From assembly GCF_001939735.1 (NCBI RefSeq), contig NZ_MJIL01000079.1, positions 62,370 to 126,369 on the forward strand: DNA of 64,000 nt, given 5' to 3'. Below are positions 1 to 64,000 of this stretch, piece after piece. The notes under the pieces were generated by a model. The model saw only the letters and a list, made by a program, of their open reading frames with translations, was not told the DNA's origin and ran no database searches. Made by a program: the position numbers and the translations under genes. The number at the start of each line of letters is the position of its first letter. Positions within the stretch are counted from its first letter, which is position 1. This DNA comes from Photobacterium proteolyticum. Its GTDB lineage: Bacteria; Pseudomonadota; Gammaproteobacteria; Enterobacterales; Vibrionaceae.

Positions 1-960
1 CAATTTACCAGTGTGATTGGTGAATGCAAAAAAATGCGCCAGTTAAAAACCTTAATATCACGTATTGCCAGCAGCCCGTCGAGCGTGCTAATTAACGGTG
101 AAAGCGGTACGGGTAAAGAAGTCATTGCCCATGCAGTGCATGATTTAAGTACCCGAAGCGATAAGCCCTTTATTGCCATTAACTGTGCCGCGATACCAGA
201 TCAGCTTCTCGAGAGTGAACTGTTCGGCTATGTCAAAGGCGCATTTACCGGCGCGTCCAACAAAGGCAAAACGGGTTTGATACAGGCTGCCAACAAAGGC
301 ACCTTGTTCCTGGATGAAATTGGCGACATGTCGATGACCCTTCAGGCCAAACTGCTGAGGGTACTGGAAGAGCGCGAAGTCATGCCGATTGGCTCTAACA
401 CCGCGATCCCGATTGATATTCGAATTGTATCGGCGACCAACCGCAATTTCGCTGAAATGATTGCCTCGAACAAGTTCCGGGAAGACTTGTACTATCGTCT
501 CAACGTGATCCCTATTCACCTCCCGCCGCTGAAAGAACGTGAAGGTGATGTCGAGCTTCTGGTACAGTTTTTCCTTGATATACATACCCGAAAAATCGGT
601 GTGAGCTACCCGGGCATTGCATCCGAAGCCATGGCCCGACTCAACGCCTATCACTGGCCTGGCAATGTCCGTGAACTGAGTAACCTGATTGAATATTTGG
701 TGAATGTCGTACCGGAAGGCGACACGATTGATGTCGACTTACTGCCTCCCTATTTCGAGCAGACCAAAGTCGAGCACCAAGTCGAGAGTATTCACGCGGA
801 CGAGTGCGCTATGAGCCTTGAAGAAATGGAAAAAATCCGCATTGAAGAAGCGATTAATCGGTTGAGCAACCGCAAACTGGTTGCCGACGAGCTGGGTATC
901 GGTATTGCCACGCTTTACCGAAAAATCAAGAAATACGGCCTCAGCGTCAACAGCCATTAA
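1..960 (+). CDS. Sigma-54-dependent transcriptional activator, 5' end cut by window
   Basis: This is the C-terminal part of a bacterial enhancer-binding protein that remodels sigma-54 RNA polymerase by ATP hydrolysis. The reading frame is open from base 1, so the true start and any N-terminal sensory domain lie upstream of the window. Visible motifs are Walker A (GESGTGKE), the sigma-54-contacting GAFTGA loop, and Walker B (LFLDEIGD) followed by the arginine-rich end of the AAA+ domain. The last ~45 residues form a Fis-type helix-turn-helix (LADELGI-like helix, then TLYRKIKKYGL). All AAA+ motifs look intact, so it should be active. The target and the sensed signal cannot be told without the N-terminus. 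A good hairpin terminator follows 30 bases after the stop. Confidence 0.93.
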   Translation, partial: QFTSVIGECKKMRQLKTLISRIASSPSSVLINGESGTGKEVIAHAVHDLSTRSDKPFIAINCAAIPDQLLESELFGYVKGAFTGASNKGKTGLIQAANKGTLFLDEIGDMSMTLQAKLLRVLEEREVMPIGSNTAIPIDIRIVSATNRNFAEMIASNKFREDLYYRLNVIPIHLPPLKEREGDVELLVQFFLDIHTRKIGVSYPGIASEAMARLNAYHWPGNVRELSNLIEYLVNVVPEGDTIDVDLLPPYFEQTKVEHQVESIHADECAMSLEEMEKIRIEEAINRLSNRKLVADELGIGIATLYRKIKKYGLSVNSH

Positions 961-991
961 TACCGAATAACCAATACTACGTACTCACCAT

Positions 992-1026
992 AAAAAGAAA
1001 CTGCCATTTTAGGCAGTTTCTTTTTT
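992..1026. terminator. Bidirectional intrinsic terminator
   Basis: A 14-bp stem (AAAAAGAAACTGCC paired with its complement) around a short ATTTTA-like loop has a T-run on the plus strand and, because the stem starts with A's, a T-run on the minus strand too. It lies between two convergent genes and can serve both. Confidence 0.88.
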
Positions 1027-1045
1027 CTTAATAGCACCTATAGAG

Positions 1046-1507
1046 CTAGAAGCTAATTGGCTTACGACCGGTAGACTGATCGGCCGGCCCGGCTTTGCTC
1101 TCCGATTTTTTCTTTCCGCCAGCTTTATTGCCGCGTGTCTTTTTGCCCGATGCCGACTTGCTGCCTCTGCCTTTTCCTGATGCCTGCTTGGCACCTGGCT
1201 TGTCTGCTTTTTTTGCCGGTTTAGGCATTGCCAGCTCAGGTTCCTGCGGTGATTCATCAACCGGCTGGTCACAAATCACAACGTAGAATTCATTGTTAAA
1301 TTCGATCACATCGCCGTCATACATCTTACGGCGCTTACGCTGCTCCAGCTCGCCATTGACGGCGACATAGCCTTCGGCAATAGCATATTTTGCTTCACCG
1401 CCGCCACTGACCGCATTGGCAATTTTCAAGACCTTGTAGAGCTCGATAGGCTGGGCTGATACCTCAACCGCCAGCGCTTCTACTTCATATTCTTCTTCAG
1501 ACATCAT
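1046..1507 (-). CDS. S4-domain RNA-binding protein (YbcJ-like) with basic tail
   Basis: Predicted 153-residue RNA-binding protein. Residues ~20-80 match the small S4 fold of the YbcJ family: PIELYKVLKIAN, then AKYAIAEGYVAVNGE and the RKRRKMYDGD turn, which is the usual RNA-contacting surface. E. coli YbcJ is only about 70 residues long. Here an acidic N-terminal stretch (EEEYEVEAL) and a ~70-residue Lys/Gly/Ser-rich tail are added, which probably gives further non-specific RNA binding. The start is one of two adjacent ATGs (1507 or 1504), with no strong Shine-Dalgarno to choose between them. It converges on the sigma-54 activator gene and shares the terminator. The role is inferred from the fold only; ribosome or RNA metabolism is likely. 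Confidence 0.85.
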   Translation of the reverse strand: MMSEEEYEVEALAVEVSAQPIELYKVLKIANAVSGGGEAKYAIAEGYVAVNGELEQRKRRKMYDGDVIEFNNEFYVVICDQPVDESPQEPELAMPKPAKKADKPGAKQASGKGRGSKSASGKKTRGNKAGGKKKSESKAGPADQSTGRKPISF

Positions 1508-1644
1508 ATAAACCGAACATGGACAATTTCGAGCTATAGTACCTCATTCTACGGCTTGATATATACCCGAGTAACTTGGCATCACTGGCAATCCTCTATC
1601 GGCTACGCTATCCTCGCGCCTTTCAACCAACCGGTAGCATAACG

Positions 1645-1836
1645 ATGTATTGCCCTTCGTGCGGACAGCCGACCTTCTCCCCTCAATCCGAGAAATCGTT
1701 TCAGTGTAGTCAGTGCAACTTTACCTTCTTTCAAAACACTGCCTCGGCGGTCCTTGCGGTTATTCGCTGCCAGGGCGAGATTCTAATTGCTACCCGACTA
1801 ACCGTTTCTACGCCTACAGATGTTGCACCGGTGTGA
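1645..1836 (+). pseudogene. NUDIX hydrolase remnant (zinc-ribbon N-terminus only)
   Basis: The 63-residue frame begins with a zinc ribbon (CPSC ... CSQC) followed by FTFFQNTASAVLAVI and GEILIATR, which is the start of NUDIX hydrolases of the NADH-pyrophosphatase-like group. The protein then runs into unrelated residues and stops. The NUDIX box (GX5EX7REUXEEXGU), which carries the catalytic glutamates, is absent here and was not found in any frame downstream. The gene therefore appears truncated by a deletion or rearrangement after about codon 52. It could be expressed as a short zinc-ribbon peptide, but hydrolase activity is not expected. Confidence 0.7.
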
Positions 1837-2309
1837 TCTACGCCTGTTTACTCATCCCTAACAAATCATAACAAGGATGATGATTTTTTAACCACCAGAC
1901 GACAGGATGTTGTTAATTTACCAATTTCTATTTCGCTCGAGGGTATTTCTTCATGCTTACGTTTAACAAAGTGCATGTCTTTTCTAACCTGCCAGACGCA
2001 GATATTTGCGATAATGCACCGCAATCTTCCGACGCTGAACTTGCGCGTGAAAAGAAACGCCTGGCCATGCTGGCATCCGTTCAACAAGCCGGTGGTTTTG
2101 AGCAAGGTGAATGCCTTCAGGCATAGTCTGCTCTCCCTGTTCTCAGAATTGCCATGGCAACAAATTGATAGCGATGGCAATTCTAAAAACAAAATCAAAC
2201 GATTATATCTCCCCTATCTCAAATCTCTCGACATCCCCCCTTTAACTGCCCGGCTTGTTAGGTATATAGTCAGCAACTACTAGCAAATTGACTGTTAAAG
2301 GACTCAGAG
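1837..2309. other. 473-bp interval without a recognisable gene
   Basis: This follows the NUDIX remnant and contains no protein I recognise. The best small frame is an ATG at 1953 running to a TAG at 2124-2126 (57 codons, with AELAREKKRLAMLASVQQ in the middle, amphipathic). A second frame at 1975-2283 (102 codons) overlaps it. Neither has a clear Shine-Dalgarno or a known family signature. An 11-bp perfect inverted repeat (AGAATTGCCAT at 2145-2155, its complement at 2174-2184) lies inside, with no T-run. The interval may be decayed gene material joined to the NUDIX deletion, or a small unrecognised gene. Confidence 0.4.
2145..2184. repeat. 11-bp inverted repeat, 18-bp spacer
   Basis: AGAATTGCCAT at 2145-2155 is matched by its exact reverse complement at 2174-2184. 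No T-run follows, so it is not a classical terminator. It could be an operator or a remnant of a mobile element end. Confidence 0.6.
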
Positions 2310-3152
2310 ATGTATAAGTGGCTGTTATCTTTGCTTGTTATGACTATGCTGTCTTGGCCGGCATTGGGCGAAGAAAAATACTCGCAGGAAAGTATGTATG
2401 ACAAACCCCTGATGGAAAGGTATGTCCTTGACGAACTCAAAGCGCTGCGTACCGATCAGCAAGATCTTGAGCGCAGGCTCACTATCGAGATCACCGACCG
2501 CGAGCTGAGTGTCGCCGACAAGTCGATGAACTATGCCAATGTCACCGTCACTTACTTCTTCTACCTTATTGCCGGTGCCGCTTCGCTGTTTGCATTGATA
2601 GGCTGGCAGTCATTGAAAGAGATCAAAGAAAACACCAAGCAAATGGCCGATCAGCAGCTGCATGATATCGCTGAACAATATGAGAAGAAGTTCCAGTTAC
2701 TTGAACGCGACCTGAAACGAAAAACGCGGATCATAGCCCAGAACAACAAGGAGATTGAGATCATCAACGAGGTCCACAATCTCTGGCTAAGAGCTCAAGG
2801 TTCACAGACTCCCGAGCAAAAGATGGAAGTGTACGACGAGATCCTGAAAATTCGTCCCGGCGATCTCGAAGCCCTGACCCATAAAGCCGATGCGGCCATG
2901 GAAATTCGTGAATTCCACTGGGCACTGAGTATCTGTAACCGGGTACTTGAAGTCGATACCAGCAATGCCCACGCCCTGTATCAGCGTGCCTGCGCCTATG
3001 CCTGCCTGGGAGCCGAAGAACAGGCCATCATGGATTTGGAACAAGCCATTTTGGGCAGTGCCTCGCTCAAAGAGCTGGCTAGTGAAGAGCAAGATTTCGA
3101 ATCACTCCAGGGCAACGAGCGCTTTGAGAACTTGATTGCGACAACAGACTAA
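2310..3152 (+). CDS. Membrane-anchored TPR protein
   Basis: 280-residue protein of unknown specific role. Residues 1-20 form a signal peptide (hydrophobic MYKWLLSLLVMTMLSWPALG, then GEE). A second hydrophobic segment at about residues 80-105 (VTVTYFFYLIAGAASLFALIGW) would anchor it in the inner membrane. It is followed by a charged, probably coiled-coil stretch (~107-155, KEIKENTKQMAD...EKKFQLLERDLKRK). The C-terminal ~110 residues contain tetratricopeptide-like helices (YDEILKIRPGDLEALTHKADAAME, then CNRVLEVDTSNAHALYQRACAYACLG). An AAAGGA Shine-Dalgarno precedes the ATG. TPR proteins of this layout usually scaffold envelope complexes. It stands alone in its orientation group. Confidence 0.85.
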   Translation: MYKWLLSLLVMTMLSWPALGEEKYSQESMYDKPLMERYVLDELKALRTDQQDLERRLTIEITDRELSVADKSMNYANVTVTYFFYLIAGAASLFALIGWQSLKEIKENTKQMADQQLHDIAEQYEKKFQLLERDLKRKTRIIAQNNKEIEIINEVHNLWLRAQGSQTPEQKMEVYDEILKIRPGDLEALTHKADAAMEIREFHWALSICNRVLEVDTSNAHALYQRACAYACLGAEEQAIMDLEQAILGSASLKELASEEQDFESLQGNERFENLIATTD

Positions 3153-3272
3153 CCGCTGACAGTCCAACCTTAACATCAAAATTATCCGGGCCCGGTTGTC
3201 ATTCACCGAGAAACGCTGAAGATAAACGGCCCCTAGCACTTTCCCCTCCTCTGCTGTAAGCTAGCCGGCTTC

Positions 3273-3303
3273 CTGCCTCACGCTATGAGGCGGTTTTTAA
3301 TTT
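3273..3303 (+). promoter_or_regulatory. Terminator-like hairpin in the leader of the DEAD-box helicase gene
   Basis: GCCTCA (3275-3280) pairs with TGAGGC (3286-3291), extended by a G-T and a C-G pair, and is followed at once by TTTTTAATTTT. It ends only 16 bases before the helicase start codon. It may simply terminate the upstream TPR gene, or act as an attenuator in the helicase mRNA. Confidence 0.55.
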
Positions 3304-3319
3304 TGATTGAGACTATCTT

Positions 3320-4714
3320 ATGAGTTTTGCCTCTCTGGGCCTATGTACCCCAATCCTTGAAGCTGTTGCTAACCAAGGCTATGAAAAACCTTCCCCTATT
3401 CAGGCTCAGGCAATCCCTGCTGTGCTCGAAGGCAAGGATGTCATGGCGGCGGCACAAACAGGAACAGGCAAAACTGCAGGTTTTACCCTACCAATTCTGG
3501 AGCGTTTGTCGAAAGGTCCCAAGGTCCGTTCCAACCAGGTCCGCGCTCTGGTTCTAACCCCTACCCGTGAACTTGCAGCACAGGTTGGCGAAAACGTTGC
3601 TACCTATTCAAAGCGACTTCCGCTTAGCTCGGCGGTTGTTTTTGGCGGGGTCAAAATCAACCCTCAGATGATGCGCATGCGCCAGGGCGCTGATGTACTG
3701 GTTGCCACACCGGGCCGCCTGTTGGATCTATACAATCAAAACGCAGTCAAATTCAATCAACTTGAAGTGCTGGTACTCGATGAAGCCGATCGTATGCTGG
3801 ATATGGGCTTTATCCGCGACATCCGGAAAATCCTGGCAGTACTGCCAAAAAATCGCCAAAACCTACTCTTCTCGGCAACTTTCTCTGACGAAATCCGCGC
3901 GCTGGCAAAAGGCCTGGTAAACGATCCGGTTGAGATTTCTGTTACCCCGCGCAATGCTGCGGCGCCGAGCGTTAAACAGTGGGTTCACCCGGTTGACAAG
4001 AAAAAGAAATCGGCCGTTCTGACCAAGCTGATCCAGGAAAACAAATGGAAACAGGCACTGGTCTTTACCCGTACCAAACACGGTGCTAACCGTCTGACGA
4101 CCTTTCTTGAGGCTCGTGACATAAAAGCAGCTGCCATTCACGGCAACAAAAGCCAGGGTGCCCGTACCAAGGCCCTTGCTAATTTCAAGAGTGGTGAAGT
4201 ACGTATTCTGGTTGCTACCGATATCGCAGCCCGTGGTATCGACATCGACCAGTTGCCTCAGGTCGTTAACTTTGACCTGCCAAATGTAGCCGAAGACTAT
4301 GTACACCGTATTGGCCGTACCGGTCGTGCAGGCGCCGAGGGTCAGGCTATCTCACTGGTCTGTGCCGATGAATATAAAGAGCTGACGGCTATCGAACGCC
4401 TGACTCAGCAGATCCTACCGCGCGAGGAAGTGTTTGGCTTTACACCGGCCAACAAGCTACCTGAATCACAACCGCTTCGTCCGCTGAAAGCCAAGAAACC
4501 AAAGAAACCGAAAAAGCCGAAAGCTGAACACAAAGACGGCCAGCGCTCTGGTGATAATGCAAGCGGCCACCGAACTGCGCCTAAAAAACCGGGCGCCAAC
4601 AAGTCAAGTGGCAACAAGAAGCCTCATTCTCGTCGCAACAGCAGTGGCAACAATGACAGCAAGCCGCAGGGGAAGAAGCCCAACGGCAGTAAGTCCCAGA
4701 GCCGAAAGCCCTAG
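3320..4714 (+). CDS. rhlE: DEAD-box ATP-dependent RNA helicase, RhlE-like
   Basis: 464-residue RNA helicase that unwinds short RNA duplexes, probably in ribosome assembly or cold adaptation. The full motif set is present in order: Q motif ([14 protein letters not shown], ~20-33), motif [10 protein letters not shown] (~50), PTRELA, TPGR, DEAD (~154), SAT (~185), and the C-terminal helicase lobe with [11 protein letters not shown] and [10 protein letters not shown] (~330). The last ~90 residues are a Lys/Pro/Ser/Asn-rich basic tail typical of RhlE proteins. The frame stops at TAG 4712-4714. The next 23 codons in the same frame encode more of the same basic sequence (DRKPQANKPSGSGNKSRKTR...) up to TAA 4784-4786, so the stop looks premature. 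Assignment to RhlE rather than another DEAD subfamily is by overall look. Confidence 0.93.
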
Positions 4715-4786
4715 GATCGCAAACCCCAAGCTAACAAGCCGTCAGGCTCTGGAAACAAGAGCAGAAAAACACGTACAACAGCGTAA
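4715..4786 (+). other. In-frame continuation of the helicase tail after TAG
   Basis: Twenty-three sense codons follow the TAG in the same frame and end in TAA. They keep the Lys/Arg/Asn/Pro/Ser composition of the preceding tail. This suggests either a recent nonsense mutation that shortens a non-essential tail, amber readthrough, or a sequencing error. Confidence 0.6.
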
Positions 4787-4830
4787 GTCTGTGATCTTAT
4801 ATAAATTATGAACCTGGATGGCGTTATATA

Positions 4831-6156
4831 ATGCCATCCTTATTTCACTACTGGGCCATGCACATGTTTTCTGTCAGACGGTTACTATTCCCACTCATAA
4901 CCCTTGTAAGTACCCCGCTTATGGCAACCACTTTTGATGAGCTAGCCAAGTTACCACCTAGCGATATTCAGGTGATCGACTGTCGCTCCAGCAACAACTA
5001 CAACGGATGGCCCGAAGCTTCACAAACACGTGGCGGACACTTTCCCGGTGCAATCAACTTTGACTCGGACTGGTTAAGCACCCTGCGACCTCCGCACCTC
5101 GAGCAACTGCTTCAGAGCAAAGGGATCGAGTTAACCAAACCGACTTTCCTTTACTGCGAACCAGAGAAGGCCAATGTCCTGCTTAAGCAGCTTGATAGCA
5201 TCGGCATCAACAACGTTTCGACTATTTCGCAGAAAATCAGCGACTACTCCGGCCAGCTAGACCATCTGGCGAAATTTGAGAAGTTGGTGACGCCGCAATG
5301 GCTAAAACAGGTAATCGACGGCGAACAAGCGCTGTATGCACCGGAAAAAGGCTTCAAAGTTGTCGAAGTCGCGTGGGGGCCACCAACAAAATATCTGGCT
5401 GCACATATCCCAGGTTCACTGTATCTCAACACCAACAATATCGAGTCAGAACCTTGGTGGAACCGGGTAGACGACCAGAAGCTTGCTGAAACTATCAAGC
5501 AGCTTGGTATCCGGTTTGATACAACCGTCGTGCTGTATGGTCGAGACAATACCGCAGCTGCTCGCGCCGCCAGTATTCTTATGTACGCCGGTGTCGATGA
5601 TGTTCGCTTGCTTAACGGCGGATGGAAGTCTTGGGTTAACGCCGGTTACCGTACCGAGCCAATGCTCAATAAAGCACCAAAGCATGTCGACTTCGGACGT
5701 CCGATTCCATCCCGGCCTGAGCTGATCATTGATGTACCGGAAGCCAGAGCGATCCTCGATGATCCTGAGCACAAATCTCTGGTCAGTATCCGTAGCTGGG
5801 AAGAGTATATCGGCAATACCAGTGGCTATAAATACATCAAGCCAAAAGGTCGAATTACCGGTTCCAAGTGGGGCCATGCCGGTTCTGACGCCTACCACCT
5901 TGAAGACTTCCGCAACCCGGATGACACCATGATCAGTGCCGATATCATTGAGGCCTTCTGGAAAGACTGGGGCATTAACGAATTGCAGAAAGTCTCCTTC
6001 TACTGCGGTACCGGCTGGCGCGCGTCTGAAACCTTCTTCTATGCCTATGTCATGGGCTGGGAAGACATCAGCGTCTTCGACGGCGGCTGGTTCGAATGGA
6101 GCGGCGATCCTGCCAACCCAAGCTCAAAAGGGGATGTGGCTCCTGACCACAGCTAA
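4831..6156 (+). CDS. ynjE: Periplasmic three-domain rhodanese sulfurtransferase, YnjE-like
   Basis: Sulfurtransferase of up to 441 residues that should move sulfane sulfur from thiosulfate or a persulfide donor to an acceptor. It has three rhodanese modules like E. coli YnjE: module 1 ~35-145 (potential Cys109 in YCEPEKA), module 2 ~160-275 (active-site loop LYGRDNTAAA lacks Cys, so inactive), and module 3 ~295-425 with the catalytic loop CGTGWRASE (Cys392). A signal peptide is visible (SVRRLLFPLITLVSTPLMA, cut before TTF). It fits better with a start at the internal ATG 4858 or 4864, because from 4831 there are about nine extra residues. Its position just before the cysteine desulfurase and the YedF cluster suggests a sulfur/selenium role. 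Domain count and Cys positions are seen; the donor and acceptor are not known. Confidence 0.88.
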   Translation: MPSLFHYWAMHMFSVRRLLFPLITLVSTPLMATTFDELAKLPPSDIQVIDCRSSNNYNGWPEASQTRGGHFPGAINFDSDWLSTLRPPHLEQLLQSKGIELTKPTFLYCEPEKANVLLKQLDSIGINNVSTISQKISDYSGQLDHLAKFEKLVTPQWLKQVIDGEQALYAPEKGFKVVEVAWGPPTKYLAAHIPGSLYLNTNNIESEPWWNRVDDQKLAETIKQLGIRFDTTVVLYGRDNTAAARAASILMYAGVDDVRLLNGGWKSWVNAGYRTEPMLNKAPKHVDFGRPIPSRPELIIDVPEARAILDDPEHKSLVSIRSWEEYIGNTSGYKYIKPKGRITGSKWGHAGSDAYHLEDFRNPDDTMISADIIEAFWKDWGINELQKVSFYCGTGWRASETFFYAYVMGWEDISVFDGGWFEWSGDPANPSSKGDVAPDHS

Positions 6157-6467
6157 TTCACCTATACCCATTTCAATCTGACTGACACTGCTGACACAGA
6201 ATTATCACCGCATAATATCTGTGTCAGCACGACTTCCATACATTTAATTTACATACCACGTTATCAACTCAAATTATCAATAATTACTGGTAGTTGAACG
6301 CCCTTATATGCGATCTATTTCACTGAAATCCTTGTGGTAAATACTAATATATACGCCGCATCTCCTTAAGGGGCAGCACTTCGTGTCGTTATTCCGCGAC
6401 TAACTGGTGTTTCTGGCTGGATTCTTCTGAGATACACATGACAGCCGAGTATAGGGATAGTGAAATC
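6157..6467 (+). promoter_or_regulatory. 311-bp intergenic region before the Se/S operon
   Basis: No gene is visible. A 12-bp perfect inverted repeat (TGCTGACACAGA at 6189-6200, complement at 6218-6229, 17-bp loop) follows ynjE. It has no T-run, so it is a weak terminator or an operator. The AT-rich centre (6240-6360) is the likely promoter zone of the operon that follows. No clear FNR palindrome was found. Confidence 0.45.
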
Positions 6468-7616
6468 ATGATTTACCTTGATCACGCGGCAACCAGTAAC
6501 CCTAAGCCTGCACAGGTTGTTGAGGCTATGACTCGTTATATTAGTCAGGATTGTGCTAACCCCGGCAGGGCAAGCCACCCTTTGGCCAATGATGCAAGCC
6601 GCCTGATCTTTGAAACCAGAGAAAGACTACTCAATTTCTTTAGCGCCAGCGATGATGCCCATGTTGTATTTACCGGCAACATTACAGAGTCCCTAAACTT
6701 GGCATTAAAAGGCCTGTTGGTACCCGGTGATCAAGTAATTGTGAGCAGCATGGAACACAACGCCATGATGCGGCCATTACGCCAGCTGGAACAAGAAGGC
6801 GTCATTGTTACCGTTGTCCCTTGCTGCCCGAACACAGGCCTTATCAAGGCAGATAATCTCAAAGCGGCAATGACCCCAAAAACCAAGCTTGTTGCCATCA
6901 ATCACGCATCGAATACCTTTGGCACCATTCAACCTATCGCCCATATTGGCCTGTTGTGCCGCCAGCAAGGCTGTTTATTTCTCGTTGATACCGCTCAGAC
7001 TGCGGGAGTCATACCTATCGATATGGAAGCATCCTGTATTGATTTGCTGGCATTCACCGGACATAAAGGACTAATGGGACCAATGGGGATTGGTGGCCTG
7101 GTTATTGGTAACAGCCTGCAAGGCGTGACTATCAAACCACTCATCACTGGTGGAACAGGAAGTAACTCAGAATTAGAGGTGCAACCTGACTTTCTACCCG
7201 ACGCCCTGGAAAGCGGCACGCCAAACCTGCCGGGAATTGCCGGGTTAAATGCGGGGATTAGCTGGTTACAAGATAAAACCGTCGATGCTGTATCCCAACA
7301 CGAACTAACACTGACCAGACAACTAGTTAAAGGGCTTCAAGCCATTCCTGGCGTGATTCTTTATGGTCCGGACCATACTCAGCCTCGTGTCGGCGTCGTC
7401 TCCTTTACGATCAAAGATAAAGATAACGGCGAAATCGATGAACTGCTGGCCTACGAACATGGTATCTACTGCCGAACCGGCCTGCATTGCGCACCTGCCG
7501 CACATAAAACGCTCGGCACTTTCCCTAACGGCACCATACGGCTAAGCATTGGCGCGTTCACGACATCAGAACAAATCGAGCAGGCCATATCGGCAATAAA
7601 GCAGCTGGCCTCCTAA
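6468..7616 (+). CDS. Cysteine desulfurase-like PLP enzyme (selenium-cluster type)
   Basis: About 382 residues, fold-type I class V aminotransferase related to NifS/CsdA, expected to release sulfur (or selenium) from cysteine (or selenocysteine) as an enzyme-bound persulfide. It opens with the family's typical IYLDHAATSNPKP. Internal features are HNAMMRPL (PLP-stacking His region), VDTAQTAG (PLP-binding Asp), FTGHKGLMGPMG (Schiff-base Lys in GHKG), and the C-terminal GIYCRTGLHCAPAAH segment carrying the sulfur-accepting Cys. This RTGLHCAP version is the one found in enzymes encoded next to YedF (TIGR01977-like, from memory). I chose ATG 6468 because the domain starts there and AGGGA precedes it. 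ATG 6438 would add ten residues. Confidence 0.88.
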   Translation: MIYLDHAATSNPKPAQVVEAMTRYISQDCANPGRASHPLANDASRLIFETRERLLNFFSASDDAHVVFTGNITESLNLALKGLLVPGDQVIVSSMEHNAMMRPLRQLEQEGVIVTVVPCCPNTGLIKADNLKAAMTPKTKLVAINHASNTFGTIQPIAHIGLLCRQQGCLFLVDTAQTAGVIPIDMEASCIDLLAFTGHKGLMGPMGIGGLVIGNSLQGVTIKPLITGGTGSNSELEVQPDFLPDALESGTPNLPGIAGLNAGISWLQDKTVDAVSQHELTLTRQLVKGLQAIPGVILYGPDHTQPRVGVVSFTIKDKDNGEIDELLAYEHGIYCRTGLHCAPAAHKTLGTFPNGTIRLSIGAFTTSEQIEQAISAIKQLAS

Positions 7617-7716
7617 GGTTACTAATCCAGAACGATTTCTCGGTATCGGGAGCTATCCATAGCCAACACCTGATAGCCGTCAGCTAATTACAATTCAATA
7701 AATATAAAGGGATGCT

Positions 7717-8892
7717 ATGTTAGAAGCGAGCAAGGGCGGTGTCACGCCAGAACAAACAGTACCATCACCATTGGACTACTTTAAAAGTGCCATATCTGAT
7801 GAAATCCGCTACGTCTCAGAACAAAAACAAGCGGGGCATGGGATCGTCGGTTTTTACTGCGAATTCACGCCAAGAGATCTGATTCTGGCGGCCGGTGCAA
7901 CCCCCATATGTCTTTGCGGTACCAGTCAAAATACCATTACCCATGCTGAAACCGTACTGCCTTCGAATTTATGTCCTCTTATCAAATCATCCTATGGTTA
8001 CGCCCTCACCGGAGGCTGTCCATTACTCAATGATTCGGATCTGTTAGTCGCCGAAACAACCTGCGACGGCAAAAAGAAAATGTATGAAGTCTTGTCACGG
8101 GACAAAAACATGCATGTTCTTGAGCTTACTCAGAAGTCAGACAAAGAACGTGCTTTTCGGCACTGGCTGGCCGAAGTCGAGGAGTTGAAGCAGAAGCTCG
8201 AGCAAACCTTCCAGACAGACATCACAGAGGCAAAATTACGCACAGCGATTAAGGCGATGAATGAAGAACGCCGCCTGATCCTTGCCATTCAAGAGCTCGG
8301 CCAGCATAAGCCTGCTATCGTATCGGGTTATGAAATCGCCCAAACCCGCTACCGTGTGGCTGGCTTTTCTAAACACCTCGAACAAATGAAGCACTTTTTG
8401 GCAATGGCCAACCAGCGATTAGAACAAGGCCATCAGGTCGCGCCGGCCAACGCACCTCGCGTTCTTCTTACCGGCTGCCCTACCGGCCATGGGACAGAAA
8501 AACTCATTGAGATTATCGAAGAGTGTGGTGGTGTGGTCGTCGTCCAGGAAGCCTGCTCCGGGATTAAAGGGGTGTACGAAGAGGTTTCTGAACAAGGCGA
8601 TCCACTAGAAGCGATTGCTCGCAAGCACTTTAATATCCCTTGCTCTTGCATGACCCCAAATGAAGGCCGAAAAGAGTTATTGAGAAAACTCGCCAAAGAT
8701 TACCAGGCTGACGCTGTCATAGACCTGGTATGGCAAGCTTGCCACACCTATAACGTTGAGTCTGTTTTGATCAATGAATTTGTACGTAAAGAACTAGGGC
8801 TTGCTTACCTGAAGGTAGAAACCGACTACTCCAGTTCGGACCGTGAACAACTCAAAGTTCGAGTCCAGACTCTGCTGGAGTTAGCACAATGA
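7717..8892 (+). CDS. Double-cubane-cluster reductase, YjiM/HgdB family
   Basis: 391 residues of the 2-hydroxyacyl-CoA dehydratase beta-subunit family, close to E. coli YjiM and to double-cubane-cluster proteins that reduce small molecules at very low potential. Six cysteines lie in the N-terminal half in the expected pattern (C48 in VGFYCEF, C65/C67 in PICLCG, C86, C101 in TGGCPL, C116 in ETTCDGK). More lie in the second Rossmann-like domain (LLTGCPTGHG, QEACSG, IPCSC, WQACH). They would hold an [8Fe-9S]-type double cubane or a [4Fe-4S] cluster. AAGGG precedes the ATG. The stop overlaps the start of the activator gene (ATGA), as expected for partners. The substrate is unknown; its Se/S neighbours suggest a sulfur or selenium compound. 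Confidence 0.88.
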   Translation: MLEASKGGVTPEQTVPSPLDYFKSAISDEIRYVSEQKQAGHGIVGFYCEFTPRDLILAAGATPICLCGTSQNTITHAETVLPSNLCPLIKSSYGYALTGGCPLLNDSDLLVAETTCDGKKKMYEVLSRDKNMHVLELTQKSDKERAFRHWLAEVEELKQKLEQTFQTDITEAKLRTAIKAMNEERRLILAIQELGQHKPAIVSGYEIAQTRYRVAGFSKHLEQMKHFLAMANQRLEQGHQVAPANAPRVLLTGCPTGHGTEKLIEIIEECGGVVVVQEACSGIKGVYEEVSEQGDPLEAIARKHFNIPCSCMTPNEGRKELLRKLAKDYQADAVIDLVWQACHTYNVESVLINEFVRKELGLAYLKVETDYSSSDREQLKVRVQTLLELAQ

Positions 8893-9677
8893 TCACATGT
8901 GGCGTGGATATCGGGTCCCGAACCATAAAGATGGTGTTGTTTGACGGCCAGAATATTATTGATTCAGCTATCACCTTAAGTGGTGCAGCGCCGAGAGACA
9001 ACGCAGAGCGTTTGTATTCTGACATGCTTGCAGCTAACAAATTTAACCGCTCTGATGTGGCAATGACTGTCGCAACAGGCTACGGCCGTAACTACTTCGA
9101 ACTGGCCGATAAAGCCTCTTCGGAAATTATCTGCCACACGGCTGGCGTTGCCTACTTATGCCCCCAAGCCAAAACCATCATCGACATTGGCGGCCAGGAT
9201 TCCAAAGTGATTAAGGTTTCCGAGAGTGGCAAGGTAGACGACTTTGTGATGAATGACCGCTGCGCTGCAGGTACCGGGAAATTCATCGAGATGGTCGCCC
9301 ATACCCTGGATATGCCTTTGGATCAAACGGGAGCTGCCGCTCTGACGACCAACGAGGTTTGCGAAATCTCTTCAATGTGTGCCGTTTTTGCCGAATCAGA
9401 AGTCATTGGTTTGCTCCATAAAGGTGTACCCGCAGAAGTTATTCTCCGCGGTGTATTCCACTCTGTGGCCAAACGAGTGGTATCGCTGGGTCGAAAAATC
9501 GGGTTTGCCGAACCTATCGTGTTTACCGGTGGTGTGGCACAAAACCCAGGCGTACTGGAAGCGATTCAGGCCCAGGTAGGAAGCCTGTCTGTTGATATTC
9601 CAAGCCACCCTCAACTTACCGGCGCATTAGGTGCCGCCATTATTGGCCAGCAAGTTGCTGCCCAACATTCATTGTAA
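8889..9677 (+). CDS. ATP-dependent activator of the double-cubane reductase, YjiL/HgdC family
   Basis: 262-residue ASKHA-fold ATPase (BcrAD/BadFG family) that delivers electrons to its partner with ATP hydrolysis. Visible features are the phosphate-1 motif GVDIGSRTIKM near the N-terminus, DIGGQDSK (~100), and the two cysteines that bridge one [4Fe-4S] cluster between two monomers: NDRCAAGTGKF (~Cys126) and CEISSMCAVFAESE (~Cys158-164). The C-terminal adenosine motif is FTGGVAQNPGV. It starts inside the stop of the upstream gene (4-base overlap), which shows translational coupling. All key residues are intact. Confidence 0.92.
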   Translation: MITCGVDIGSRTIKMVLFDGQNIIDSAITLSGAAPRDNAERLYSDMLAANKFNRSDVAMTVATGYGRNYFELADKASSEIICHTAGVAYLCPQAKTIIDIGGQDSKVIKVSESGKVDDFVMNDRCAAGTGKFIEMVAHTLDMPLDQTGAAALTTNEVCEISSMCAVFAESEVIGLLHKGVPAEVILRGVFHSVAKRVVSLGRKIGFAEPIVFTGGVAQNPGVLEAIQAQVGSLSVDIPSHPQLTGALGAAIIGQQVAAQHSL

Positions 9678-9687
9678 AGCGAGTTCA

Positions 9688-9954
9688 ATGGAAGATTCAG
9701 TTACTTACATTATTACTTTCAATTCAAGCCATCAGGCATTGAAAGCGGAAAGCAAACTCAAAAAGGCTGCATTACTGCCAAAGCTGATCAGCTCTCCGAG
9801 AGCGATTAGCTCAAAATGCGGGTTCTGCATCGCACTGGAAAAGTGTGACTGGCCGAATATGACGGATACGCTCAAACAGTTAAACGTGGAATACACCCAT
9901 TTATATACAAGAAAACTTCTCAATGGAGTAAAACATTATGATCAACAAGATTGA
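9688..9954 (+). CDS. DUF3343 (Se/S carrier-like) protein
   Basis: 88 residues, small ferredoxin-like-fold protein of the DUF3343 family (PF11823, 'putative Se/S carrier-like'). It has the family pattern: YIITFNSSHQALKAESKLKKA, then LLPKLISSPRAISSKCGFCIALE with a CGFC motif that could carry a persulfide or perselenide. The start is the ATG at 9688, eleven bases after the activator stop with AAAGCGAG upstream; the frame is open further 5' but unlike the family. Its last 17 bases overlap yedF. DUF3343 genes typically sit beside yedF, which supports the call. Function is inferred from context. Confidence 0.85.
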   Translation: MEDSVTYIITFNSSHQALKAESKLKKAALLPKLISSPRAISSKCGFCIALEKCDWPNMTDTLKQLNVEYTHLYTRKLLNGVKHYDQQD

Positions 9955-10504
9955 TGTTCGCGGAGTCTCACAACAGCAGGCTCTCAATCTGGTAGAAACT
10001 GTTTTCGAAGACCAAAACTATAGCAACGTCGAAATTCTCAGCTCAGATCAAGCGATTACGACAGCCCTGATAGACAACCTGATAAAGAAAGGGTTAACCG
10101 TCGAGGAAGTGCTGCAAACGCCTGAAGGACAAACGATTATCGCCAGCTCTGGTCACAAGCAGGCTATATTGCCTAAATCCTATGTCATCGCCAATGACAG
10201 TCTTGGCCAGGGAAATGAAGTGATCGGTCAAAAGCTGATAAATGCTTTCTTCAATGTCAGTTCCGATTATGAACAGGCGCCAACTTCGATCTTCTTTGTT
10301 AACACTGGCGTGAAGCTCTGTATTGACCAGGCTGACACGGTCGATGCACTGCAAAAACTGCAAGAGAAAGGCACTGATATCATAGTTTGCGGTACCTGCC
10401 TGGACTTCTTCGAGCTCAAAGATAAGCTTGCGGTGGGTCGTATTGGCACCATGCATGATCTTATTGGTATTTATCACGGCCAAAATCAAGTGATAAGCCT
10501 TTAG
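9938..10504 (+). CDS. yedF: YedF: TusA-like + DsrE-like selenium/sulfur metabolism protein
   Basis: 188 residues with the two-domain layout of selenium-metabolism YedF (TIGR03527-like). The N-terminal ~70 residues are a TusA/SirA-like domain (IDVRGVSQQQALNLV). The C-terminal ~110 residues are DsrE-like, with FFVNTGVKLC and the diagnostic VCGTCLDFFELKDKL loop carrying two cysteines. The usual CPxP of the TusA half, whose Cys carries the sulfur, is replaced here by a Ser-Gln stretch, so only the DsrE half seems able to bind persulfide. It is the last gene of the operon and overlaps the DUF3343 gene by 17 bases. YedE, the membrane transporter often next to YedF, is not present. Confidence 0.9.
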   Translation: MINKIDVRGVSQQQALNLVETVFEDQNYSNVEILSSDQAITTALIDNLIKKGLTVEEVLQTPEGQTIIASSGHKQAILPKSYVIANDSLGQGNEVIGQKLINAFFNVSSDYEQAPTSIFFVNTGVKLCIDQADTVDALQKLQEKGTDIIVCGTCLDFFELKDKLAVGRIGTMHDLIGIYHGQNQVISL

Positions 10505-10662
10505 GCTGTAACGGCCAAGCGCCATGTCGCGCAGTCCATTACCTGCGCGACTATCAAACCGCTATTACCACCTAGAACAGACTTATGCCGCATCTGATCG
10601 TTGAACAATACCCCTTACCCGCCCGACGAGCCTCGCTAACAGAACGCCGCTATCTTCTATAA

Positions 10663-10678
10663 TGGTTGCAAGCAACCA
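10663..10678. promoter_or_regulatory. 16-bp palindrome upstream of kefF
   Basis: TGGTTGC-AA-GCAACCA is a near-perfect operator-like palindrome. A half site GTTGCAACCA recurs at 10711-10720, 48 bases later, and the start codon is at 10747. This looks like a regulator binding region for kefFC; the regulator is unknown. Confidence 0.45.
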
Positions 10679-10746
10679 GGCAAGAAGTAAGATGAGAAAA
10701 ATCTGAACATGTTGCAACCAATCTTCGATTTATAGTAAGGAACACT

Positions 10747-11370
10747 ATGAGCCAAAAGGTATTGGTGCTTTTTGCACACCCTTCTCAGCATCGCTCTGAG
10801 GTCAACCAGCCATTGTTTGAATTGGCCAAGCAAATTGACGGGGTCACGGCCATCGACCTGTACGCGGAATACCCGACTTTCAACATCAATATTGACCGCG
10901 AACAGCAGCGACTGGTCGACCATGATGTGATTATTTTTCAGTTTCCCCTCTACTGGTATTCCACCCCTGCAATTTTGAAAGAATGGCAAGATTTGGTGCT
11001 GGAATATAGCTTTGCATATGGTCCTGATGGCAACGCATTAACGGGAAAAGCTTTTTTCTGCTCACTGACGGCAGGCGGAAAGGCCGATGCTTATCATGCA
11101 GACGGCTATAACCATTTCACAATTCGCCAACTGCTCTATCCTCTTGAGCAAATGGCAAGCCTGACCGGTATGCTCTACCTGCCGCCTTTTGCCCTGTTTG
11201 GTTCGCGCACGGCCCAGGAAGAAAAACGCATTGATAGCCACCTTGCTACCTGGCGCGATCTGCTACAACGACTCGTCGCAGATAAGATAGAGCTCGATGT
11301 TGCGGCCCCGGCAGAAAAACTCAATCACTACCTGGAAGCCAATCCGATCAATACAGCGGAGGTCAAATGA
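10747..11370 (+). CDS. kefF: KefF: ancillary NAD(P)H quinone oxidoreductase of the KefC system
   Basis: 207-residue flavodoxin-fold FMN enzyme of the NQO/KefF type. It has an early FMN-phosphate loop (LVLFAHPSQHRSEVN), an isoalloxazine-binding segment (IIFQFPLYWYSTPAILKEWQDLV), and LTAGGKADAYHADGYNHF downstream. It binds the cytoplasmic face of KefC and is needed for full potassium efflux under electrophile stress. A TAAGGA Shine-Dalgarno lies just before the ATG. The stop overlaps the kefC start (ATGA, 4 bases), the usual kefFC arrangement. Confidence 0.9.
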   Translation: MSQKVLVLFAHPSQHRSEVNQPLFELAKQIDGVTAIDLYAEYPTFNINIDREQQRLVDHDVIIFQFPLYWYSTPAILKEWQDLVLEYSFAYGPDGNALTGKAFFCSLTAGGKADAYHADGYNHFTIRQLLYPLEQMASLTGMLYLPPFALFGSRTAQEEKRIDSHLATWRDLLQRLVADKIELDVAAPAEKLNHYLEANPINTAEVK

Positions 11371-13304
11371 CCAGCATCTTTTTGCAGGCCTTCGTGTATC
11401 TGGTTGCCGCTGTTATCGCCGTACCGATCGCCAAGCGACTCGGGTTAGGTTCGGTGTTGGGCTACCTCATTGCCGGCGTTGTTATTGGCCCGGTTATCGG
11501 TCTGGTGGGCGAAGAGACCACCACCATTCAGCACTTTGCTGAATTTGGGGTCGTGATGATGTTGTTTCTCGTCGGTTTGGAGCTAGAACCCAAGATGCTG
11601 TGGGCGATGCGAAATCGCCTGATGGGGCTTGGCGGTCTGCAGGTTGGAGGAACGGCTGCCGCGATGATGGGAATCGCTTTGTTCTTTAACCAGCCCTGGA
11701 CTGTCGCCCTGACTATCGGCCTTATTTTTGCGCTCTCTTCTACTGCGATTGTACTGCAAACCTTCAATGAGAAAGGCCTGACCAAAACCGAAGGCGGCCA
11801 AAACGCCTTTTCAGTCCTGCTGTTCCAGGATATTGCCGTTATCCCTATGCTGGCATTTATTCCGCTACTGGCCCTCCCCGAGCTGATTGAACAGGCACAA
11901 TCTGCCGCTACGTCTGCTGCAGAGCATCATGAGGAATTAAGCCTTGTAGCCGGATTGCCAGGATGGGCATATGGCCTGGTGATCACCGGCTCCATCATTG
12001 CAGTTGTGGTTGGCGGCCATTTTCTCAGCCGTCCGCTGTTTCGTTTCGTGGCCAGCTCTGGCCTGCGCGAAATTTTTACCGCAACGGCATTAATGCTGGT
12101 GATCGGCATCGCTGCCCTTATGAGCCTGGTGGGCCTGTCTCCGGCACTAGGTACCTTCCTGGCCGGGGTCGTATTGGCAAACAGTGAGTTTCGTCATGAG
12201 CTTGAGTCCAACATCGATCCCTTCAAAGGGTTGTTGCTCGGCTTGTTCTTTATCACTGTGGGTGCCGGTATCAACTTCTCAGTGCTATTAAATGACTTTA
12301 CTGTCATTATCGCTCTGACACTGGGTGTTATGCTGGTTAAAGCCCTGATGCTGTACAGCCTTGCGCTGATGTTTAGAATCAAGGGCAGTGACCGCTGGCT
12401 GTTTACACTCAGCCTCGCCCAGGCCGGTGAATTCGGTTTTGTACTGCTGAGCTTCTCGCTGCAAAATCACGTTATCCCTGCCGATATCGCACAGATGCTT
12501 TCCCTCGTGGTCGCACTATCAATGTTCCTGACACCGGGGCTGTTTATCCTGTTTGACAAGGTGATCCTTCCCCGGTTCGAGAAGACCTCTAACGACCGTG
12601 AAACAGATGTTATCGACGATCAAGGCACGGTCATCATCGCTGGTATCGGCCGTTTTGGGCAGATAGTTAACCGCCTGCTGGTATCCAACGGTGTCAAAAC
12701 CGTTGTCCTGGACCATCAGGCCAATCAGATCGATGTCATGCGCCAAATCGGAACCAAGGCTTACTTCGGTGATGCCACTCGCCCGGATCTTCTGCATACT
12801 GCCGGCATTGAACATGCCGCTGCCCTTGTGGTGGCTATCGACGATCACGAGCACAGTGTCGAGATGGTGAAATACGTCAAACACACCTATCCGAAAGTCA
12901 AAGTCATCACCCGCGCCTTCGACCGTGGCCATGGCTACCTGTTAAGGCAAGCAGGAGCAGATATCATCGAATCTGAAACCTATCACTCGGCGTTAGAAAT
13001 TGGCGGACACGCGATGAAAACACTCGGCTTGCATCCTTTCTTTGTCGAGCAGCAGAAAGCCACCTATAAACGGGTCGAAGACCGTAAATCCGACAAGTTG
13101 TATGCCGCCTGGGAAGACGACTCAGAAGACGAGCGCTTCGATAATAACTACCGTGAACTGTTCATTCGCCTGGAAGAGGTAATGGCAGAAGAAATGAAAA
13201 AGGATCGTAGCGACAAGCATGCCCGCTCGGAACGAGGCTGGACACCGCCGCCGAAAGGCTATGCCGAAGCCATCAGCGACGAGGAGCAGTCGCAGAACAG
13301 TTGA
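11367..13304 (+). CDS. kefC: KefC: glutathione-gated potassium/proton antiporter
   Basis: 645 residues. The N-terminal ~390 residues are a CPA2 (Na+/H+ exchanger-like) transporter with about 12 membrane segments. It has FLVGLELEPKMLW after the second helix pair, LFQDIAVIP and the AGEFGFVL motif near the end of the pore domain. From ~420 a Rossmann RCK/TrkA-N domain follows (VIIAGIGRFGQIVNRLL, then DATRPDLL), where glutathione and glutathione adducts bind to gate the channel. The hydrophilic tail is acidic and Lys-rich. Closing the channel with GSH and opening it with adducts acidifies the cytoplasm and protects against electrophiles. KefB is a close alternative, but the coupled kefF of this type favours KefC. 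Confidence 0.9.
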   Translation: MTSIFLQAFVYLVAAVIAVPIAKRLGLGSVLGYLIAGVVIGPVIGLVGEETTTIQHFAEFGVVMMLFLVGLELEPKMLWAMRNRLMGLGGLQVGGTAAAMMGIALFFNQPWTVALTIGLIFALSSTAIVLQTFNEKGLTKTEGGQNAFSVLLFQDIAVIPMLAFIPLLALPELIEQAQSAATSAAEHHEELSLVAGLPGWAYGLVITGSIIAVVVGGHFLSRPLFRFVASSGLREIFTATALMLVIGIAALMSLVGLSPALGTFLAGVVLANSEFRHELESNIDPFKGLLLGLFFITVGAGINFSVLLNDFTVIIALTLGVMLVKALMLYSLALMFRIKGSDRWLFTLSLAQAGEFGFVLLSFSLQNHVIPADIAQMLSLVVALSMFLTPGLFILFDKVILPRFEKTSNDRETDVIDDQGTVIIAGIGRFGQIVNRLLVSNGVKTVVLDHQANQIDVMRQIGTKAYFGDATRPDLLHTAGIEHAAALVVAIDDHEHSVEMVKYVKHTYPKVKVITRAFDRGHGYLLRQAGADIIESETYHSALEIGGHAMKTLGLHPFFVEQQKATYKRVEDRKSDKLYAAWEDDSEDERFDNNYRELFIRLEEVMAEEMKKDRSDKHARSERGWTPPPKGYAEAISDEEQSQNS

Positions 13305-13319
13305 TCTCCTCCTCCCCCT

Positions 13320-13350
13320 GCTACAGCCTTTGGTGCTCAAGGGCTGTAGC
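13320..13350 (+). terminator. Hairpin downstream of kefC
   Basis: GCTACAGCC pairs with GGCTGTAGC at a loop of about 13 bases. There is no T-run after it, so it is a weak intrinsic or Rho-assisted terminator. Confidence 0.5.
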
Positions 13351-13448
13351 CCCTCCAACAGAGAACAATTGATGTCACGTTAGTGATTTCTGCTAACTGC
13401 TGTCAGCTATGCACCTTCCGAACATCCTCTGATGATCATGGATCCTTT

Positions 13449-13474
13449 AAAAACAGATCATTAGCTGTTTTTTT
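13449..13474 (+). terminator. AT-rich hairpin with T-run between kefC and the DUF4062 gene
   Basis: AAAAACAG (13449-13456) pairs with CTGTTTTT (13465-13472), followed by more T's. The stem is weak but the T-run is long, and it separates kefC transcription from the next unit. Confidence 0.5.
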
Positions 13475-13489
13475 GTTTGTGAATCACCC

Positions 13490-13495
13490 TATAAT
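13490..13495 (+). promoter_or_regulatory. Possible -10 element (TATAAT) of the DUF4062/SLOG unit
   Basis: A perfect TATAAT lies 97 bases before the chosen start codon, just after the hairpin terminator. No good TTGACA-like -35 is placed 16-18 bases upstream, so the promoter is weak or activated. Confidence 0.35.
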
Positions 13496-13591
13496 CATAC
13501 GCATTTGATGTCATTGACAATGTGAATGACAGGGGACATTGCGCAATGCAGGGAAATATCCCTGTTGGCAGGTAAGGGACAAACGCCTTTT

Positions 13592-15865
13592 ATGGATAAC
13601 ATCTTTTTTTCTTTCTCTTTCTCTGAATTCAAGCCACTGGTTGAACACATTTCCAAACGTATGGGAGAGTCGGTAACCCTCCAGCGTTGTGGCCTGAAAC
13701 CTTTCCATTTGGCTCAACTGGAAGCCTTTAAAGCTGCACCGTTAGAAAACAGCCTGCAACAGGTAAGAAACAGCCGCTATATGATCTGTTTGCTGGGGCA
13801 GAATATCGGCAGCGAGGCTGAAAGTGGCAAGACTTATATCGAACTTGAAATTGAAGCCGCGCTGGAAGCCGATGTGGATGTCTTCGCCTTTCTGGTTGGT
13901 CCTGAATACGACACGCTCGGTAACATGCCGCCAGCTGTACGCCGAGTATATGAGCGCCTCAGTGACTGTGTCACAATCGGTCAGCTTGCAACAAACGATT
14001 CGGAGAGCGTAGCCCGGCAAATCACCAACAAGCTTGAAGACGATGTATGGCAAACGCTTGGTGAGGAAGAAAAACTGACCCTGGCCTCGGATTTGCTCGA
14101 TGTGTCCGGCTTTCCCCGTCACCGGCTCGACCGCCTGCCAGACAGTATTCGCAAGCAGTTAACCCGCATTTACCGCCCAGGCACGCCTGATAATACCAGC
14201 AGTCCATTAGCCGCTGATCTTGCCCAACGTAAGCAATGGGCATATCAGAGCCTAACGTATGGCCATCAGGAGCAGGCACTTAAAAACCTGCAAAAAGCCA
14301 TTAAAGAGTTCGGTTCAGACTTTTTCAGCTGCTTCTGGCTCAGCCGACTTTATGCTCTTCATGGCACCCGCGAAGAACACTGGCGCAGCAGCCATCAATA
14401 CGCCGAAACGCTGGAAAAAATGCTGAAGGATGAAGATACCCTGCTCACTTCGCTGCACCTTACCCACCTTGGCAGGGCGTATTGCTTTCAGAAAGACTTT
14501 GCCAAAGCAGAAAGCCTGTTGCTTCAGGCGATAGAGTCCTACCCGACATACGAAGCACTTGAGTTTCTGGCCGAAGTCTATTTGATGCAAAGGGAGCAAA
14601 ACAACAATATAGAATGGCTTCACAAAGCCGTTGATACCATGTCATCGCTATTGCGGTTCAAGCTCTCCCACTATGTGCTGGTTGCTGACCGATTTACTGA
14701 AAAATATCCCTATACCTTTACTGAAGTAAACACTGAGGTCTCCCATAAACTCGACAGCTTTTACTTCAACATGCACAAATCGCTATCAGACAACCAGCAA
14801 TGGGCAAAACAGCGATTGTCACTCTCCGCCCCGCAGCCACCTGCGCTTCTTAAAGATGCAGCACTACTGCAACGCGCCTATGTGGCTTCACAGTATGTAT
14901 GGCAGAACTATCGACTGCTGCGTCGGGCATCATCGCAGTTAACGACTCGCTATATTAATCTTCAACAACAGCTAGACCAGCTCCGTGAGCAAAAAAAGTT
15001 CCAGGATCAAGAGCATCAGCTATTATCAGAAGCCCTGACCGAAGCACGCGACTTTCTGAAGGCACGCCATGAACGGCTGGAAAAAGTCATTACGGCGAAA
15101 GAGCAAGAACAAGCAGCACACCGAAAATTGCAGGCTGGTAATATCATGGGTGTCATCATGTTCATTGCTATGGGGGCGGGATTCAACCAATCACCAAACC
15201 TAGGTATCCCGCTATTGGTCGGCTTCATTCTAACCTTGTGTATCAGGGCTGTTTTCAGCAAAAAGAAAGCCAAGGCAGTGAAAAGTTCCGAGGAAGAAGT
15301 CAACTACGTCAGTGAAATTAATCGCTCCCTGGCGCTTTCGCTATCCAGTTTCAACAACAAGATAGTCCAAATCGAACTGAAAACCCTGCTTCATCCGCTG
15401 CTCGAAGAGGTCGAGAAGCTGCGCGAGTCTGATATCACTGAGGCTGAACATCAACTCACTACCCTCTATCAAAATCAGTCAGAACAACTCAACCAAACCG
15501 CAGCAACCTGTCAGCAAGAGCTCGCTTTGCTCAGACATCAAACCAGCACCTGGCTCACTAAAGTTAACGAGTTTGAACAATACTCCGTTTCTGCTCACAG
15601 TGGGCAATATAACCACCTTATGACACGCAAAGGGCGTATCGACGTTGCACGCAAAGTCGAACTGGGTAGCGGTTCATTGGAATCAGCGCTCTTTACCGCC
15701 GAGGAAAGCTCGTTAACCGGCCGGGCGCTACATTTAGATGGCGATCGTCTTAAGGCCTGGTTCGATGACTCAATCGTTGCGCGCAGCCTGATAGCCCTGA
15801 CGGATAACCACACTCAAGCGCAACCAACCACACAGCAGCAGACAAACCATGAATATGGACAATAA
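13592..15865 (+). CDS. DUF4062/TIR-like + TPR + coiled-coil + 2TM protein
   Basis: 757 residues. Residues ~1-150 resemble DUF4062, a TIR-like Rossmann domain: NIFFSFSFSEFKPLVEHI at the first strand/helix, RNSRYMICLLGQNIGSEAESG, then the conserved YIELEIEAALEADVDVFAFL. Residues ~215-350 contain TPR-like helices (KQWAYQSLTYGHQEQALKNLQKAI; CFQKDFAKAESLLLQAIESYP). A coiled coil follows (~460-515), then a two-helix membrane hairpin (~516-555, MGVIMFIAMGAGF and LGIPLLVGFILTLCI), then a second helical region and a Ser/Gln tail. I start at ATG 13592 because the domain begins there; ATG 13526 would add 22 residues. The gene overlaps the SLOG-SLATT gene by 17 bases, so the two are coupled. Function (sensor or nucleotide-processing module of a conflict system) is inference. 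Confidence 0.75.
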   Translation: MDNIFFSFSFSEFKPLVEHISKRMGESVTLQRCGLKPFHLAQLEAFKAAPLENSLQQVRNSRYMICLLGQNIGSEAESGKTYIELEIEAALEADVDVFAFLVGPEYDTLGNMPPAVRRVYERLSDCVTIGQLATNDSESVARQITNKLEDDVWQTLGEEEKLTLASDLLDVSGFPRHRLDRLPDSIRKQLTRIYRPGTPDNTSSPLAADLAQRKQWAYQSLTYGHQEQALKNLQKAIKEFGSDFFSCFWLSRLYALHGTREEHWRSSHQYAETLEKMLKDEDTLLTSLHLTHLGRAYCFQKDFAKAESLLLQAIESYPTYEALEFLAEVYLMQREQNNNIEWLHKAVDTMSSLLRFKLSHYVLVADRFTEKYPYTFTEVNTEVSHKLDSFYFNMHKSLSDNQQWAKQRLSLSAPQPPALLKDAALLQRAYVASQYVWQNYRLLRRASSQLTTRYINLQQQLDQLREQKKFQDQEHQLLSEALTEARDFLKARHERLEKVITAKEQEQAAHRKLQAGNIMGVIMFIAMGAGFNQSPNLGIPLLVGFILTLCIRAVFSKKKAKAVKSSEEEVNYVSEINRSLALSLSSFNNKIVQIELKTLLHPLLEEVEKLRESDITEAEHQLTTLYQNQSEQLNQTAATCQQELALLRHQTSTWLTKVNEFEQYSVSAHSGQYNHLMTRKGRIDVARKVELGSGSLESALFTAEESSLTGRALHLDGDRLKAWFDDSIVARSLIALTDNHTQAQPTTQQQTNHEYGQ

Positions 15866-17600
15866 TACCGGCAGAATGCCACTGGTTATTGCTGTTACCG
15901 GGCATCGTGATATCGATGCCCTGCAAGATAGCCGTGACCACCGTAGCGTCTCGGATGCCTTTACAGCCTGCCTGCAATATTGGCTGGACACCGTCGGCCC
16001 GGATACTCCGGTTCACCTGTTATGCGGTATGGCACAGGGAGCCGATCTGTTGGCAATGAAGGCCGCCCTGCAATTGAAATCCGCAGGAGCAAGGATCACC
16101 CCGCTTCCCTGTCTTGTCGCTCCCCTATCTCAACTAAAGGAGAGCTACGACAACCAGGAGGACTATGAATACGCGGCAAAAATTTGCGAAAAGTATGATT
16201 GTACCATCACAGCACCCAGTCAATCTGTTACAAGTGACATGGATGAGGCATATCCTTATCTCTACCAAGGCGCAGTATTTACCCGCTATGCCAATGTCGT
16301 TATCGCCCTGTGGGACAGCAAACCAGCCAAAGGGCATGGTGGCACCGCCGATGTTGTCAAAATGCAGCTTGGCGATATTCCCGATATCCCGGAAATAAAA
16401 GCCTTGTTCCCCAAAGGATTCGATGGATCCAATGGTGGGGTTGTACAACATATTCCGGTCACGCGTTGCAGGCCTGCAAGCGATGAGGCCGATATCAGCT
16501 ATCTGACCACGCCTTTAAAAGGATCACCCTACTCCGTTTATCTGTCTTGCAGCCACCATCAAAGCATACAGGACTTTCTGTCTCACGAGTTCACCACGCT
16601 GCTTGAACAAATACGCCTGTTTAACCGCAAGTACAAGGGGAACGATACACAAAAGGCCGAACAAGACAGCGCACAGCCAGGCTTAACGCCAGCGTTAAAC
16701 CGGTTATTCCACTATGCCGATACCAAGGCGGTGAAAAGGCGGGATAAATACCAGAAATCTGTACTGACGTTTTTCTTCTGTGCATTTTTCGCCCTATTGG
16801 CACTGGAATTTGTTGAATGGGGTGTGAGCTCAGCCTCGGGGTATATGGTGACAGGCGGTGTCTTGTTTGCCCTTGTTGCCTGCATAGGCCTTTACTGGAC
16901 ATCCAGGCTCAGAGGCTGGAAGCGCGACTATCAGCTATATCGCGGCGTTGCCGAAGCCATTAGATTGAGAGGGTATCTGAACCTTGCCGATATTGCGCCC
17001 TGCGAAAGTTCATTGCTGCCAAGACAGATGCGCAATAACCTGCCACTGTTCCAGCAGGCTGTGTACTTAACCGAGCTGGCCTGGTGGCAGGACAAGAGCA
17101 TCATTGATCCTGACAAGATCAAACACGCCTGGATGGAGAGTCAGATCTCATACCTCAAAGCGCGGCTTACCGCGACACCCGGTAAAGGTTTTCGGGAGAT
17201 AAAAAAGATTCATAGCAACCTGCTAAAAATGCCAGGCCATTATCACCGAACCCTGGGCAAACTATCTAAATTGCTGATGACGAGTTTTGTGGTATTGCTG
17301 GCTTCATTGTTCACCTTGCAGCTCACCGGTACAGCCGATTACTACACCTGGCTCTACCTGGGCATCAAGGTAATGCTATTTGCCAGTGGTATTCTGGCCC
17401 TGTGGATCAACCTCGCAGGCTACGAGCACTTGTGTGTGAGTTACTCCCGGCTCATTGCCTTATACCAGCGCGCAGCTACTGAACTGGAGAACACCTCTGA
17501 TTATCACTACACCCTGCAGGAGCTGGCAAAAGAGGCCTTCAGCGAGCACTGTGAGTGGGTCTACTACAACGCCAAGTCGGAATATAACAGTGGGCATTAA
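15849..17600 (+). CDS. SLOG-domain + SLATT-like membrane protein
   Basis: 583 residues. Residues ~10-205 form a SLOG (DprA/LOG-like) Rossmann domain predicted to bind a nucleotide-derived signal: VIAVTGHRDI at the first loop, LLCGMAQGADLLAM (57-70), VIALWDSKPAKGHGGTADVV (151-170). Two membrane hairpins follow: TM ~304-322 and 331-350, then TM ~476-494 and 502-522. Each is flanked by long helices, with SYSRLIALYQRAATELE and a C-terminal EHCEWVYYN typical of SLATT/DUF4231-like 2TM effectors. SLOG sensors fused or linked to SLATT membrane effectors were proposed by Burroughs and colleagues (2015) as nucleotide-triggered defence systems. Partner of the upstream DUF4062 gene (17-base overlap). The domain calls rest on motif resemblance; the defence role is inference. 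Confidence 0.75.
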   Translation: MNMDNNTGRMPLVIAVTGHRDIDALQDSRDHRSVSDAFTACLQYWLDTVGPDTPVHLLCGMAQGADLLAMKAALQLKSAGARITPLPCLVAPLSQLKESYDNQEDYEYAAKICEKYDCTITAPSQSVTSDMDEAYPYLYQGAVFTRYANVVIALWDSKPAKGHGGTADVVKMQLGDIPDIPEIKALFPKGFDGSNGGVVQHIPVTRCRPASDEADISYLTTPLKGSPYSVYLSCSHHQSIQDFLSHEFTTLLEQIRLFNRKYKGNDTQKAEQDSAQPGLTPALNRLFHYADTKAVKRRDKYQKSVLTFFFCAFFALLALEFVEWGVSSASGYMVTGGVLFALVACIGLYWTSRLRGWKRDYQLYRGVAEAIRLRGYLNLADIAPCESSLLPRQMRNNLPLFQQAVYLTELAWWQDKSIIDPDKIKHAWMESQISYLKARLTATPGKGFREIKKIHSNLLKMPGHYHRTLGKLSKLLMTSFVVLLASLFTLQLTGTADYYTWLYLGIKVMLFASGILALWINLAGYEHLCVSYSRLIALYQRAATELENTSDYHYTLQELAKEAFSEHCEWVYYNAKSEYNSGH

Positions 17601-17627
17601 GAACGGTTGACTTACAATTCACCTCAA

Positions 17628-17663
17628 CTAGGCGATACCTGAATGAAATCAGGTATCGCCTAG
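17628..17663. terminator. 15-bp perfect hairpin between convergent genes
   Basis: CTAGGCGATACCTGA is followed by a 6-base loop and its exact complement. It sits 28 bases after the SLOG gene stop and 7 bases before the end of the opposite-strand lipoprotein gene, so it likely ends both transcripts. Only a short, interrupted T stretch follows on the plus strand. Confidence 0.7.
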
Positions 17664-17669
17664 CCAGCC

Positions 17670-18554
17670 TTATTTTGGCTCTTCAAACTTGTATTCCTGA
17701 CCTTTAACCAACACATATGGCGCGCGGTTGTACGTCGCCGTTTTATATTGGACAGCCCAATCAGGGAAAGCATTATTTAAAGGCAAATTAAAACTGGCTT
17801 GGATCGCTTTTTCATTCGATGTGATCTGATTTAAGTTGAACGTTGCGAGATCAGAAAAGTTCGCCACATCATAAATCGCAATCGATGGTGTATTCGTAGA
17901 GGCACTACTCCACACCCAAGCCTTATAACCACCGAGTAATTCAGGAGCATAGGCAACAACAGGTTCCTTCACCCGAATGCGATAGCGGCAGTTAGTATCA
18001 AGCTTTGTGCATGTTGGATGGGAAAACGGCTGGCCGACACCGTATTCATACTCAGAGTCGACATCTTCAAGCTCTAACCCCATATCCTTCATTAAATAAA
18101 TGAAGTGATTGAAGACATACTTTCTCGCCTCTTCTGGGCTTGCGGCCAACTCGTAAGGCAGGTAGAAGGCTACGCTATCGTAGTCTCTGGCAGTTTTCTT
18201 TTTTGTTGAACCTGCGCCAAGAATAAAATGGTCCTGAGCCGTGTCCGTTGCAAGATCATGTGACAAAGAAGTAGGCAAACCAAGCGTTTTGGCGAAGGCG
18301 AAAGAGACAACATATCCTGTTAGGCTGCTATTTAAGCCAGCCTCTATCATCGCTTCTTCACGCTGTTTCAAGAGCCTTTCTGCTTCTCCTTTGGGTAAAT
18401 CATAAACATTTTTTAACCCGAGAGCATTGGCGTAATGCAGAGCAACTGAGTGCTCGGGATTATAGCTATACGGGTGCTGAGGGAGTGGTGTTGGCTTGAC
18501 GGCGCAACCTGAAAGAGAGCCAACCAATAGACTTAGAACGAGCTTTTTTTTCAT
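17670..18554 (-). CDS. Hypothetical lipoprotein
   Basis: 294 residues with a lipoprotein signal: MKKKLVLSLLVGSLSGC, lipobox LSGC with Cys17 as the acylated residue. After the Cys comes a proline-rich linker and a soluble domain of about 270 residues with no family I recognise. A Cys pair (TCTKLDTNC, ~185-193) may form a disulfide. The residue after Cys is Ala, so outer-membrane sorting is expected. No operon partner; it converges on the SLOG/DUF4062 unit, so any link to it is unproven. Confidence 0.8.
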   Translation of the reverse strand: MKKKLVLSLLVGSLSGCAVKPTPLPQHPYSYNPEHSVALHYANALGLKNVYDLPKGEAERLLKQREEAMIEAGLNSSLTGYVVSFAFAKTLGLPTSLSHDLATDTAQDHFILGAGSTKKKTARDYDSVAFYLPYELAASPEEARKYVFNHFIYLMKDMGLELEDVDSEYEYGVGQPFSHPTCTKLDTNCRYRIRVKEPVVAYAPELLGGYKAWVWSSASTNTPSIAIYDVANFSDLATFNLNQITSNEKAIQASFNLPLNNAFPDWAVQYKTATYNRAPYVLVKGQEYKFEEPK

Positions 18555-18645
18555 TTTATTATGAACATCTGTTTTGTAAGAAGCTGAATTCTATACAGCA
18601 CCTCACATAAAACAACAAATATCATATAAAACAGTGATATAAAAC

Positions 18646-19596
18646 CTACCCAACACGGCCATACAGCTTTTGAAAATTAGGGATATGCTTTTCCCATATC
18701 GGAACATCATCACCGACGATGGTTTTGAGAGTATCAATGAACAGCTTAGTTTTGATGGGGGCATCTCTGTGCGGATACACAGCATAAAAGGTACCGAAGT
18801 CATCTAAATGCAACTGCGTCATTATCGGGACAAGTTTGCCCTCAAGGATTTCATTATCAATCATCTGGGCGGTAACCACCGCGAGCGTGTTCCCCGCTAC
18901 CGCACTTTTCGTGACCATTTCGACATCATTCACTTTATAGGCCACCTTCAGTTGAAAGTGCTTGCTCTCGCTGTTGTCATCCAGATACCTGAATTTGTCG
19001 ATCAAGAGCCCCGGCGCGGCGTAAGCTGTCGCCGGTAAAGACTCCAACTGTTCAACCGTGTTGATCTCTCCATGCTTTTTGATAAATGCCGGAGATGCCA
19101 CAATCAATAACCTGTTTCGCGCTATTTTTCTAATAATCAGACTGGAGTTTTTCGGCTTGCCAATACGAAAGCCAATATCAAACCCTTCCCTGACCATGTC
19201 CACAACCCGATCTTCTAAACGCAGTTCAATATCGACATCCGGATATTGTTGCTGAAATACCTCTACTGCTTGCTGAACATACTGGCGACCAAACAAGGTC
19301 GAGCTGGTGATGCGCAATACGCCCTTGGGCTCGGCATGGTAATTCTGTGCCAGCCGATGTGTCTCATTTAGCAAAGTCCGCAATGACTTAGCCTGATTCA
19401 CCATTTCGTTCCCGGCGGCAGTTAAAGATAACGAGCGCGTCGTTCGGTTTAGCAAACGAACGCCAAGCTCATCCTCTAATCGGCTGATATGTTTAGAGAT
19501 GACCGATCGATCAACATTTCTTTGCTCAGACACTTTGGTAAATGAACCGAGTTCTATCACTTCGAGTAGCAGCAATAATCGACTAGAAAAATCCAT
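18646..19596 (-). CDS. LysR-family transcriptional regulator
   Basis: 316 residues. The N-terminal winged helix is clear: FSSRLLLLLEVIELGSFTKVSEQRNVDRSVISKHISRLEDELGVRLLNRTTRSLSLT. The linker helix follows, then an effector domain of the type seen in CrgA/AaeR-like regulators (RITSSTLFGRQYVQQAVEVF; GFDIGFRIGK). I start at the ATG 19596 (MDFSS) because LysR proteins begin there; the frame continues 30 codons upstream without family resemblance. It is divergent from the enoyl-CoA hydratase-like gene (138 bp between starts), which is therefore its likely target. Confidence 0.9.
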   Translation of the reverse strand: MDFSSRLLLLLEVIELGSFTKVSEQRNVDRSVISKHISRLEDELGVRLLNRTTRSLSLTAAGNEMVNQAKSLRTLLNETHRLAQNYHAEPKGVLRITSSTLFGRQYVQQAVEVFQQQYPDVDIELRLEDRVVDMVREGFDIGFRIGKPKNSSLIIRKIARNRLLIVASPAFIKKHGEINTVEQLESLPATAYAAPGLLIDKFRYLDDNSESKHFQLKVAYKVNDVEMVTKSAVAGNTLAVVTAQMIDNEILEGKLVPIMTQLHLDDFGTFYAVYPHRDAPIKTKLFIDTLKTIVGDDVPIWEKHIPNFQKLYGRVG

Positions 19597-19658
19597 ATGC
19601 TTTCTTTTTGTTGCATTATCAGCACCAATTATATGACATTTAGCGCATTTTTCATCAC

Positions 19659-19675
19659 CTATAATACTCCTATAG
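19659..19675. promoter_or_regulatory. Possible LysR box between divergent genes
   Basis: CTATA-N7-TATAG includes a T-N11-A core (T62 to A74), the usual LysR target form. It sits 60-76 bases before the hydratase start and could serve both genes. The repeat is short and AT-rich, so confidence is low. Confidence 0.35.
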
Positions 19676-19734
19676 TAACCACACATTGAGGGCCTGAACT
19701 AACAGAGCCTATTTACTCAAGTGAGGAAGATTCC

Positions 19735-20547
19735 ATGAACACACTATCGATTACCCACAACAACGGCATCGCAACAGTCGCTATCAATAATCCGCCAGTG
19801 AATGTTCTGACGATTGAACTGATAAACGAAATCAACGAGTTCGTGCTATCGCTAAAAGATGATCGCGATACAAAAGTGGTGGTATTCAAGTCACTCCACG
19901 AAAAGTTCTTCCTGGCTCACTTAGATTTGCATGTGATCAACGGTACTCAAGGTGGCCAGGCAGCATCTATCGAATTCAATCACATGATTGCCAACATTAA
20001 AGCAATGAAGCAGGTCTCTGTGGCTGTGGTAGACGGTGTAGCGCGAGGGGGCGGTAATGAGTTCGTGATGGCGTGTGACTTGGCTTACGGCACAGAAACT
20101 GCCGCCTTTGCCCAGCCTGAAATTCACGTCAACATCCCGACTGGCGGCCAGGGTGCGGTTCATTTTGCAAGAAGAATGGGCAAAAACAAGGCACTGCAAG
20201 CGTTGCTTCTTGGTAATGACTTTACCGCCCAACAGGCAGAAGCATTGAACATTATTACCCAGTATGTACCCAAAGCTGAAATGGATGCCTTCCTGGCTCA
20301 AACACTTGGGGTGATTAGCCTGCTAGAAGTTCGAGATATCGTGATGTACAAGGCAATCATCGAGGCATCTATTAAAGATGAAAATGCAGGTGCTGAATTG
20401 GAATTGCGTTACTTCCTGGAACGCGCAAAGGAAGAAAAAACTCAAGCCATTATCGAGGCATTTCTTGAACATGGCGGACAAACGGAGCGTGAAGCAAATG
20501 ATATTCAAGGGATCTTTGTCGACACCGCCGCCGAGCTTGCCAAGTAA
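19735..20547 (+). CDS. Enoyl-CoA hydratase/isomerase (crotonase) family protein
   Basis: 270 residues with a crotonase core: ATVAINNPPVNVL at the first beta strand, KVVVFKSLHEKFFLAHLDL where the first oxyanion-hole residue lies, then VAVVDGVARGGGNEFVMACDLAYG, the second oxyanion-hole region. The usual catalytic Glu positions are not clearly the hydratase pair: QPEIHVNIPTGGQGAVHF instead of the common GLxPGxGGTQRL. The family includes hydratases, isomerases, hydrolases and decarboxylases, so the reaction is uncertain. GAGGAAGA precedes the ATG. Divergent LysR gene suggests substrate-induced control. Confidence 0.85.
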   Translation: MNTLSITHNNGIATVAINNPPVNVLTIELINEINEFVLSLKDDRDTKVVVFKSLHEKFFLAHLDLHVINGTQGGQAASIEFNHMIANIKAMKQVSVAVVDGVARGGGNEFVMACDLAYGTETAAFAQPEIHVNIPTGGQGAVHFARRMGKNKALQALLLGNDFTAQQAEALNIITQYVPKAEMDAFLAQTLGVISLLEVRDIVMYKAIIEASIKDENAGAELELRYFLERAKEEKTQAIIEAFLEHGGQTEREANDIQGIFVDTAAELAK

Positions 20548-20617
20548 ATCTTAGCCTTAAATCATCAACAGCAGGCGAAACGAAACATAGTCGTAAGCAT
20601 TAGGAACGAAGTGCTTA

Positions 20618-20655
20618 GGCGCTCCCCCCCAATATACTGAGACTGGGGGAGCGCC
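20618..20655. terminator. GC-rich hairpin downstream of the crotonase gene
   Basis: GGCGCTCCCCC pairs with GGGGGAGCGCC around a 16-base loop. No T-run follows on either strand. It is the likely transcription end of the crotonase gene, or an element remnant; its C-run is unusual in this AT-rich interval. Confidence 0.5.
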
Positions 20656-20755
20656 ATGACAAGTATCCTATTTAGTATCCGGCTCTAAGTTGTATTAGTA
20701 CCGACTAGTTAAGTATTCCCTATCGCTTCATCACGATTTCACGTTACCTGCTGCT

Positions 20756-20911
20756 CTAACCACTGACCTCGTGGTAAGAATCGTTTGCTGCGTCAAGATA
20801 ACCCTTTATCCAATTGATAATGTATTCTTTTTCATCATATGGGCAATGCTCTATTGTTTCTTGTGATAAATACGCTCTATATCCTTGGTTCCAAAGTTTA
20901 TCAATGTTCAT
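20756..20911 (-). CDS. Small Rmf-like (ribosome modulation factor family) protein
   Basis: 51 residues. It has the pattern of ribosome modulation factor: a helix with LWNQGYRAYLS, then HCPYDEKEYIINWIKGYLDAA. This matches the Rmf signature G-Y-x-A ... C-P-Y ... W-x-x-G-(W/Y)-x-x-A. Rmf converts 70S ribosomes to inactive 100S dimers in stationary phase; shorter relatives occur on accessory elements. Start at 20911 is decided by a perfect GGAGG seven bases upstream on the minus strand; the frame upstream of it is not coding-like. It lacks the basic N-terminus of true Rmf (it is acidic), so the ribosome may not be its target. Confidence 0.6.
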   Translation of the reverse strand: MNIDKLWNQGYRAYLSQETIEHCPYDEKEYIINWIKGYLDAANDSYHEVSG

Positions 20912-20923
20912 AACTAATCCTCC

Positions 20924-21284
20924 GTGATAAATTCCGATAAGACAATGCAAGTCACGTTCCAGTTTTATACCTCTGTTTTTAAACAGGAATTGGAGCGTCG
21001 TTTGCGGATTGCGTTGAATATTAAGAGCGAGTAGCAGGAATGTCTCAGAAATAAACTTCAAATAAGAAAGGGGCATAACATGCCAATATAGACGACAAAG
21101 GCAATATTTTTACACGCCATTTTGATGAAGCAGATCACAAATTGATGACTCTTACTCTCATTTGAGTATAACAAGCTTTAGGTTAACGGCTTTCTTCTAT
21201 GGTAAATTTCCATATCAAAATACTGGCATATGGAAAATTGGCAGTAAGATTGCTTTGCACCTAAATAGATTAAAGGGCTAAATA
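20924..21284. other. 361-bp AT-rich interval, no gene seen
   Basis: Between the Rmf-like gene and the divergent M42 peptidase gene. It should hold both promoters. No clear operator, hairpin or further small gene was found. Confidence 0.5.
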
Positions 21285-22511
21285 ATGAGTTTAGAGAACA
21301 ACACGGAACAAAAACACGCTTGGCGTACCACTATGCCACACGACCAGTTTGCGTTTATGAAGAAGGTACTGGCCTCACCTTCGCCAATTGGTTTTGAAGC
21401 CGCAATGAGCTATGGCGTTATTAAACCTGAATTTGAATCTTTTATGCCAGCCGGCTGGGGAATTCATCAGTTTAAAGGGAATGCAGGTTTAGTTTTTGAT
21501 TCACATCCTGGTCGTGATGACTTGGTAAGCGTGATGATTGTTGGCCACGCTGACAAAATCCGCATGCAGGTACGCAAAATTGATGATGATGGCAAAGTAT
21601 GGATCAACACCGACTCTTTCTTGCCTACAACTCTGATTGGTCATGAAGTCAAAGTATTTTGCCAGCACCCGGATGAAGCGGGTAAGTTCAAAGTGATTGA
21701 AGGGTGTACGGTTGAAGCTCTGGGAGCGATTCACTTCTCCACTCCTGCTCAGCGCACAGGTGAACAAGGTATTAAGCCAGAATCGATTTATCTGGAGCTA
21801 CACACTCACGGCAAAGATCGTAAAGCACAAGTTGAAGCTTTAGGGCTACGCCCGGGTGACCCGATTCTTTTAGACCGCCCAATTAAGCATGGTGTATCTC
21901 AGGATACTTTTTATGGTGCTTACTTAGATAATGGTCTGGGTTGTTTCTCTGTAACAGAGATTGCGCGTTTAGTGGCAGATGAAGGTCTTGATAATGTTCG
22001 TGTCCTTTATACCATTGCAACCCATGAAGAGATTGGTCGGTTTGGATCTACACAGTTAGTGGGTGAGCTTAAGCCAGACGTATTAATTGCTACTGATGTA
22101 AATCATGACTACGAAGCAGCACCGGGAATTGGTAACCGTAAAATGAACCCACTTAAGATGGGTGATGGCTTTACCATTGGCCGTGGCTCTGTCATTTCAG
22201 AGTTTTTAGTTCAGTCTCTAGAAAATGTCTGCCGTGAGCAAGATATTCCTTACCAGTTAGACTTCTCTGGTCGTGATATGGGTACCGATGGTATGGCAGC
22301 TGCGTTAGCCGGCGTTGATAGCGCGGCAATCACCATTGGTTACCCAATTCGTAACATGCATACATCGTCAGAATCTGCCCACACGGGTGATCTACTGGCT
22401 TCTATCCATGCTCTTGCCGGGCTATTACGCCAGTTTAATGCAATGAATGATGGTAGAGGCATTACGCATGATGATCTGAAAAATAGCCACATCCGCCTAG
22501 ACCACATCTAA
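21285..22511 (+). CDS. M42-family metallo-aminopeptidase/hydrolase
   Basis: 408 residues. The zinc ligands of the M42 (glutamyl/tetrahedral aminopeptidase) family are visible in order: His in MIVGHADKIR (~88), Asp in AYLDNGLG (~212), the catalytic/zinc Glu pair in THEEIGRFGS (~243), Asp in IATDVNHD (~264), and His in NMHTSSESAH (~365). The middle carries the family's insert domain (TVEALGAIHF). These enzymes cut small peptides in the cytoplasm as dodecamers. An AAAGGG Shine-Dalgarno stands before the ATG. No operon partner upstream; a hairpin terminator follows. Confidence 0.88.
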   Translation: MSLENNTEQKHAWRTTMPHDQFAFMKKVLASPSPIGFEAAMSYGVIKPEFESFMPAGWGIHQFKGNAGLVFDSHPGRDDLVSVMIVGHADKIRMQVRKIDDDGKVWINTDSFLPTTLIGHEVKVFCQHPDEAGKFKVIEGCTVEALGAIHFSTPAQRTGEQGIKPESIYLELHTHGKDRKAQVEALGLRPGDPILLDRPIKHGVSQDTFYGAYLDNGLGCFSVTEIARLVADEGLDNVRVLYTIATHEEIGRFGSTQLVGELKPDVLIATDVNHDYEAAPGIGNRKMNPLKMGDGFTIGRGSVISEFLVQSLENVCREQDIPYQLDFSGRDMGTDGMAAALAGVDSAAITIGYPIRNMHTSSESAHTGDLLASIHALAGLLRQFNAMNDGRGITHDDLKNSHIRLDHI

Positions 22512-22535
22512 CCAATTGTTTATTAAAAACTATTC

Positions 22536-22570
22536 AGAGGCGCATAGAAGCGCCTCTTGTTGTTCTTATG
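22536..22570 (+). terminator. Intrinsic terminator after the M42 peptidase gene
   Basis: AGAGGCGC pairs with GCGCCTCT around a 6-base loop, followed by TGTTGTTCTT. It lies 24 bases after the stop. Confidence 0.75.
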
Positions 22571-22792
22571 TATACCCGTGAGCGTAATCCAAACGACGCC
22601 AGATCGAAGTTGGTATGCCCAACCGACAAAGCGCTATCATTGAAACCTCAGCTACTGAAGATTATTGCTAACTGGAATGACACTCTTACTCAGGGGATCA
22701 CAGAAGAAGAGATCGAACTGGTTAAACGGATCAATCCACCATATCCATATATTCGAAGATATTTGCGTGAAGCTACAACCAAACGTGAATAA
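22568..22792 (+). pseudogene. MarR-family regulator, C-terminal remnant
   Basis: 74 residues that match only the second half of MarR proteins: NPNDARSKLVCPTDKA (the wing and start of the dimer helix; usually DxRxKxxxLTxKG), then a helix KPQLLKIIANWNDTLTQGITEEEIELVKR. The winged-helix N-terminal ~75 residues are missing. There is no Shine-Dalgarno, and the ATG overlaps the terminator of the M42 gene. I read it as the tail of a deleted gene. It could still be translated as a small helical protein. Confidence 0.6.
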
Positions 22793-22838
22793 GAATTAAA
22801 TGGAATCCCAACGGAATGCTGATAAGCTTCCAATAAGT

Positions 22839-22865
22839 TAAAAAACAGCCCCGATAAACGGGGCT
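22839..22865 (-). terminator. Intrinsic terminator of the H-NS gene
   Basis: On the minus strand AGCCCCG pairs with CGGGGCT around a 5-base loop and is followed by a run of T's (TGTTTTTTAA). It starts 10 bases after the stop. Confidence 0.88.
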
Positions 22866-22874
22866 TCACAACGA

Positions 22875-23276
22875 TTAAATCAGAAAATCTTCCAGAGATT
22901 TTCCTTCATTATCGATAGCGTGTTTCACTGGGGCAGGCATTCGACCTTGACCAGTCCAGGTACGCTCTTCACCATCAATTGTGTATTTATACTTGGCTGG
23001 ACGAGGCGCACGCTTAGATTTTTTAGGCGTATCAGCTAGCGTTGCCAGCAACTCTTCTGGGTCGATACCGTCAGCAATCAGCATTTCACGGTATGCGTTT
23101 AATTTGTGTTCTTTTTCTTTCTCGGCCTGACGAGATTCCGCTTCCGCTTCTTCACGCTCAGCAACCACTGTCTGTAGTTTTTCCAGCGCTTCTTGAAGTT
23201 GTTCTAGAGTAAATTCTTCTCGTGCAGCAGCGCGCAGAGAGCGCAAGTTCAATAGTGTTTTAAATACGTCGCTCAT
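22875..23276 (-). CDS. hns: H-NS family nucleoid protein
   Basis: 133 residues. The N-terminal half is the coiled-coil oligomerisation domain ([34 protein letters not shown], then a Glu/Lys-rich helix). The C-terminal half is the DNA-binding domain: [25 protein letters not shown], with the AT-hook-like QGR core that fits the minor groove. It is a chromatin protein that silences AT-rich, often transferred genes. Length and motif match Vibrionaceae H-NS; a paralogue cannot be excluded. Confidence 0.93.
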
Positions 23277-23417
23277 AATTCTGATTTTAATAGAAATTTG
23301 AGCGGCTACTTTATATCAATTTAAACAGTTGGACGAGGGTTACTTAACTCATGGTGCTTGACTCCACAACATCAGGAGATACAATCCGAATATGTTTTAT
23401 ATATGAACTATATATCA

Positions 23418-23642
23418 ATGGGTATTGTGAAAATTTCTGAAGAACTTCATGAAGAGATAAGAAAAGCAAGTTCTGTTATGTCTCGTTCTATCAATTCACA
23501 AGCAGAGTTCTGGATAAAAATTGGCATGCTCGCTGAGCTGCACCCACAACTATCGTTCAACCAGATAGTCTCAGAGCTGATGAAATCAGCCGATGTCTCA
23601 GTGGCAAAAGCAGCGAGTGAGAAAGGAAGCACCAATGAATAA
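23418..23642 (+). CDS. ParD-like antitoxin-family protein
   Basis: 74 residues from the ATG chosen at 23418 (MGIVKISEELHEEIRKASSVMSRSINSQAEFWIKIGMLAE). It looks like a ribbon-helix-helix protein of the ParD-like family (PF11903). Upstream ATG 23403 or TTG 23358 would add 5 or 20 residues; none has a Shine-Dalgarno. No ParE-type toxin is beside it. Instead its last 8 bases overlap the methionine aminopeptidase gene. This ParD-like/map pairing I recall from other gammaproteobacteria, so it may regulate that gene rather than a toxin. Confidence 0.75.
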   Translation: MGIVKISEELHEEIRKASSVMSRSINSQAEFWIKIGMLAELHPQLSFNQIVSELMKSADVSVAKAASEKGSTNE

Positions 23643-24423
23643 TAGTGTGAAGATAAAATCGGCTACCGAAGTTGTTTTAATGCGCAACGCTGGCAAGTTG
23701 CTCGCGCAGACCTTTCATATGTTGGATTCATATGTAAAACCAGGCATCTCAACCATGGACATTAACGACAAGGTAGAGAACTTTATTATTAATGAGTTGA
23801 ATGCTCGCCCCGCAAGCAAAGGCCAATACGGCTATCAGTATGTATTGAACTCATCAATTAATGAAGTCGTCTGCCATGGTGTCCCCAACACAACCCAGTT
23901 ACTGAAAAGCACAGATATCATTAACCTGGACATTACTCTGGAAAAAGACGGTTTTATTGCCGACTCCAGCAAAATGTATGTAATGCCAGAAGCTACACCT
24001 TTGGCTAGAAAGCTAGTTAAAGTTACGTACGACGCAATGTGGGCCGGCATTGAAAAGGTTAAGCCTGGAGCCAGGCTTGGCGATATTGGCCATGCTATTC
24101 AGCAATATGCTGAGAGCTACGGCTACAGTATTGTAAGAGAGTACTGCGGCCATGGTATTGGCCGAGAAATGCACGAAGATCCACAGGTACTACATTACGG
24201 TCTGCCAAACCAAGGACTCAAGCTCAAAGAGGGCATGGTTTTCACGATAGAACCGATGGTGAACCAAGGTGCAGCCAAAGTTAAAACGAAAAAAGACGGT
24301 TGGACTGTCATCACGCGAGACAAGAAGCTGTCAGCTCAATCAGAGCATACTATTTTGGTGACAAGTTCCGGTTATGAGGTCCTCACTCTTCGAGATGACG
24401 AAACACTGCCTCTCAAGAATTAG
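23635..24423 (+). CDS. map: Type I methionine aminopeptidase
   Basis: 262 residues, removes initiator methionine from nascent proteins. The dinuclear metal ligands are in place: Asp in NLDITLEKDG (~101) and DSSKM (~112), His in GHGIGREMHEDP (~175), Glu in FTIEPMV (~208), Glu in SEHTILVT (~240). The substrate-binding His occurs in EVVCHGVPN (~83). AAGGAAG lies 7 bases before the ATG at 23635, which decides the start. It overlaps the ParD-like gene by 8 bases. The presence of a second, antitoxin-linked map suggests an accessory paralogue beside a housekeeping copy elsewhere. Confidence 0.92.
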   Translation: MNNSVKIKSATEVVLMRNAGKLLAQTFHMLDSYVKPGISTMDINDKVENFIINELNARPASKGQYGYQYVLNSSINEVVCHGVPNTTQLLKSTDIINLDITLEKDGFIADSSKMYVMPEATPLARKLVKVTYDAMWAGIEKVKPGARLGDIGHAIQQYAESYGYSIVREYCGHGIGREMHEDPQVLHYGLPNQGLKLKEGMVFTIEPMVNQGAAKVKTKKDGWTVITRDKKLSAQSEHTILVTSSGYEVLTLRDDETLPLKN

Positions 24424-24565
24424 CAGCGAACCATGCCATAACGCGTTAGCCCATCAACTGCCCAAGGCACTCTTCACCCATCAACGGATGTGGCCGGGCG
24501 CCTAGCACCAGCACAATATCCACCGAAGGGAGGGCTGGCATGTTATCGAGAATTTTAGATCGTCG

Positions 24566-24790
24566 ATGACACTAATTATTCCCATCACGCCAACGGCCAA
24601 AGTCCCAACCCTGGTTGATGATGATGTCACCGTATGGGATTCACGCGCTATTTCGGCTGAGATGCATTCCGGCTTCTTTGATGTCCGCAATGAGCTACCG
24701 ATGAACTGCCACGCCAAAAGGAAGATCGCCCTCAGCGTGTTTAGAAACCGATATTGTCGACGAAGACGAAGCGGAAATACCCGTTTAAAA
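24566..24790 (+). pseudogene. Glutathione S-transferase remnant with internal deletion
   Basis: The frame shows TAKVPTLVDDDVTVWDSRAIS, the N-domain of GSTs (cis-Pro VP and the glutathione-binding DS of WDSxAI), joined directly to AEMHSGFFDVRNELPMNCHAKRK, which belongs to the C-terminal helical domain. About 30 residues that should lie between are missing. The N-terminal ~50 residues (CxxS-like thioredoxin start) are also absent, and the sequence is out of frame after NCHAKRKIALS. It is a non-functional remnant; the whole 24424-24813 interval holds nothing else I recognise. Confidence 0.7.
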
Positions 24791-24813
24791 CTGCTCAGTT
24801 CACAATGGGGCTC

Positions 24814-25725
24814 TTAGGGTAGGGCCCAACTGGCGCTTGCACAATGCTTCTCTAAAAAATCCAGAAAAATTCTGACCTTAGGCGGCAGGTGTTCGCGATG
24901 AGGATAAAGTGCATATATCCCCCGCGGTTCCAATTCATAATCTTCCAACAGCGGTATGAGCTTGCCGGTGCGAAGCTGTTCATACACTGTTATTTTTGCC
25001 ATCGCCGTTATCCCCAACCCCTGAATAGCAGCATCAATGACAGCATCTACCGAGTTGATTTTCAGCATGCCACCACTCACCTGATGATCAACACACTTCT
25101 GAGTCGCCTTATGACGGAAAGTACCGACTATAGGCGCAGACAGAATGGATAAGGTTATCCAGTGATGCTTTATTAGATCGACTGGAGCCTGTGGCGTACC
25201 ATGCCTGGCCAGGTATTCTGGTGAAGCAAACACCACAATTGGGGTATCGCATAGCTTTTTGGCAACCAAAGATGAGTCCTGCAATTGTCCTATACGAACC
25301 GTCAGATCAATACCCTCCTCTACCATATTGACCACCTGATCATTGAGCTGCAAATCTATCTTCAACAGAGGATATAGTGTCCGCAATTCCTTTATAATCG
25401 GGATCAAAATCGCGCTGCCAAACGAAACTGGGCTAGACACCCGCAGAGTACCCGTCGGTTGGTTTTGATATTGTCTCAACTCGCTAAGAGCTATCTCAGC
25501 ACGATTCACAATCTGCTCACAGTGGCGGTAGTAAATCTCACCGGCCTCAGTGAGACTAAGCTTTCGGGTGGAACGATTAAATAAACGCACCCCGACTTCT
25601 TGTTCCAACAGATTGATTTGCTTGCTTACCGCAGACTTAGCAACTCCCAACCTACGTGCAGCTTCAGAGAAGCTCTGTGCCTGTACCACCTTGGTAAAAA
25701 CACCCACCCGTTTTAGTTCATCCAT
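24814..25725 (-). CDS. LysR-family transcriptional regulator
   Basis: 303 residues with a clear N-terminal helix-turn-helix (GVFTKVVQAQSFSEAARRLGVAKSAVSKQINLLEQEVGVRLFNRSTRKLSLTEAG) and a co-inducer domain of the CrgA-like group (RVSSPVSFGSAILIPII; GIDLTVRIGQLQDSSLVAKKL). It diverges from the metallo-beta-lactamase-fold hydrolase gene, with a perfect palindrome between them. Likely controls itself and that gene. Effector unknown. Confidence 0.92.
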   Translation of the reverse strand: MDELKRVGVFTKVVQAQSFSEAARRLGVAKSAVSKQINLLEQEVGVRLFNRSTRKLSLTEAGEIYYRHCEQIVNRAEIALSELRQYQNQPTGTLRVSSPVSFGSAILIPIIKELRTLYPLLKIDLQLNDQVVNMVEEGIDLTVRIGQLQDSSLVAKKLCDTPIVVFASPEYLARHGTPQAPVDLIKHHWITLSILSAPIVGTFRHKATQKCVDHQVSGGMLKINSVDAVIDAAIQGLGITAMAKITVYEQLRTGKLIPLLEDYELEPRGIYALYPHREHLPPKVRIFLDFLEKHCASASWALP

Positions 25726-25744
25726 TTAATCGCTTGCTCAGTAC

Positions 25745-25761
25745 GTTCACTTTTAGTGAAC
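25745..25761. promoter_or_regulatory. LysR-type operator (perfect 7-bp palindrome)
   Basis: GTTCACT-TTT-AGTGAAC is a perfect inverted repeat containing TTCAC-N5-GTGAA, i.e. T-N11-A, the LysR consensus form. It lies 20 bases before the LysR start and ~90 bases before the hydrolase start, where autoregulation and activation sites usually sit. Confidence 0.65.
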
Positions 25762-25851
25762 ACTGTAGTTCAAAACACCCATCTAGTAAATATAAAGAGA
25801 ACTGTCAAACTATTCATAGCTGAATGATTAGACAAAAACGAGGAGTGATAA

Positions 25852-26751
25852 ATGTTAAGAAGAAAAAATATTTTAATGCTTATGGCCGCTATTCTCTCAT
25901 CTCTATTATTGATGAAAGAAGCGATCGCTCAGGAGCAAGTATGGGAGGCCGCTGATGGCGTATACAAATACGGCCCCGGGCATGGATTCAACTCCATGTT
26001 TGTGGTCACCAATGAAGGTGTGGTTGTTTTTGACTCTGCGAACACGCAACATTCAAAAGGAATGTTAAATGCCATTAGAGAGATCACCGACCAACCTATT
26101 CGCTATGTTATACAAAGCCACAACCATTGGGATCATGCCGGTGGAGGTCAGGTTTTTCGCGACCAGGGCGCATCTATCCTGGCTCACGTAGAAGCTTATG
26201 AATGGATGAAAGCCAACCCCCACCCCGATCTTGCGCTGGCAGATGAAGTATGGGCAGGTAAACAAAAAAACATTGTTTTAGGAGGAAAAACGATAGAGCT
26301 GCATTACGTAGGAATGAGCCATGGGCTAGGCATGACAGTTTCAGTACTACCTCAGGAAAAAGTGGCCTATATTGCCGATATCGTCACGCCAAATCGTGTA
26401 ATGTTCACTGTCGTACCAGACTTTAACATTAACGAGTGGAAAAAAGTGCTGGCAAATGTGGAGCAAATGGATTTCGACACGGCCATTTTCTCGCACTCTC
26501 ACGCCAAAGAACCACTAGGTACAATGAAAGATGTAACACTAGAGCGTGAATATATTGAAGACTTGCAGGCTGCGATTATGGCTGAGTTCAAAAAAGGCAC
26601 CCCTTTCGAGGCCGTTCCAGGCAAGATCAAACTCGATAAATATAAAGACTGGGCAGGGTATGATGAGTGGCTATCTATGAATGTATATCGCGTGATGCTG
26701 GATATGTGGATGGGACCGTACCCTTGGCGTCCTGAGCAGGCATATGAATAG
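25852..26751 (+). CDS. Exported MBL-fold metallo-hydrolase
   Basis: 299 residues. A signal peptide (KNILMLMAAILSSLLLMKEAIA, cut before QEQ) sends it to the periplasm. The metallo-beta-lactamase fold is shown by HNHWDHAGG (~92, zinc site), GMSHGLGMT (~153, zinc His), DIVTPNRVM (bridging Asp), and FSHSHAKE (~215, last zinc His). This variant without a dedicated lactamase signature is typical of quinoprotein-relay (SoxH/ PQQ-cluster) or generic hydrolases, so the substrate is unknown. The divergent LysR with an operator between them suggests induction. Hairpin terminator follows. Confidence 0.85.
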   Translation: MLRRKNILMLMAAILSSLLLMKEAIAQEQVWEAADGVYKYGPGHGFNSMFVVTNEGVVVFDSANTQHSKGMLNAIREITDQPIRYVIQSHNHWDHAGGGQVFRDQGASILAHVEAYEWMKANPHPDLALADEVWAGKQKNIVLGGKTIELHYVGMSHGLGMTVSVLPQEKVAYIADIVTPNRVMFTVVPDFNINEWKKVLANVEQMDFDTAIFSHSHAKEPLGTMKDVTLEREYIEDLQAAIMAEFKKGTPFEAVPGKIKLDKYKDWAGYDEWLSMNVYRVMLDMWMGPYPWRPEQAYE

Positions 26752-26821
26752 AGATACCCAGCTTTAAACAAAATACTTAGTAAAGTATTCACGCTTTCTC
26801 AAACCAGAGTAAATTCATAGA

Positions 26822-26855
26822 AATGTCGCTGATAACTTAGGCTATCAGCGACATT
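26822..26855. terminator. 13-bp perfect hairpin between convergent genes
   Basis: AATGTCGCTGATA, 8-base loop, exact complement. It lies between the hydrolase and the convergent HAD phosphatase genes, with AT-rich flanks but no long T-run. Likely terminator for both. Confidence 0.7.
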
Positions 26856-26872
26856 AATAATAATTAACGCCA

Positions 26873-27511
26873 TCAACCAAGCAATTCAAGCAGCTGCTCC
26901 GGGCGGTCAAAAAGATGCGTTGGTGAGGCTTGCTCAAGTTCATCCCTTGAACCATAGCCCCACAGCACGCCAGCCGAGTCCAACTTATTATGCTGTGCAG
27001 CGGTCAGATCAACGGCTCTGTCACCAATCATTACAGCATTTTGGCTAATCGTACCGGCCTGGCGAATCGCCTCAAGCTGCTGCCATTTTTCAATGCCAAT
27101 ATCACCACCGCTTACAAACTCAAATACATCAAGCAAACCGAACATAGCCAGGATTTTCTCTGCAAAGTCAGCCCGCTTTGACGTACAGACACCTAGCCGG
27201 CAGCCTTCTTTTTCCTTCAATGACAGCAGTACCTGCTTCATATCCGGATACAGATGGTTTTCTGAGTAACCTACTTCGGCATATCGCTCACGATACTTGG
27301 CAACTATCATTTCAATGAACAGCGGATCATGGTTACCTGTCAACTGAACAAAAGTTTGATCCAGCGGCGGACCAATATAAGCCGCTATATCGGCTTCGCT
27401 TTGTGGAACAAAGCCATAATGTTCAAGGGCGAAATTAAACGACCTGACAATACCTAGCTTTGGATCGCTTATCGTGCCATCCAAATCAAAAATCAACCAT
27501 TCATAGCTCAT
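26873..27511 (-). CDS. HAD-superfamily phosphatase (PGP/PpaX-like)
   Basis: 212 residues. Motif I FDLDGTISD (nucleophile and acid Asp near residue 8-10), motif II in GVCTSKR (~116, Thr/Ser), motif III Lys in EKWQQLEAI region, motif IV IGDRAVDLTAA (~165). The alpha-helical cap lies between motifs I and II (FALEHYGFVPQSE...GPPLDQTF), the C1 cap of phosphoglycolate phosphatase-like enzymes. Phosphoglycolate, pyrophosphate or sugar phosphate is a likely substrate; not decided by sequence. Confidence 0.88.
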   Translation of the reverse strand: MSYEWLIFDLDGTISDPKLGIVRSFNFALEHYGFVPQSEADIAAYIGPPLDQTFVQLTGNHDPLFIEMIVAKYRERYAEVGYSENHLYPDMKQVLLSLKEKEGCRLGVCTSKRADFAEKILAMFGLLDVFEFVSGGDIGIEKWQQLEAIRQAGTISQNAVMIGDRAVDLTAAQHNKLDSAGVLWGYGSRDELEQASPTHLFDRPEQLLELLG

Positions 27512-27571
27512 GAGACCTCCTTGTTCACTTTCATATTCCTTTACATGTCAGTAGCCTACAAGCAGGGTCTG

Positions 27572-30529
27572 CTAGGAAGAAAAGGCAGCAAAAAGAGCCT
27601 GCTTAGACTCGTCAAAAACTACTGACAATTCTGAGGCATCCAGCTGACTAATATCCCCTTCTTTAGCCGACTTCTCAAACGCCAGGCACACTTTGTGAAG
27701 CCTTGTCAGTCCCATCGTTCCTGCCGCCCCTTTCAGGGTATGGGCAAGGCTTGAGACTTGCTGCAAATTACCGTTATCAATTTCAACCAGCAGCTTATCG
27801 AGGGTCTCTGATGAAGAGTCGACGAATAAGCTAATCAACTTATTCACCTGCGCTTCACCCAACACCTTCAAATCGCTGCCTAATACGTTTTCATCCAGTA
27901 AAGGCCATACTTGTTCGTTGTCCACTTCGTACTGCTCCTGGTTTTGTTCTTTCTCGTGATTCGGCCTGTCTTCTTGCACGGTCCGGCTTACCTTGTCTTC
28001 TACCACTACTCGCTTATCACCCGACAAAATACTGCCCAGTGTCTCCACCAGCTGTTTCTCGACCAAGGGCTTTGGCAAGAAACCGGCAAAGCCGGAAGCC
28101 AGGTAAATTTCGACTTCTTCGCGGAATACATGGGCAGAGAAAGCCACCATTGGCGTTGGCTCAAACCAAGCCTCCTTGTGCCGTGCCTCCTCGATCCGTC
28201 GCAGCTTATGCAGCAAGGTCACCCCATCGGTATCAGGCAGATTGATATCAAGCAAAGCGATATCAAACTTCTGCTCGGCGTAAACCTGCTCGGCCTGTTT
28301 GCCATCTTCGGCAATCACAACGGTATGGCCAAGTCGGTGCAAGAAACCTTCGGCAACCAGACTGTTTACCGGGTTGTCCTCCACCAGCAATATGTGTGCA
28401 GAAGACAAAGCCTGTGCCTGACTATCAACAACATGGGAGCGCTGCCCCGGCTGTAGCTTGAGGGTAAACCAGAAACAGCTCCCCTTGTTTGGGGTCGAGC
28501 GAACACCAATCTGACCGCCCATCGCCTCGATAATCCGCCTGCTGATGGCAAGTCCCAGTCCGGTGCCACCCATCGTTTGGCGCCCTTCAAGAGACTGCTG
28601 GAAGGCATCAAACATACTTTTCTGTTCACCCTCAGCAATACCGATGCCGGTATCTTCAACTTCAAAGAGCAACTCGTCGACAAAGGTCGGATCCTGGCTC
28701 ACCTGTATCCGCACCTGTCCTTCATCGGTAAACTTAATCGCATTGCTAACAAGGTTAACCAACACCTGCCTCACCCGGGTTGCATCACTCACCCAATAAT
28801 CATTGGTACCGGGTTCGATGTGGCTAACTAGCTTAATGCGCTTGGCCAAGGCACGACTTTCGAGCATATCGTAGACATCTGACACTAACTCAGACAGAGA
28901 AAAGTCGTTAAGGCGAATATCGAGGTGCCCGGCTTCAATTTTCGAATAGTCGAGAACATCATTAAGAATATCCAGCAGAGATTCACCACTACGGTTAATC
29001 ACGTCGAGATATCTCGACTGTTTAGCCGTCAGCCCCGTATCGGCCAATAACGATGCCGTACCCAGTACGCCATTCATCGGGGTGCGGATCTCATGGCTCA
29101 TCGTCGCAAGAAAGGCAGATTTCGCCCGGTTGGCCTTTTCAGCTTCAGCACGTGCCTTGGCGTGGTTCTCTACTTCCAGATTAAGTTTGCAGTTGGCTTT
29201 TTCCAGCTCACTGGTTCTTTGGGCAACTAAGCGCTCTAGGCTGGTTTTGTGTTGTTGTAACTCAGAACGAATTTTTGATTCGACCTGTGCCAGACGATGG
29301 CGCTCATAGGCGGTATCTCGCGCCACCATAATGGCCCGCCCCATCTGTGCTAATTCATCTTCTCCCTGAACAGACAGACGAATTTCCAAATCACCGCGAG
29401 CCAATGACATTAGCGCATGACTATAGTCGTTGATCCGGCTAATAACACGGGCATAAACATAGCGCCACATGATCAGTACCAGGACCAGCAAGCCAACCAC
29501 GGAAATACCGATCAGGCTATTTCTCGCCACCGTCAGCGTCTCGTCAACTTTGGTTACGGCCTGCTGGGTGCCTTCATTCGCTGCGGTGATAATATCGCCA
29601 ACCGTCTGGTTAAGCTGCTGGAACAGCACCAGATTTTGCTGCTCCATCCGCTCAACATCTTTCTTCGCATACAGAAGCTGTTCCTGCGTGCCGAATAACA
29701 TCCCGCCATGGTTCAACGTCTGCGTTAATTCCAACAACTGCACCGAACGGCTCGGATCTTCTACCGATTTAACCCGATGATGCATCACCGAAACAGCATT
29801 GTTATAGCGCTCCTTAATCGCCAGCAGTGATGTAATGCTGTCGACCCGGTTAGAATCATCAAGCATGTTGATCACCTGCAAGGAAAGAAACCGCAGTTCA
29901 AACAGACGCTCGGTAAGATCCATATCCACCTCGACCAAACTATCCAGTGCCTTAAACACCGCAGGGGTATCACCGGCATCAACAAGATCGTATATACGGG
30001 AAACATTCGCCACCGCAATCGTATTGGCATTGGAAACCTGAGACTGAGACAGGGAGTCTATCTGCAAGGTGGCGTTGGCCATTTCTTCGGTCAGTGTATT
30101 GACCTGAGCCTGCAAATCGATTTTTCGTCCGACAAGCAGCCCAAGCATGGCGAGGTTGTCGACAATGCGCTTCACGTCATCCTCAAGCTGGCCCACCAGG
30201 GTAGATTCAAAAGAGTACTGCTCCAGCTCGCGCAAGCTATGCTTCAGCCCTTCGATATGAATCGTCAGTGCTTTACCCTGACGTTCTCGCTCCTGCTCAG
30301 TGGTCGACTTGGCCAGCACCTGTGCGGTGAAAATAATCCGGGTACTGAGGTCGGAAAGCTCGCGTGCCTCGGCTAGCGCAGGTACCGCGGAGTTAATTAC
30401 CGTTCGTTCAGTTTTGGCGACCAAAGAGAAGCCAGCCACACCGATAACCGCGGCAATAATCATCAGCCCGGCCATCGACGAGAAGGCAATCAGCAATTTT
30501 CGACCGATGCCGCTAGGAGTGAATGTCAT
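27572..30529 (-). CDS. torS: TorS-like hybrid sensor histidine kinase
   Basis: 985 residues, the sensor of a TMAO-type two-component phosphorelay. Order: TM1 (~11-38), periplasmic TorS sensor helices (~40-330), TM2 (~335-360, [17 protein letters not shown]), HAMP ([22 protein letters not shown]), HisKA with [15 protein letters not shown] (His ~478), HATPase (N box [30 protein letters not shown]), receiver domain ([10 protein letters not shown]; Asp ~760 in LLDINLPD), HPt domain ([12 protein letters not shown], His ~929). I chose ATG 30529 (MTFTPSGIG) over a TTG five codons upstream. It diverges from torT, its partner. torR and torCAD are not nearby, so it either signals to a distant TorR or senses something else. 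Confidence 0.9.
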
Positions 30530-30609
30530 ACAGAAGAACCACAACAGGAAAAATTAGGTTTAACCACACAAAATAAAGCATTACTATTTTGCCAGCGATA
30601 CAGGTATAG

Positions 30610-31704
30610 ATGCTATTAATCATGAATAAAATGCGAATTTTTTCTTTCTTATTACTCTTTTTTTCTTTTCAACCGGCCTACGGGGTAGAGATTATTACCC
30701 ACAAGCCCCCTTTTGCCGGCGATAAACAGTCACGCACCATCACTTATCAACCGTTAACAACGGCATCTAAACCCTGGAAAATTTGCAGCGTGTACCCACA
30801 CCTAAAGGATTCCTACTGGCTCTCGGTCAACTACGGCATGGTTGAACATGCCAAAAAGCTCGGTGTTGAACTGAAAGTGCTGGAAGCTGGCGGCTACCCG
30901 CACCTGGAAAAGCAACAGACCCAGATCAAAGACTGCCACCAATGGGGAGCCGATGCGATTATTCTTGGTACTGTCGACAGCACCGCCTACCAGGGAATAC
31001 TGTCTCAACTCACCGGTGAAATTCCGGTCTTTGCCACAATCAACGATATTGATGTCACCGATCCCGATATCCGCAAAAACATCACGGCCAAAGTCGGGGT
31101 AGACTGGTACGAAATGGGCCAGGCTGCAGGCGAATTCCTTGCCAAGCGCCATCCTCGCGGCAGCGGTGTTGTTAATATTGCCTGGTTACCGGGACCTTCC
31201 CAGCGCGGCGGCACCAAGCCGGTTACCCAAGGTTTTCTGGATGCCGTAAAAGACAGTGATATCAATATCATCAAAACTATGTGGGCAGATAACAGCAAAG
31301 AGCTGCAACGCAACCTGATCCAAAAGCTCTTTGCCAGTGGCCAGCACCTTGACTATATCGTTGGCGGTGCGGTTGCAGCAGAAGTAGCAATCAGTGAATT
31401 GCGCTCCAACCACAAGTCAGACGATATCAGCATCGTTTCGACCTACCTCAGTCACGGTGTGTATCGAGGTCTGCGTCGCGGCAAAATTTTATTCGCCCCG
31501 ACCGATAAAATGGCTCAACAGGCTATGTTGTCTCTCGATCAGGCCGTTCGCCACCTTGAAGACAAGCCCATCGAACGCGATCTGTCACCCAAAATTGAAT
31601 GGCTGACTCCGACACACCTGCCAAAAGATGTCATCGCTGATTCCCTGTCACCAGCAGAGTTTCGGCCAGCCTTTAGTGTCTACAACCACAAGGTTCGGCG
31701 ATAA
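30610..31704 (+). CDS. torT: TorT-like periplasmic TMAO-binding protein
   Basis: 364 residues, a periplasmic binding protein of the sugar-binding fold that feeds the bound ligand signal to TorS. Signal peptide IFSFLLLFFSFQPAYG, then VEIITHKPPFAGD. The core follows TorT: WKICSVYPHLKDSYWLSVNYGMVEHAKKLGVELKVLEAGGYP, GADAIILGTVD, VNIAWLPGPSQRGGTKPVTQGF, and C-terminal SIVSTYLSHGVYRGLRRGKI. Start at ATG 30610 with AGG six bases before; ATGs at 30622 and 30631 are alternatives. The gene is divergent from torS with 80 bp between, so both should share a regulatory region. Confidence 0.9.
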   Translation: MLLIMNKMRIFSFLLLFFSFQPAYGVEIITHKPPFAGDKQSRTITYQPLTTASKPWKICSVYPHLKDSYWLSVNYGMVEHAKKLGVELKVLEAGGYPHLEKQQTQIKDCHQWGADAIILGTVDSTAYQGILSQLTGEIPVFATINDIDVTDPDIRKNITAKVGVDWYEMGQAAGEFLAKRHPRGSGVVNIAWLPGPSQRGGTKPVTQGFLDAVKDSDINIIKTMWADNSKELQRNLIQKLFASGQHLDYIVGGAVAAEVAISELRSNHKSDDISIVSTYLSHGVYRGLRRGKILFAPTDKMAQQAMLSLDQAVRHLEDKPIERDLSPKIEWLTPTHLPKDVIADSLSPAEFRPAFSVYNHKVRR

Positions 31705-31899
31705 GCAGGCTAAGCTCTCGCATCACTATGATTTATTGGCATATTATCGTTGTAAGATAGCTCAGGCTATACCCATTAGGCGATTAATGTTACCCACCTT
31801 TGATTTCAACTCTTTGGGTTGTACTTCTTTGGTTCGCTTTGATATTAATGTTTATAGTTTTTTCTATTGATAATATTCACCATCTTAGTGGAGTCCTGA

Positions 31900-32358
31900 A
31901 TGCAAGTAACGACCCGCACAATGCAAGCCAGCAAGCACATTGCCCTTGTGGCACATGACAACTGTAAAACGCACCTTTTGCGTTGGGTATCAGAGCATAA
32001 GGACAAGTTGCGCGCTCATACATTGTACGCAACAGGAACAACCGGCCACATGCTATCTCGCGAGACTGGCCTTGAAGTAAATTGCTTGCTGAGCGGCCCG
32101 ATGGGTGGTGATCAGCAACTTGGCGCCCTTATCTCTGAAGGAAAAATCGATATGATGATTTTCTTCTGGGATCCACTCAATGCGGTTCCGCATGACCCGG
32201 ATGTGAAGGCACTTCTGCGTATTTCTGCGGTCTGGAATATCCCGGTTGCAACAAACCGTGCCAGCGCTAACTTCATGATTTCTTCGCCTAAACTTGAGGA
32301 AGAAGTGGATATCGAAATCCCGGATTACAACGCCTACCTTTCAGAGCGCCTGGACTGA
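31900..32358 (+). CDS. mgsA: Methylglyoxal synthase
   Basis: 152 residues, converts dihydroxyacetone phosphate to methylglyoxal and phosphate, a bypass used when phosphate is low. Typical features: [17 protein letters not shown] (His19-type substrate residue), ATGTTGHML (phosphate site), [12 protein letters not shown] (catalytic Asp ~72), and [29 protein letters not shown] upstream serves as Shine-Dalgarno. In E. coli mgsA lies next to helD and the yccS group, and here too helD follows one gene later. Methylglyoxal is an electrophile of the type that KefC responds to, and kefFC is elsewhere in this window. Confidence 0.95.
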
Positions 32359-32392
32359 TATACCACTCTCAATATCATCGACAATACATATC

Positions 32393-32425
32393 GAAGCCTT
32401 CTCTCTGAGAAGGCTTTTTCGTTTT
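32393..32425 (+). terminator. Intrinsic terminator of mgsA
   Basis: AAGCCTTCTC pairs with GAGAAGGCTT around a 3-base loop and continues into TTTTTC. It is 36 bases after the stop. Confidence 0.9.
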
Positions 32426-32538
32426 CACCCCGAAAATCTTGATTTTACTCACCTATTCTCATTCCTTGTCAGGCAAGAAGCTAAATTTGGCCTACGTTTA
32501 TAAAAACTAAGACAAAAAAATAACAGAAGTGGTGGCAC

Positions 32539-33519
32539 ATGAAAGCATGGAAATTAACCCAACCGGAAGGACTCGGCTCCCTGACGCTATCCCGCGCCGC
32601 AAAGCCAACTCCCGCCTCGGACGAAGTCTGTATTGAAGTTAAGGCCGTTGGCCTCAATCCTATCGACTATAAACTCGCAAGCTGGGGCTATGCCACCTGG
32701 CAATACCCACAGATCATCGGGCTTGATGTTGCCGGCATTGTTTCCGTGGTCGGAAAAGGTGTCACCCACTTTCAGCCGGGTGATCGGGTGTTCTGCTTTG
32801 CCGATCCCCGCCAGGCGGGTGGGTTTGCCAACTACACAGCCGTCAAGGCCCATGCTTTGAGCCGCATTCCTGACTCGGTCAGCTTCGAGCAGGCCGCTGC
32901 TCTGCCCTGCGCAGGCTATACGGCGTGGCAGGCGGTCCATGACAAACTGGATATCAAACCCGGACAAAAAATAGCAATTACGGGAGCAGGAGGAGGCGTC
33001 GGGGGATTTGCCGTCCAGCTGGCAAAACTGGCAGGCGCAACAGTCTATGCCATCGCCGAAAAGCAGCATCATCATCGCCTGCTTGATTATGGTGTCGATG
33101 CCGTGATCGATCCGAAAAACGAGAATGTTGCCATGCGATTGATTGAGCTGACCGAAGACCAGCTCGTACACGCCGCCATCGACTGTGTGTCAGCAAAGTC
33201 CGGCAGTATTATGAGTGCCCTCATCCGCTATAACGGCGAGATTGTCATGGTTGCCGATCAATTTAATCAGGTGCCGCTGCTGGCCACCACCAAAGCAATC
33301 AGCTTGCATGAGGTAGCACTGCACGGCACCTATGCCCATGGCACGCTCGAGCATATCCATCATCTCGCCGATATCGGCAATACGCTCAGCAACCTGGTTG
33401 GCGAAGGAAAGCTGGATCCCATGATTGAGGAGAGCCTGCCGTTTGACAAACTCACGGACGGGCTAGATAAGCTCAAACAGCAACAACACAGCGGCAAGCT
33501 GGTTGTTACTGTCGGATAA
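32539..33519 (+). CDS. Zinc-independent MDR quinone-oxidoreductase-like protein
   Basis: 326 residues of the medium-chain dehydrogenase superfamily, NADPH:quinone reductase type. GroES-like N-domain: EVCIEVKAVGLNPIDYKLASWG, then GLDVAGIVSVVGKGVTHFQPGDRVFCF. The Rossmann NADP-binding loop AITGAGGGVGGFAVQLAKLAGA (~146) is clear. The Cys/His/Glu zinc ligands of classical alcohol dehydrogenases are absent, so a quinone or enone reductase activity is expected. It lies alone between the mgsA terminator and the opposing helD, splitting the usual mgsA-helD pair. Confidence 0.87.
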   Translation: MKAWKLTQPEGLGSLTLSRAAKPTPASDEVCIEVKAVGLNPIDYKLASWGYATWQYPQIIGLDVAGIVSVVGKGVTHFQPGDRVFCFADPRQAGGFANYTAVKAHALSRIPDSVSFEQAAALPCAGYTAWQAVHDKLDIKPGQKIAITGAGGGVGGFAVQLAKLAGATVYAIAEKQHHHRLLDYGVDAVIDPKNENVAMRLIELTEDQLVHAAIDCVSAKSGSIMSALIRYNGEIVMVADQFNQVPLLATTKAISLHEVALHGTYAHGTLEHIHHLADIGNTLSNLVGEGKLDPMIEESLPFDKLTDGLDKLKQQQHSGKLVVTVG

Positions 33520-33578
33520 GCCTGCTCATCTTAAACGTGTTGTCATCATAGCTGCCAATTGCCAGTTGCCCGTGGCCA

Positions 33579-35669
33579 TTAGCTTCTGGCAGCTTTCATC
33601 CGTTTGATTTTATTCATCACCGGGTATTTTTCATCAATCAGCTCATTGATAAACGGCGAAGTCTTTTCTGGATCTGCGCACACCCATACATGTTTTTTCG
33701 CCCGCGTCAGCGAGACGTAAAACAAGCGACGCTCTTCGGCATCGCTGAAGGCTTCATTACGGGCCTGAAGACAACCAGCCAGCCCAGTTTCACGATCAGG
33801 TGCCGGGAAGGTCCCCTTGTTCACATCCAGAATGAACACGTAATCCGCTTCCCGCCCTTTACTTGCATGGCAAGTCATGAAGTCCAGCGACAGCTGCGGC
33901 CACTGGCTCTGCCACTCTTTAAGCTTTTCGGGGCGCTGATTGTTATTGCGTCCTAGAAGCAACACCGAGGTCGGCTTGCTATTTTGCGAAGCAAGCTGTA
34001 CCAACTCCTGCTCCAGCAGATCCTGACAAAGAAGCGTTACCGCCTTGCGTTTTTGCTTCTTGAAGCTGGTCAGGTTCTTTTTCAGCTGCTGAGGGTTTTG
34101 CTGAATAAACACGTTGGCAACTTCGCCGATCATGCTGTTAAATCGATAGGTAGTGCCTAGCTCGGTAATATGGCTCGAGCCAAAGCGCTCTTCAAAACCG
34201 GTCGTCAGGTTAACATCAGCACCGGCAAAACGGTAAATTGCCTGCCAGTCATCACCGACGGCAAACAACGTCGGGTGGCTCTTTCCTTCCTGTGACGACT
34301 TGCAAAGTGCCTCAATCAACGCCAAACGGTGTGGCGAGATATCCTGATACTCATCCACCATAATAAAGCGCCATTCCGGCACGTACTTTCCTTCAACGAC
34401 ATATTCCGTCGCTTTTTGGATCATGGTGTTGAAGTCAATTTGCTTATTAGCTTTCAGGTATTGCTGATAAGCGCGGAAACATGGCCACAACAAGGCCAGC
34501 TCGCTCTTCATCCTCGCATGCGAGGCATTGCCTTCACTGGTCTCGATACTCTGGCTCAGCTCCGACTTATTTGTCCCCCGCTGACCGATAAGCTCGATAT
34601 GGCGCCAGATCCAGGCGGCCAGCTGCTCGCTTTTGGCCTGCTTCTCCATCGAGTTATCCGCCTTGAAGCCGGGGATCCGCCACTGAGTCAGGTGTTTTTG
34701 CCAACGTTTGGCGGACGCCGCAGTCTGCCATTGCTCAGTCAGCATCTCGGCTATCCATCTAGCGCGAGCCTTTTCATCCAATGCCAAGGGAGAAACATTC
34801 GGCTGCTCACCTTCCACCGACTTGATGATTTGGGTACCCAGGCTGTGGAAAGTAGCGACTTTGATGTTGTTATTTACTTTCTGGCCGAGACGCTCGCCCA
34901 TTTCCTCGGCAGCCTTACGGCCAAAGGCAAGCATCAGTATCTCTTCCGGCTGCGCAACCTGATTAGCAACCAAATAACCCGCCCGTGCAACCAGCACGCT
35001 GGTTTTACCGGTACCGGCTCCCGCCAATACTAAGTTATGATCTTGGTTAATTAACACCGCTTCTCGTTGCGATTCGTTGAGGGGAGAAGACTCAAATTTA
35101 TCAAACCAGGATGACCACTTTTCCGCTTCTTGTCGCAGCCATTGCTTATTGGTTTCTTCCACCCATGTAGCGTTATCTTCCAGCCAGGGAGTGACTTTCT
35201 CAAACGCCATAGGGCGAAAAGACGTCGCCAGTTCATGAGACAGCCCCGTCATTGCCAGCGATTGTTGCAGAAAATGGTTAAGGCACTGATGTTCAGACTG
35301 GCGCAAATAGCTTGTCTGACCGGCAAAGTCATCTATCCGGCTCAGCATGTCAGGCAGCACGCTATCAAGTTTCTCAACACGTCCCTGCGCCCAGCTTCGA
35401 TAGGCTTCGAGCAATATCTCGGCAAACTGTTTGCACTGATTCCAAGGTAGCCCGTGCACCGTCCAGCAGTACTCCTGATCGGCCGAGGTGATTTCCAACG
35501 ATCCCCAGATCACACCACGATGCACAGCAATCGCACCATCCCAGTCATCAAAAGGGATTTCCTCGGACTCGGTCTGGCTATCCAGGATCAGGCTATTCTC
35601 AGCCAATTCAATGCTGCAATAATCTCCCTGAACCAACCACTGTGCTAGCCAACTGGCTGTTAAACGCAT
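33579..35669 (-). CDS. helD: DNA helicase IV
   Basis: 696 residues, UvrD/Rep-type SF1 helicase. The N-terminal ~200 residues match HelD (RLTASWLAQWLVQGDY..; HRGVIWGSLEI; HGLPWNQCKQF). Walker A AGAGTGKTSVL (~220), the Ia/II region with VDEYQDIS (~436), GDDWQAIYRFAGA (~463, motif III), and the C-terminal motifs YRFNSM, TCHASKGREADYV and RRLFYVSLTRAK. It unwinds DNA 3' to 5' and takes part in RecF-type repair. I moved the start to ATG 35669, which matches E. coli HelD; the frame runs 14 codons further. Divergent from yccS, as in the E. coli mgsA-helD-yccF-yccS region. Confidence 0.93.
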   Translation of the reverse strand: MRLTASWLAQWLVQGDYCSIELAENSLILDSQTESEEIPFDDWDGAIAVHRGVIWGSLEITSADQEYCWTVHGLPWNQCKQFAEILLEAYRSWAQGRVEKLDSVLPDMLSRIDDFAGQTSYLRQSEHQCLNHFLQQSLAMTGLSHELATSFRPMAFEKVTPWLEDNATWVEETNKQWLRQEAEKWSSWFDKFESSPLNESQREAVLINQDHNLVLAGAGTGKTSVLVARAGYLVANQVAQPEEILMLAFGRKAAEEMGERLGQKVNNNIKVATFHSLGTQIIKSVEGEQPNVSPLALDEKARARWIAEMLTEQWQTAASAKRWQKHLTQWRIPGFKADNSMEKQAKSEQLAAWIWRHIELIGQRGTNKSELSQSIETSEGNASHARMKSELALLWPCFRAYQQYLKANKQIDFNTMIQKATEYVVEGKYVPEWRFIMVDEYQDISPHRLALIEALCKSSQEGKSHPTLFAVGDDWQAIYRFAGADVNLTTGFEERFGSSHITELGTTYRFNSMIGEVANVFIQQNPQQLKKNLTSFKKQKRKAVTLLCQDLLEQELVQLASQNSKPTSVLLLGRNNNQRPEKLKEWQSQWPQLSLDFMTCHASKGREADYVFILDVNKGTFPAPDRETGLAGCLQARNEAFSDAEERRLFYVSLTRAKKHVWVCADPEKTSPFINELIDEKYPVMNKIKRMKAARS

Positions 35670-35794
35670 GCTGTCACCCAAAGCTTTCCAAAAACAGGTA
35701 AAGAGTAACAAGAACTCCGGTTAGGCCATAGCACCTGAACAGCCATTTGAGTAAAATTTCTGCTAATAAATGCATTAGCCACTATTTTTACAAG

Positions 35795-35806
35795 GGGTAT
35801 ATACCC
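35795..35806. promoter_or_regulatory. 12-bp palindrome in the helD-yccS intergenic region
   Basis: GGGTATATACCC is a perfect palindrome 55 bases before the yccS start, in the divergent promoter region. It could be an operator; no known regulator fits it with certainty. Confidence 0.35.
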
Positions 35807-35860
35807 TTTGAGATATGAACTTTGGTATCTTTACCGCTTCACCTAACTAACTGAGCCAAC

Positions 35861-38032
35861 ATGCAAACCAGCCGCTTAAAACTTGCTTTTCGCCGCTACT
35901 GGGCGAACGACAGAATTAACTACAGTATTCGAGTTCTTATTGCGCTGGTCGGGATCGCCTTCCCCTGCTGGTATCTGGACGCCACGACCGAAGTCACACC
36001 GCTGGTATTGGGGATTATTGCCGCCGCTCTTGCCGAAACCGACGATAACTTGACCGGACGGATAAAAGCCCTTGTGATGACACTGGCTTGTTTTCTTATC
36101 GCGGCCTTTTCGATCGAAATTCTGTTTGATTACCCAGTTCTGTTTGCAATCGGTCTGTTTAGCTCGACCTTCGGCTTTATTATGCTGGGCGCAATGGGAG
36201 CACGTTATGCCAGCATCGCTTTTGCATCATTGTTGCTGGCGGTCTATACCATGCTCGGTGCCGATCATAGCGTGAATCTCTGGTATCAGCCGATGTTGCT
36301 GCTGGCCGGTGCGTCTTGGTATGGCCTGCTATCTCTGACATGGCAGGTCCTGTGGCCCAACCAACCGGTACAGCAAAGCCTGGCTGCCGTTTTTACTGAA
36401 TTTGCCCACTACCTCGACAGCAAAAGCAAGCTTTTCGAGCCTGTTAACAATATGGTACCGCAACCCTTACGGCTAGAGGCTGCCGGACAGAACGCCCGGG
36501 TCGTCGCAGCCCTTAACGGAGCCAAGGCCACTTTACTCAACCGCGCCCGTCGTGGCCGACCGAACGATACCGGCGATAAGTTCCTCAAGATCTACTTCCT
36601 GGCTCAGGATATTCATGAGCGGGCAAGCTCTTCGCACTACCGCTATCAAGACCTGGCCGCCGCGTTCCAGCGCAGCGATGTTCTGTTTCGTTTTCAGCGA
36701 TTACTGACCAGCCAGGCCAAGGCCTGTCGAGAAGTTTCGCATGCGCTGGCAATGGGCAAACCCTACCGGCACGGTGCAGACAGTGTCAGAGCACTCGACG
36801 AGCTTCAGGAATCGCTACTGTATCTGAAAAACCAGCACAACCCGAAGTGGCGAACCTATCTGATCCAGCTCGAGTACCTGTTCAACAACCTTGCGACAGT
36901 TGAACGCCAGCTTTCAAATGTGAGCAACCCCGATGTCGCACAGACCGGCAATGATATAGAGCTGGCCGACAACGAAGCACGCAATATGAAAGCGCGCTGG
37001 CAACGTATTACCAGCCAGTTCACACCGGACTCTATGCTATTTCGCCACGCCTTGCGGATGGCTATCGCATTGACCGTCGGTTACGGCGTCATTCAGGCTC
37101 TGGAGCTGGAACGAGGCTACTGGATCCTGCTTACCACCCTGTTTGTCTGCCAGCCTAACTACAGCGCTACACGCCAGAAGCTGGTCCAGCGGGTACTCGG
37201 TACATTGGGCGGCCTGCTAGCCGGTATCCCTCTGCTTTACTTGTTCCCAGGTCAGGAAGGACAATTGGTGCTCATGGTGTTAGCCGGGGTCTTGTTCTTT
37301 GCCTTCCGCACCGTGCGCTATGGGCTGGCAACCGCGTTCATTACCTTGCTAGTGCTATTCTGCTTCAATCAGCTTGGCGAAGGGTACGCCGTGATCCTGC
37401 CCCGTTTAGGAGATACCTTGCTCGGCTGCTTGCTCGCCGTGCTGGCTGTTAGCTTTATTCTGCCTGACTGGCAGGCAAACCGACTGCACAAGGTCATGGC
37501 CTCGGCCATTACCACTAACCGCGACTACCTTGGTCAAATCATCGGCCAGTACCGAATAGGCAAAAAAGACAGCCTGAACTACCGCATTGCCCGTCGCGAT
37601 GCCCACAATACCGACGCCCAGTTGAGTACTGCCATCAGTAATATGTTGGCCGAGCCCGGCCGCTATCGAATGGCAACCGACGAGAGCTTTCGTTTTCTGA
37701 CGCTCAACCATGCGATGCTGAGCTATATATCGGCCTTGGGAGCTCACAGGACCCAGCTCGATGATGAGCAAACCCATCACCTGGTCGCCAAGGCACACCG
37801 CCAGATCCACGCACACCTTGATTGTCTGGCAGAACAACTCGACGGCAACCAATGCAGTCAGGCACCAAGTTCGGATACCGATCTTGAGCAGCAGCTTGCC
37901 CAATGGCGGGATGAGGACTGTAAGTCCGTCCGTATGGTCTTGCAGCAGCTTCACCTGATCCAACGAATGCTGCCGGAATTGCACTCGCTGGCGAATAAGC
38001 TCGCAGCTCGAACCAACAAGCAAATGGCATGA
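35861..38032 (+). CDS. yccS: YccS/YhfK-type inner membrane FUSC protein
   Basis: 723 residues. Two membrane blocks, each of ~6 helices (~20-175 and ~395-530), are separated by a cytoplasmic helical region; the C-terminal ~190 residues are soluble (AHRQIHAHLDCLAEQL...). The sequence follows the FUSC family (fusaric acid resistance-like), TIGR01666-type YccS: NYSIRVLIALVGIAFPCWYL, TEVTPLVLGIIAAALAETDDNLTGR, and in the second block GYWILLTTLFVCQPNYSATRQKLVQRVLGTLGG. A transport role for aromatic or lipophilic acids is inferred from the family. It lies beside helD as in enterics; the small yccF gene is absent. Confidence 0.9.
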   Translation: MQTSRLKLAFRRYWANDRINYSIRVLIALVGIAFPCWYLDATTEVTPLVLGIIAAALAETDDNLTGRIKALVMTLACFLIAAFSIEILFDYPVLFAIGLFSSTFGFIMLGAMGARYASIAFASLLLAVYTMLGADHSVNLWYQPMLLLAGASWYGLLSLTWQVLWPNQPVQQSLAAVFTEFAHYLDSKSKLFEPVNNMVPQPLRLEAAGQNARVVAALNGAKATLLNRARRGRPNDTGDKFLKIYFLAQDIHERASSSHYRYQDLAAAFQRSDVLFRFQRLLTSQAKACREVSHALAMGKPYRHGADSVRALDELQESLLYLKNQHNPKWRTYLIQLEYLFNNLATVERQLSNVSNPDVAQTGNDIELADNEARNMKARWQRITSQFTPDSMLFRHALRMAIALTVGYGVIQALELERGYWILLTTLFVCQPNYSATRQKLVQRVLGTLGGLLAGIPLLYLFPGQEGQLVLMVLAGVLFFAFRTVRYGLATAFITLLVLFCFNQLGEGYAVILPRLGDTLLGCLLAVLAVSFILPDWQANRLHKVMASAITTNRDYLGQIIGQYRIGKKDSLNYRIARRDAHNTDAQLSTAISNMLAEPGRYRMATDESFRFLTLNHAMLSYISALGAHRTQLDDEQTHHLVAKAHRQIHAHLDCLAEQLDGNQCSQAPSSDTDLEQQLAQWRDEDCKSVRMVLQQLHLIQRMLPELHSLANKLAARTNKQMA

Positions 38033-38118
38033 TACAAAACCTAAGACTTGAAGCCGGGCAGTGCAATCCTGCCGCTTCAGGCCATATCAATTGAACTACC
38101 ACACTGAAAGGAATCAGT

Positions 38119-38278
38119 ATGTCTGGGATTGCCAATACACCTGAACCACCTTATTACGCTGTTATCTTTACTTCCGAGCGTACTGAGGGAGACAACGGCT
38201 ACGGGCTCATGGCCGATAAAATGGTATTCATCATTCAAGGTCAGAATATCCAAAGTCGAACGAGACTATGGCCTCTAA
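38119..38278 (+). pseudogene. Antibiotic-biosynthesis-monooxygenase (ABM) family gene with internal deletion
   Basis: A good Shine-Dalgarno (AAAGGA) and ATG open a frame IANTPEPPYYAVIFTSERTEG..GYGLMADKM, the start of small dimeric-barrel ABM proteins (YqjZ type, ~105 residues). After MADKM the frame breaks. About 50 residues are missing, and the normal family ending (KVERDYGL, then stop) is found in another frame at 38251-38278. The gene thus lost its middle by an out-of-frame deletion. In the original frame a 57-residue product ends at 38292. Confidence 0.7.
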
Positions 38279-38322
38279 ACCTAAGTATTTAGTTAGGCGG
38301 ACTTAAAGAGTAGGACAACATT

Positions 38323-38832
38323 ATGATTATTACCGAAACCGAGCGCCTGCGTATCCGTCAGTTGACGGAAGATGACGCCGCCTTCGCCCTCAAGCTCTAT
38401 ACCTCGGAACCTTTTCTTCGTTTTGTCGGCGACAAGCAACTCAAAACTGTTGAAGATGCACGACAATACCTTCTCGACGGCCCTATCAGGATGTATCAGA
38501 CACGCGGGATTGGCCTGTACTTGGTCGAGCTAAAAGAATGCTGCACCCCGCTCGGTATTTGCGGATTGATCAAGCGCGATTCACTGGATGATATCGACCT
38601 TGGCTATGGCTTCCTGCCGGAAAATTTCGGTCAGGGGTATGGCTATGAGTCAGCGCTGGCGGTCATGGCGTATGGGCGACGGAAATTAAAGATGAAGAAA
38701 CTCGTCGCCATTACCACAGCTGACAACCAACGCTGCATCAAACTGCTGAACAAACTGGGGTTACATTTTGTTGAAAATATCGAAGAGCCCGAAGCCGCAC
38801 CGGCTCTCGGACTGTATGCCATGGAATTATAA
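38323..38832 (+). CDS. GNAT-family N-acetyltransferase (RimJ-type)
   Basis: 169 residues, acetyl-CoA dependent acetyltransferase. It matches the RimJ/RimL group: ETERLRIRQLTEDDAAFALKLY at the N-terminus, PLGICGLIKRDSLDDIDLGYGFLPENFGQGYGYESALAVM (acetyl-CoA loop QGYGYE), and the C-terminal LVAITTADNQRCIKLLNKLGL. Protein N-terminal or small-molecule acetylation is possible. Short gene set between a pseudogene and the opposing ole operon; no partner. The 40 bp after it hold a tandem repeat that overlaps the end of oleD. Confidence 0.88.
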   Translation: MIITETERLRIRQLTEDDAAFALKLYTSEPFLRFVGDKQLKTVEDARQYLLDGPIRMYQTRGIGLYLVELKECCTPLGICGLIKRDSLDDIDLGYGFLPENFGQGYGYESALAVMAYGRRKLKMKKLVAITTADNQRCIKLLNKLGLHFVENIEEPEAAPALGLYAMEL

Positions 38833-38840
38833 CTAGGTAC

Positions 38841-38880
38841 CTGAAACTATAATTTAGCGTCTGGAACTATAATTAAGCGT
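38841..38880. repeat. Two tandem 20-bp copies across the end of oleD
   Basis: Units 38841-38860 and 38861-38880 match at 18 of 20 positions (CTGAAACTATAATTTAGCGT and CTGGAACTATAATTAAGCGT). The second unit contains the last codons and stop of oleD on the minus strand, so the copy may have been made by slippage at the gene end. Confidence 0.75.
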
Positions 38881-39958
38881 CCGAAAGCGACGCTTTCAGT
38901 TTCTTCATACCGCTATCAATGCTGACCAGCGGCGTATAACCCAGATCACGCTTGGCGGCTGTGATATCAAAATAATGGCTCGTGGACAACTGCCTTGCCA
39001 CAAAGCGAGTCATAACCGGCTCTTCTTTTTTGCCCAACGCACCGTATACCCACTCTAAAAGCGAGCCGACACAATAGGCCAAGCCTGCAGGCACCCGCTT
39101 GTTAACTTCGGGTAAGTCGGCGCTCGCCAGTATCTTGTTCAGCATCACTGCCATCGTAATAGGCTCGTCGTTGCTGAGAAAATACGCCTTGCCGGCACAC
39201 GCTTTTGCATCCCCGGACAGGCTAACCGCAGCCAAAATATGGGCATAGGCGGCATTATCAACGTAAATCGTATCAACCAGTTTATCTTCCCTGCCAACAA
39301 GCTTTAAGCGCCCCACCCGGGCGCGCTCAATCACCCGCGGTACGAGATGAGGATCACCCGGGCCCCAGATGAGGTGGGGACGCAGAGCAACAGTACTCAA
39401 ACTACTATGGTTTGCCTCGAGGATCAGCTGCTCAGCAATGGCCTTCGACTCGGCATAGTAGTTAAGGTAGCTATCGGCATAAGGGGCAGACTCGTCAATT
39501 CCCGCTTCATCCCTTCCTGCAAATGTCACACTCGGTGTGCTGGTGTACACCAGCTTATCTATATCGAGCGTCTGACACGCCTCAATGATGTTACGCGCAC
39601 CATCCACGTTTGGGAGGAAATAAGCGTCCTTTTCGCCCCAGACACCCGCTTTCGAGGCAACATGGAAGGCCACATCACACCCTTGCATCGCAGCCAGTAA
39701 TGCCGGCTTGTCACAGATGTCACCCTTGACCATCCTGACGCCCATCAGCTCAAGATCCGGATAACTCCCCCGTGCAAAACCCGTCACTTCAATCCCCGCT
39801 GCCCGCAGGTAGCGACAAATGGCCTTACCCAGAAAGCCTCCTGCTCCTGTTACAAACGCATGGCTAACCTTCAGCGCCAGCACCTGCAGTGCCTTTGATT
39901 CTTCAGGCAGGAGTTCATGATTAACCGTGCTGCCAGAGATAGTTAGATCACTTACCAT
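38873..39958 (-). CDS. oleD: OleD: NADPH-dependent 2-alkyl-3-ketoacid reductase
   Basis: 361 residues of the extended short-chain dehydrogenase (3-beta-HSD-like) family. OleD reduces the beta-keto acid made by OleA to a beta-hydroxy acid with NADPH. The N-terminal dinucleotide loop is VTGAGGFLGKAICRYLRAAGI (~39-59). Catalytic Ser/Tyr/Lys is visible as VYTSTPSVTF and NYYAESKA (YxxxK, ~170). A ~30-residue extension precedes the domain (TISGSTVNHELLPEES), a length seen in other OleD proteins. Last gene of the ole operon, with 21 bp to oleC. Tandem repeat at the 3' end. Confidence 0.9.
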   Translation of the reverse strand: MVSDLTISGSTVNHELLPEESKALQVLALKVSHAFVTGAGGFLGKAICRYLRAAGIEVTGFARGSYPDLELMGVRMVKGDICDKPALLAAMQGCDVAFHVASKAGVWGEKDAYFLPNVDGARNIIEACQTLDIDKLVYTSTPSVTFAGRDEAGIDESAPYADSYLNYYAESKAIAEQLILEANHSSLSTVALRPHLIWGPGDPHLVPRVIERARVGRLKLVGREDKLVDTIYVDNAAYAHILAAVSLSGDAKACAGKAYFLSNDEPITMAVMLNKILASADLPEVNKRVPAGLAYCVGSLLEWVYGALGKKEEPVMTRFVARQLSTSHYFDITAAKRDLGYTPLVSIDSGMKKLKASLSDA

Positions 39959-39979
39959 CGAGTGCCTTTTGTATGCTCG

Positions 39980-41743
39980 TTATTCTGAAATACTGTCTTG
40001 TGCCCAGACGGCGAGTTTCTCTCGGAAGATTTTCGCATTGTGGCGAATATCAACAGGGAAGTCAGGATGGATCAGGAAATCAGCAATGCCTGCGGTTTGG
40101 CGATGTTTCTCACCTATAGCTCTGAGCTCGTCATAAAAATGCTCTACCGCTGATTCTGACTTTTCTAACTCAACCCCTTTTTCAAGCTCTACACACAGCA
40201 ACGGCGCAGTCTCGCCCCTGATTTCTACACCGACTAGCGCGGTACGTCTGACTTTTGGGTGAGTATTGAAGATACGCTCACATGGGATCGAAAAATAAGG
40301 CTCATCATCGAATATCGAACCTGCACGATTGGCCTCGACCCGGTGGGCTTTACGACCACACATCCACAACTGGCCATGCTGATCAAGATAGCCTAAATCT
40401 CCCATACGGTGGCGAACACTGTGCTCAGCCGGGCCATCCGCGCTGTCTATGATCTTGGCTTGTTCAGTCGCACTGGCACGATGGTAATAAGAGTGGCTGA
40501 CCATCGGTCCTTTGACGACAATTTCACCAATCGTACCTACCGGTAGCCGCAATGCCTCGTCCCATTCAGTGATTGGATCTTCTGTGATCGCAATGATCGC
40601 TACATCAACCCCATCAACTGGCTTCCCGACGCATATGCCTCCACCGCTATCAGTAATATCGGTCGTATTAAGCAACTGCTCACTCCCGATCATCGCCAGC
40701 GGCAAGGACTCTGTCGCACCATAGGAATTTAATACCTCGACACCGTCTTTCAGCATCTTGCTAAAGCGGGCAATCGATGAAATCGTCGCCGGCGCGCCGG
40801 CAGAAATCACTCGTCGAATACTGGGCAAGGTATGCGCTTTAGCTTCTGTGCTGGCAGCACCCGCTTGGCCCAGTCGCTCGATAAGGGCCGGATTCACAAA
40901 CATATTGCTGCACTGATATTGCTCAATAGCAGCAAAGAGGTTATCAGGATTAGCGGTGATCGGCTTGCTGGCATCCATATCAGGCACAATCGATGCCATC
41001 CCGAGCGCTGGCCCGAACAGAGAGAACAACGGGAAAGTGGCAAGATCGCGCTCACCAGGAACAATGCCGTAATCATTTTTCAGCACATTGATTTGTGCCT
41101 CGAACATGGCGTGGGTATACACCACCCCTTTGGGCGTTCCGGTGCTACCACTGGTGAACAAAATCGCAGCCATTTCATCACTGCCAAGCAATGCCATGTT
41201 ATGAGTTATTGGCGTCTCGTTATTCGCGTGTGAGGATTGAGAGTTTGCATCGGCTTTCAGCAAAGCCTTAAGGCTTGTACCACCAAAAGCTTTGGCAAAT
41301 AGCTCACTGCCGCCGACAGTCAACAAACGGCGGACACTCGCCTTGCCCCAACCAAATAAACAGCGCGCAATATGGGCTTTTGGGATCCCGATAAACGCAT
41401 CGGGTTCGGCCTCGGCGAAACACTGCCTGAGATTCTTTATCCCCATCCCCGGATCGACAAGGATCGGGATCACACCGGCTTTGAACAGGGCAAACGTCAG
41501 AGCAAAGAAATCCAGGCTGGGTGTTACCATCAACACCACTTTCATGCCACGGGTAATGCCATACTCAGCAAGTACCCGGGCAATACGATCACTCTCGGCA
41601 TCAAGCTCCGCAAAGTTCAGTTCCTGATAGCGAAACCTGCCGGTCAGCAACCGCTTTTGCACCGCGACAGCAAGCGCGTCTGGCGTTTCTTCCGCAGCTC
41701 GCTTCAAGTGACGACAGATATTGGCCTGATGCTGTTCAGCCAT
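39980..41743 (-). CDS. oleC: OleC: beta-lactone synthetase (AMP-ligase fold)
   Basis: 587 residues of the ANL superfamily, ATP-dependent. OleC turns the beta-hydroxy acid from OleD into a beta-lactone via an acyl-adenylate. Phosphate-loop [20 protein letters not shown] (~190), [12 protein letters not shown] (~340, A5 motif), [13 protein letters not shown], and [25 protein letters not shown] (the A7/A8 region) are clear. The late catalytic Lys region lies near [14 protein letters not shown]. Five bases separate it from the upstream oleB stop, so they are co-translated. Longer than AMP-ligases of CoA type, as expected. Confidence 0.9.
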
Positions 41744-41748
41744 GTGGG

Positions 41749-42645
41749 CTATACCTCGCTCGACGGCGTATCGTTAAGAAAATTAGTAATAAGAGGCACA
41801 ACTTCGTCACTCGCATCTTCAAGAATATAGTGACCGCAGTCGGCAAATTCATGCACCGTTGCATGCGGCATTCTCTCACGCCACTCTGCCAAGAAATGCT
41901 TGTCAAAGACAAAGTCTTTCAGCCCCCAGCAGATTAACGTCGGCACCTGTGAGAAAGTAGGCAGGCTGGCGGCAATATCAGAGACGAGCTGATAGTTTCT
42001 GTCACCTTCGCGCAGCGGAATATCCTGAACAAAACGCAAGGTAGAGATCCGGTTTGCCCATGAATCAAACGGTGCCACATAGGCTTTGCGTACTTCCGGG
42101 CTCATCGGTTTACGTTTAACCCCCACATACGATGCTATTGACGAAAACGCATTGAAACCACGTACCAGCCCGGTACCTAGTAAGGTATTGCGGCAAATCC
42201 ACAGCGCCCACGGGAAAGGCTTTGATTCGGGCAGGTGAAATGCACCGGTGTTCAAGACCACCAGACGCTTGATCCGATCAGGATAGCGGGCGGCATATCC
42301 CATGCCGATCATTCCGCCCCAATCATGGACCACCAGGGTGATATTTTCCCGTACATCCAAGTGCTCTAGCAGCGCCTCGAGATCGTCGATACGGTTGCTC
42401 AGGGTGTAGTCATATCCATCATCATCCGGCTTATCGGACAAACCGCAGCCAATATGATCCGGCACGATACACTGATGATTATCGCTCAGTGCTGTTACCA
42501 GATTACGGTAATAGAACGACCAACTGGGATTACCATGAACCATCACAACAGGCTCGCCCTGCCCCTCATTGAGGTAATGGAGCTTATGACCGTTGCGATC
42601 AAGAAAGTTGCGCTTAAAGGGAAACAATGTGTCTAACATGACCAT
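41749..42645 (-). CDS. oleB: OleB: beta-lactone decarboxylase (alpha/beta hydrolase)
   Basis: 298 residues with a haloalkane-dehalogenase-like alpha/beta hydrolase fold. It converts the beta-lactone from OleC to the cis-olefin and CO2. The nucleophile is Asp108 in [10 protein letters not shown], the oxyanion region is [15 protein letters not shown] (~35), and the catalytic His sits in [11 protein letters not shown] (~277). The lid region ([20 protein letters not shown]) is typical of OleB. It overlaps neither neighbour: 33 bp from oleA and 5 bp to oleC. Confidence 0.9.
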
Positions 42646-42678
42646 CCTTATACTGTACTGTTTGGTAGTTACCGACTG

Positions 42679-43728
42679 CTACCACTTAAGGCCCAACATC
42701 ATGCAGTTTAGCCCGCTCCCTATACCCAGGAAGCTTACATTGTTGCCCGGTTTCAAAAAGCCATGATCATGCGCCATCGCGGCAGTAACAGGCAAAGACA
42801 CGCTGCCCATATTCCCCATCAGGCGATAGGTAGGGAACTCTTTACCAACGGGGATATTCAATGCATTTAGCACCTGTTTCCGGTTCGATGCCCCAACTTG
42901 GTGACAAATAACCTTGTCGACCTGATCGACAACCCAATCACGCTGTTCGAGAAAATGCTGCCAGGTATCACGCGCCAACTGAACCCCTTCCTTAAGCAGG
43001 CTCACACCGTCGGTACGCATATACTCACGGAACAACTGCGGCCCAACTTCCTGCAGGCCCCACTGGCAAAGGTCATGATGTTCCGGTGCCGACAGATGGC
43101 TCGCACCCAGCAATTGGTGCTGGCGAGTATTGCGAAGCGGAAGGCTACCGTCAGTCAGCAACACTGCAACAGCCCCCGATCCACCGGTCAGCGTTGCTAG
43201 CGACTGGGCAAAGTTCTGCATGGTCGGTTCGGCCAGCATATGATCAATGGTGATGTCGACAATGTGACGGGCTGACTCACAAGAAACCACCAGTCCTGCT
43301 TTAATCTGCCCCAGTTCGATACGGTTGGCGATATCCAGAATGCCGGAAAGCACGCCAAGACAGGCGTTGCTGATATCGTAAATGGCGGTATTGTTCGACA
43401 CACCCAGCTCAGAGGCAATTCTACAGGCGGTAGCCGGTTCGTGCTGATCACGGCATACGCCGGTATATATAACAGCGCCCAGATCCTCGACTCTTACACC
43501 CGTCTCATCAATCGATTTACGGGCTGCGGCCAGTGCGCCATCAGACAATACATGCCCTTTAGGCCACCAGCGACGCTCTTCGATCCCGGTTAACGCGGCA
43601 AGCTGCCCCATCGGGATTCGGAATTTCTGATACAAAGGCGCTAAACGGGATTCAAGCTCGGAGCTTGTGACCACTTGTGGTGCTAGCTCGTAAGCCAGAC
43701 TATTGATAAAAACGCGGGAATATTTCAT
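42679..43728 (-). CDS. oleA: OleA: head-to-head condensing thiolase-fold enzyme
   Basis: 349 residues, FabH/thiolase superfamily. OleA condenses two fatty acyl-CoA molecules by non-decarboxylative Claisen chemistry to a beta-keto acid. The nucleophile Cys123 is in DISNACLGVLSGIL, and Glu97 (VCRDQHEPATACRIA) is at the place of the Glu base of Xanthomonas OleA. His and Asn of the triad are in VICHQVGASNRKQV (~285) and LMGNMGSVSLPV (~316). It is the first gene of the ole operon and starts 262 bp from the divergent orf6 gene. Substrate here may be Pfa products. Confidence 0.92.
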   Translation of the reverse strand: MKYSRVFINSLAYELAPQVVTSSELESRLAPLYQKFRIPMGQLAALTGIEERRWWPKGHVLSDGALAAARKSIDETGVRVEDLGAVIYTGVCRDQHEPATACRIASELGVSNNTAIYDISNACLGVLSGILDIANRIELGQIKAGLVVSCESARHIVDITIDHMLAEPTMQNFAQSLATLTGGSGAVAVLLTDGSLPLRNTRQHQLLGASHLSAPEHHDLCQWGLQEVGPQLFREYMRTDGVSLLKEGVQLARDTWQHFLEQRDWVVDQVDKVICHQVGASNRKQVLNALNIPVGKEFPTYRLMGNMGSVSLPVTAAMAHDHGFLKPGNNVSFLGIGSGLNCMMLGLKW

Positions 43729-43990
43729 TCAACTACTGTAACGGCTCACTATCTCGGCCCATACGGCACCGATCATCATTATTTATGCTTACTTGCGCGT
43801 CATTGGAGCAAGAAAAGAACGAGGATTCAATAAAAACTGCCAGATAACGCGATGTAGGCTGGCTCATATGACCAGTACAAAAGATATTATGTCAAAGGCA
43901 AACCTCATGTAGAGTGCAACTCGTGATACTTATTCTTGCTCAGGCAGGAAAGTATAGAACACCTTATTGATTTGAGAGACAGAAACCAAA
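43729..43990. promoter_or_regulatory. Divergent promoter region of the ole and orf6/pfa operons
   Basis: 262 bp between oleA (minus) and orf6 (plus), the only place for both 5' leaders. A half FadR-like site (ACTGGTC, minus strand, around 43868-43876) is visible, but no full palindrome. Nothing else recognised. Confidence 0.5.
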
Positions 43991-44392
43991 ATGAGCAAGG
44001 TATATCACCACCCGGTACAAATTTATTACGAAGATACTGACCACTCAGGCGTGGTATACCACCCTAACTTTCTCAAGTATTTCGAACGCGCCCGTGAACA
44101 TGTCATTGATAGTGACAAGTTGGCGAGGCTATGGAACGAGCATGGGCTCGGGTTTGCGGTCTATAAGGCCAATATGACCTTCCAAGATGGTGTTGAGTTT
44201 GCAGAGATTTGCGATATTCGCACCACGTTTACCCTGGAAGGAAAGTACAAGACCTTGTGGCGTCAGGAAGTCTGGCGTCCTGGAGCCACCCGGGCAGCCG
44301 TTATCGGCGATATCGAAATGGTCTGCCTGGATAAAGAAAAGCGTTTGCAACCTGTTCCCGAAGAAATCCTGCGCTCCATGATGGATGAATGA
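43991..44392 (+). CDS. orf6: Orf6: hot-dog-fold acyl thioesterase of the EPA cluster
   Basis: 133 residues, 4HBT/YbgC-type thioesterase. Catalytic region EDTDHSGVVYHPNFLKYFERARE has the Asp17 and His24 of the DTDxxGxxxHxxY pattern. It resembles Orf6 of the P. profundum pfa cluster, described in the literature as a long-chain acyl thioesterase that enhances PUFA release. It precedes pfaA by 581 bp in the same direction. It could free fatty acids from PfaA-C ACPs or supply OleA with acyl chains. Start is ATG 43991; the GAGAGACAG upstream is a fair Shine-Dalgarno. Confidence 0.88.
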   Translation: MSKVYHHPVQIYYEDTDHSGVVYHPNFLKYFERAREHVIDSDKLARLWNEHGLGFAVYKANMTFQDGVEFAEICDIRTTFTLEGKYKTLWRQEVWRPGATRAAVIGDIEMVCLDKEKRLQPVPEEILRSMMDE

Positions 44393-44973
44393 TCCACGCT
44401 TTCACGCCATTCCTGTCACCTTTCAATTATGCTTATTTATAAAAATGAGGTATAGGTCAAGTTTTGGTGAAAATCTGAGTATTTGCACTAAAAACACAAA
44501 ATAAAGCCATTATATTCAAATGGTTATGAATATTGACAATACAATAAAATAGCTTTTCGATTTTTTAACTGGTCTGAAGAGATCCTACCTCCCCATTCAG
44601 GCGATTGTAACGAAAAGCGACCTCGGGTAGGCTGCTGAGCCATCAACGGACGTAGCTGGCTTTATTCTGGATGGTAAGTACCTCCTTTTCTGATAATCGC
44701 AGCAGAATTATGATGGATACAACTTATATGGATGAAAGCACTACCGCAAATCGTAGAATGACAGGAATATGCTACTGCTGATATGCACTTATCCATTTCT
44801 AGCACATTCCGGCGCATTGCTACTGCCAATCACTTCCTAACCAGTGTATTTCCACACCGGTTATTGCCATTTTTATTACACTTCTACCGACTTGCTTCGA
44901 ACCAGTTGCCTAGCAGCAATACTCGCACCGAATATTTTGCACCCGATTTTCGGGTGTTCAGTGGAGACTCATA
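44393..44973 (+). promoter_or_regulatory. 581-bp leader region before pfaA
   Basis: No convincing gene. A 63-codon frame (44783-44974) ends on the pfaA start (TAATG) but is unlike any protein and has no Shine-Dalgarno. A TTGACA occurs at 44533-44538 without a good -10 at 16-18 bp. A FadR-like palindrome lies at 44567-44583. The length suggests a long 5' leader with regulation. Confidence 0.5.
44567..44583 (+). promoter_or_regulatory. Candidate FadR-type operator upstream of pfaA
   Basis: AACTGGTCTGAAGAGAT matches 11 of the 14 fixed bases of the FadR site (AnCTGGTCCGACnnGTT, known from E. coli), including the whole left half-site ACTGGTC. FadR activates fatty acid synthesis genes such as fabA from sites of this type. 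Functional meaning is inference. Confidence 0.4.
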
Positions 44974-47900
44974 ATGAGCCAAACCCCAAACAACACGCCT
45001 GAATCGCAAGAAGACAAGCGACTCAACAAGCGTTTGAAAGACATGCCAATCGCTATTGTTGGTATGGCAAGTATCTTTGCAAACTCACGCTACCTGAACA
45101 AATTCTGGGATCTGATCAGCGAAAAGATTGACGCGATTACCGAAGTACCTGAAACACACTGGCGTCCTGAAGACTACTACGATGCGGATAAGAGCACCCC
45201 TGATAAATCTTACTGCAAACGTGGCGGCTTCATGCCGGAAGTAGACTTCAACCCAATGGAGTTTGGTCTACCGCCAAATATTCTTGAATTAACAGATACC
45301 TCACAGCTTCTTTCACTCATTGTGGCCAAAGAAGTGTTGGCAGATGCAAAACTACCGGCAGATTACGACCGTGACAAGATCGGCATTACACTCGGTGTTG
45401 GTGGCGGCCAGAAGATCAGCCAGAGCCTGAATGCCCGTCTTCAGTACCCTGTTCTGAAGAAAGTCTTCAAAAATAGCGGGATCAGTGACGAAGACAGCGA
45501 AATGCTGATCAAAAAGTTCCAAGATCAGTACATTCACTGGGAAGAGAACTCATTCCCTGGCTCGCTGGGCAACGTCATCGCAGGCCGTATCGCAAACCGC
45601 TTTGATCTTGGCGGTATCAACTGTGTCGTCGACGCTGCCTGTGCCGGATCCCTTGCCGCGCTTCGAATGGCCCTTGGAGAATTAGTCGACGGCCGCAGCG
45701 AGATGATGATCACCGGCGGCGTCTGTACCGACAACTCGCCGACCATGTACATGAGCTTCTCCAAAACACCGGCATTCACCACCAACGAAACCATTCAGCC
45801 TTTTGATATCGATTCAAAGGGAATGATGATTGGTGAAGGCATCGGCATGATCGCGCTGAAGCGACTGGAAGATGCCGAACGCGATGGCGACCGTATCTAC
45901 TCTGTTATCAAAGGTGTCGGCGCCTCTTCGGACGGTAAGTTCAAGAGTATCTACGCACCTCGCCCTGAAGGTCAGGCCAAAGCCCTCAAGCGTGCCTATG
46001 ATGACGCCGGTTTCGCCCCTCATACCCTTGGTCTGCTAGAGGCCCACGGTACCGGTACCGCTGCAGGAGATGTTGCGGAATTCAAGGGCCTGAGCTCGGT
46101 ATTCAGCGAAGATAACGACGAAAAGCAGCACATTGCATTAGGTTCGGTAAAATCGCAGATTGGTCATACCAAATCGACAGCGGGAACAGCGGGCCTTATC
46201 AAGGCTGCACTGGCACTGCACCACAAAGTGCTGCCGCCGACAATCAATGTCACTACCCCGAACCCGAAACTGGCTATTGAAGATTCGCCTTTCTACCTCA
46301 ACACCCAGACTCGCCCATGGATGCAGCGTGTTGATGGTACTCCGCGTCGTGCGGGTATCAGCTCATTTGGTTTCGGCGGTACCAATTTCCACGTCGTGCT
46401 TGAAGAATACAACCAAGAGCATGCCCGTGGTGACAAATATCGCCAACGTGAAGTTGCGCAAACATTACTGTTCAGTGCGCCGTCTCGAGACGCATTACTT
46501 GCAAGTTTGAAAGAATCGGCAGCAGATATTACAGGCAGCAACACCGATCTCCAGACACTGGCAAAAACTCATGGGTTACGTAACATTGATACCACCCATG
46601 CACGTTTAGGCCTCGTCGCTAAATCCGAACAAGACCTCCAGGCTCAGCTAAGCCAAGCCATTTCAACGCTTGAAAAGCAGACGAAAGCACACTGGCAGCT
46701 ACCAAACGGAACCAGCTACCGTGAATCTGCGCTTGTCTCTGAACAAGGTTCGGCGAAAGTCGCTGCACTATTTGCCGGTCAGGGCTCACAATACCTCAAT
46801 ATGGGTCGTGAACTGGCTTGCCATTACCCAGAAATGCGCCAGCAGCTCGCAAACGCCGACCAGGTCTTCGGCCAAAATAAGAAAACACCGTTGTCACAGG
46901 TGCTTTTCCCTATTCCGGCTTTCAACAAGCAAGACACAGCTGCTCAGGAAGCCCTGTTAACCAATACCGCCAATGCGCAAAGTGCAATTGGTGTGGTTTC
47001 TATGGGTCAGTACCAGCTTATGACCCAGGCCGGTTTCAAAGCCGACATGGTGGCGGGCCACAGTTTTGGTGAGCTCAGCGCACTATGTGCGTCGGGTGTT
47101 ATTTCCCAGGAAGATTACTACCAGTTGGCGTTCCAGCGTGGCAATGCCATGGCAGCCAAGCCTGCCGAAGGGGATAGCGGTACCATGTATGCCGTGATTC
47201 TCGAGGCAGATCAGCTAGCCGCCGTCGAGACCTGCATCGGCGAGTTCGATAGCGTAAGCATCGCCAACTACAATGCACCAACACAGTTGGTCATTGCCGG
47301 TCCGACCGACAAAGCTCAACTGGCCGCTAAAGCACTGACAGGGCAAGGCTTCAAGGCTATCCCTCTACCAGTGTCCGGCGCCTTCCACACCCCATTGGTT
47401 GCCCACGCGCAGAAACCATTTGCTGCCGCCATTGATAAAGCGACATTCAGTGCCCCGGCTCTGCCGCTTTACTCCAATGCAACCGGTGAGCTGTATAAGA
47501 GTGACGGCAAAGCCATCAAGAAGGCATTCAAGCAGCACATGCTGCAGTCAGTTCGTTTCAGCACTCAGGTTGAAGCAATGTACGATGCCGGAGCCCGGGT
47601 CTTTATCGAGTTTGGTCCGAAGAATATTTTGCAGAAGCTGGTTGAGAAAACCCTCGCGGAGAAAATCTCGAGCGAGCAGGCAACCGAACTTTGTACGATT
47701 AGCATCAACCCGAACCCGAAAGGTGACAGTGATCTGCAACTACGCCTAGCCGCCGTTCAGCTTGCTGTTGCGGGTGTTACGCTAGACAGTATCGACCCGT
47801 ATCAGGCCGATATCACCCAGCCAACTGCTACATCACCAATGAATATCAAACTCAATGCGACCAATTACATCAGTGATTCTACCCGAACCAAAATGGCCAA

Positions 47901-50900
47901 ATCATTGGCAACAGGAACGGTAAGCCCAGAAACTGAAATTGTCGAAAAAGTCGTTGAGAAAATTGTGGAAAAAGAAGTGATTAAAACCGAAATCCGCGAA
48001 GTACCAGTTGCCGCAGCGCAACCCGCTGAAGCTCCTGTAACAGCCCCCGTACAAACGCCAGCACCTGCACAGCCAATCAACCAGGCAGCATCACCGCTAG
48101 CTACTGGCGATGCATCATTGCATGCCTTCTTTGCAGCACAACAGCAGGCCGCTGAACTTCACCAGCAATTTTTGGCTATTCCGCAGCAATATGGTGATAC
48201 CTTCACAACCTTGATGACAGAGCAGGCGAAGATGGCTGCTTCTGGTATGGCTATCCCAGAGAGCCTGCAGCGCTCAATGGAAATGTTCCACCAGCATCAG
48301 GCTGAAACACTGAAAGCCCACGCGCATTACCTTGAGCTTCAGGCAAAGAGCAATAACTCTGCGTTAGGATTGCTATCTTCACAGCCTGCGTCACAGCCAG
48401 CTGCTGCGCCAACGGCAGTAGCTCCTGTTTCAAGAACTGTTTCAGCGCCGCTACAGCACGCTCCAGCAACTGCTGCGACACCTGTTGCTCAGGTGCCACA
48501 CACTGTCGCAGCGACTCCAGCTCCGGTAGCAGCACCCGAGCCAGTACAGGCCAGTGCCCCCGTTCAACAACCTGTGCAATCAGCGACACCGACACAACCA
48601 TCAATAACAGCACAATCACAGCCAGTAGCGCCTGTTCAAGCCGCAGCTCAGCCTGTTTCTGAAGCTGCAGCCACTGGGCAAACGGCCAATGCTGAAAACG
48701 TCATGCTGGACGTCGTTGCAGAGAAAACCGGTTATCCGACAGAAATGCTCGATCTTGATATGGATATGGAAGCTGATCTGGGTATCGACTCCATTAAGCG
48801 TGTTGAAATCCTGGGCACGGTACAAGAGCAGCTTCCTAGCCTGCCGGAACTGAACCCTGAAGATTTGGCTGAGTGTCGGACACTGCGCGAAATTGTCACC
48901 TACATGAACAGCAAGTTTCCAGCTGGCGCTGTATCGGCACCAGCGGTCTCTTCTGCCGCTCAACCAACACCAGCAGCCGCGCCAACATCAAATGGCCTTG
49001 ATGCAACGCAAGTTCAAATTACCATGCTGGAAGTGGTTGCAGACAAGACAGGTTACCCAACCGAAATGCTGGATCTAGAGATGGATATGGAAGCCGACCT
49101 AGGCATCGATTCCATCAAGCGCGTTGAGATCCTGGGGACAGTTCAAGATCAGCTACCTACTCTACCTGAGCTAAACCCGGAAGATCTGGCCGAGTGCCGT
49201 ACCCTAGGTGAAATCGTCACCTACATGAACAGCAAGCTACCTGCTTCTGTACCAGCAACTGCCATTGCACCTGTAACAACACCTGCATCAAATGGTCTGG
49301 ATGCAGCCCAAGTTCAGAGCACCATGCTAGACGTTGTCGCAGACAAGACTGGCTACCCAACCGAAATGCTCGACCTGGCGATGGATATGGAAGCCGATCT
49401 CGGCATCGATTCCATCAAGCGCGTTGAGATCTTAGGTACCGTACAGGATCAACTGCCAACGCTTCCTGAGCTAAACCCGGAAGATCTGGCTGAGTGTCGT
49501 ACGCTTGGCGAAATCGTTGACTACATGAACAGCAAGCTACCTGCAGTGGCAGTATCTGCAGCGCCAGCCTCGGCTACAGCAACTGCACCGGTATCAGCAC
49601 CAGCTGCAAGCGGCCTGGATGCGGCCCAAGTTCAGAGCACCATGCTAGACGTTGTTGCAGACAAAACTGGCTACCCGTCAGAGATGCTCGACTTAGCGAT
49701 GGATATGGAGGCCGATCTCGGCATCGACTCTATCAAGCGCGTTGAGATCCTGGGTACGGTTCAAGACCAGCTACCAACGCTGCCTGAGCTAAACCCTGAA
49801 GATTTGGCCGAGTGTCGCACACTGGGCGAAATCGTTGACTACATGAACAGCAAACTGCCTGCAGCGCCTGTCTCGACAACTGCGACGGTAGAAACGCCAT
49901 CACCAGTAGCCGCTACAGTTGCAGCACCAAATACAGCAACAGGTTCAGAAAACGGCTTAGATGCGGCACATGTACAAAGCACCATGCTGGATGTTGTTGC
50001 AGACAAAACCGGCTACCCGGCAGAAATGCTCGACTTGGCAATGGATATGGAAGCTGACTTAGGCATCGACTCTATCAAGCGAGTTGAGATCCTGGGTACA
50101 GTTCAAGACCAGCTACCGACTCTTCCTGAACTGAACCCTGAAGATCTGGCCGAGTGCCGGACACTGGGCGAAATCGTTACCTATATGCAAAGCAAGCTAT
50201 CAGGTTCCGCAACATCTGCCCCGGTGGTTGAAGCCATTGCTGAAACCGTAACTGAAGCTGCAAACGTAGAGCTTCCACCTCACAATGAGGTGGCGCTAAA
50301 AAAGTTACCGGCGGTAGATAAACTAACAGACTGTTTTTCCAAAGACGCATGTATCGTGATCACCGATGACGGTCACAATGCCGGCGTTCTGGCAGAAAAA
50401 CTCAGTGCTCATGGCCTTGAAGTTGCCGTAGTACGTAGTCCCCTATCTGCCGCTTCGCCACTGAACAGCGAAATTGCCAGCTACCCGTTAGCCAGTGTCG
50501 ATGAAGCCGGCGTAAAAGCCGTCATCACAGAAATTGAAGGCAAGCACAAAGCAATTGATGGATTCATTCACCTCCAGCCGGTTACAGCAGGTGCTCAAGC
50601 CGACAGCACAACAATTGCCTTGAACGGCGATGCGAAACACAGCATTTCAGTCGCGTTCTTGTTTGCCAAATTGCTTCATACCCAGCTGAACAGTTCGTCA
50701 ACATCAGGCCGCCACTGCTTCTTTACTGTCAGCCGCATCGATGGTGGTTTTGGCTACCATGATGCTGAGCAGCTAGCCAAGGCAGAACTGAACCAGGCTG
50801 CATTGTCTGGCCTGACGAAAACATTAAGCCACGAGTGGCCGAACGTGTTCTGTCGAGCTTTAGATATTGCTCCTGCTGTTGATGCTCGTCACCTTGCAGA

Positions 50901-52821
50901 AGCCATCACTGCTGAACTGTTTGATATTGATACTCAAACCGTCGAAATCGGCTTTTATGTGCCAAGTAATGGTGAATCGGGCCGAGCAACCTTAACGGCA
51001 GTAGAAGCAGGAGCCGCGCTAACGAAGAACACAGCAGCAAAGCTATCCAGCACAGATAAAGTACTGGTCACCGGCGGTGCTAAAGGTGTCACTTTCGAAT
51101 GTGCGCTAACACTGGCAAAACAGTGCAAGTCGCACTTCATCCTAGCCGGGCGCAGTAAGCATGTGTCAGCCAGCGAGTTGCCAGCATGGGCACAGGGCAA
51201 GCAAGAAAATGAGCTAAAACCTGCGGCCATTGCCCACCTTCAGGCTTCCGGTGACAAGCCAACGCCGAAGAAAGTCGATGCGCTATTAAAACCGGTATTA
51301 AGCAGCCTTGAAATCAATGCAGCACTAACCGCATTTGCCAATGTAGGGGCAAGTGCCGAATACCTCAGCCTGGATGTATCCAACAGTGAGTCTGTTGGCA
51401 AAACATTAGCAAGCCTGTCTCAGGGCGGTGACATCACCGGCCTGATCCATGGAGCAGGTGTACTGGCGGACAGACATATTCAGGACAAAACACTGGATGA
51501 GCTGAACCTTGTATACGGCACCAAGGTAGGTGGTCTGGAGGCGGTATTAAGCGCGCTAGATTGCAGCAAACTGAAACTGGTTGCGATGTTCTCGTCTGCA
51601 GCAGGCTTCTACGGCAACACGGGTCAGAGCGATTACGCGATGTCCAACGAAATCCTGAACAAGGCCGCGCTGCAATTCTCAGTACGTCACCCACAAGCGA
51701 AAGTCATGAGCTTCAACTGGGGACCTTGGGATGGCGGTATGGTCAATCCTGCGCTGAAGAAAATGTTCACCGAGCGCGGGGTATACGTGATCCCTCTACA
51801 AGCTGGTGCAGAACTATTCAGCACTCAGCTTCTGGGCGAAACTGGTATCCAGCTGCTTATCGGTTCAAGCATGCAAGGCGCTGAAAGCAAGGAAGACGCT
51901 GTAAAAAAGCCTGATGCGGAGTCTGTGCTGGTAGCAAAGAGTCCGCTGACAACAAGCATCACTGTAACTCGCGATCTTGACCCGAAAGCAATGCCTTTCA
52001 TCAAGGATCACTGCATTGCCGGTAACCCTGTGTTACCGACAGTATGTGCCATCCAATGGATGCGCGAAACAGCAGAAAAACTGTTAGGTGCGAACGTCAC
52101 TGTTCGCAACTACAAACTGCTTAAAGGCGTGATATTTGAAACGGACGATGTGCAGACCCTGACATTGACCCTGACACCGGAAACAAAACCGGGTACTAAG
52201 GCATATGGTCAAATCAAAGCCTTGATCAGTTGCCAGGGCCGACCTCAATATCAGGCGATGCTGGTTACAGAAACAGTCACTGACCCGGGAGAGCAACCGC
52301 AAGGAAAAGCCTTTGCGGCGAATACAAGCGAGCCAGTGACAACAGCGAAAGCCCTGTACAGCAACGGCACCCTGTTCCATGGTCCGAGACTGCAAGGTAT
52401 TCAGGCTGTCGAACGTTTCGATGAATCAGGTTTGCTGGCAACGTGTCAGCTACCGACGGTTGCTGATACCGACTGCGGAGCGTTTGTCGCCACCTTGCAT
52501 TCCGGTGGATGCCAGCCGTTCGCAGAAGACTATCTGCTTCAGGCGATGCTGGTTTGGGCAAGGTTGAAATACGGCGCAGCGAGTCTGCCTTCTGCAATTG
52601 GTGAGTTTGTTTCTTACCAACCGATGCGAGCAGGTGACAAAGGCAAGCTGGAACTAGAGGTCATTAAAACCACCTCCCGCTCTCTACAAGCCAACATCGC
52701 GCTCTACCATCAGGATGGTCGCCTGAGTGCCGTCATGAAAGGTGCCAAAGTGACGATCAGCAAGAACCTCAACGAGGCATTCTTGGTGAAGTCCGAGCCA
52801 GAAAAGGAGCTTCTGTCATAG
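44974..52821 (+). CDS. pfaA: PfaA: PUFA synthase subunit (KS-MAT-5xACP-KR-DH)
   Basis: 2615 residues, the large chain-extending subunit of the polyunsaturated fatty acid synthase. Domains in order: ketosynthase (~25-480, Cys223 in VDAACAGS, His in EAHGTGT and SQIGHTKS), malonyl-CoA acyltransferase (~595-890, Ser697 in GHSFGELS), a Pro/Ala/Gln-rich linker (~1000-1230), five acyl carrier proteins with LGIDSIKR (phosphopantetheine Ser 1273, 1380, 1480, 1586, 1700), ketoreductase (~2025-2300, VTGGAKGVTF) and a C-terminal dehydratase-like hot-dog (~2310-2600, FIKDHCIAGNPVLPT). Start ATG 44974 with GTGGAG eight bases upstream. The next gene, pfaB, begins at the last base of the stop, so translation is coupled. 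Confidence 0.96.
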   Translation: MSQTPNNTPESQEDKRLNKRLKDMPIAIVGMASIFANSRYLNKFWDLISEKIDAITEVPETHWRPEDYYDADKSTPDKSYCKRGGFMPEVDFNPMEFGLPPNILELTDTSQLLSLIVAKEVLADAKLPADYDRDKIGITLGVGGGQKISQSLNARLQYPVLKKVFKNSGISDEDSEMLIKKFQDQYIHWEENSFPGSLGNVIAGRIANRFDLGGINCVVDAACAGSLAALRMALGELVDGRSEMMITGGVCTDNSPTMYMSFSKTPAFTTNETIQPFDIDSKGMMIGEGIGMIALKRLEDAERDGDRIYSVIKGVGASSDGKFKSIYAPRPEGQAKALKRAYDDAGFAPHTLGLLEAHGTGTAAGDVAEFKGLSSVFSEDNDEKQHIALGSVKSQIGHTKSTAGTAGLIKAALALHHKVLPPTINVTTPNPKLAIEDSPFYLNTQTRPWMQRVDGTPRRAGISSFGFGGTNFHVVLEEYNQEHARGDKYRQREVAQTLLFSAPSRDALLASLKESAADITGSNTDLQTLAKTHGLRNIDTTHARLGLVAKSEQDLQAQLSQAISTLEKQTKAHWQLPNGTSYRESALVSEQGSAKVAALFAGQGSQYLNMGRELACHYPEMRQQLANADQVFGQNKKTPLSQVLFPIPAFNKQDTAAQEALLTNTANAQSAIGVVSMGQYQLMTQAGFKADMVAGHSFGELSALCASGVISQEDYYQLAFQRGNAMAAKPAEGDSGTMYAVILEADQLAAVETCIGEFDSVSIANYNAPTQLVIAGPTDKAQLAAKALTGQGFKAIPLPVSGAFHTPLVAHAQKPFAAAIDKATFSAPALPLYSNATGELYKSDGKAIKKAFKQHMLQSVRFSTQVEAMYDAGARVFIEFGPKNILQKLVEKTLAEKISSEQATELCTISINPNPKGDSDLQLRLAAVQLAVAGVTLDSIDPYQADITQPTATSPMNIKLNATNYISDSTRTKMAKSLATGTVSPETEIVEKVVEKIVEKEVIKTEIREVPVAAAQPAEAPVTAPVQTPAPAQPINQAASPLATGDASLHAFFAAQQQAAELHQQFLAIPQQYGDTFTTLMTEQAKMAASGMAIPESLQRSMEMFHQHQAETLKAHAHYLELQAKSNNSALGLLSSQPASQPAAAPTAVAPVSRTVSAPLQHAPATAATPVAQVPHTVAATPAPVAAPEPVQASAPVQQPVQSATPTQPSITAQSQPVAPVQAAAQPVSEAAATGQTANAENVMLDVVAEKTGYPTEMLDLDMDMEADLGIDSIKRVEILGTVQEQLPSLPELNPEDLAECRTLREIVTYMNSKFPAGAVSAPAVSSAAQPTPAAAPTSNGLDATQVQITMLEVVADKTGYPTEMLDLEMDMEADLGIDSIKRVEILGTVQDQLPTLPELNPEDLAECRTLGEIVTYMNSKLPASVPATAIAPVTTPASNGLDAAQVQSTMLDVVADKTGYPTEMLDLAMDMEADLGIDSIKRVEILGTVQDQLPTLPELNPEDLAECRTLGEIVDYMNSKLPAVAVSAAPASATATAPVSAPAASGLDAAQVQSTMLDVVADKTGYPSEMLDLAMDMEADLGIDSIKRVEILGTVQDQLPTLPELNPEDLAECRTLGEIVDYMNSKLPAAPVSTTATVETPSPVAATVAAPNTATGSENGLDAAHVQSTMLDVVADKTGYPAEMLDLAMDMEADLGIDSIKRVEILGTVQDQLPTLPELNPEDLAECRTLGEIVTYMQSKLSGSATSAPVVEAIAETVTEAANVELPPHNEVALKKLPAVDKLTDCFSKDACIVITDDGHNAGVLAEKLSAHGLEVAVVRSPLSAASPLNSEIASYPLASVDEAGVKAVITEIEGKHKAIDGFIHLQPVTAGAQADSTTIALNGDAKHSISVAFLFAKLLHTQLNSSSTSGRHCFFTVSRIDGGFGYHDAEQLAKAELNQAALSGLTKTLSHEWPNVFCRALDIAPAVDARHLAEAITAELFDIDTQTVEIGFYVPSNGESGRATLTAVEAGAALTKNTAAKLSSTDKVLVTGGAKGVTFECALTLAKQCKSHFILAGRSKHVSASELPAWAQGKQENELKPAAIAHLQASGDKPTPKKVDALLKPVLSSLEINAALTAFANVGASAEYLSLDVSNSESVGKTLASLSQGGDITGLIHGAGVLADRHIQDKTLDELNLVYGTKVGGLEAVLSALDCSKLKLVAMFSSAAGFYGNTGQSDYAMSNEILNKAALQFSVRHPQAKVMSFNWGPWDGGMVNPALKKMFTERGVYVIPLQAGAELFSTQLLGETGIQLLIGSSMQGAESKEDAVKKPDAESVLVAKSPLTTSITVTRDLDPKAMPFIKDHCIAGNPVLPTVCAIQWMRETAEKLLGANVTVRNYKLLKGVIFETDDVQTLTLTLTPETKPGTKAYGQIKALISCQGRPQYQAMLVTETVTDPGEQPQGKAFAANTSEPVTTAKALYSNGTLFHGPRLQGIQAVERFDESGLLATCQLPTVADTDCGAFVATLHSGGCQPFAEDYLLQAMLVWARLKYGAASLPSAIGEFVSYQPMRAGDKGKLELEVIKTTSRSLQANIALYHQDGRLSAVMKGAKVTISKNLNEAFLVKSEPEKELLS
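48697..50190 (+). repeat. Tandem ACP-coding repeat (5 units) in pfaA
   Basis: Five repeats, 300-340 bp apart from Ser codon to Ser codon (units begin near 48697, 49012, 49315, 49618 and 49975), each code for a near-identical ~75-residue ACP core separated by Ala/Pro/Thr linkers of 20-40 residues. Units 3-5 are closest, unit 1 most different (EKTG, DQ to EQ changes), which suggests recent homogenisation. Confidence 0.92.
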
Positions 52822-54911
52822 TGACTGACTCTTCCAATAAAGCGATGCCGTTGCGCATCGCTCTTTTAGCCCGGCCAGCATCTGCTGCTGGGCTTTCTGC
52901 CGATTGTTTTCCTTCGCTCCCAGCCGCTGAGGCAATCTCTGTTTCTGACTTTTCGGAACCCACGATTGTAGAGAACAGTGCTTTTGAGCAAGCGCTTCAG
53001 GCAGCCGTTGAGGCCGTCAATCAGGGTAAGCTCGTTCGACTCATCGCAGATGCCGAAAAGGGTAACTCGCAGCCAGACGTCTTGATGCTGGCAGGGTTAA
53101 CTGCGGCCCAGAACAAAATTCACCCTCATGCGTATCTTTCAGGTTTCGCTGATACTCTCGAGCAAGCTATTGCCCAGTCGCGCCGTCCAGCCGGTGATAT
53201 CACTCATCAGCAAGATTTTGACACGCTGACAGCCACTCAGAAGTTCGCGGCGTTCTGCCAGTTGATTGAAGATATTGCCGGGCGTTCGCTTTCAGAGCAT
53301 TACTGGTTTACCGAGCCGCACAAAGCACGAGTCGCCAGCCTCACGTTCAGTCAGCAAAGCAGTGTCGTATTGACTCAGGCGACAGGCCTGCAAGCGCCTC
53401 ACTCGTTGTTAAATCCAGCTAGGCTGCTGTTTATCGTCTCCGGGCAGAACGAAGCCGAGCTACAAGCAAAGCTGGATCAGCTAAGCCAAAACTTGGACCG
53501 TCTGACTGAAAGTGACAATGAACCAGATGCCCTGATCCGTCTGATGAGCGAAAACATCAGACACTATCTGGACCAGACAGCCAGTAAGCCTGATTCATCG
53601 AATCCGCAATCACAACAGGTCACTGTGCTTCAGGGGGCTTCCGTGGCTGCCGTGCAGCAGGAAATCTCTGCCCTCCGCAGTGCCCTTCCCAAGGTGATGG
53701 CCGAGCACAGCCACTACAAGACACCGGCGGGCAGCTGTTTCTCGCCATCACCAAACAGCCGTGGCGGCGTCGCATTTGTCTACCCCGGTGTTGGTACGGT
53801 ATATCCGGGCATTTTCCGCGAGTTACATCGCTATTTCCCGGCGCTTTACGCCCGCCTTGAGCGTGAAGGCAACCTCAGAGAGATGCTGCAGGCCGAAAAA
53901 ACATACGGCACAGACCCTGCTGACATGACGTTGGGCGAACTTGCCATTGCCGGTGTCGGTAGCAGCTACCTGCTAACCCAGCTGTTATGTAAAGAGTTTG
54001 CGGTGAAGCCTGATTTTGCCCTCGGCTACTCCAAGGGGGAAGCCTCAATGTGGGCCAGCTTGGGCGTATGGAAAAACCCGCATGCCCTGATCGAGATGAC
54101 CCAGACCAGCCCGATCTTCACCACGGCGATCTCCGGTAAGCTCACCGCCGTTCGTGAAGCGTGGCAGTTAGGTGACAACGATTCGATCACCTGGAATAGC
54201 TTTGTCGTCCGTAGTGAGCCGGAAGCCATTCAAGCTCTGCTGCCTGACTTTCCGCATGCTTACCTGGCCATTATTCAAGGTGATACTTGTGTGTTGGCTG
54301 GTTGTGAGAATGACTGTCGTGCCCTGCTTAAAAAGCTCGGCAAGCGAGGTATTGCTGCAAACCGGGTCACTGCAATGCACACGCCGCCGGCAATGAGCCA
54401 GCACCGGCAGGTCACTGATTTTTACTCTCAGCCACTTTGCGATCAGCTGCCAGAGCATATTCGCTTTATCAGTGCTGCTGGCCTCCTGCCCAAGAATCAA
54501 AGCAAGATCAGTAACCGAAATCAGCCTGTTCAGATTGATAGCCTGAGTATCGCAGACTCCATCGCCGATACTTTCTGCTCGACCTTGGATTTCACGGCGC
54601 TGATCCGCAGCGCACGTAAGCAGGGTGCCCGGTTATTTATCGAAGTGGGCGCAGACAGACAAACCAGCACGCTCATCGACAAGATCAACCGTGCTGATAA
54701 TGTGACAACCGAAAGTTGCACCATCGCGGCAAATGCCAAAGGCGGGGAAGATATTCTCACCCTGCTCAAATGTCTGGCTCAGCTCATCACACACCAAATC
54801 CCACTGTCGCTGGAGCCTTTGTTGCAAGGGCTTGAACAGCAGCAATTGAATACCTCGCCGGCAGAAAATATTTCTCTATCGGTGAACAAAATACAAGGAG
54901 AGCCAGTTTGA
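52821..54911 (+). CDS. pfaB: PfaB: acyltransferase subunit of PUFA synthase
   Basis: 696 residues; its acyltransferase domain is thought to help decide the final product (EPA or DHA). The N-terminal half resembles a degenerate ketosynthase-like region (FSQQSSVVLTQATGLQAPHSLLNPARLLF). The AT domain spans ~310-640, with PGVGTVYPGIF and Ser404 in FALGYSKGEASMWASLG. The start is GTG 52821, overlapping the last base of the pfaA stop by TAGTG. ATG at 52845 is a possible alternative, eight codons later. Its stop overlaps the pfaC start (TTGA). Confidence 0.92.
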   Translation: MTDSSNKAMPLRIALLARPASAAGLSADCFPSLPAAEAISVSDFSEPTIVENSAFEQALQAAVEAVNQGKLVRLIADAEKGNSQPDVLMLAGLTAAQNKIHPHAYLSGFADTLEQAIAQSRRPAGDITHQQDFDTLTATQKFAAFCQLIEDIAGRSLSEHYWFTEPHKARVASLTFSQQSSVVLTQATGLQAPHSLLNPARLLFIVSGQNEAELQAKLDQLSQNLDRLTESDNEPDALIRLMSENIRHYLDQTASKPDSSNPQSQQVTVLQGASVAAVQQEISALRSALPKVMAEHSHYKTPAGSCFSPSPNSRGGVAFVYPGVGTVYPGIFRELHRYFPALYARLEREGNLREMLQAEKTYGTDPADMTLGELAIAGVGSSYLLTQLLCKEFAVKPDFALGYSKGEASMWASLGVWKNPHALIEMTQTSPIFTTAISGKLTAVREAWQLGDNDSITWNSFVVRSEPEAIQALLPDFPHAYLAIIQGDTCVLAGCENDCRALLKKLGKRGIAANRVTAMHTPPAMSQHRQVTDFYSQPLCDQLPEHIRFISAAGLLPKNQSKISNRNQPVQIDSLSIADSIADTFCSTLDFTALIRSARKQGARLFIEVGADRQTSTLIDKINRADNVTTESCTIAANAKGGEDILTLLKCLAQLITHQIPLSLEPLLQGLEQQQLNTSPAENISLSVNKIQGEPV

Positions 54912-57900
54912 GTTCTCAACACGAAACAACCGACGCGCACAGCACCAGCAAGAAAATTGCCATTGTTGGTTTAGCTAACCAGTACCCAGACGCGGATACG
55001 CCAACAGCATTTTGGCAAAACCTGCTGGACAAGAGAGACTCTCGCAGCACATTGAGCGCTGAAAAACTCGGTGCCAATCCCGACAGTTATCAGGGCCAAC
55101 AGGGAGAATCCGACCGCTTTTACTGTGATAAAGGCGGTTACATCCAGAACTTCAGCTTCGATCCGAGCGGATACCGCTTGCCCGCAGAGAAGTTCGAAGG
55201 CCTTGACGACAGTTTTCTCTGGGCGCTGGATACCAGCCGAAAAGCGCTGGCAGATGCAGGGATCCCGTTAAATGCCGCGGTACTAGAACGTACTGGCGTG
55301 ATCATGGGCGCATTGTCATTCCCAACCACACGCTCCAATGATTTATTCCTGCCGCTGTATCACTCTGCGGTTGAGAAAGCACTGAAAGCAAAACTGAACA
55401 ACGAGCACTTTTCACTCAGCCCATCCAATACCGTGACACGAGACTCTAATCAGGCCAACGGTGCCGCAGCACATAATGCTTCCAAGCTAGTTGCAGACGC
55501 ACTCGGCCTGGGGAGTGCCCAGCTCAGCCTCGATGCAGCTTGCGCCAGCTCGGTCTACTCGCTGAAACTGGCCTGTGACTACCTCAATACCGGCAAGGCC
55601 GATATGATGCTGGCGGGTGCCGTTTCCGGTGCCGATCCGTTCTTCATCAACATGGGCTTCTCGATCTTCCATGCCTATCCGGACCACGGCGTCTCAGTCC
55701 CGTTCGATAGCAACAGCAAAGGCCTGTTTGCCGGTGAAGGGGCTGGCGTCCTGGTACTGAAACGGCTCGAAGATGCAGAGCGCGACGGCGACCATATCTA
55801 TGCCGTCGTCAGCGGGATCGGCCTGTCCAATGACGGACGTGGCCAGTTTGTCCTTAGCCCGAACAGCAAAGGACAGGTTCAGGCATTCGAGCGCGCCTAT
55901 GACGCTAGCGATCTGGCACCAGAGAGCATTGAGGTGATTGAGTGTCACGCCACCGGTACACCGCTGGGTGATAAAGTCGAAATGACATCCATGGAGCGCT
56001 TCTTTACCGACAAGCTAAACGGGACTCAGGCCCCGCTTATCGGCTCGGCAAAATCCAACCTTGGTCACTTACTCACAGCAGCGGGTATGCCCGGGATCAT
56101 GAAAATGATCTTCGCCATGAAAGAAGGTGTGCTTCCTCCAAGCATTAATTTATCAACCCCGCTGTCTTCACCTGATGGGTTGTTCGGTTCGCATACGTTG
56201 CCGACCCAGGTTCAGCCATGGCCAGATAAAGCCGGGAACCCTGCGCGACGCGCCGGTGTTTCGGTGTTTGGCTTTGGCGGCTGTAACGCACACCTGCTGC
56301 TGGAAGCCTATTCTTCTCATCAGGAGCGCCCCGGAGTTACGGCTACCGCTCATGTACACAATCAAGTACAAAATAAAAAGTCGCAGGTATCAGCTCCGCT
56401 GAAAATCACCGGCCTGGCCTCGCACTTCGGCTCGTTGAAAACCATTAATGCACTTAATAAAGCCATCGAAACGGGGGCAGATGCCTTTGTCTCTCTGCCG
56501 AAAAAACGCTGGAAAGGACTGGATCAGCACCCTGAGCTATTAAGCCAGTTCGGGTTGCATACCGTGCCACACGGTGCCTATATTGATCAGTTCGAGCTGG
56601 ATTTCTTGCGTTTCAAAGTCCCGCCCAATGAGGATGACCGTCTGATCTCCCAGCAGTTGCTGCTCATGAAAGTTGCAGACGAAGCGATTCGGGATGCCAA
56701 GCTTGAAGCCGGACAAAAAGTTGCCGTACTGGTCGCAATGGAAACCGAGCTGGAAATGCACCAGTTCCGCGGTCGCGTTAACCTGCATACCCAACTTGCC
56801 GATAGCCTGGACAACATGGGGATCACCCTAACTGACAGCGAATACCAGTCGCTTGAAGCCATTGCCATGGACAGTGTGTTGGATGCCGCCAAGCTCAACC
56901 AGTACACTAGCTTTATCGGTAACATCATGGCGTCGCGTATTGCCTCGCTGTGGGACTTCAACGGCCCGGCCTTTACCATTTCTGCTGCGGAGCAATCTGT
57001 TGCCCGCTGTATTGATGTCGCCCAGAACCTGATGTCACAAGAATCTCTGGACGCCGTCGTCATCGCCGCCGTAGATCTCAGCGGCAGTGCCGAGCAAGTG
57101 ATTCTCAAAAACAGCATTACCCCCGTCGCCTCGGCGGCACAAGACAGAGGATGGCATGTCGGCGAAGGTGCCGGTGCAATAGTTCTCGTTGATGAACAAG
57201 AAGCGTCCGCTAGCCATAGCTACGGCTCAATCGATGCCCTCGGGTTTGGTTCTGTCAGTCAGAGCCCGTCGGTTACCGACCGCCTTCTGAGTAAAACAGG
57301 TATTGCAGCAGACAATATTAGCTTGCTGGAACTTAACCAAGCACCGGAAAACATCGATAGTATCCATCTGCCGCTTTCCCATGCATCACAAACACAAGCC
57401 AGCCAGCGTCTGGGCCACTGCTCCGCCGCGTCTGGCATGGCGAGTATGCTCCACGGTTTGCTGAGCCTGAATAAAGTCGCCTCACATACCGACAGCAAGG
57501 CTGCTATCGTGGCGAATGTCAGTGAGGGGCAATGCTCACAGCTTCTTGTCACCCAGACAGATACAGAAACACGATCTCTGACTGCACGTCTTGCAAGCGA
57601 ACTCGCCGTTGACTCAACACGCCAGCTAATCAAGCAGGTTACTCTGGGCGGGCGTGATATCTACCAACATATCGTGACAACGGATCTTCCTGAGCTACAG
57701 CAGATCCAGCAAAAAGCTGCTAACGCAAGACCGCGTATACAGCCTCAGGTGAACGCAATGGCTAAGGCTATGCCCTTAACTATGCCCGAGGCCCAGCCTT
57801 TAACCAGGCCCGTGGCACCGACGCCATCCGTATCCCCGACTCTGGCAACACCAGACCAGAGTCCGAGCACAGGTATTCAAAGCAATATGACCAACGTCCT

Positions 57901-60748
57901 ATCCGCTAACGATCACAATGACTCAGTTTCAACGCAGAACGCTTCATTTGTCGAAAATCAACTGCTGGCACAGCAGGTCCATCAGGCCTTCCTGCAAAAC
58001 CGCGAGCAAGGGTTGAAGATGGCTGATGCCCTATTGAAAGCACAGCTTAACGAAGTCACCGCGCAGATGAATGCGGGCAATGGTCAGGGTGTTAACTATC
58101 AGCCTGACACAGTTTCAGAGCCGATCTCACCAGCACAAAACGTAATGGCACAGCCAATCCGTAAGCCCTGCATTTGGGACTATGAAGACTTGGTCGAGTA
58201 TGCCGAAGGTGACATCGCCAATGTCTTTGGCCCTGACTACGCGATTATCGACAGTTACTCGCGCCGGGTAAGGCTGCCAACTACCGATTACCTACTGGTA
58301 TCGCGAGTGACCAAACTTGATGCCCAAATGCTGGAATTCAAGCCAAGCACCATGACCACGGAATACGACATTCCTGTAGATGCCCCCTACTTAGTCGACG
58401 ATCAGATCCCTTGGGCAGTCGCGGTCGAATCTGGTCAGTGTGACCTAATGCTCATTAGCTACCTCGGTATCGATTTCGAAAACAAAGGCGAGCGAGTCTA
58501 TCGTCTGCTTGATTGCACTCTCACCTTCCTCGGTGACTTGCCGCGTGGTGGCGATACCCTGCGATACGATATATCAATCAACAACTTTGCCCGTAACGGT
58601 GACACCCTGCTGTTCTTCTTCTCCTACGAATGTTTCGTCGGCGACAAGATGATCCTGAAAATGGATAACGGCTGCGCAGGGTTCTTTACCGATGAGGAGC
58701 TCGCAGACGGCAAAGGGGTTATCCGTACCGAAGATGAACTGAAGGCACGTAATCTGGCCGTTAAACAACGTTTTAACCCGTTATTGCATTGCCAGAAAAC
58801 CCAGTTCGATTATCACGCCTTGCATCATCTGCTGAGTGCCGATATTGCCGGTTGCTTTGGTGACAGCCACATCTCTGACCGAAACCAGCCATCGCTGTGC
58901 TTCAGCTCAGAGAAGTTCATGATGATTGAGCAAGTCAGCCACGTTGATCCGCATGGCGGCGCCTGGGGACTCGGCTTGGTCGAAGGCCACAAACAGCTTG
59001 AGCCTGAGCACTGGTATTTCCCTTGCCATTTTAAAGATGACTCCGTGATGGCCGGTTCGTTGATGGCTGAGGGCTGTGGTCAGTTGCTGCAGTTCTTTAT
59101 GATGTATTTGGGTATGCATACTCAGGTCCAGAGTGGTCGCTTCCAGCCGCTTGAAAGCGCACCGCAAAAAGTTCGCTGCCGTGGTCAGGTCGTACCGCAA
59201 TCTGCCGTTCTGACTTACCGGATGGAGGTAACAGAAATAGGCCTGAGCCCGCGTCCGTATGCAAAAGCAAACATTGATATCCTGCTCGATGGCAAAGTCG
59301 TGGTCGACTTCCAGAACTTGGGCGTGATGATCAAAGAAGAAGCAGAATGTACCCGTTACATTAGCTCCTCAGACTATATTGCTGAAAACCATATAGCTGA
59401 AGATCATATTGTTGAAAATGTTGTTGCTGAAGCGAAAACAGTACAAACGGCAGCACAAGCAGTAAACCAACCAGCCTCTGCCAACGCACCGCTGATGGCG
59501 CAAATTCCCGATCTGAATACAGCAACGAACAAAGGCGTTATCCCGCTTCAGCATGTCGAAGCACCAATAACGCCGGATTACCCAAATCGCACTCCTGACA
59601 CGGTACCGTTCACGCCGTACCATATGTTCGAGTTTGCTACCGGTGATATCGAGAAATGCTTCGGCCCTGACTTCGCTATCTATCGCGGGATGATCCCACC
59701 ACGTACCCCGTGTGGCGATCTCCAGCTGACCACCCGTGTCATCGAAGTCAACGGCACCCGTGGTGACTTTAAAACACCGTCATCATGTATCGCTGAATAT
59801 GAAGTGCCAGAAAATGCCTGGTACTTCAACGAAAACAGCCACAACGCCCTCATGCCTTATTCGGTATTGATGGAAATTTCGCTCCAGCCTAATGGCTTTA
59901 TTTCAGGCTATATGGGTACCACCCTGGGCTTCCCGGGTCAGGAGCTGTTTTTCCGTAACCTTGATGGCAGCGGCAAGATGCTGCGCAATGTTGACCTGCG
60001 CGGAAAAACGATTGTGAATGACTCCCGTCTGCTTTCAACGGTGATGATGGGTACCAACATCGTGCAAAGCTTCAGCTTCGAGCTAAGTACTGACGGCGTA
60101 CCTTTCTATGAAGGTACCGCGGTATTTGGTTACTTCAAAGGTGAAGCACTGAAAGATCAGCTGGGACTGGATAACGGCAGAGTGACACAGCCTTGGCACA
60201 TCGAAAATAATCGCACACCTGATGTCACTATCGACCTGCTTGATAAGCAAAGCCGCTACTTCAACGCCCCTCTGTCAGCAACAGGTGAAGCACGTCCACA
60301 TTACCAACTGGCTGGCGGACGCCTGAACTTCATCGATAAAGTTGAAATAACCAGTGACGGTGGTAAATCAGGCTTAGGTTACCTGTATGCAGAGCGAACG
60401 ATTGATCCAAGCGATTGGTTCTTCCAGTTCCATTTCCACCAAGACCCGGTCATGCCGGGCTCTCTGGGTGTAGAAGCAATTATCGAACTGATGCAAACTT
60501 ACGCCCTGAACAAAGATTTAGGTGCCGGTTTCCGTTCACCGAAATTCGGCCAGATACAATCTGAAGTGAAATGGAAATACCGTGGCCAGATCAACCCGCT
60601 GAACAAACAAATGTCACTGGATGTCCACATCACAGCGATTAAAGACGAAGACGGTAAACGCATCATCATCGGTGATGCCAACCTGAGCAAAGACGGCCTG
60701 CGTATTTACGAAGTCAAAGACATTGCCATCTGTATTGAAGAAGCTTGA
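54908..60748 (+). CDS. pfaC: PfaC: PUFA synthase subunit (KS-CLF-DH-DH)
   Basis: 1946 residues. Domains: ketosynthase (~10-470, Cys212 in SLDAACASSVY, His in ECHATGTPLGD and NLGHLLTAAG), chain length factor (~490-880; the active Cys is replaced by Gln696 in SAAEQSVARC, as expected for a CLF), a Gln/Ala/Pro-rich linker (~930-1070), and two FabA-like hot-dog dehydratase/isomerase domains (~1080-1420, SHVDPHGGAWGLG, and ~1560-1940, FFQFHFHQDPVMPGSLGVEA with catalytic His in FHFHQDP). The start is TTG at 54908, backed by AAGGAG seven bases upstream and the 4-base overlap with pfaB. The FabA-type domains place the cis double bonds of the final product. Confidence 0.95.
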   Translation: MSSQHETTDAHSTSKKIAIVGLANQYPDADTPTAFWQNLLDKRDSRSTLSAEKLGANPDSYQGQQGESDRFYCDKGGYIQNFSFDPSGYRLPAEKFEGLDDSFLWALDTSRKALADAGIPLNAAVLERTGVIMGALSFPTTRSNDLFLPLYHSAVEKALKAKLNNEHFSLSPSNTVTRDSNQANGAAAHNASKLVADALGLGSAQLSLDAACASSVYSLKLACDYLNTGKADMMLAGAVSGADPFFINMGFSIFHAYPDHGVSVPFDSNSKGLFAGEGAGVLVLKRLEDAERDGDHIYAVVSGIGLSNDGRGQFVLSPNSKGQVQAFERAYDASDLAPESIEVIECHATGTPLGDKVEMTSMERFFTDKLNGTQAPLIGSAKSNLGHLLTAAGMPGIMKMIFAMKEGVLPPSINLSTPLSSPDGLFGSHTLPTQVQPWPDKAGNPARRAGVSVFGFGGCNAHLLLEAYSSHQERPGVTATAHVHNQVQNKKSQVSAPLKITGLASHFGSLKTINALNKAIETGADAFVSLPKKRWKGLDQHPELLSQFGLHTVPHGAYIDQFELDFLRFKVPPNEDDRLISQQLLLMKVADEAIRDAKLEAGQKVAVLVAMETELEMHQFRGRVNLHTQLADSLDNMGITLTDSEYQSLEAIAMDSVLDAAKLNQYTSFIGNIMASRIASLWDFNGPAFTISAAEQSVARCIDVAQNLMSQESLDAVVIAAVDLSGSAEQVILKNSITPVASAAQDRGWHVGEGAGAIVLVDEQEASASHSYGSIDALGFGSVSQSPSVTDRLLSKTGIAADNISLLELNQAPENIDSIHLPLSHASQTQASQRLGHCSAASGMASMLHGLLSLNKVASHTDSKAAIVANVSEGQCSQLLVTQTDTETRSLTARLASELAVDSTRQLIKQVTLGGRDIYQHIVTTDLPELQQIQQKAANARPRIQPQVNAMAKAMPLTMPEAQPLTRPVAPTPSVSPTLATPDQSPSTGIQSNMTNVLSANDHNDSVSTQNASFVENQLLAQQVHQAFLQNREQGLKMADALLKAQLNEVTAQMNAGNGQGVNYQPDTVSEPISPAQNVMAQPIRKPCIWDYEDLVEYAEGDIANVFGPDYAIIDSYSRRVRLPTTDYLLVSRVTKLDAQMLEFKPSTMTTEYDIPVDAPYLVDDQIPWAVAVESGQCDLMLISYLGIDFENKGERVYRLLDCTLTFLGDLPRGGDTLRYDISINNFARNGDTLLFFFSYECFVGDKMILKMDNGCAGFFTDEELADGKGVIRTEDELKARNLAVKQRFNPLLHCQKTQFDYHALHHLLSADIAGCFGDSHISDRNQPSLCFSSEKFMMIEQVSHVDPHGGAWGLGLVEGHKQLEPEHWYFPCHFKDDSVMAGSLMAEGCGQLLQFFMMYLGMHTQVQSGRFQPLESAPQKVRCRGQVVPQSAVLTYRMEVTEIGLSPRPYAKANIDILLDGKVVVDFQNLGVMIKEEAECTRYISSSDYIAENHIAEDHIVENVVAEAKTVQTAAQAVNQPASANAPLMAQIPDLNTATNKGVIPLQHVEAPITPDYPNRTPDTVPFTPYHMFEFATGDIEKCFGPDFAIYRGMIPPRTPCGDLQLTTRVIEVNGTRGDFKTPSSCIAEYEVPENAWYFNENSHNALMPYSVLMEISLQPNGFISGYMGTTLGFPGQELFFRNLDGSGKMLRNVDLRGKTIVNDSRLLSTVMMGTNIVQSFSFELSTDGVPFYEGTAVFGYFKGEALKDQLGLDNGRVTQPWHIENNRTPDVTIDLLDKQSRYFNAPLSATGEARPHYQLAGGRLNFIDKVEITSDGGKSGLGYLYAERTIDPSDWFFQFHFHQDPVMPGSLGVEAIIELMQTYALNKDLGAGFRSPKFGQIQSEVKWKYRGQINPLNKQMSLDVHITAIKDEDGKRIIIGDANLSKDGLRIYEVKDIAICIEEA

Positions 60749-60764
60749 GTTAGGAACGAATACT

Positions 60765-62402
60765 ATGACTACACAAACAACCATGAATAACGAAAAGCTA
60801 TCTCCGTGGCCGTGGCAAGTTGATGAAAATGCTACCCACTTCGATACCAACGCAATGTCACAAGCCCTTAAAGACTTGAGCTTCGGATGTTACGTGATTA
60901 ATCACCCTGAAAAGGGCCTAGGGATCAGCCAGCAAGCCGAGCTGACCTCTGGCGAGAGTGCCAGTGCCGCCACGAGTCACCCAGTCAGCGCTTTTGCGCC
61001 AGCACTCGGTACGCAAAGCCTGGGTGACAGCGACTTCCGGCGTGTACATGGCGTGAAATACGCCTATTACGCCGGTGCAATGGCAAACGGTATCTCTTCG
61101 GAAGAGCTGGTTATCGCACTGGGCCAGGCTGGTATTCTGTGCTCCTTTGGTGCTGCGGGCCTGATCCCGTCACGTGTCGAACAGGCTATTCACCGCATAC
61201 AGGCAGCCCTGCCGAATGGCCCTTATGCCTTTAACCTGATACACAGCCCGAGCGAACCGGCACTGGAGCGTGGCAGCGTCGAGCTGTTCCTCAAGCATGG
61301 AGTGCGCACTGTTGAAGCATCGGCATTCCTGGGGCTGACACCGCAAATCGTTCAGTACCGTGCTGCCGGCCTTAGCCGCGATGCTCAAGGTGAAATTATC
61401 ATCGCCAACAAAGTTATCGCCAAAGTCAGCCGGACAGAAGTTGCCCGCAAATTTATGGAACCGGCACCGGCAAAAATTCTGCAGAAACTGGTTGATGAAG
61501 GCCGTATTACAGCCGAACAAATGAATCTGGCTCAGCTCGTTCCGATGGCTGATGATATTACCGCGGAGGCTGACTCTGGCGGCCATACCGATAATCGTCC
61601 GCTGGTAACACTGTTGCCGACAATTCTGGCACTTAAAGAAGAGATCCAGGCGAAATACCAGTTCAAGACTCCACTGCGTGTTGGCTCTGGTGGTGGTATC
61701 GGCACCCCTGATGCCGCACTGGCGGCGTTCAACATGGGAGCAGCCTATATCGTCACCGGCTCAATCAACCAGGCTTGTATCGAGGCAGGCGCGAGTGAGC
61801 ATACCCGTAAACTGCTGGCGACAGCTGAGATGGCCGATGTCACTATGGCACCAGCAGCCGATATGTTCGAAATGGGTGTCAAGCTGCAGGTAGTCAAACG
61901 CGGCACTCTGTTCCCGATGCGTGCCAACAAACTGTATGACATCTACACCCGCTACGATTCAATTGAAGCGATCCCGGCTGATGAGCGTCACAAACTCGAG
62001 ACACAAGTATTCCGAGCGACACTGGATGAAATCTGGGCTGGCACCGTGGCACACTTTAACGAGCGTGATCCGAAGCAAATCGAGCGTGCGCAAGATAATC
62101 CCAAGCGTAAGATGGCTCTGATCTTCCGTTGGTATCTTGGTCTTTCAAGCCGCTGGTCTAACACCGGTGAAGCAGGTCGTGAGATGGATTATCAAATCTG
62201 GGCAGGCCCGGCACTTGGCGCTTTCAATGCGTGGGCAAAAGGCAGCTACTTGGATAACTATCAGGATCGCCGTGCCGTTGATCTTGCCAAGCACCTGATG
62301 CACGGTGCCGCCTATTTGGCACGTATCAACCTGCTGGCTTCACAAGGTATCCGGCTACCGGCAGATCTGGCCCGCTGGAAGCCAGAACAAAAAATGGCTT
62401 AA
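60765..62402 (+). CDS. pfaD: PfaD: enoyl reductase of PUFA synthase
   Basis: 545 residues, FMN-dependent enoyl reductase with a TIM barrel related to 2-nitropropane dioxygenase. FMN-phosphate loops VGSGGGIGTPDAALAAFNMGAAYIVTGSIN (~310) and the GILCSFGAAGLIP region (~125) are visible, plus a C-terminal EIWAGTVAHFNERD and SRWSNTGEAGREMDYQIWAGPALGAFN extension characteristic of PfaD. I chose ATG 60765 (TTQTTMNNEKLSPWPW) because TAGGAAC stands 8 bases before it; the frame is open 14 codons earlier. Starts 16 bases after the pfaC stop. It ends the operon, with a strong terminator behind it. pfaE (phosphopantetheinyl transferase) does not follow. Confidence 0.94.
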   Translation: MTTQTTMNNEKLSPWPWQVDENATHFDTNAMSQALKDLSFGCYVINHPEKGLGISQQAELTSGESASAATSHPVSAFAPALGTQSLGDSDFRRVHGVKYAYYAGAMANGISSEELVIALGQAGILCSFGAAGLIPSRVEQAIHRIQAALPNGPYAFNLIHSPSEPALERGSVELFLKHGVRTVEASAFLGLTPQIVQYRAAGLSRDAQGEIIIANKVIAKVSRTEVARKFMEPAPAKILQKLVDEGRITAEQMNLAQLVPMADDITAEADSGGHTDNRPLVTLLPTILALKEEIQAKYQFKTPLRVGSGGGIGTPDAALAAFNMGAAYIVTGSINQACIEAGASEHTRKLLATAEMADVTMAPAADMFEMGVKLQVVKRGTLFPMRANKLYDIYTRYDSIEAIPADERHKLETQVFRATLDEIWAGTVAHFNERDPKQIERAQDNPKRKMALIFRWYLGLSSRWSNTGEAGREMDYQIWAGPALGAFNAWAKGSYLDNYQDRRAVDLAKHLMHGAAYLARINLLASQGIRLPADLARWKPEQKMA

Positions 62403-62437
62403 CTGCATCAGCAGCCAGTCGTATATAGAAAACCAAT

Positions 62438-62470
62438 AAAATCGGCCTTCAGGTGAAGGCCGATTTTTAT
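62438..62470 (+). terminator. Intrinsic terminator of the pfa operon
   Basis: AAATCGGCCTTCA pairs with TGAAGGCCGATTT at a very short loop and is followed by TTTATTT. It is 35 bases past the pfaD stop. The A-tract on the left makes it active on the other strand also. Confidence 0.92.
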
Positions 62471-62508
62471 TTAGCACATAGAGGCTATCAGTCTCAATTT
62501 AGCAACTA

Positions 62509-63885
62509 TTACTCTTTAACTAAGTAGCCAATAAGTGAAGTCAGATTATCAACATTGGTATGCATCAGTACAATTTCGCTTGCGTCAGACTTAGTCGGGA
62601 TAATTGTAAAGTCCAAAACTTCCCCATCCAATTTGACATAAGATTTCTCAAGTGAAACAGACGCCGTATCGATGGTTTGATCTGAAATAATCGTCCCCAC
62701 ACCATTATCGCCTTTACTGTTAGGCTGCTTAATGGTCAGTGTTGAGCTATCGACAGTGATTTCAAACTTGTAATCAAACTCAGCAGAAAGCTTAGATTTA
62801 TACTTACCATCTAGCTTTGATAAGCTATCTAGCTTCACACCAGTAACAATTTTTCTCATGTCTGGTTTTGGTGGATTACTAAAGTCATCAACAAGCACTG
62901 TCCATTCATGACCTGAGATGTTCACAGGATTCAGGGTGAAATTATTCATACGCTCCGCAGGTCCAAACATTAAATATAAGTGCCCCGCCTTGCCTTTATC
63001 ACCATCAGTTCCAAATGGCTTGCTCAAAATACCCCACGTCTGAACAGCACCACTCTCCTCAGCCGACTTGGCAAATACTTCGCCCTCGCCTTCAACGCTG
63101 TAGTAATCCCGGGTAGACTGATTAAATGCCTGATCTAAGTGGAGAACAAGATCATCGGCAAGAATTAGATACTTATCAGATAAATCACTCGCAGAGAAAG
63201 CCGTATTTACACTGACCTTTTCAAGTGTTGACTGAAGTTCAGATTGAACGGTGGCTTCCGGAATAAAATCATCATGCTTAAAGTTCATATTGCTATCACG
63301 GTTAGCAAGCTTAACCTTATCAAGCAGTTCTTTTTTCAGTACCGTTGTTCTGTCAGCCGCCGGATCATTAATTAATGCTTGAAGATAATTAGTAACATTC
63401 TCGCCATTGTTATTAAATTTCAAGCCAGTCAAATCAAGGCTAGTCGCATCTGAACCACGATTAAATGATTTTAAAATGGTCGCGATTGTAATTGGATCGG
63501 CATTATTATTAATGTTGCCTACTTTTAGATCGTAAGGCGTTGTGATGCTAGATGGTTGAGGAACAAAACCAATCTGGATCAAATTCTCATCGCTCAAAGT
63601 AGCCTTGTTACTCTCATCACACTTACCGATATAAAATGAAACACTCTCACCTTCTACTACTGAATATGTACCGCTTTCATCAGTACAACCTGCGCTATTT
63701 TCTGACTTGTAATACAGACCTTTTACAGGCTCATCAATAAAAGAATAGCTATTCAATTGCGGTGCTGTTGGTGTTGTTTGTCCTGCACCTGCTGTAGATG
63801 AGCTGGTTGAGCTGTCATTACATCCTGCTGCGGCTAAGGCCGATATTGCAATACAAAGTACTGAGAGTTTCGTTTTGAAAGCCAT
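62509..63885 (-). CDS. Large hypothetical lipoprotein
   Basis: 458 residues with a lipoprotein signal (MAFKTKLSVLCIAISALAAAGC, lipobox AAGC, Cys22) and a low-complexity Ser/Thr/Gly linker after it (NDSSTSSSTAGAGQTTP). The following motif EPVKGLYYKSENSAGCTDESGTYSVVEGESVSFYIGKC has the DxPVxGLxY...G.TD..G.F pattern of a group of surface lipoproteins with unknown roles in gammaproteobacteria. No recognised fold beyond that. Asp at position +2 after Cys is not present (Asn), so outer-membrane sorting is expected. GGAGT lies 5 bases before the ATG. Unrelated to the pfa operon as far as seen. Confidence 0.8.
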   Translation of the reverse strand: MAFKTKLSVLCIAISALAAAGCNDSSTSSSTAGAGQTTPTAPQLNSYSFIDEPVKGLYYKSENSAGCTDESGTYSVVEGESVSFYIGKCDESNKATLSDENLIQIGFVPQPSSITTPYDLKVGNINNNADPITIATILKSFNRGSDATSLDLTGLKFNNNGENVTNYLQALINDPAADRTTVLKKELLDKVKLANRDSNMNFKHDDFIPEATVQSELQSTLEKVSVNTAFSASDLSDKYLILADDLVLHLDQAFNQSTRDYYSVEGEGEVFAKSAEESGAVQTWGILSKPFGTDGDKGKAGHLYLMFGPAERMNNFTLNPVNISGHEWTVLVDDFSNPPKPDMRKIVTGVKLDSLSKLDGKYKSKLSAEFDYKFEITVDSSTLTIKQPNSKGDNGVGTIISDQTIDTASVSLEKSYVKLDGEVLDFTIIPTKSDASEIVLMHTNVDNLTSLIGYLVKE

Positions 63886-64000
63886 ATTTACTCCGAAAGT
63901 AGAAATAAAGTATCAAGGGAAATCATTCACTAAACGCTTACCTTTATAGAGAAGCGTCGATTCTATTTTTGTTAAGAACATTTCCTTCTCCCTTGCCTGA
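63886..64000. other. Window end, no gene seen
   Basis: 115 bp upstream of the lipoprotein gene; should contain its promoter. Nothing else identified. Confidence 0.5.

Follow-up and report, generated by a model that had tools for sequence, protein, structure and literature searches.

The Thoeris system, as it is described in PMC11204291, combines the TIR protein ThsB with ThsA, which is of either SIR2-SLOG or TM-macro architecture. In firmicute phages, a TIR-type gene is located beside a 2TM SLATT protein that is predicted to answer ADPr derivatives (PMC9503650). Swarozyc, represented by KpSwz, is presented in PMC13174449 as a stand-alone protein whose C-terminal HTH/winged auxiliary domain binds the phage portal. 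Its DUF4062 domain belongs to a family reported in 2026 as TIR-like NADases of bacterial defence and of the human vault protein TEP1, with NAD+ depletion as their mode of action. SLATT effectors are said to have been described by Burroughs et al. in 2015. No paper on SLATT together with DUF4062 was found in the open literature searched, from which print may differ, and neither SLOG nor SLATT is named in the main text of the Swarozyc paper (PMC13174449).

The locus reported here lies in a window of 64,000 nucleotides of Photobacterium proteolyticum DNA and comprises two long genes, the products of which we call P1 and P2 (table). Their ORFs match the preliminary description, including the 17-base overlap. 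The ORF listed for gene 1 holds a further in-frame ATG at 13526, and the previously chosen ATG at 13592 is the most likely start because the relative in L046 begins at the same residue. As both genes are under purifying selection (dN/dS 0.085 for gene 1 and 0.099 for gene 2, against P. alginatilyticum), the ORF pair is not a chance feature, and the gene pair as observed is confirmed to be real. The unit had also been credited with its own terminators on both sides; this is supported only in part, as a very stable hairpin comes after gene 2 but is without a T-run, another comes after kefC, a T-tailed hairpin near 13449-13472 does not surpass shuffled sequences (z -0.33) and a consensus terminator scan listed none of the three. 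The PADLOC scan of P1, P2 and the lipoprotein-like neighbour gave no convincing match.

Table. Positions of the two genes, their predicted domains and the flanking hairpins within the window
Feature	Position	Strand	Remarks
13-bp hairpin between kefC and the gene pair	13320..13350	.	-21.4 kcal/mol, z -4.5
Gene 1 (P1), 757 aa	13592..15865	+	DUF4062, TPR-like region, long helices, 2TM hairpin, long helices (predicted)
DUF4062 (TIR-like) match, P1 residues 29-90	13676..13861	+	Pfam PF13271, over cut-off
Codon of Glu86, predicted catalytic Glu	13847..13849	+	TYIELEIEAAL; W/Y-V/I-x-x-E of TIR enzymes
TPR-like segment, P1 residues 293-347	14468..14632	+	TPR_16 E 7.9e-5, under cut-off
Putative 2TM hairpin of P1, residues ~516-555	15137..15256	+	Hydropathy for 537-555; low-confidence model
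EFEQYSVSAHSGQY, strongly conserved P1 C-terminal stretch	15569..15610	+	Alignment with L002, L046
Overlap of genes 1 and 2, 17 bases	15849..15865	+	
Gene 2 (P2), 583 aa	15849..17600	+	SLOG-SLATT-SLATT (predicted)
Predicted SLOG domain, P2 residues 10-205	15876..16463	+	TGHR; GMAQGAD; LWD...GGT
First SLATT-like 2TM module, P2 residues 285-379	16701..16985	+	NCBIfam SLATT_3 E 0.0033, under cut-off
Second SLATT-like 2TM module, P2 residues 465-556	17241..17516	+	NCBIfam SLATT_1 E 0.0088, under cut-off
15-bp hairpin between gene 2 and convergent lipoprotein-like gene	17628..17663	.	-27.5 kcal/mol, z -8.0; without T-run

The DUF4062 domain expected in the first gene was found above the Pfam cut-off (E 2.4e-8, 34.5 bits against 24.7), and TIR_2 matched P1 under its cut-off (E 0.091). 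A six-member family profile matched TEP1 (11gz, E 2.1e-19) and KpSwz (10wc, E 7.9e-4, with no single stretch passing by itself) in the PDB; phmmer with P1 alone matched neither at E 1, and what ties it to KpSwz and TEP1 is Pfam together with the profile of the family. Profile comparison between the DUF4062 domains of the P1 family and the TIR partners of P2 relatives found no similarity. Glu86 is invariant among the three P1 proteins (window, L002 and L046), the corresponding E is invariant across 11 TIR partner domains of relatives, and by column count only it appears to align with an Ala of the solved KpSwz chain, which we take as the E97A substitution of PMC13174449. P1 is thus TIR-like and probably an NAD-consuming enzyme. 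Its homologue in L046 shares 25% identity over P1 residues 1-681 (E 2e-62). The architecture proposed for the rest of P1 held in part, as TPR-like matches are present, all under their Pfam cut-offs, and one half of the suggested 2TM hairpin (537-555) exceeds the hydropathy threshold, the other half (~516-533) coming only from sequence reading and a low-confidence structure model with helices at 518-533 and 535-560. The long helices are likewise predicted from this model only (pLDDT 46, unusable).

For P2, the predicted fold is a Rossmannoid SLOG domain with glycine-rich ligand loops, in agreement with the earlier assignment, though the Pfam SLOG models gave no match to the protein of the window. 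All 16 P2 family rows have V, I or T as the third residue after GGT, where active LOG enzymes have their catalytic Glu; with this Glu absent, the SLOG domain should bind its ligand and not cleave it as a LOG enzyme would. Four hydrophobic segments (301-319, 330-348, 472-490 and 502-520, by hydropathy) form the two hairpins that had been called SLATT-like, a label for which the matches of the window's protein stay under the NCBIfam cut-offs. Among the 16 family members, five matched DUF4231, three SLATT_3 and one SLATT_1 at E 0.01; PADLOC matched one as ShosA (2.6e-4) and one to a CARF-TM model (0.004). R365, A368, E369 and R372 of the first module are invariant (16/16), and after the second module E566 is near-invariant and W570 invariant.

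The pair resembles Thoeris in that a TIR-type enzyme gene adjoins the gene of an effector that has a domain for nucleotide binding, SLOG being the ligand reader of SIR2-SLOG ThsA and a membrane effector being present in the TM-macro type, according to PMC11204291. It differs in that the enzyme domain of P1 is DUF4062 and not TIR as in ThsB (several P2 relatives do have TIR partners), in that P2 has SLOG followed by a pair of SLATT-like 2TM modules, Pfam at E 1 matching neither SIR2 nor a macro domain, and in the lack of a PADLOC Thoeris match for either protein. With the firmicute phage arrangement (PMC9503650) it shares a TIR-type gene beside a SLATT-like membrane protein; here, however, SLOG is fused to two SLATT-like modules, the host belongs to Pseudomonadota and the partner is DUF4062.

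The main new result is comparative, namely the linkage of the P2 family with TIR and DUF4062 genes. Gene 2 is rare in the genus (2 of 36 genomes searched), its family is wider in proteobacteria (24 of 398 genomes of a phylum sample, own genome included) and distribution is sparse (2 of 60 genomes). A TIR or DUF4062 gene lay within 6 kb of the gene 2 homologue in 13 of 18 genomes, against 0.23 expected under random placement, for genomes that were picked by gene-2 sequence and are not fully independent; without the window genome and its sister the count was 11 of 16. Genomes with contigs < 7 kb (G356, G410, G648) and weak matches of E 4e-7 or weaker (G671, G518, G449, G752, G649, G427, G533, G703) were left out of the 18, and among these a TIR gene stood two genes away in G671 and one was recognized by eye in G518. 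The TIR match in G777 was under the Pfam cut-off. A second sample, the 10 matched genomes other than G000, G722 and G776, had such partners in G1074, G961, G805, G1118 and G899, assigned by Pfam in all but G961, where the TIR gene was recognized by its visual match to the one in G1074; neighbours in the other five were judged by eye, ion channels excepted. ORFs were called greedily by length, with miscalls possible in GC-rich loci (L009 was hand-corrected). In the P2 family tree, a quick build with six long branches, all 8 rows of the window's own clade had a TIR/DUF4062 partner. Among relatives the type of partner changes between DUF4062 and TIR, and gene order is reversed in one relative with homologues of both genes. 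Of the 32 rows, those of P2 relatives without a TIR-type neighbour had patatin in 4, an ion channel in 3 and none seen in 7. The search for the same pair elsewhere found it not to be core, and the P2 family keeps its place beside TIR-type genes far more often than chance would give. Neither of the outcomes set out beforehand as refuting the earlier interpretation was observed; its domain reading is correct, and as a whole it is partly supported. On plasmids, SLOG-only relatives occur near TIR genes, mostly alongside caspase genes.

The domains, the predicted P2 fold, the conserved residues, selection and this linkage make up the computed support for a probable Thoeris-like system of signalling and membrane attack that is as yet uncharacterised. 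The model that needs the fewest assumptions is a signal-maker with a SLOG-gated membrane effector, and on balance we lean towards a system of two genes that signals through an NAD derivative and resembles Thoeris in plan but uses other parts. We infer the NADase activity of P1, the identity of the signal, pore formation and the phage trigger as follows. P1 would be a membrane-tethered TIR-like (DUF4062) enzyme whose TPR/helical region probably detects infection and governs oligomerisation; once activated, it would consume NAD+ through Glu86 to give ADP-ribose or a derivative, which the SLOG domain of P2 would read by binding, and ligand-driven assembly of the two SLATT hairpins of P2 may then breach the inner membrane in abortive infection. 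As counterpoints to this model, published DUF4062 enzymes yield plain ADP-ribose, KpSwz kills through NAD+ depletion and not signalling, P1 could through its own membrane hairpin be a self-contained effector, and P2 relatives exist without a TIR-type neighbour.

P1 might instead be a Swarozyc-like executioner that kills by NAD+ depletion, with P2 as a regulator or sensor (for example of membrane damage or ADP-ribose, restraining or amplifying P1). KpSwz works alone in this manner according to PMC13174449, and P1, having a TPR-like region, long helices and its own membrane hairpin, could carry out both sensing and action with no other effector. P1 and KpSwz share DUF4062 with a catalytic-type Glu and a putative sensing C-terminal part. 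Swarozyc, however, is described as a single protein with an HTH/winged auxiliary domain, of which Pfam found none in P1, and in place of this stand-alone design every P1 seen (window, L002 and L046) has, besides its TPR-like, helical and membrane parts, an adjacent P2. As the P2 family stays linked to its enzyme partner whether this is TIR or DUF4062, which would be expected of a shared reader, we consider this explanation unlikely. Somewhat less probable still is an ion-homeostasis or stress switch outside defence, in which P2 would be a nucleotide-gated channel with its ligand set by TIR/DUF4062 enzymes and the adjacency to kefFC would reflect K+ physiology. Voltage-type ion channels do adjoin P2 relatives in L012, L083 and L084, TrkA_N/RyR proteins lie at most two genes away in L050, L052 and L053, and L081 has a clear TrkA_N and a weak RyR; but none of the 18 other kefC loci examined in Photobacterium carried the pair, which gives no support to the significance suggested for the position after kefFC, and the sparse distribution and the several partners with sensor domains frequent in defence proteins (NACHT/STAND, WD40, SIR2) also argue against such a role. 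A single membrane complex with no diffusible signal, P1 and P2 binding via their membrane/helical parts and SLOG binding NAD+ as a fuel gauge, would accord with hairpins in both proteins (that of P1 partly by reading), the overlapping genes and the co-occurrence of both homologues in L046, but is very improbable, as P2 proteins of the same clade have TIR partners that differ in length from P1 (689 aa in L048, 288-289 aa in L079, L080 and L082), that of L048 having no significant similarity to P1.

A wider reading of the signal-maker and SLOG-gated effector is put forward tentatively and at somewhat under even chances: SLOG-SLATT-SLATT proteins may serve in general as membrane effectors that answer NAD-derived immune signals, whichever of several exchangeable makers (TIR, DUF4062, SIR2-TIR) supplies them, and the present pair would contain a DUF4062 enzyme whose signal goes to a separate effector, in place of killing by NAD+ depletion, in a Thoeris-like class with reader and pore in one polypeptide. 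If true, the coupling of a DUF4062 protein to a SLOG-gated membrane protein would mean that this TIR-like branch also signals, and the SLOG-SLATT combination would gain an enzyme, a class of ligand and an output, all concrete enough for testing in a single two-gene construct. The partner swaps among relatives (DUF4062, TIR and SIR2-TIR, and patatin with RyR too) point to a modular signalling network.

The overlap of 17 bases between the genes for P1, a DUF4062 (TIR-like) protein, and P2, a membrane protein with a SLOG domain and two SLATT-like modules, was confirmed together with the open reading frames and the DUF4062 match; except for its terminators, the preliminary description of a two-gene unit stands. 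The pair follows genes that we take from their sequence to be kefF-kefC, and a hairpin of very high stability separates P2 from a convergent lipoprotein-like gene downstream. The GC contents of the two genes (0.49 and 0.51) are near-equal to that of the window (0.50). P. alginatilyticum, of the same genus (taken to be Photobacterium), encodes a P2 homologue of 90% identity, and dN/dS between the two genomes was 0.085 and 0.099 for the pair genes and 0.027 for kefC; both pair genes are under purifying selection between these genomes.

Counting the window's own genome, P2 was detected in 2 of 60 genomes, both within the genus (36 genus genomes searched), and in evenly drawn samples in 6/369 genomes of the class (single-sequence query), 24/398 of the phylum (profile query) and 13/394 of the order (clade profile). 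P1 (E 1e-10) was found in 2/394 genomes of the order, with P2 adjoining in both. The sparse distribution of P2 and the absence of the pair from 18 of 18 other kefC loci examined in the genus indicate an accessory pair, which sets aside the possibility that these are only fixed core genes.

TIR_2 and DUF4062 were searched across 18 genomes picked by P2 sequence alone, and 14 of the 58 matches lay within 6 kb of P2. They were spread over 13 genomes, against 0.23 genomes expected under random placement; leaving out the window's own genome and that of its sister gave 11/16. A second sample gave a TIR/DUF4062 partner in 5 of 10 further genomes, the rest having ion channels (L083, L084) or no recognised neighbour.

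Genes of the pair, and partners at loci (L handles) holding P2 relatives
Locus	Feature	Coordinates	Basis
Window	Gene 1 (P1), 757 aa	13592-15865	
Window	Gene 2 (P2), 583 aa	15849-17600	
L009, L010, L011, L045, L057	TIR-TPR neighbour		Pfam on neighbour genes
L048	TIR neighbour		Pfam on neighbour genes
L056	SIR2-TIR neighbour and STAND protein		Pfam on neighbour genes
L051	TIR-FGE neighbour, weak		Pfam on neighbour genes
L055	DUF4062 and TPR neighbour, NACHT match weak		Pfam on neighbour genes
L049	WD40 neighbour with DUF4062 match		Genome-wide DUF4062 search
L079, L080, L082 (three genomes)	P2, WD40 and TIR gene run		Second sample
L081	P2, TrkA and DUF4062 with AAA/NACHT-type ATPase		Second sample
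L085	P2 and TIR-WD40		Second sample
L046	P1 homologue	4580-7573 (minus strand)	
L049	Large DUF4062 protein, WD40 repeats	9654-14663	
L055	Large DUF4062 protein, AAA/NACHT-type ATPase and TPRs	4159-7185	
L081	Large DUF4062 protein, AAA/NACHT-type ATPase and TPRs	11997-15875 (minus strand)	

In a P2 tree of 32 proteins built by a quick method, the window's clade (8 rows, SH-aLRT 100) has four DUF4062 and four TIR partners, and these labels change at least four times over the tree. L046 encodes a P1 homologue, whose alignment covers P1 residues 1-681, and a P2 homologue, but in reversed order, P2 first. That the linkage persists through this change of order and through the exchange of partners points to a functional connection. 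The L046 P1 homologue has an extra C-terminal biotinyl/lipoyl domain (PF00364, E 1.9e-19), by eye like that of 2-oxoacid dehydrogenase E2 proteins; this domain may be a built-in lure or may serve in localisation. The large DUF4062 proteins of L049, L055 and L081, near SLOG-SLATT proteins, recall animal TEP1 and NPHP3. P2 lies near glycine cleavage genes (gcvP, by eye) in L046 and L080, from different families, with different partners (DUF4062; WD40 and TIR), and this site is a possible insertion hotspot.

Other neighbours were also observed. In L012, L083 and L084, which form a P2 subclade (SH-aLRT 100), the adjoining gene encodes an ion channel of the voltage type and is oppositely oriented. 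L050, L052 and L053 share another set, in which P2 has a patatin-like phospholipase and a TrkA_N-RyR protein no more than two genes away and no TIR gene was found within 6 kb; of these loci, L052 and L053 are closely related, with TrkA_N weak in the former and not listed for the latter. RyR domains have been linked to cADPR cleavage in phages (PMC13232231).

P2 itself matched no phage or plasmid records. The L009 P2 matched 11 plasmid records, and all six examined for neighbours had annotated TIR genes. Caballeronia pSBC2-4 encodes a SLOG-DUF4231 protein followed by TIR and WD40 genes, and two Rhizobium plasmids and one each of Methylorubrum, Agrobacterium and Novosphingobium encode a short relative with SLOG alone, separated from a TIR gene by a distance of one or two genes; thus, the SLOG family accompanies TIR enzymes even without SLATT. 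Three plasmid SLOG relatives, when compared, shared loop residues. A caspase-family gene is also present in all but the Novosphingobium locus among these five, and the SLOG-only cousin looks like part of a caspase-type TIR signalling system. The TIR, caspase-family and short SLOG genes form compact clusters in L143, L145, L142 and L141 (Rhizobium, Methylorubrum and Agrobacterium plasmids), with a second TIR gene inside or nearby.

The P1 DUF4062 match exceeds the Pfam cut-off, its TPR matches are weak, and its membrane hairpin, with one of two segments above the hydropathy threshold, is flanked by long predicted helices. P1 alone (phmmer, E 1) matched neither human TEP1 nor KpSwz (Swarozyc, a bacterial defence protein); a profile built on six DUF4062 domains of the loci described here matched the solved TEP1 domain (E 2.1e-19) and KpSwz (E 7.9e-4). 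Both are described in a preprint (PMC13174449) as TIR-like NADases requiring a Glu, E97 in KpSwz. In the P1 motif TYIELEIEAAL, T81, Y82, E84, E86 and I87 are invariant in the three members found. E86 agrees with the pattern W/Y-V/I-x-x-E, whose E is invariant in 11/11 TIR partner domains of relatives, and by column count aligns with an Ala in the solved KpSwz chain; we infer that this Ala is E97A, and E86 would then correspond to E97.

No paper naming the pair was found in the literature searched for it or its parts. On computational grounds, the simplest model is that the TIR-type enzyme would produce an ADP-ribose derivative, SLOG would bind it, and the SLATT hairpins would then assemble and breach the membrane. 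In Thoeris, the ThsA SLOG reads cADPR isomers, and perturbation of membranes has been proposed for a TM-macro type of ThsA (PMC11204291); SLATT is predicted as a nucleotide-responsive pore former (PMC7159879 and PMC9503650). Against this signalling model, P1 carries its own membrane part, and the published DUF4062 enzymes yield plain ADP-ribose, KpSwz working by NAD+ depletion (PMC13174449). The earlier interpretation of a signal-making or sensing DUF4062 half and a pore-opening SLOG-SLATT half is supported in part. The pair belongs to neither Thoeris nor Swarozyc, but it most likely functions like a Thoeris.
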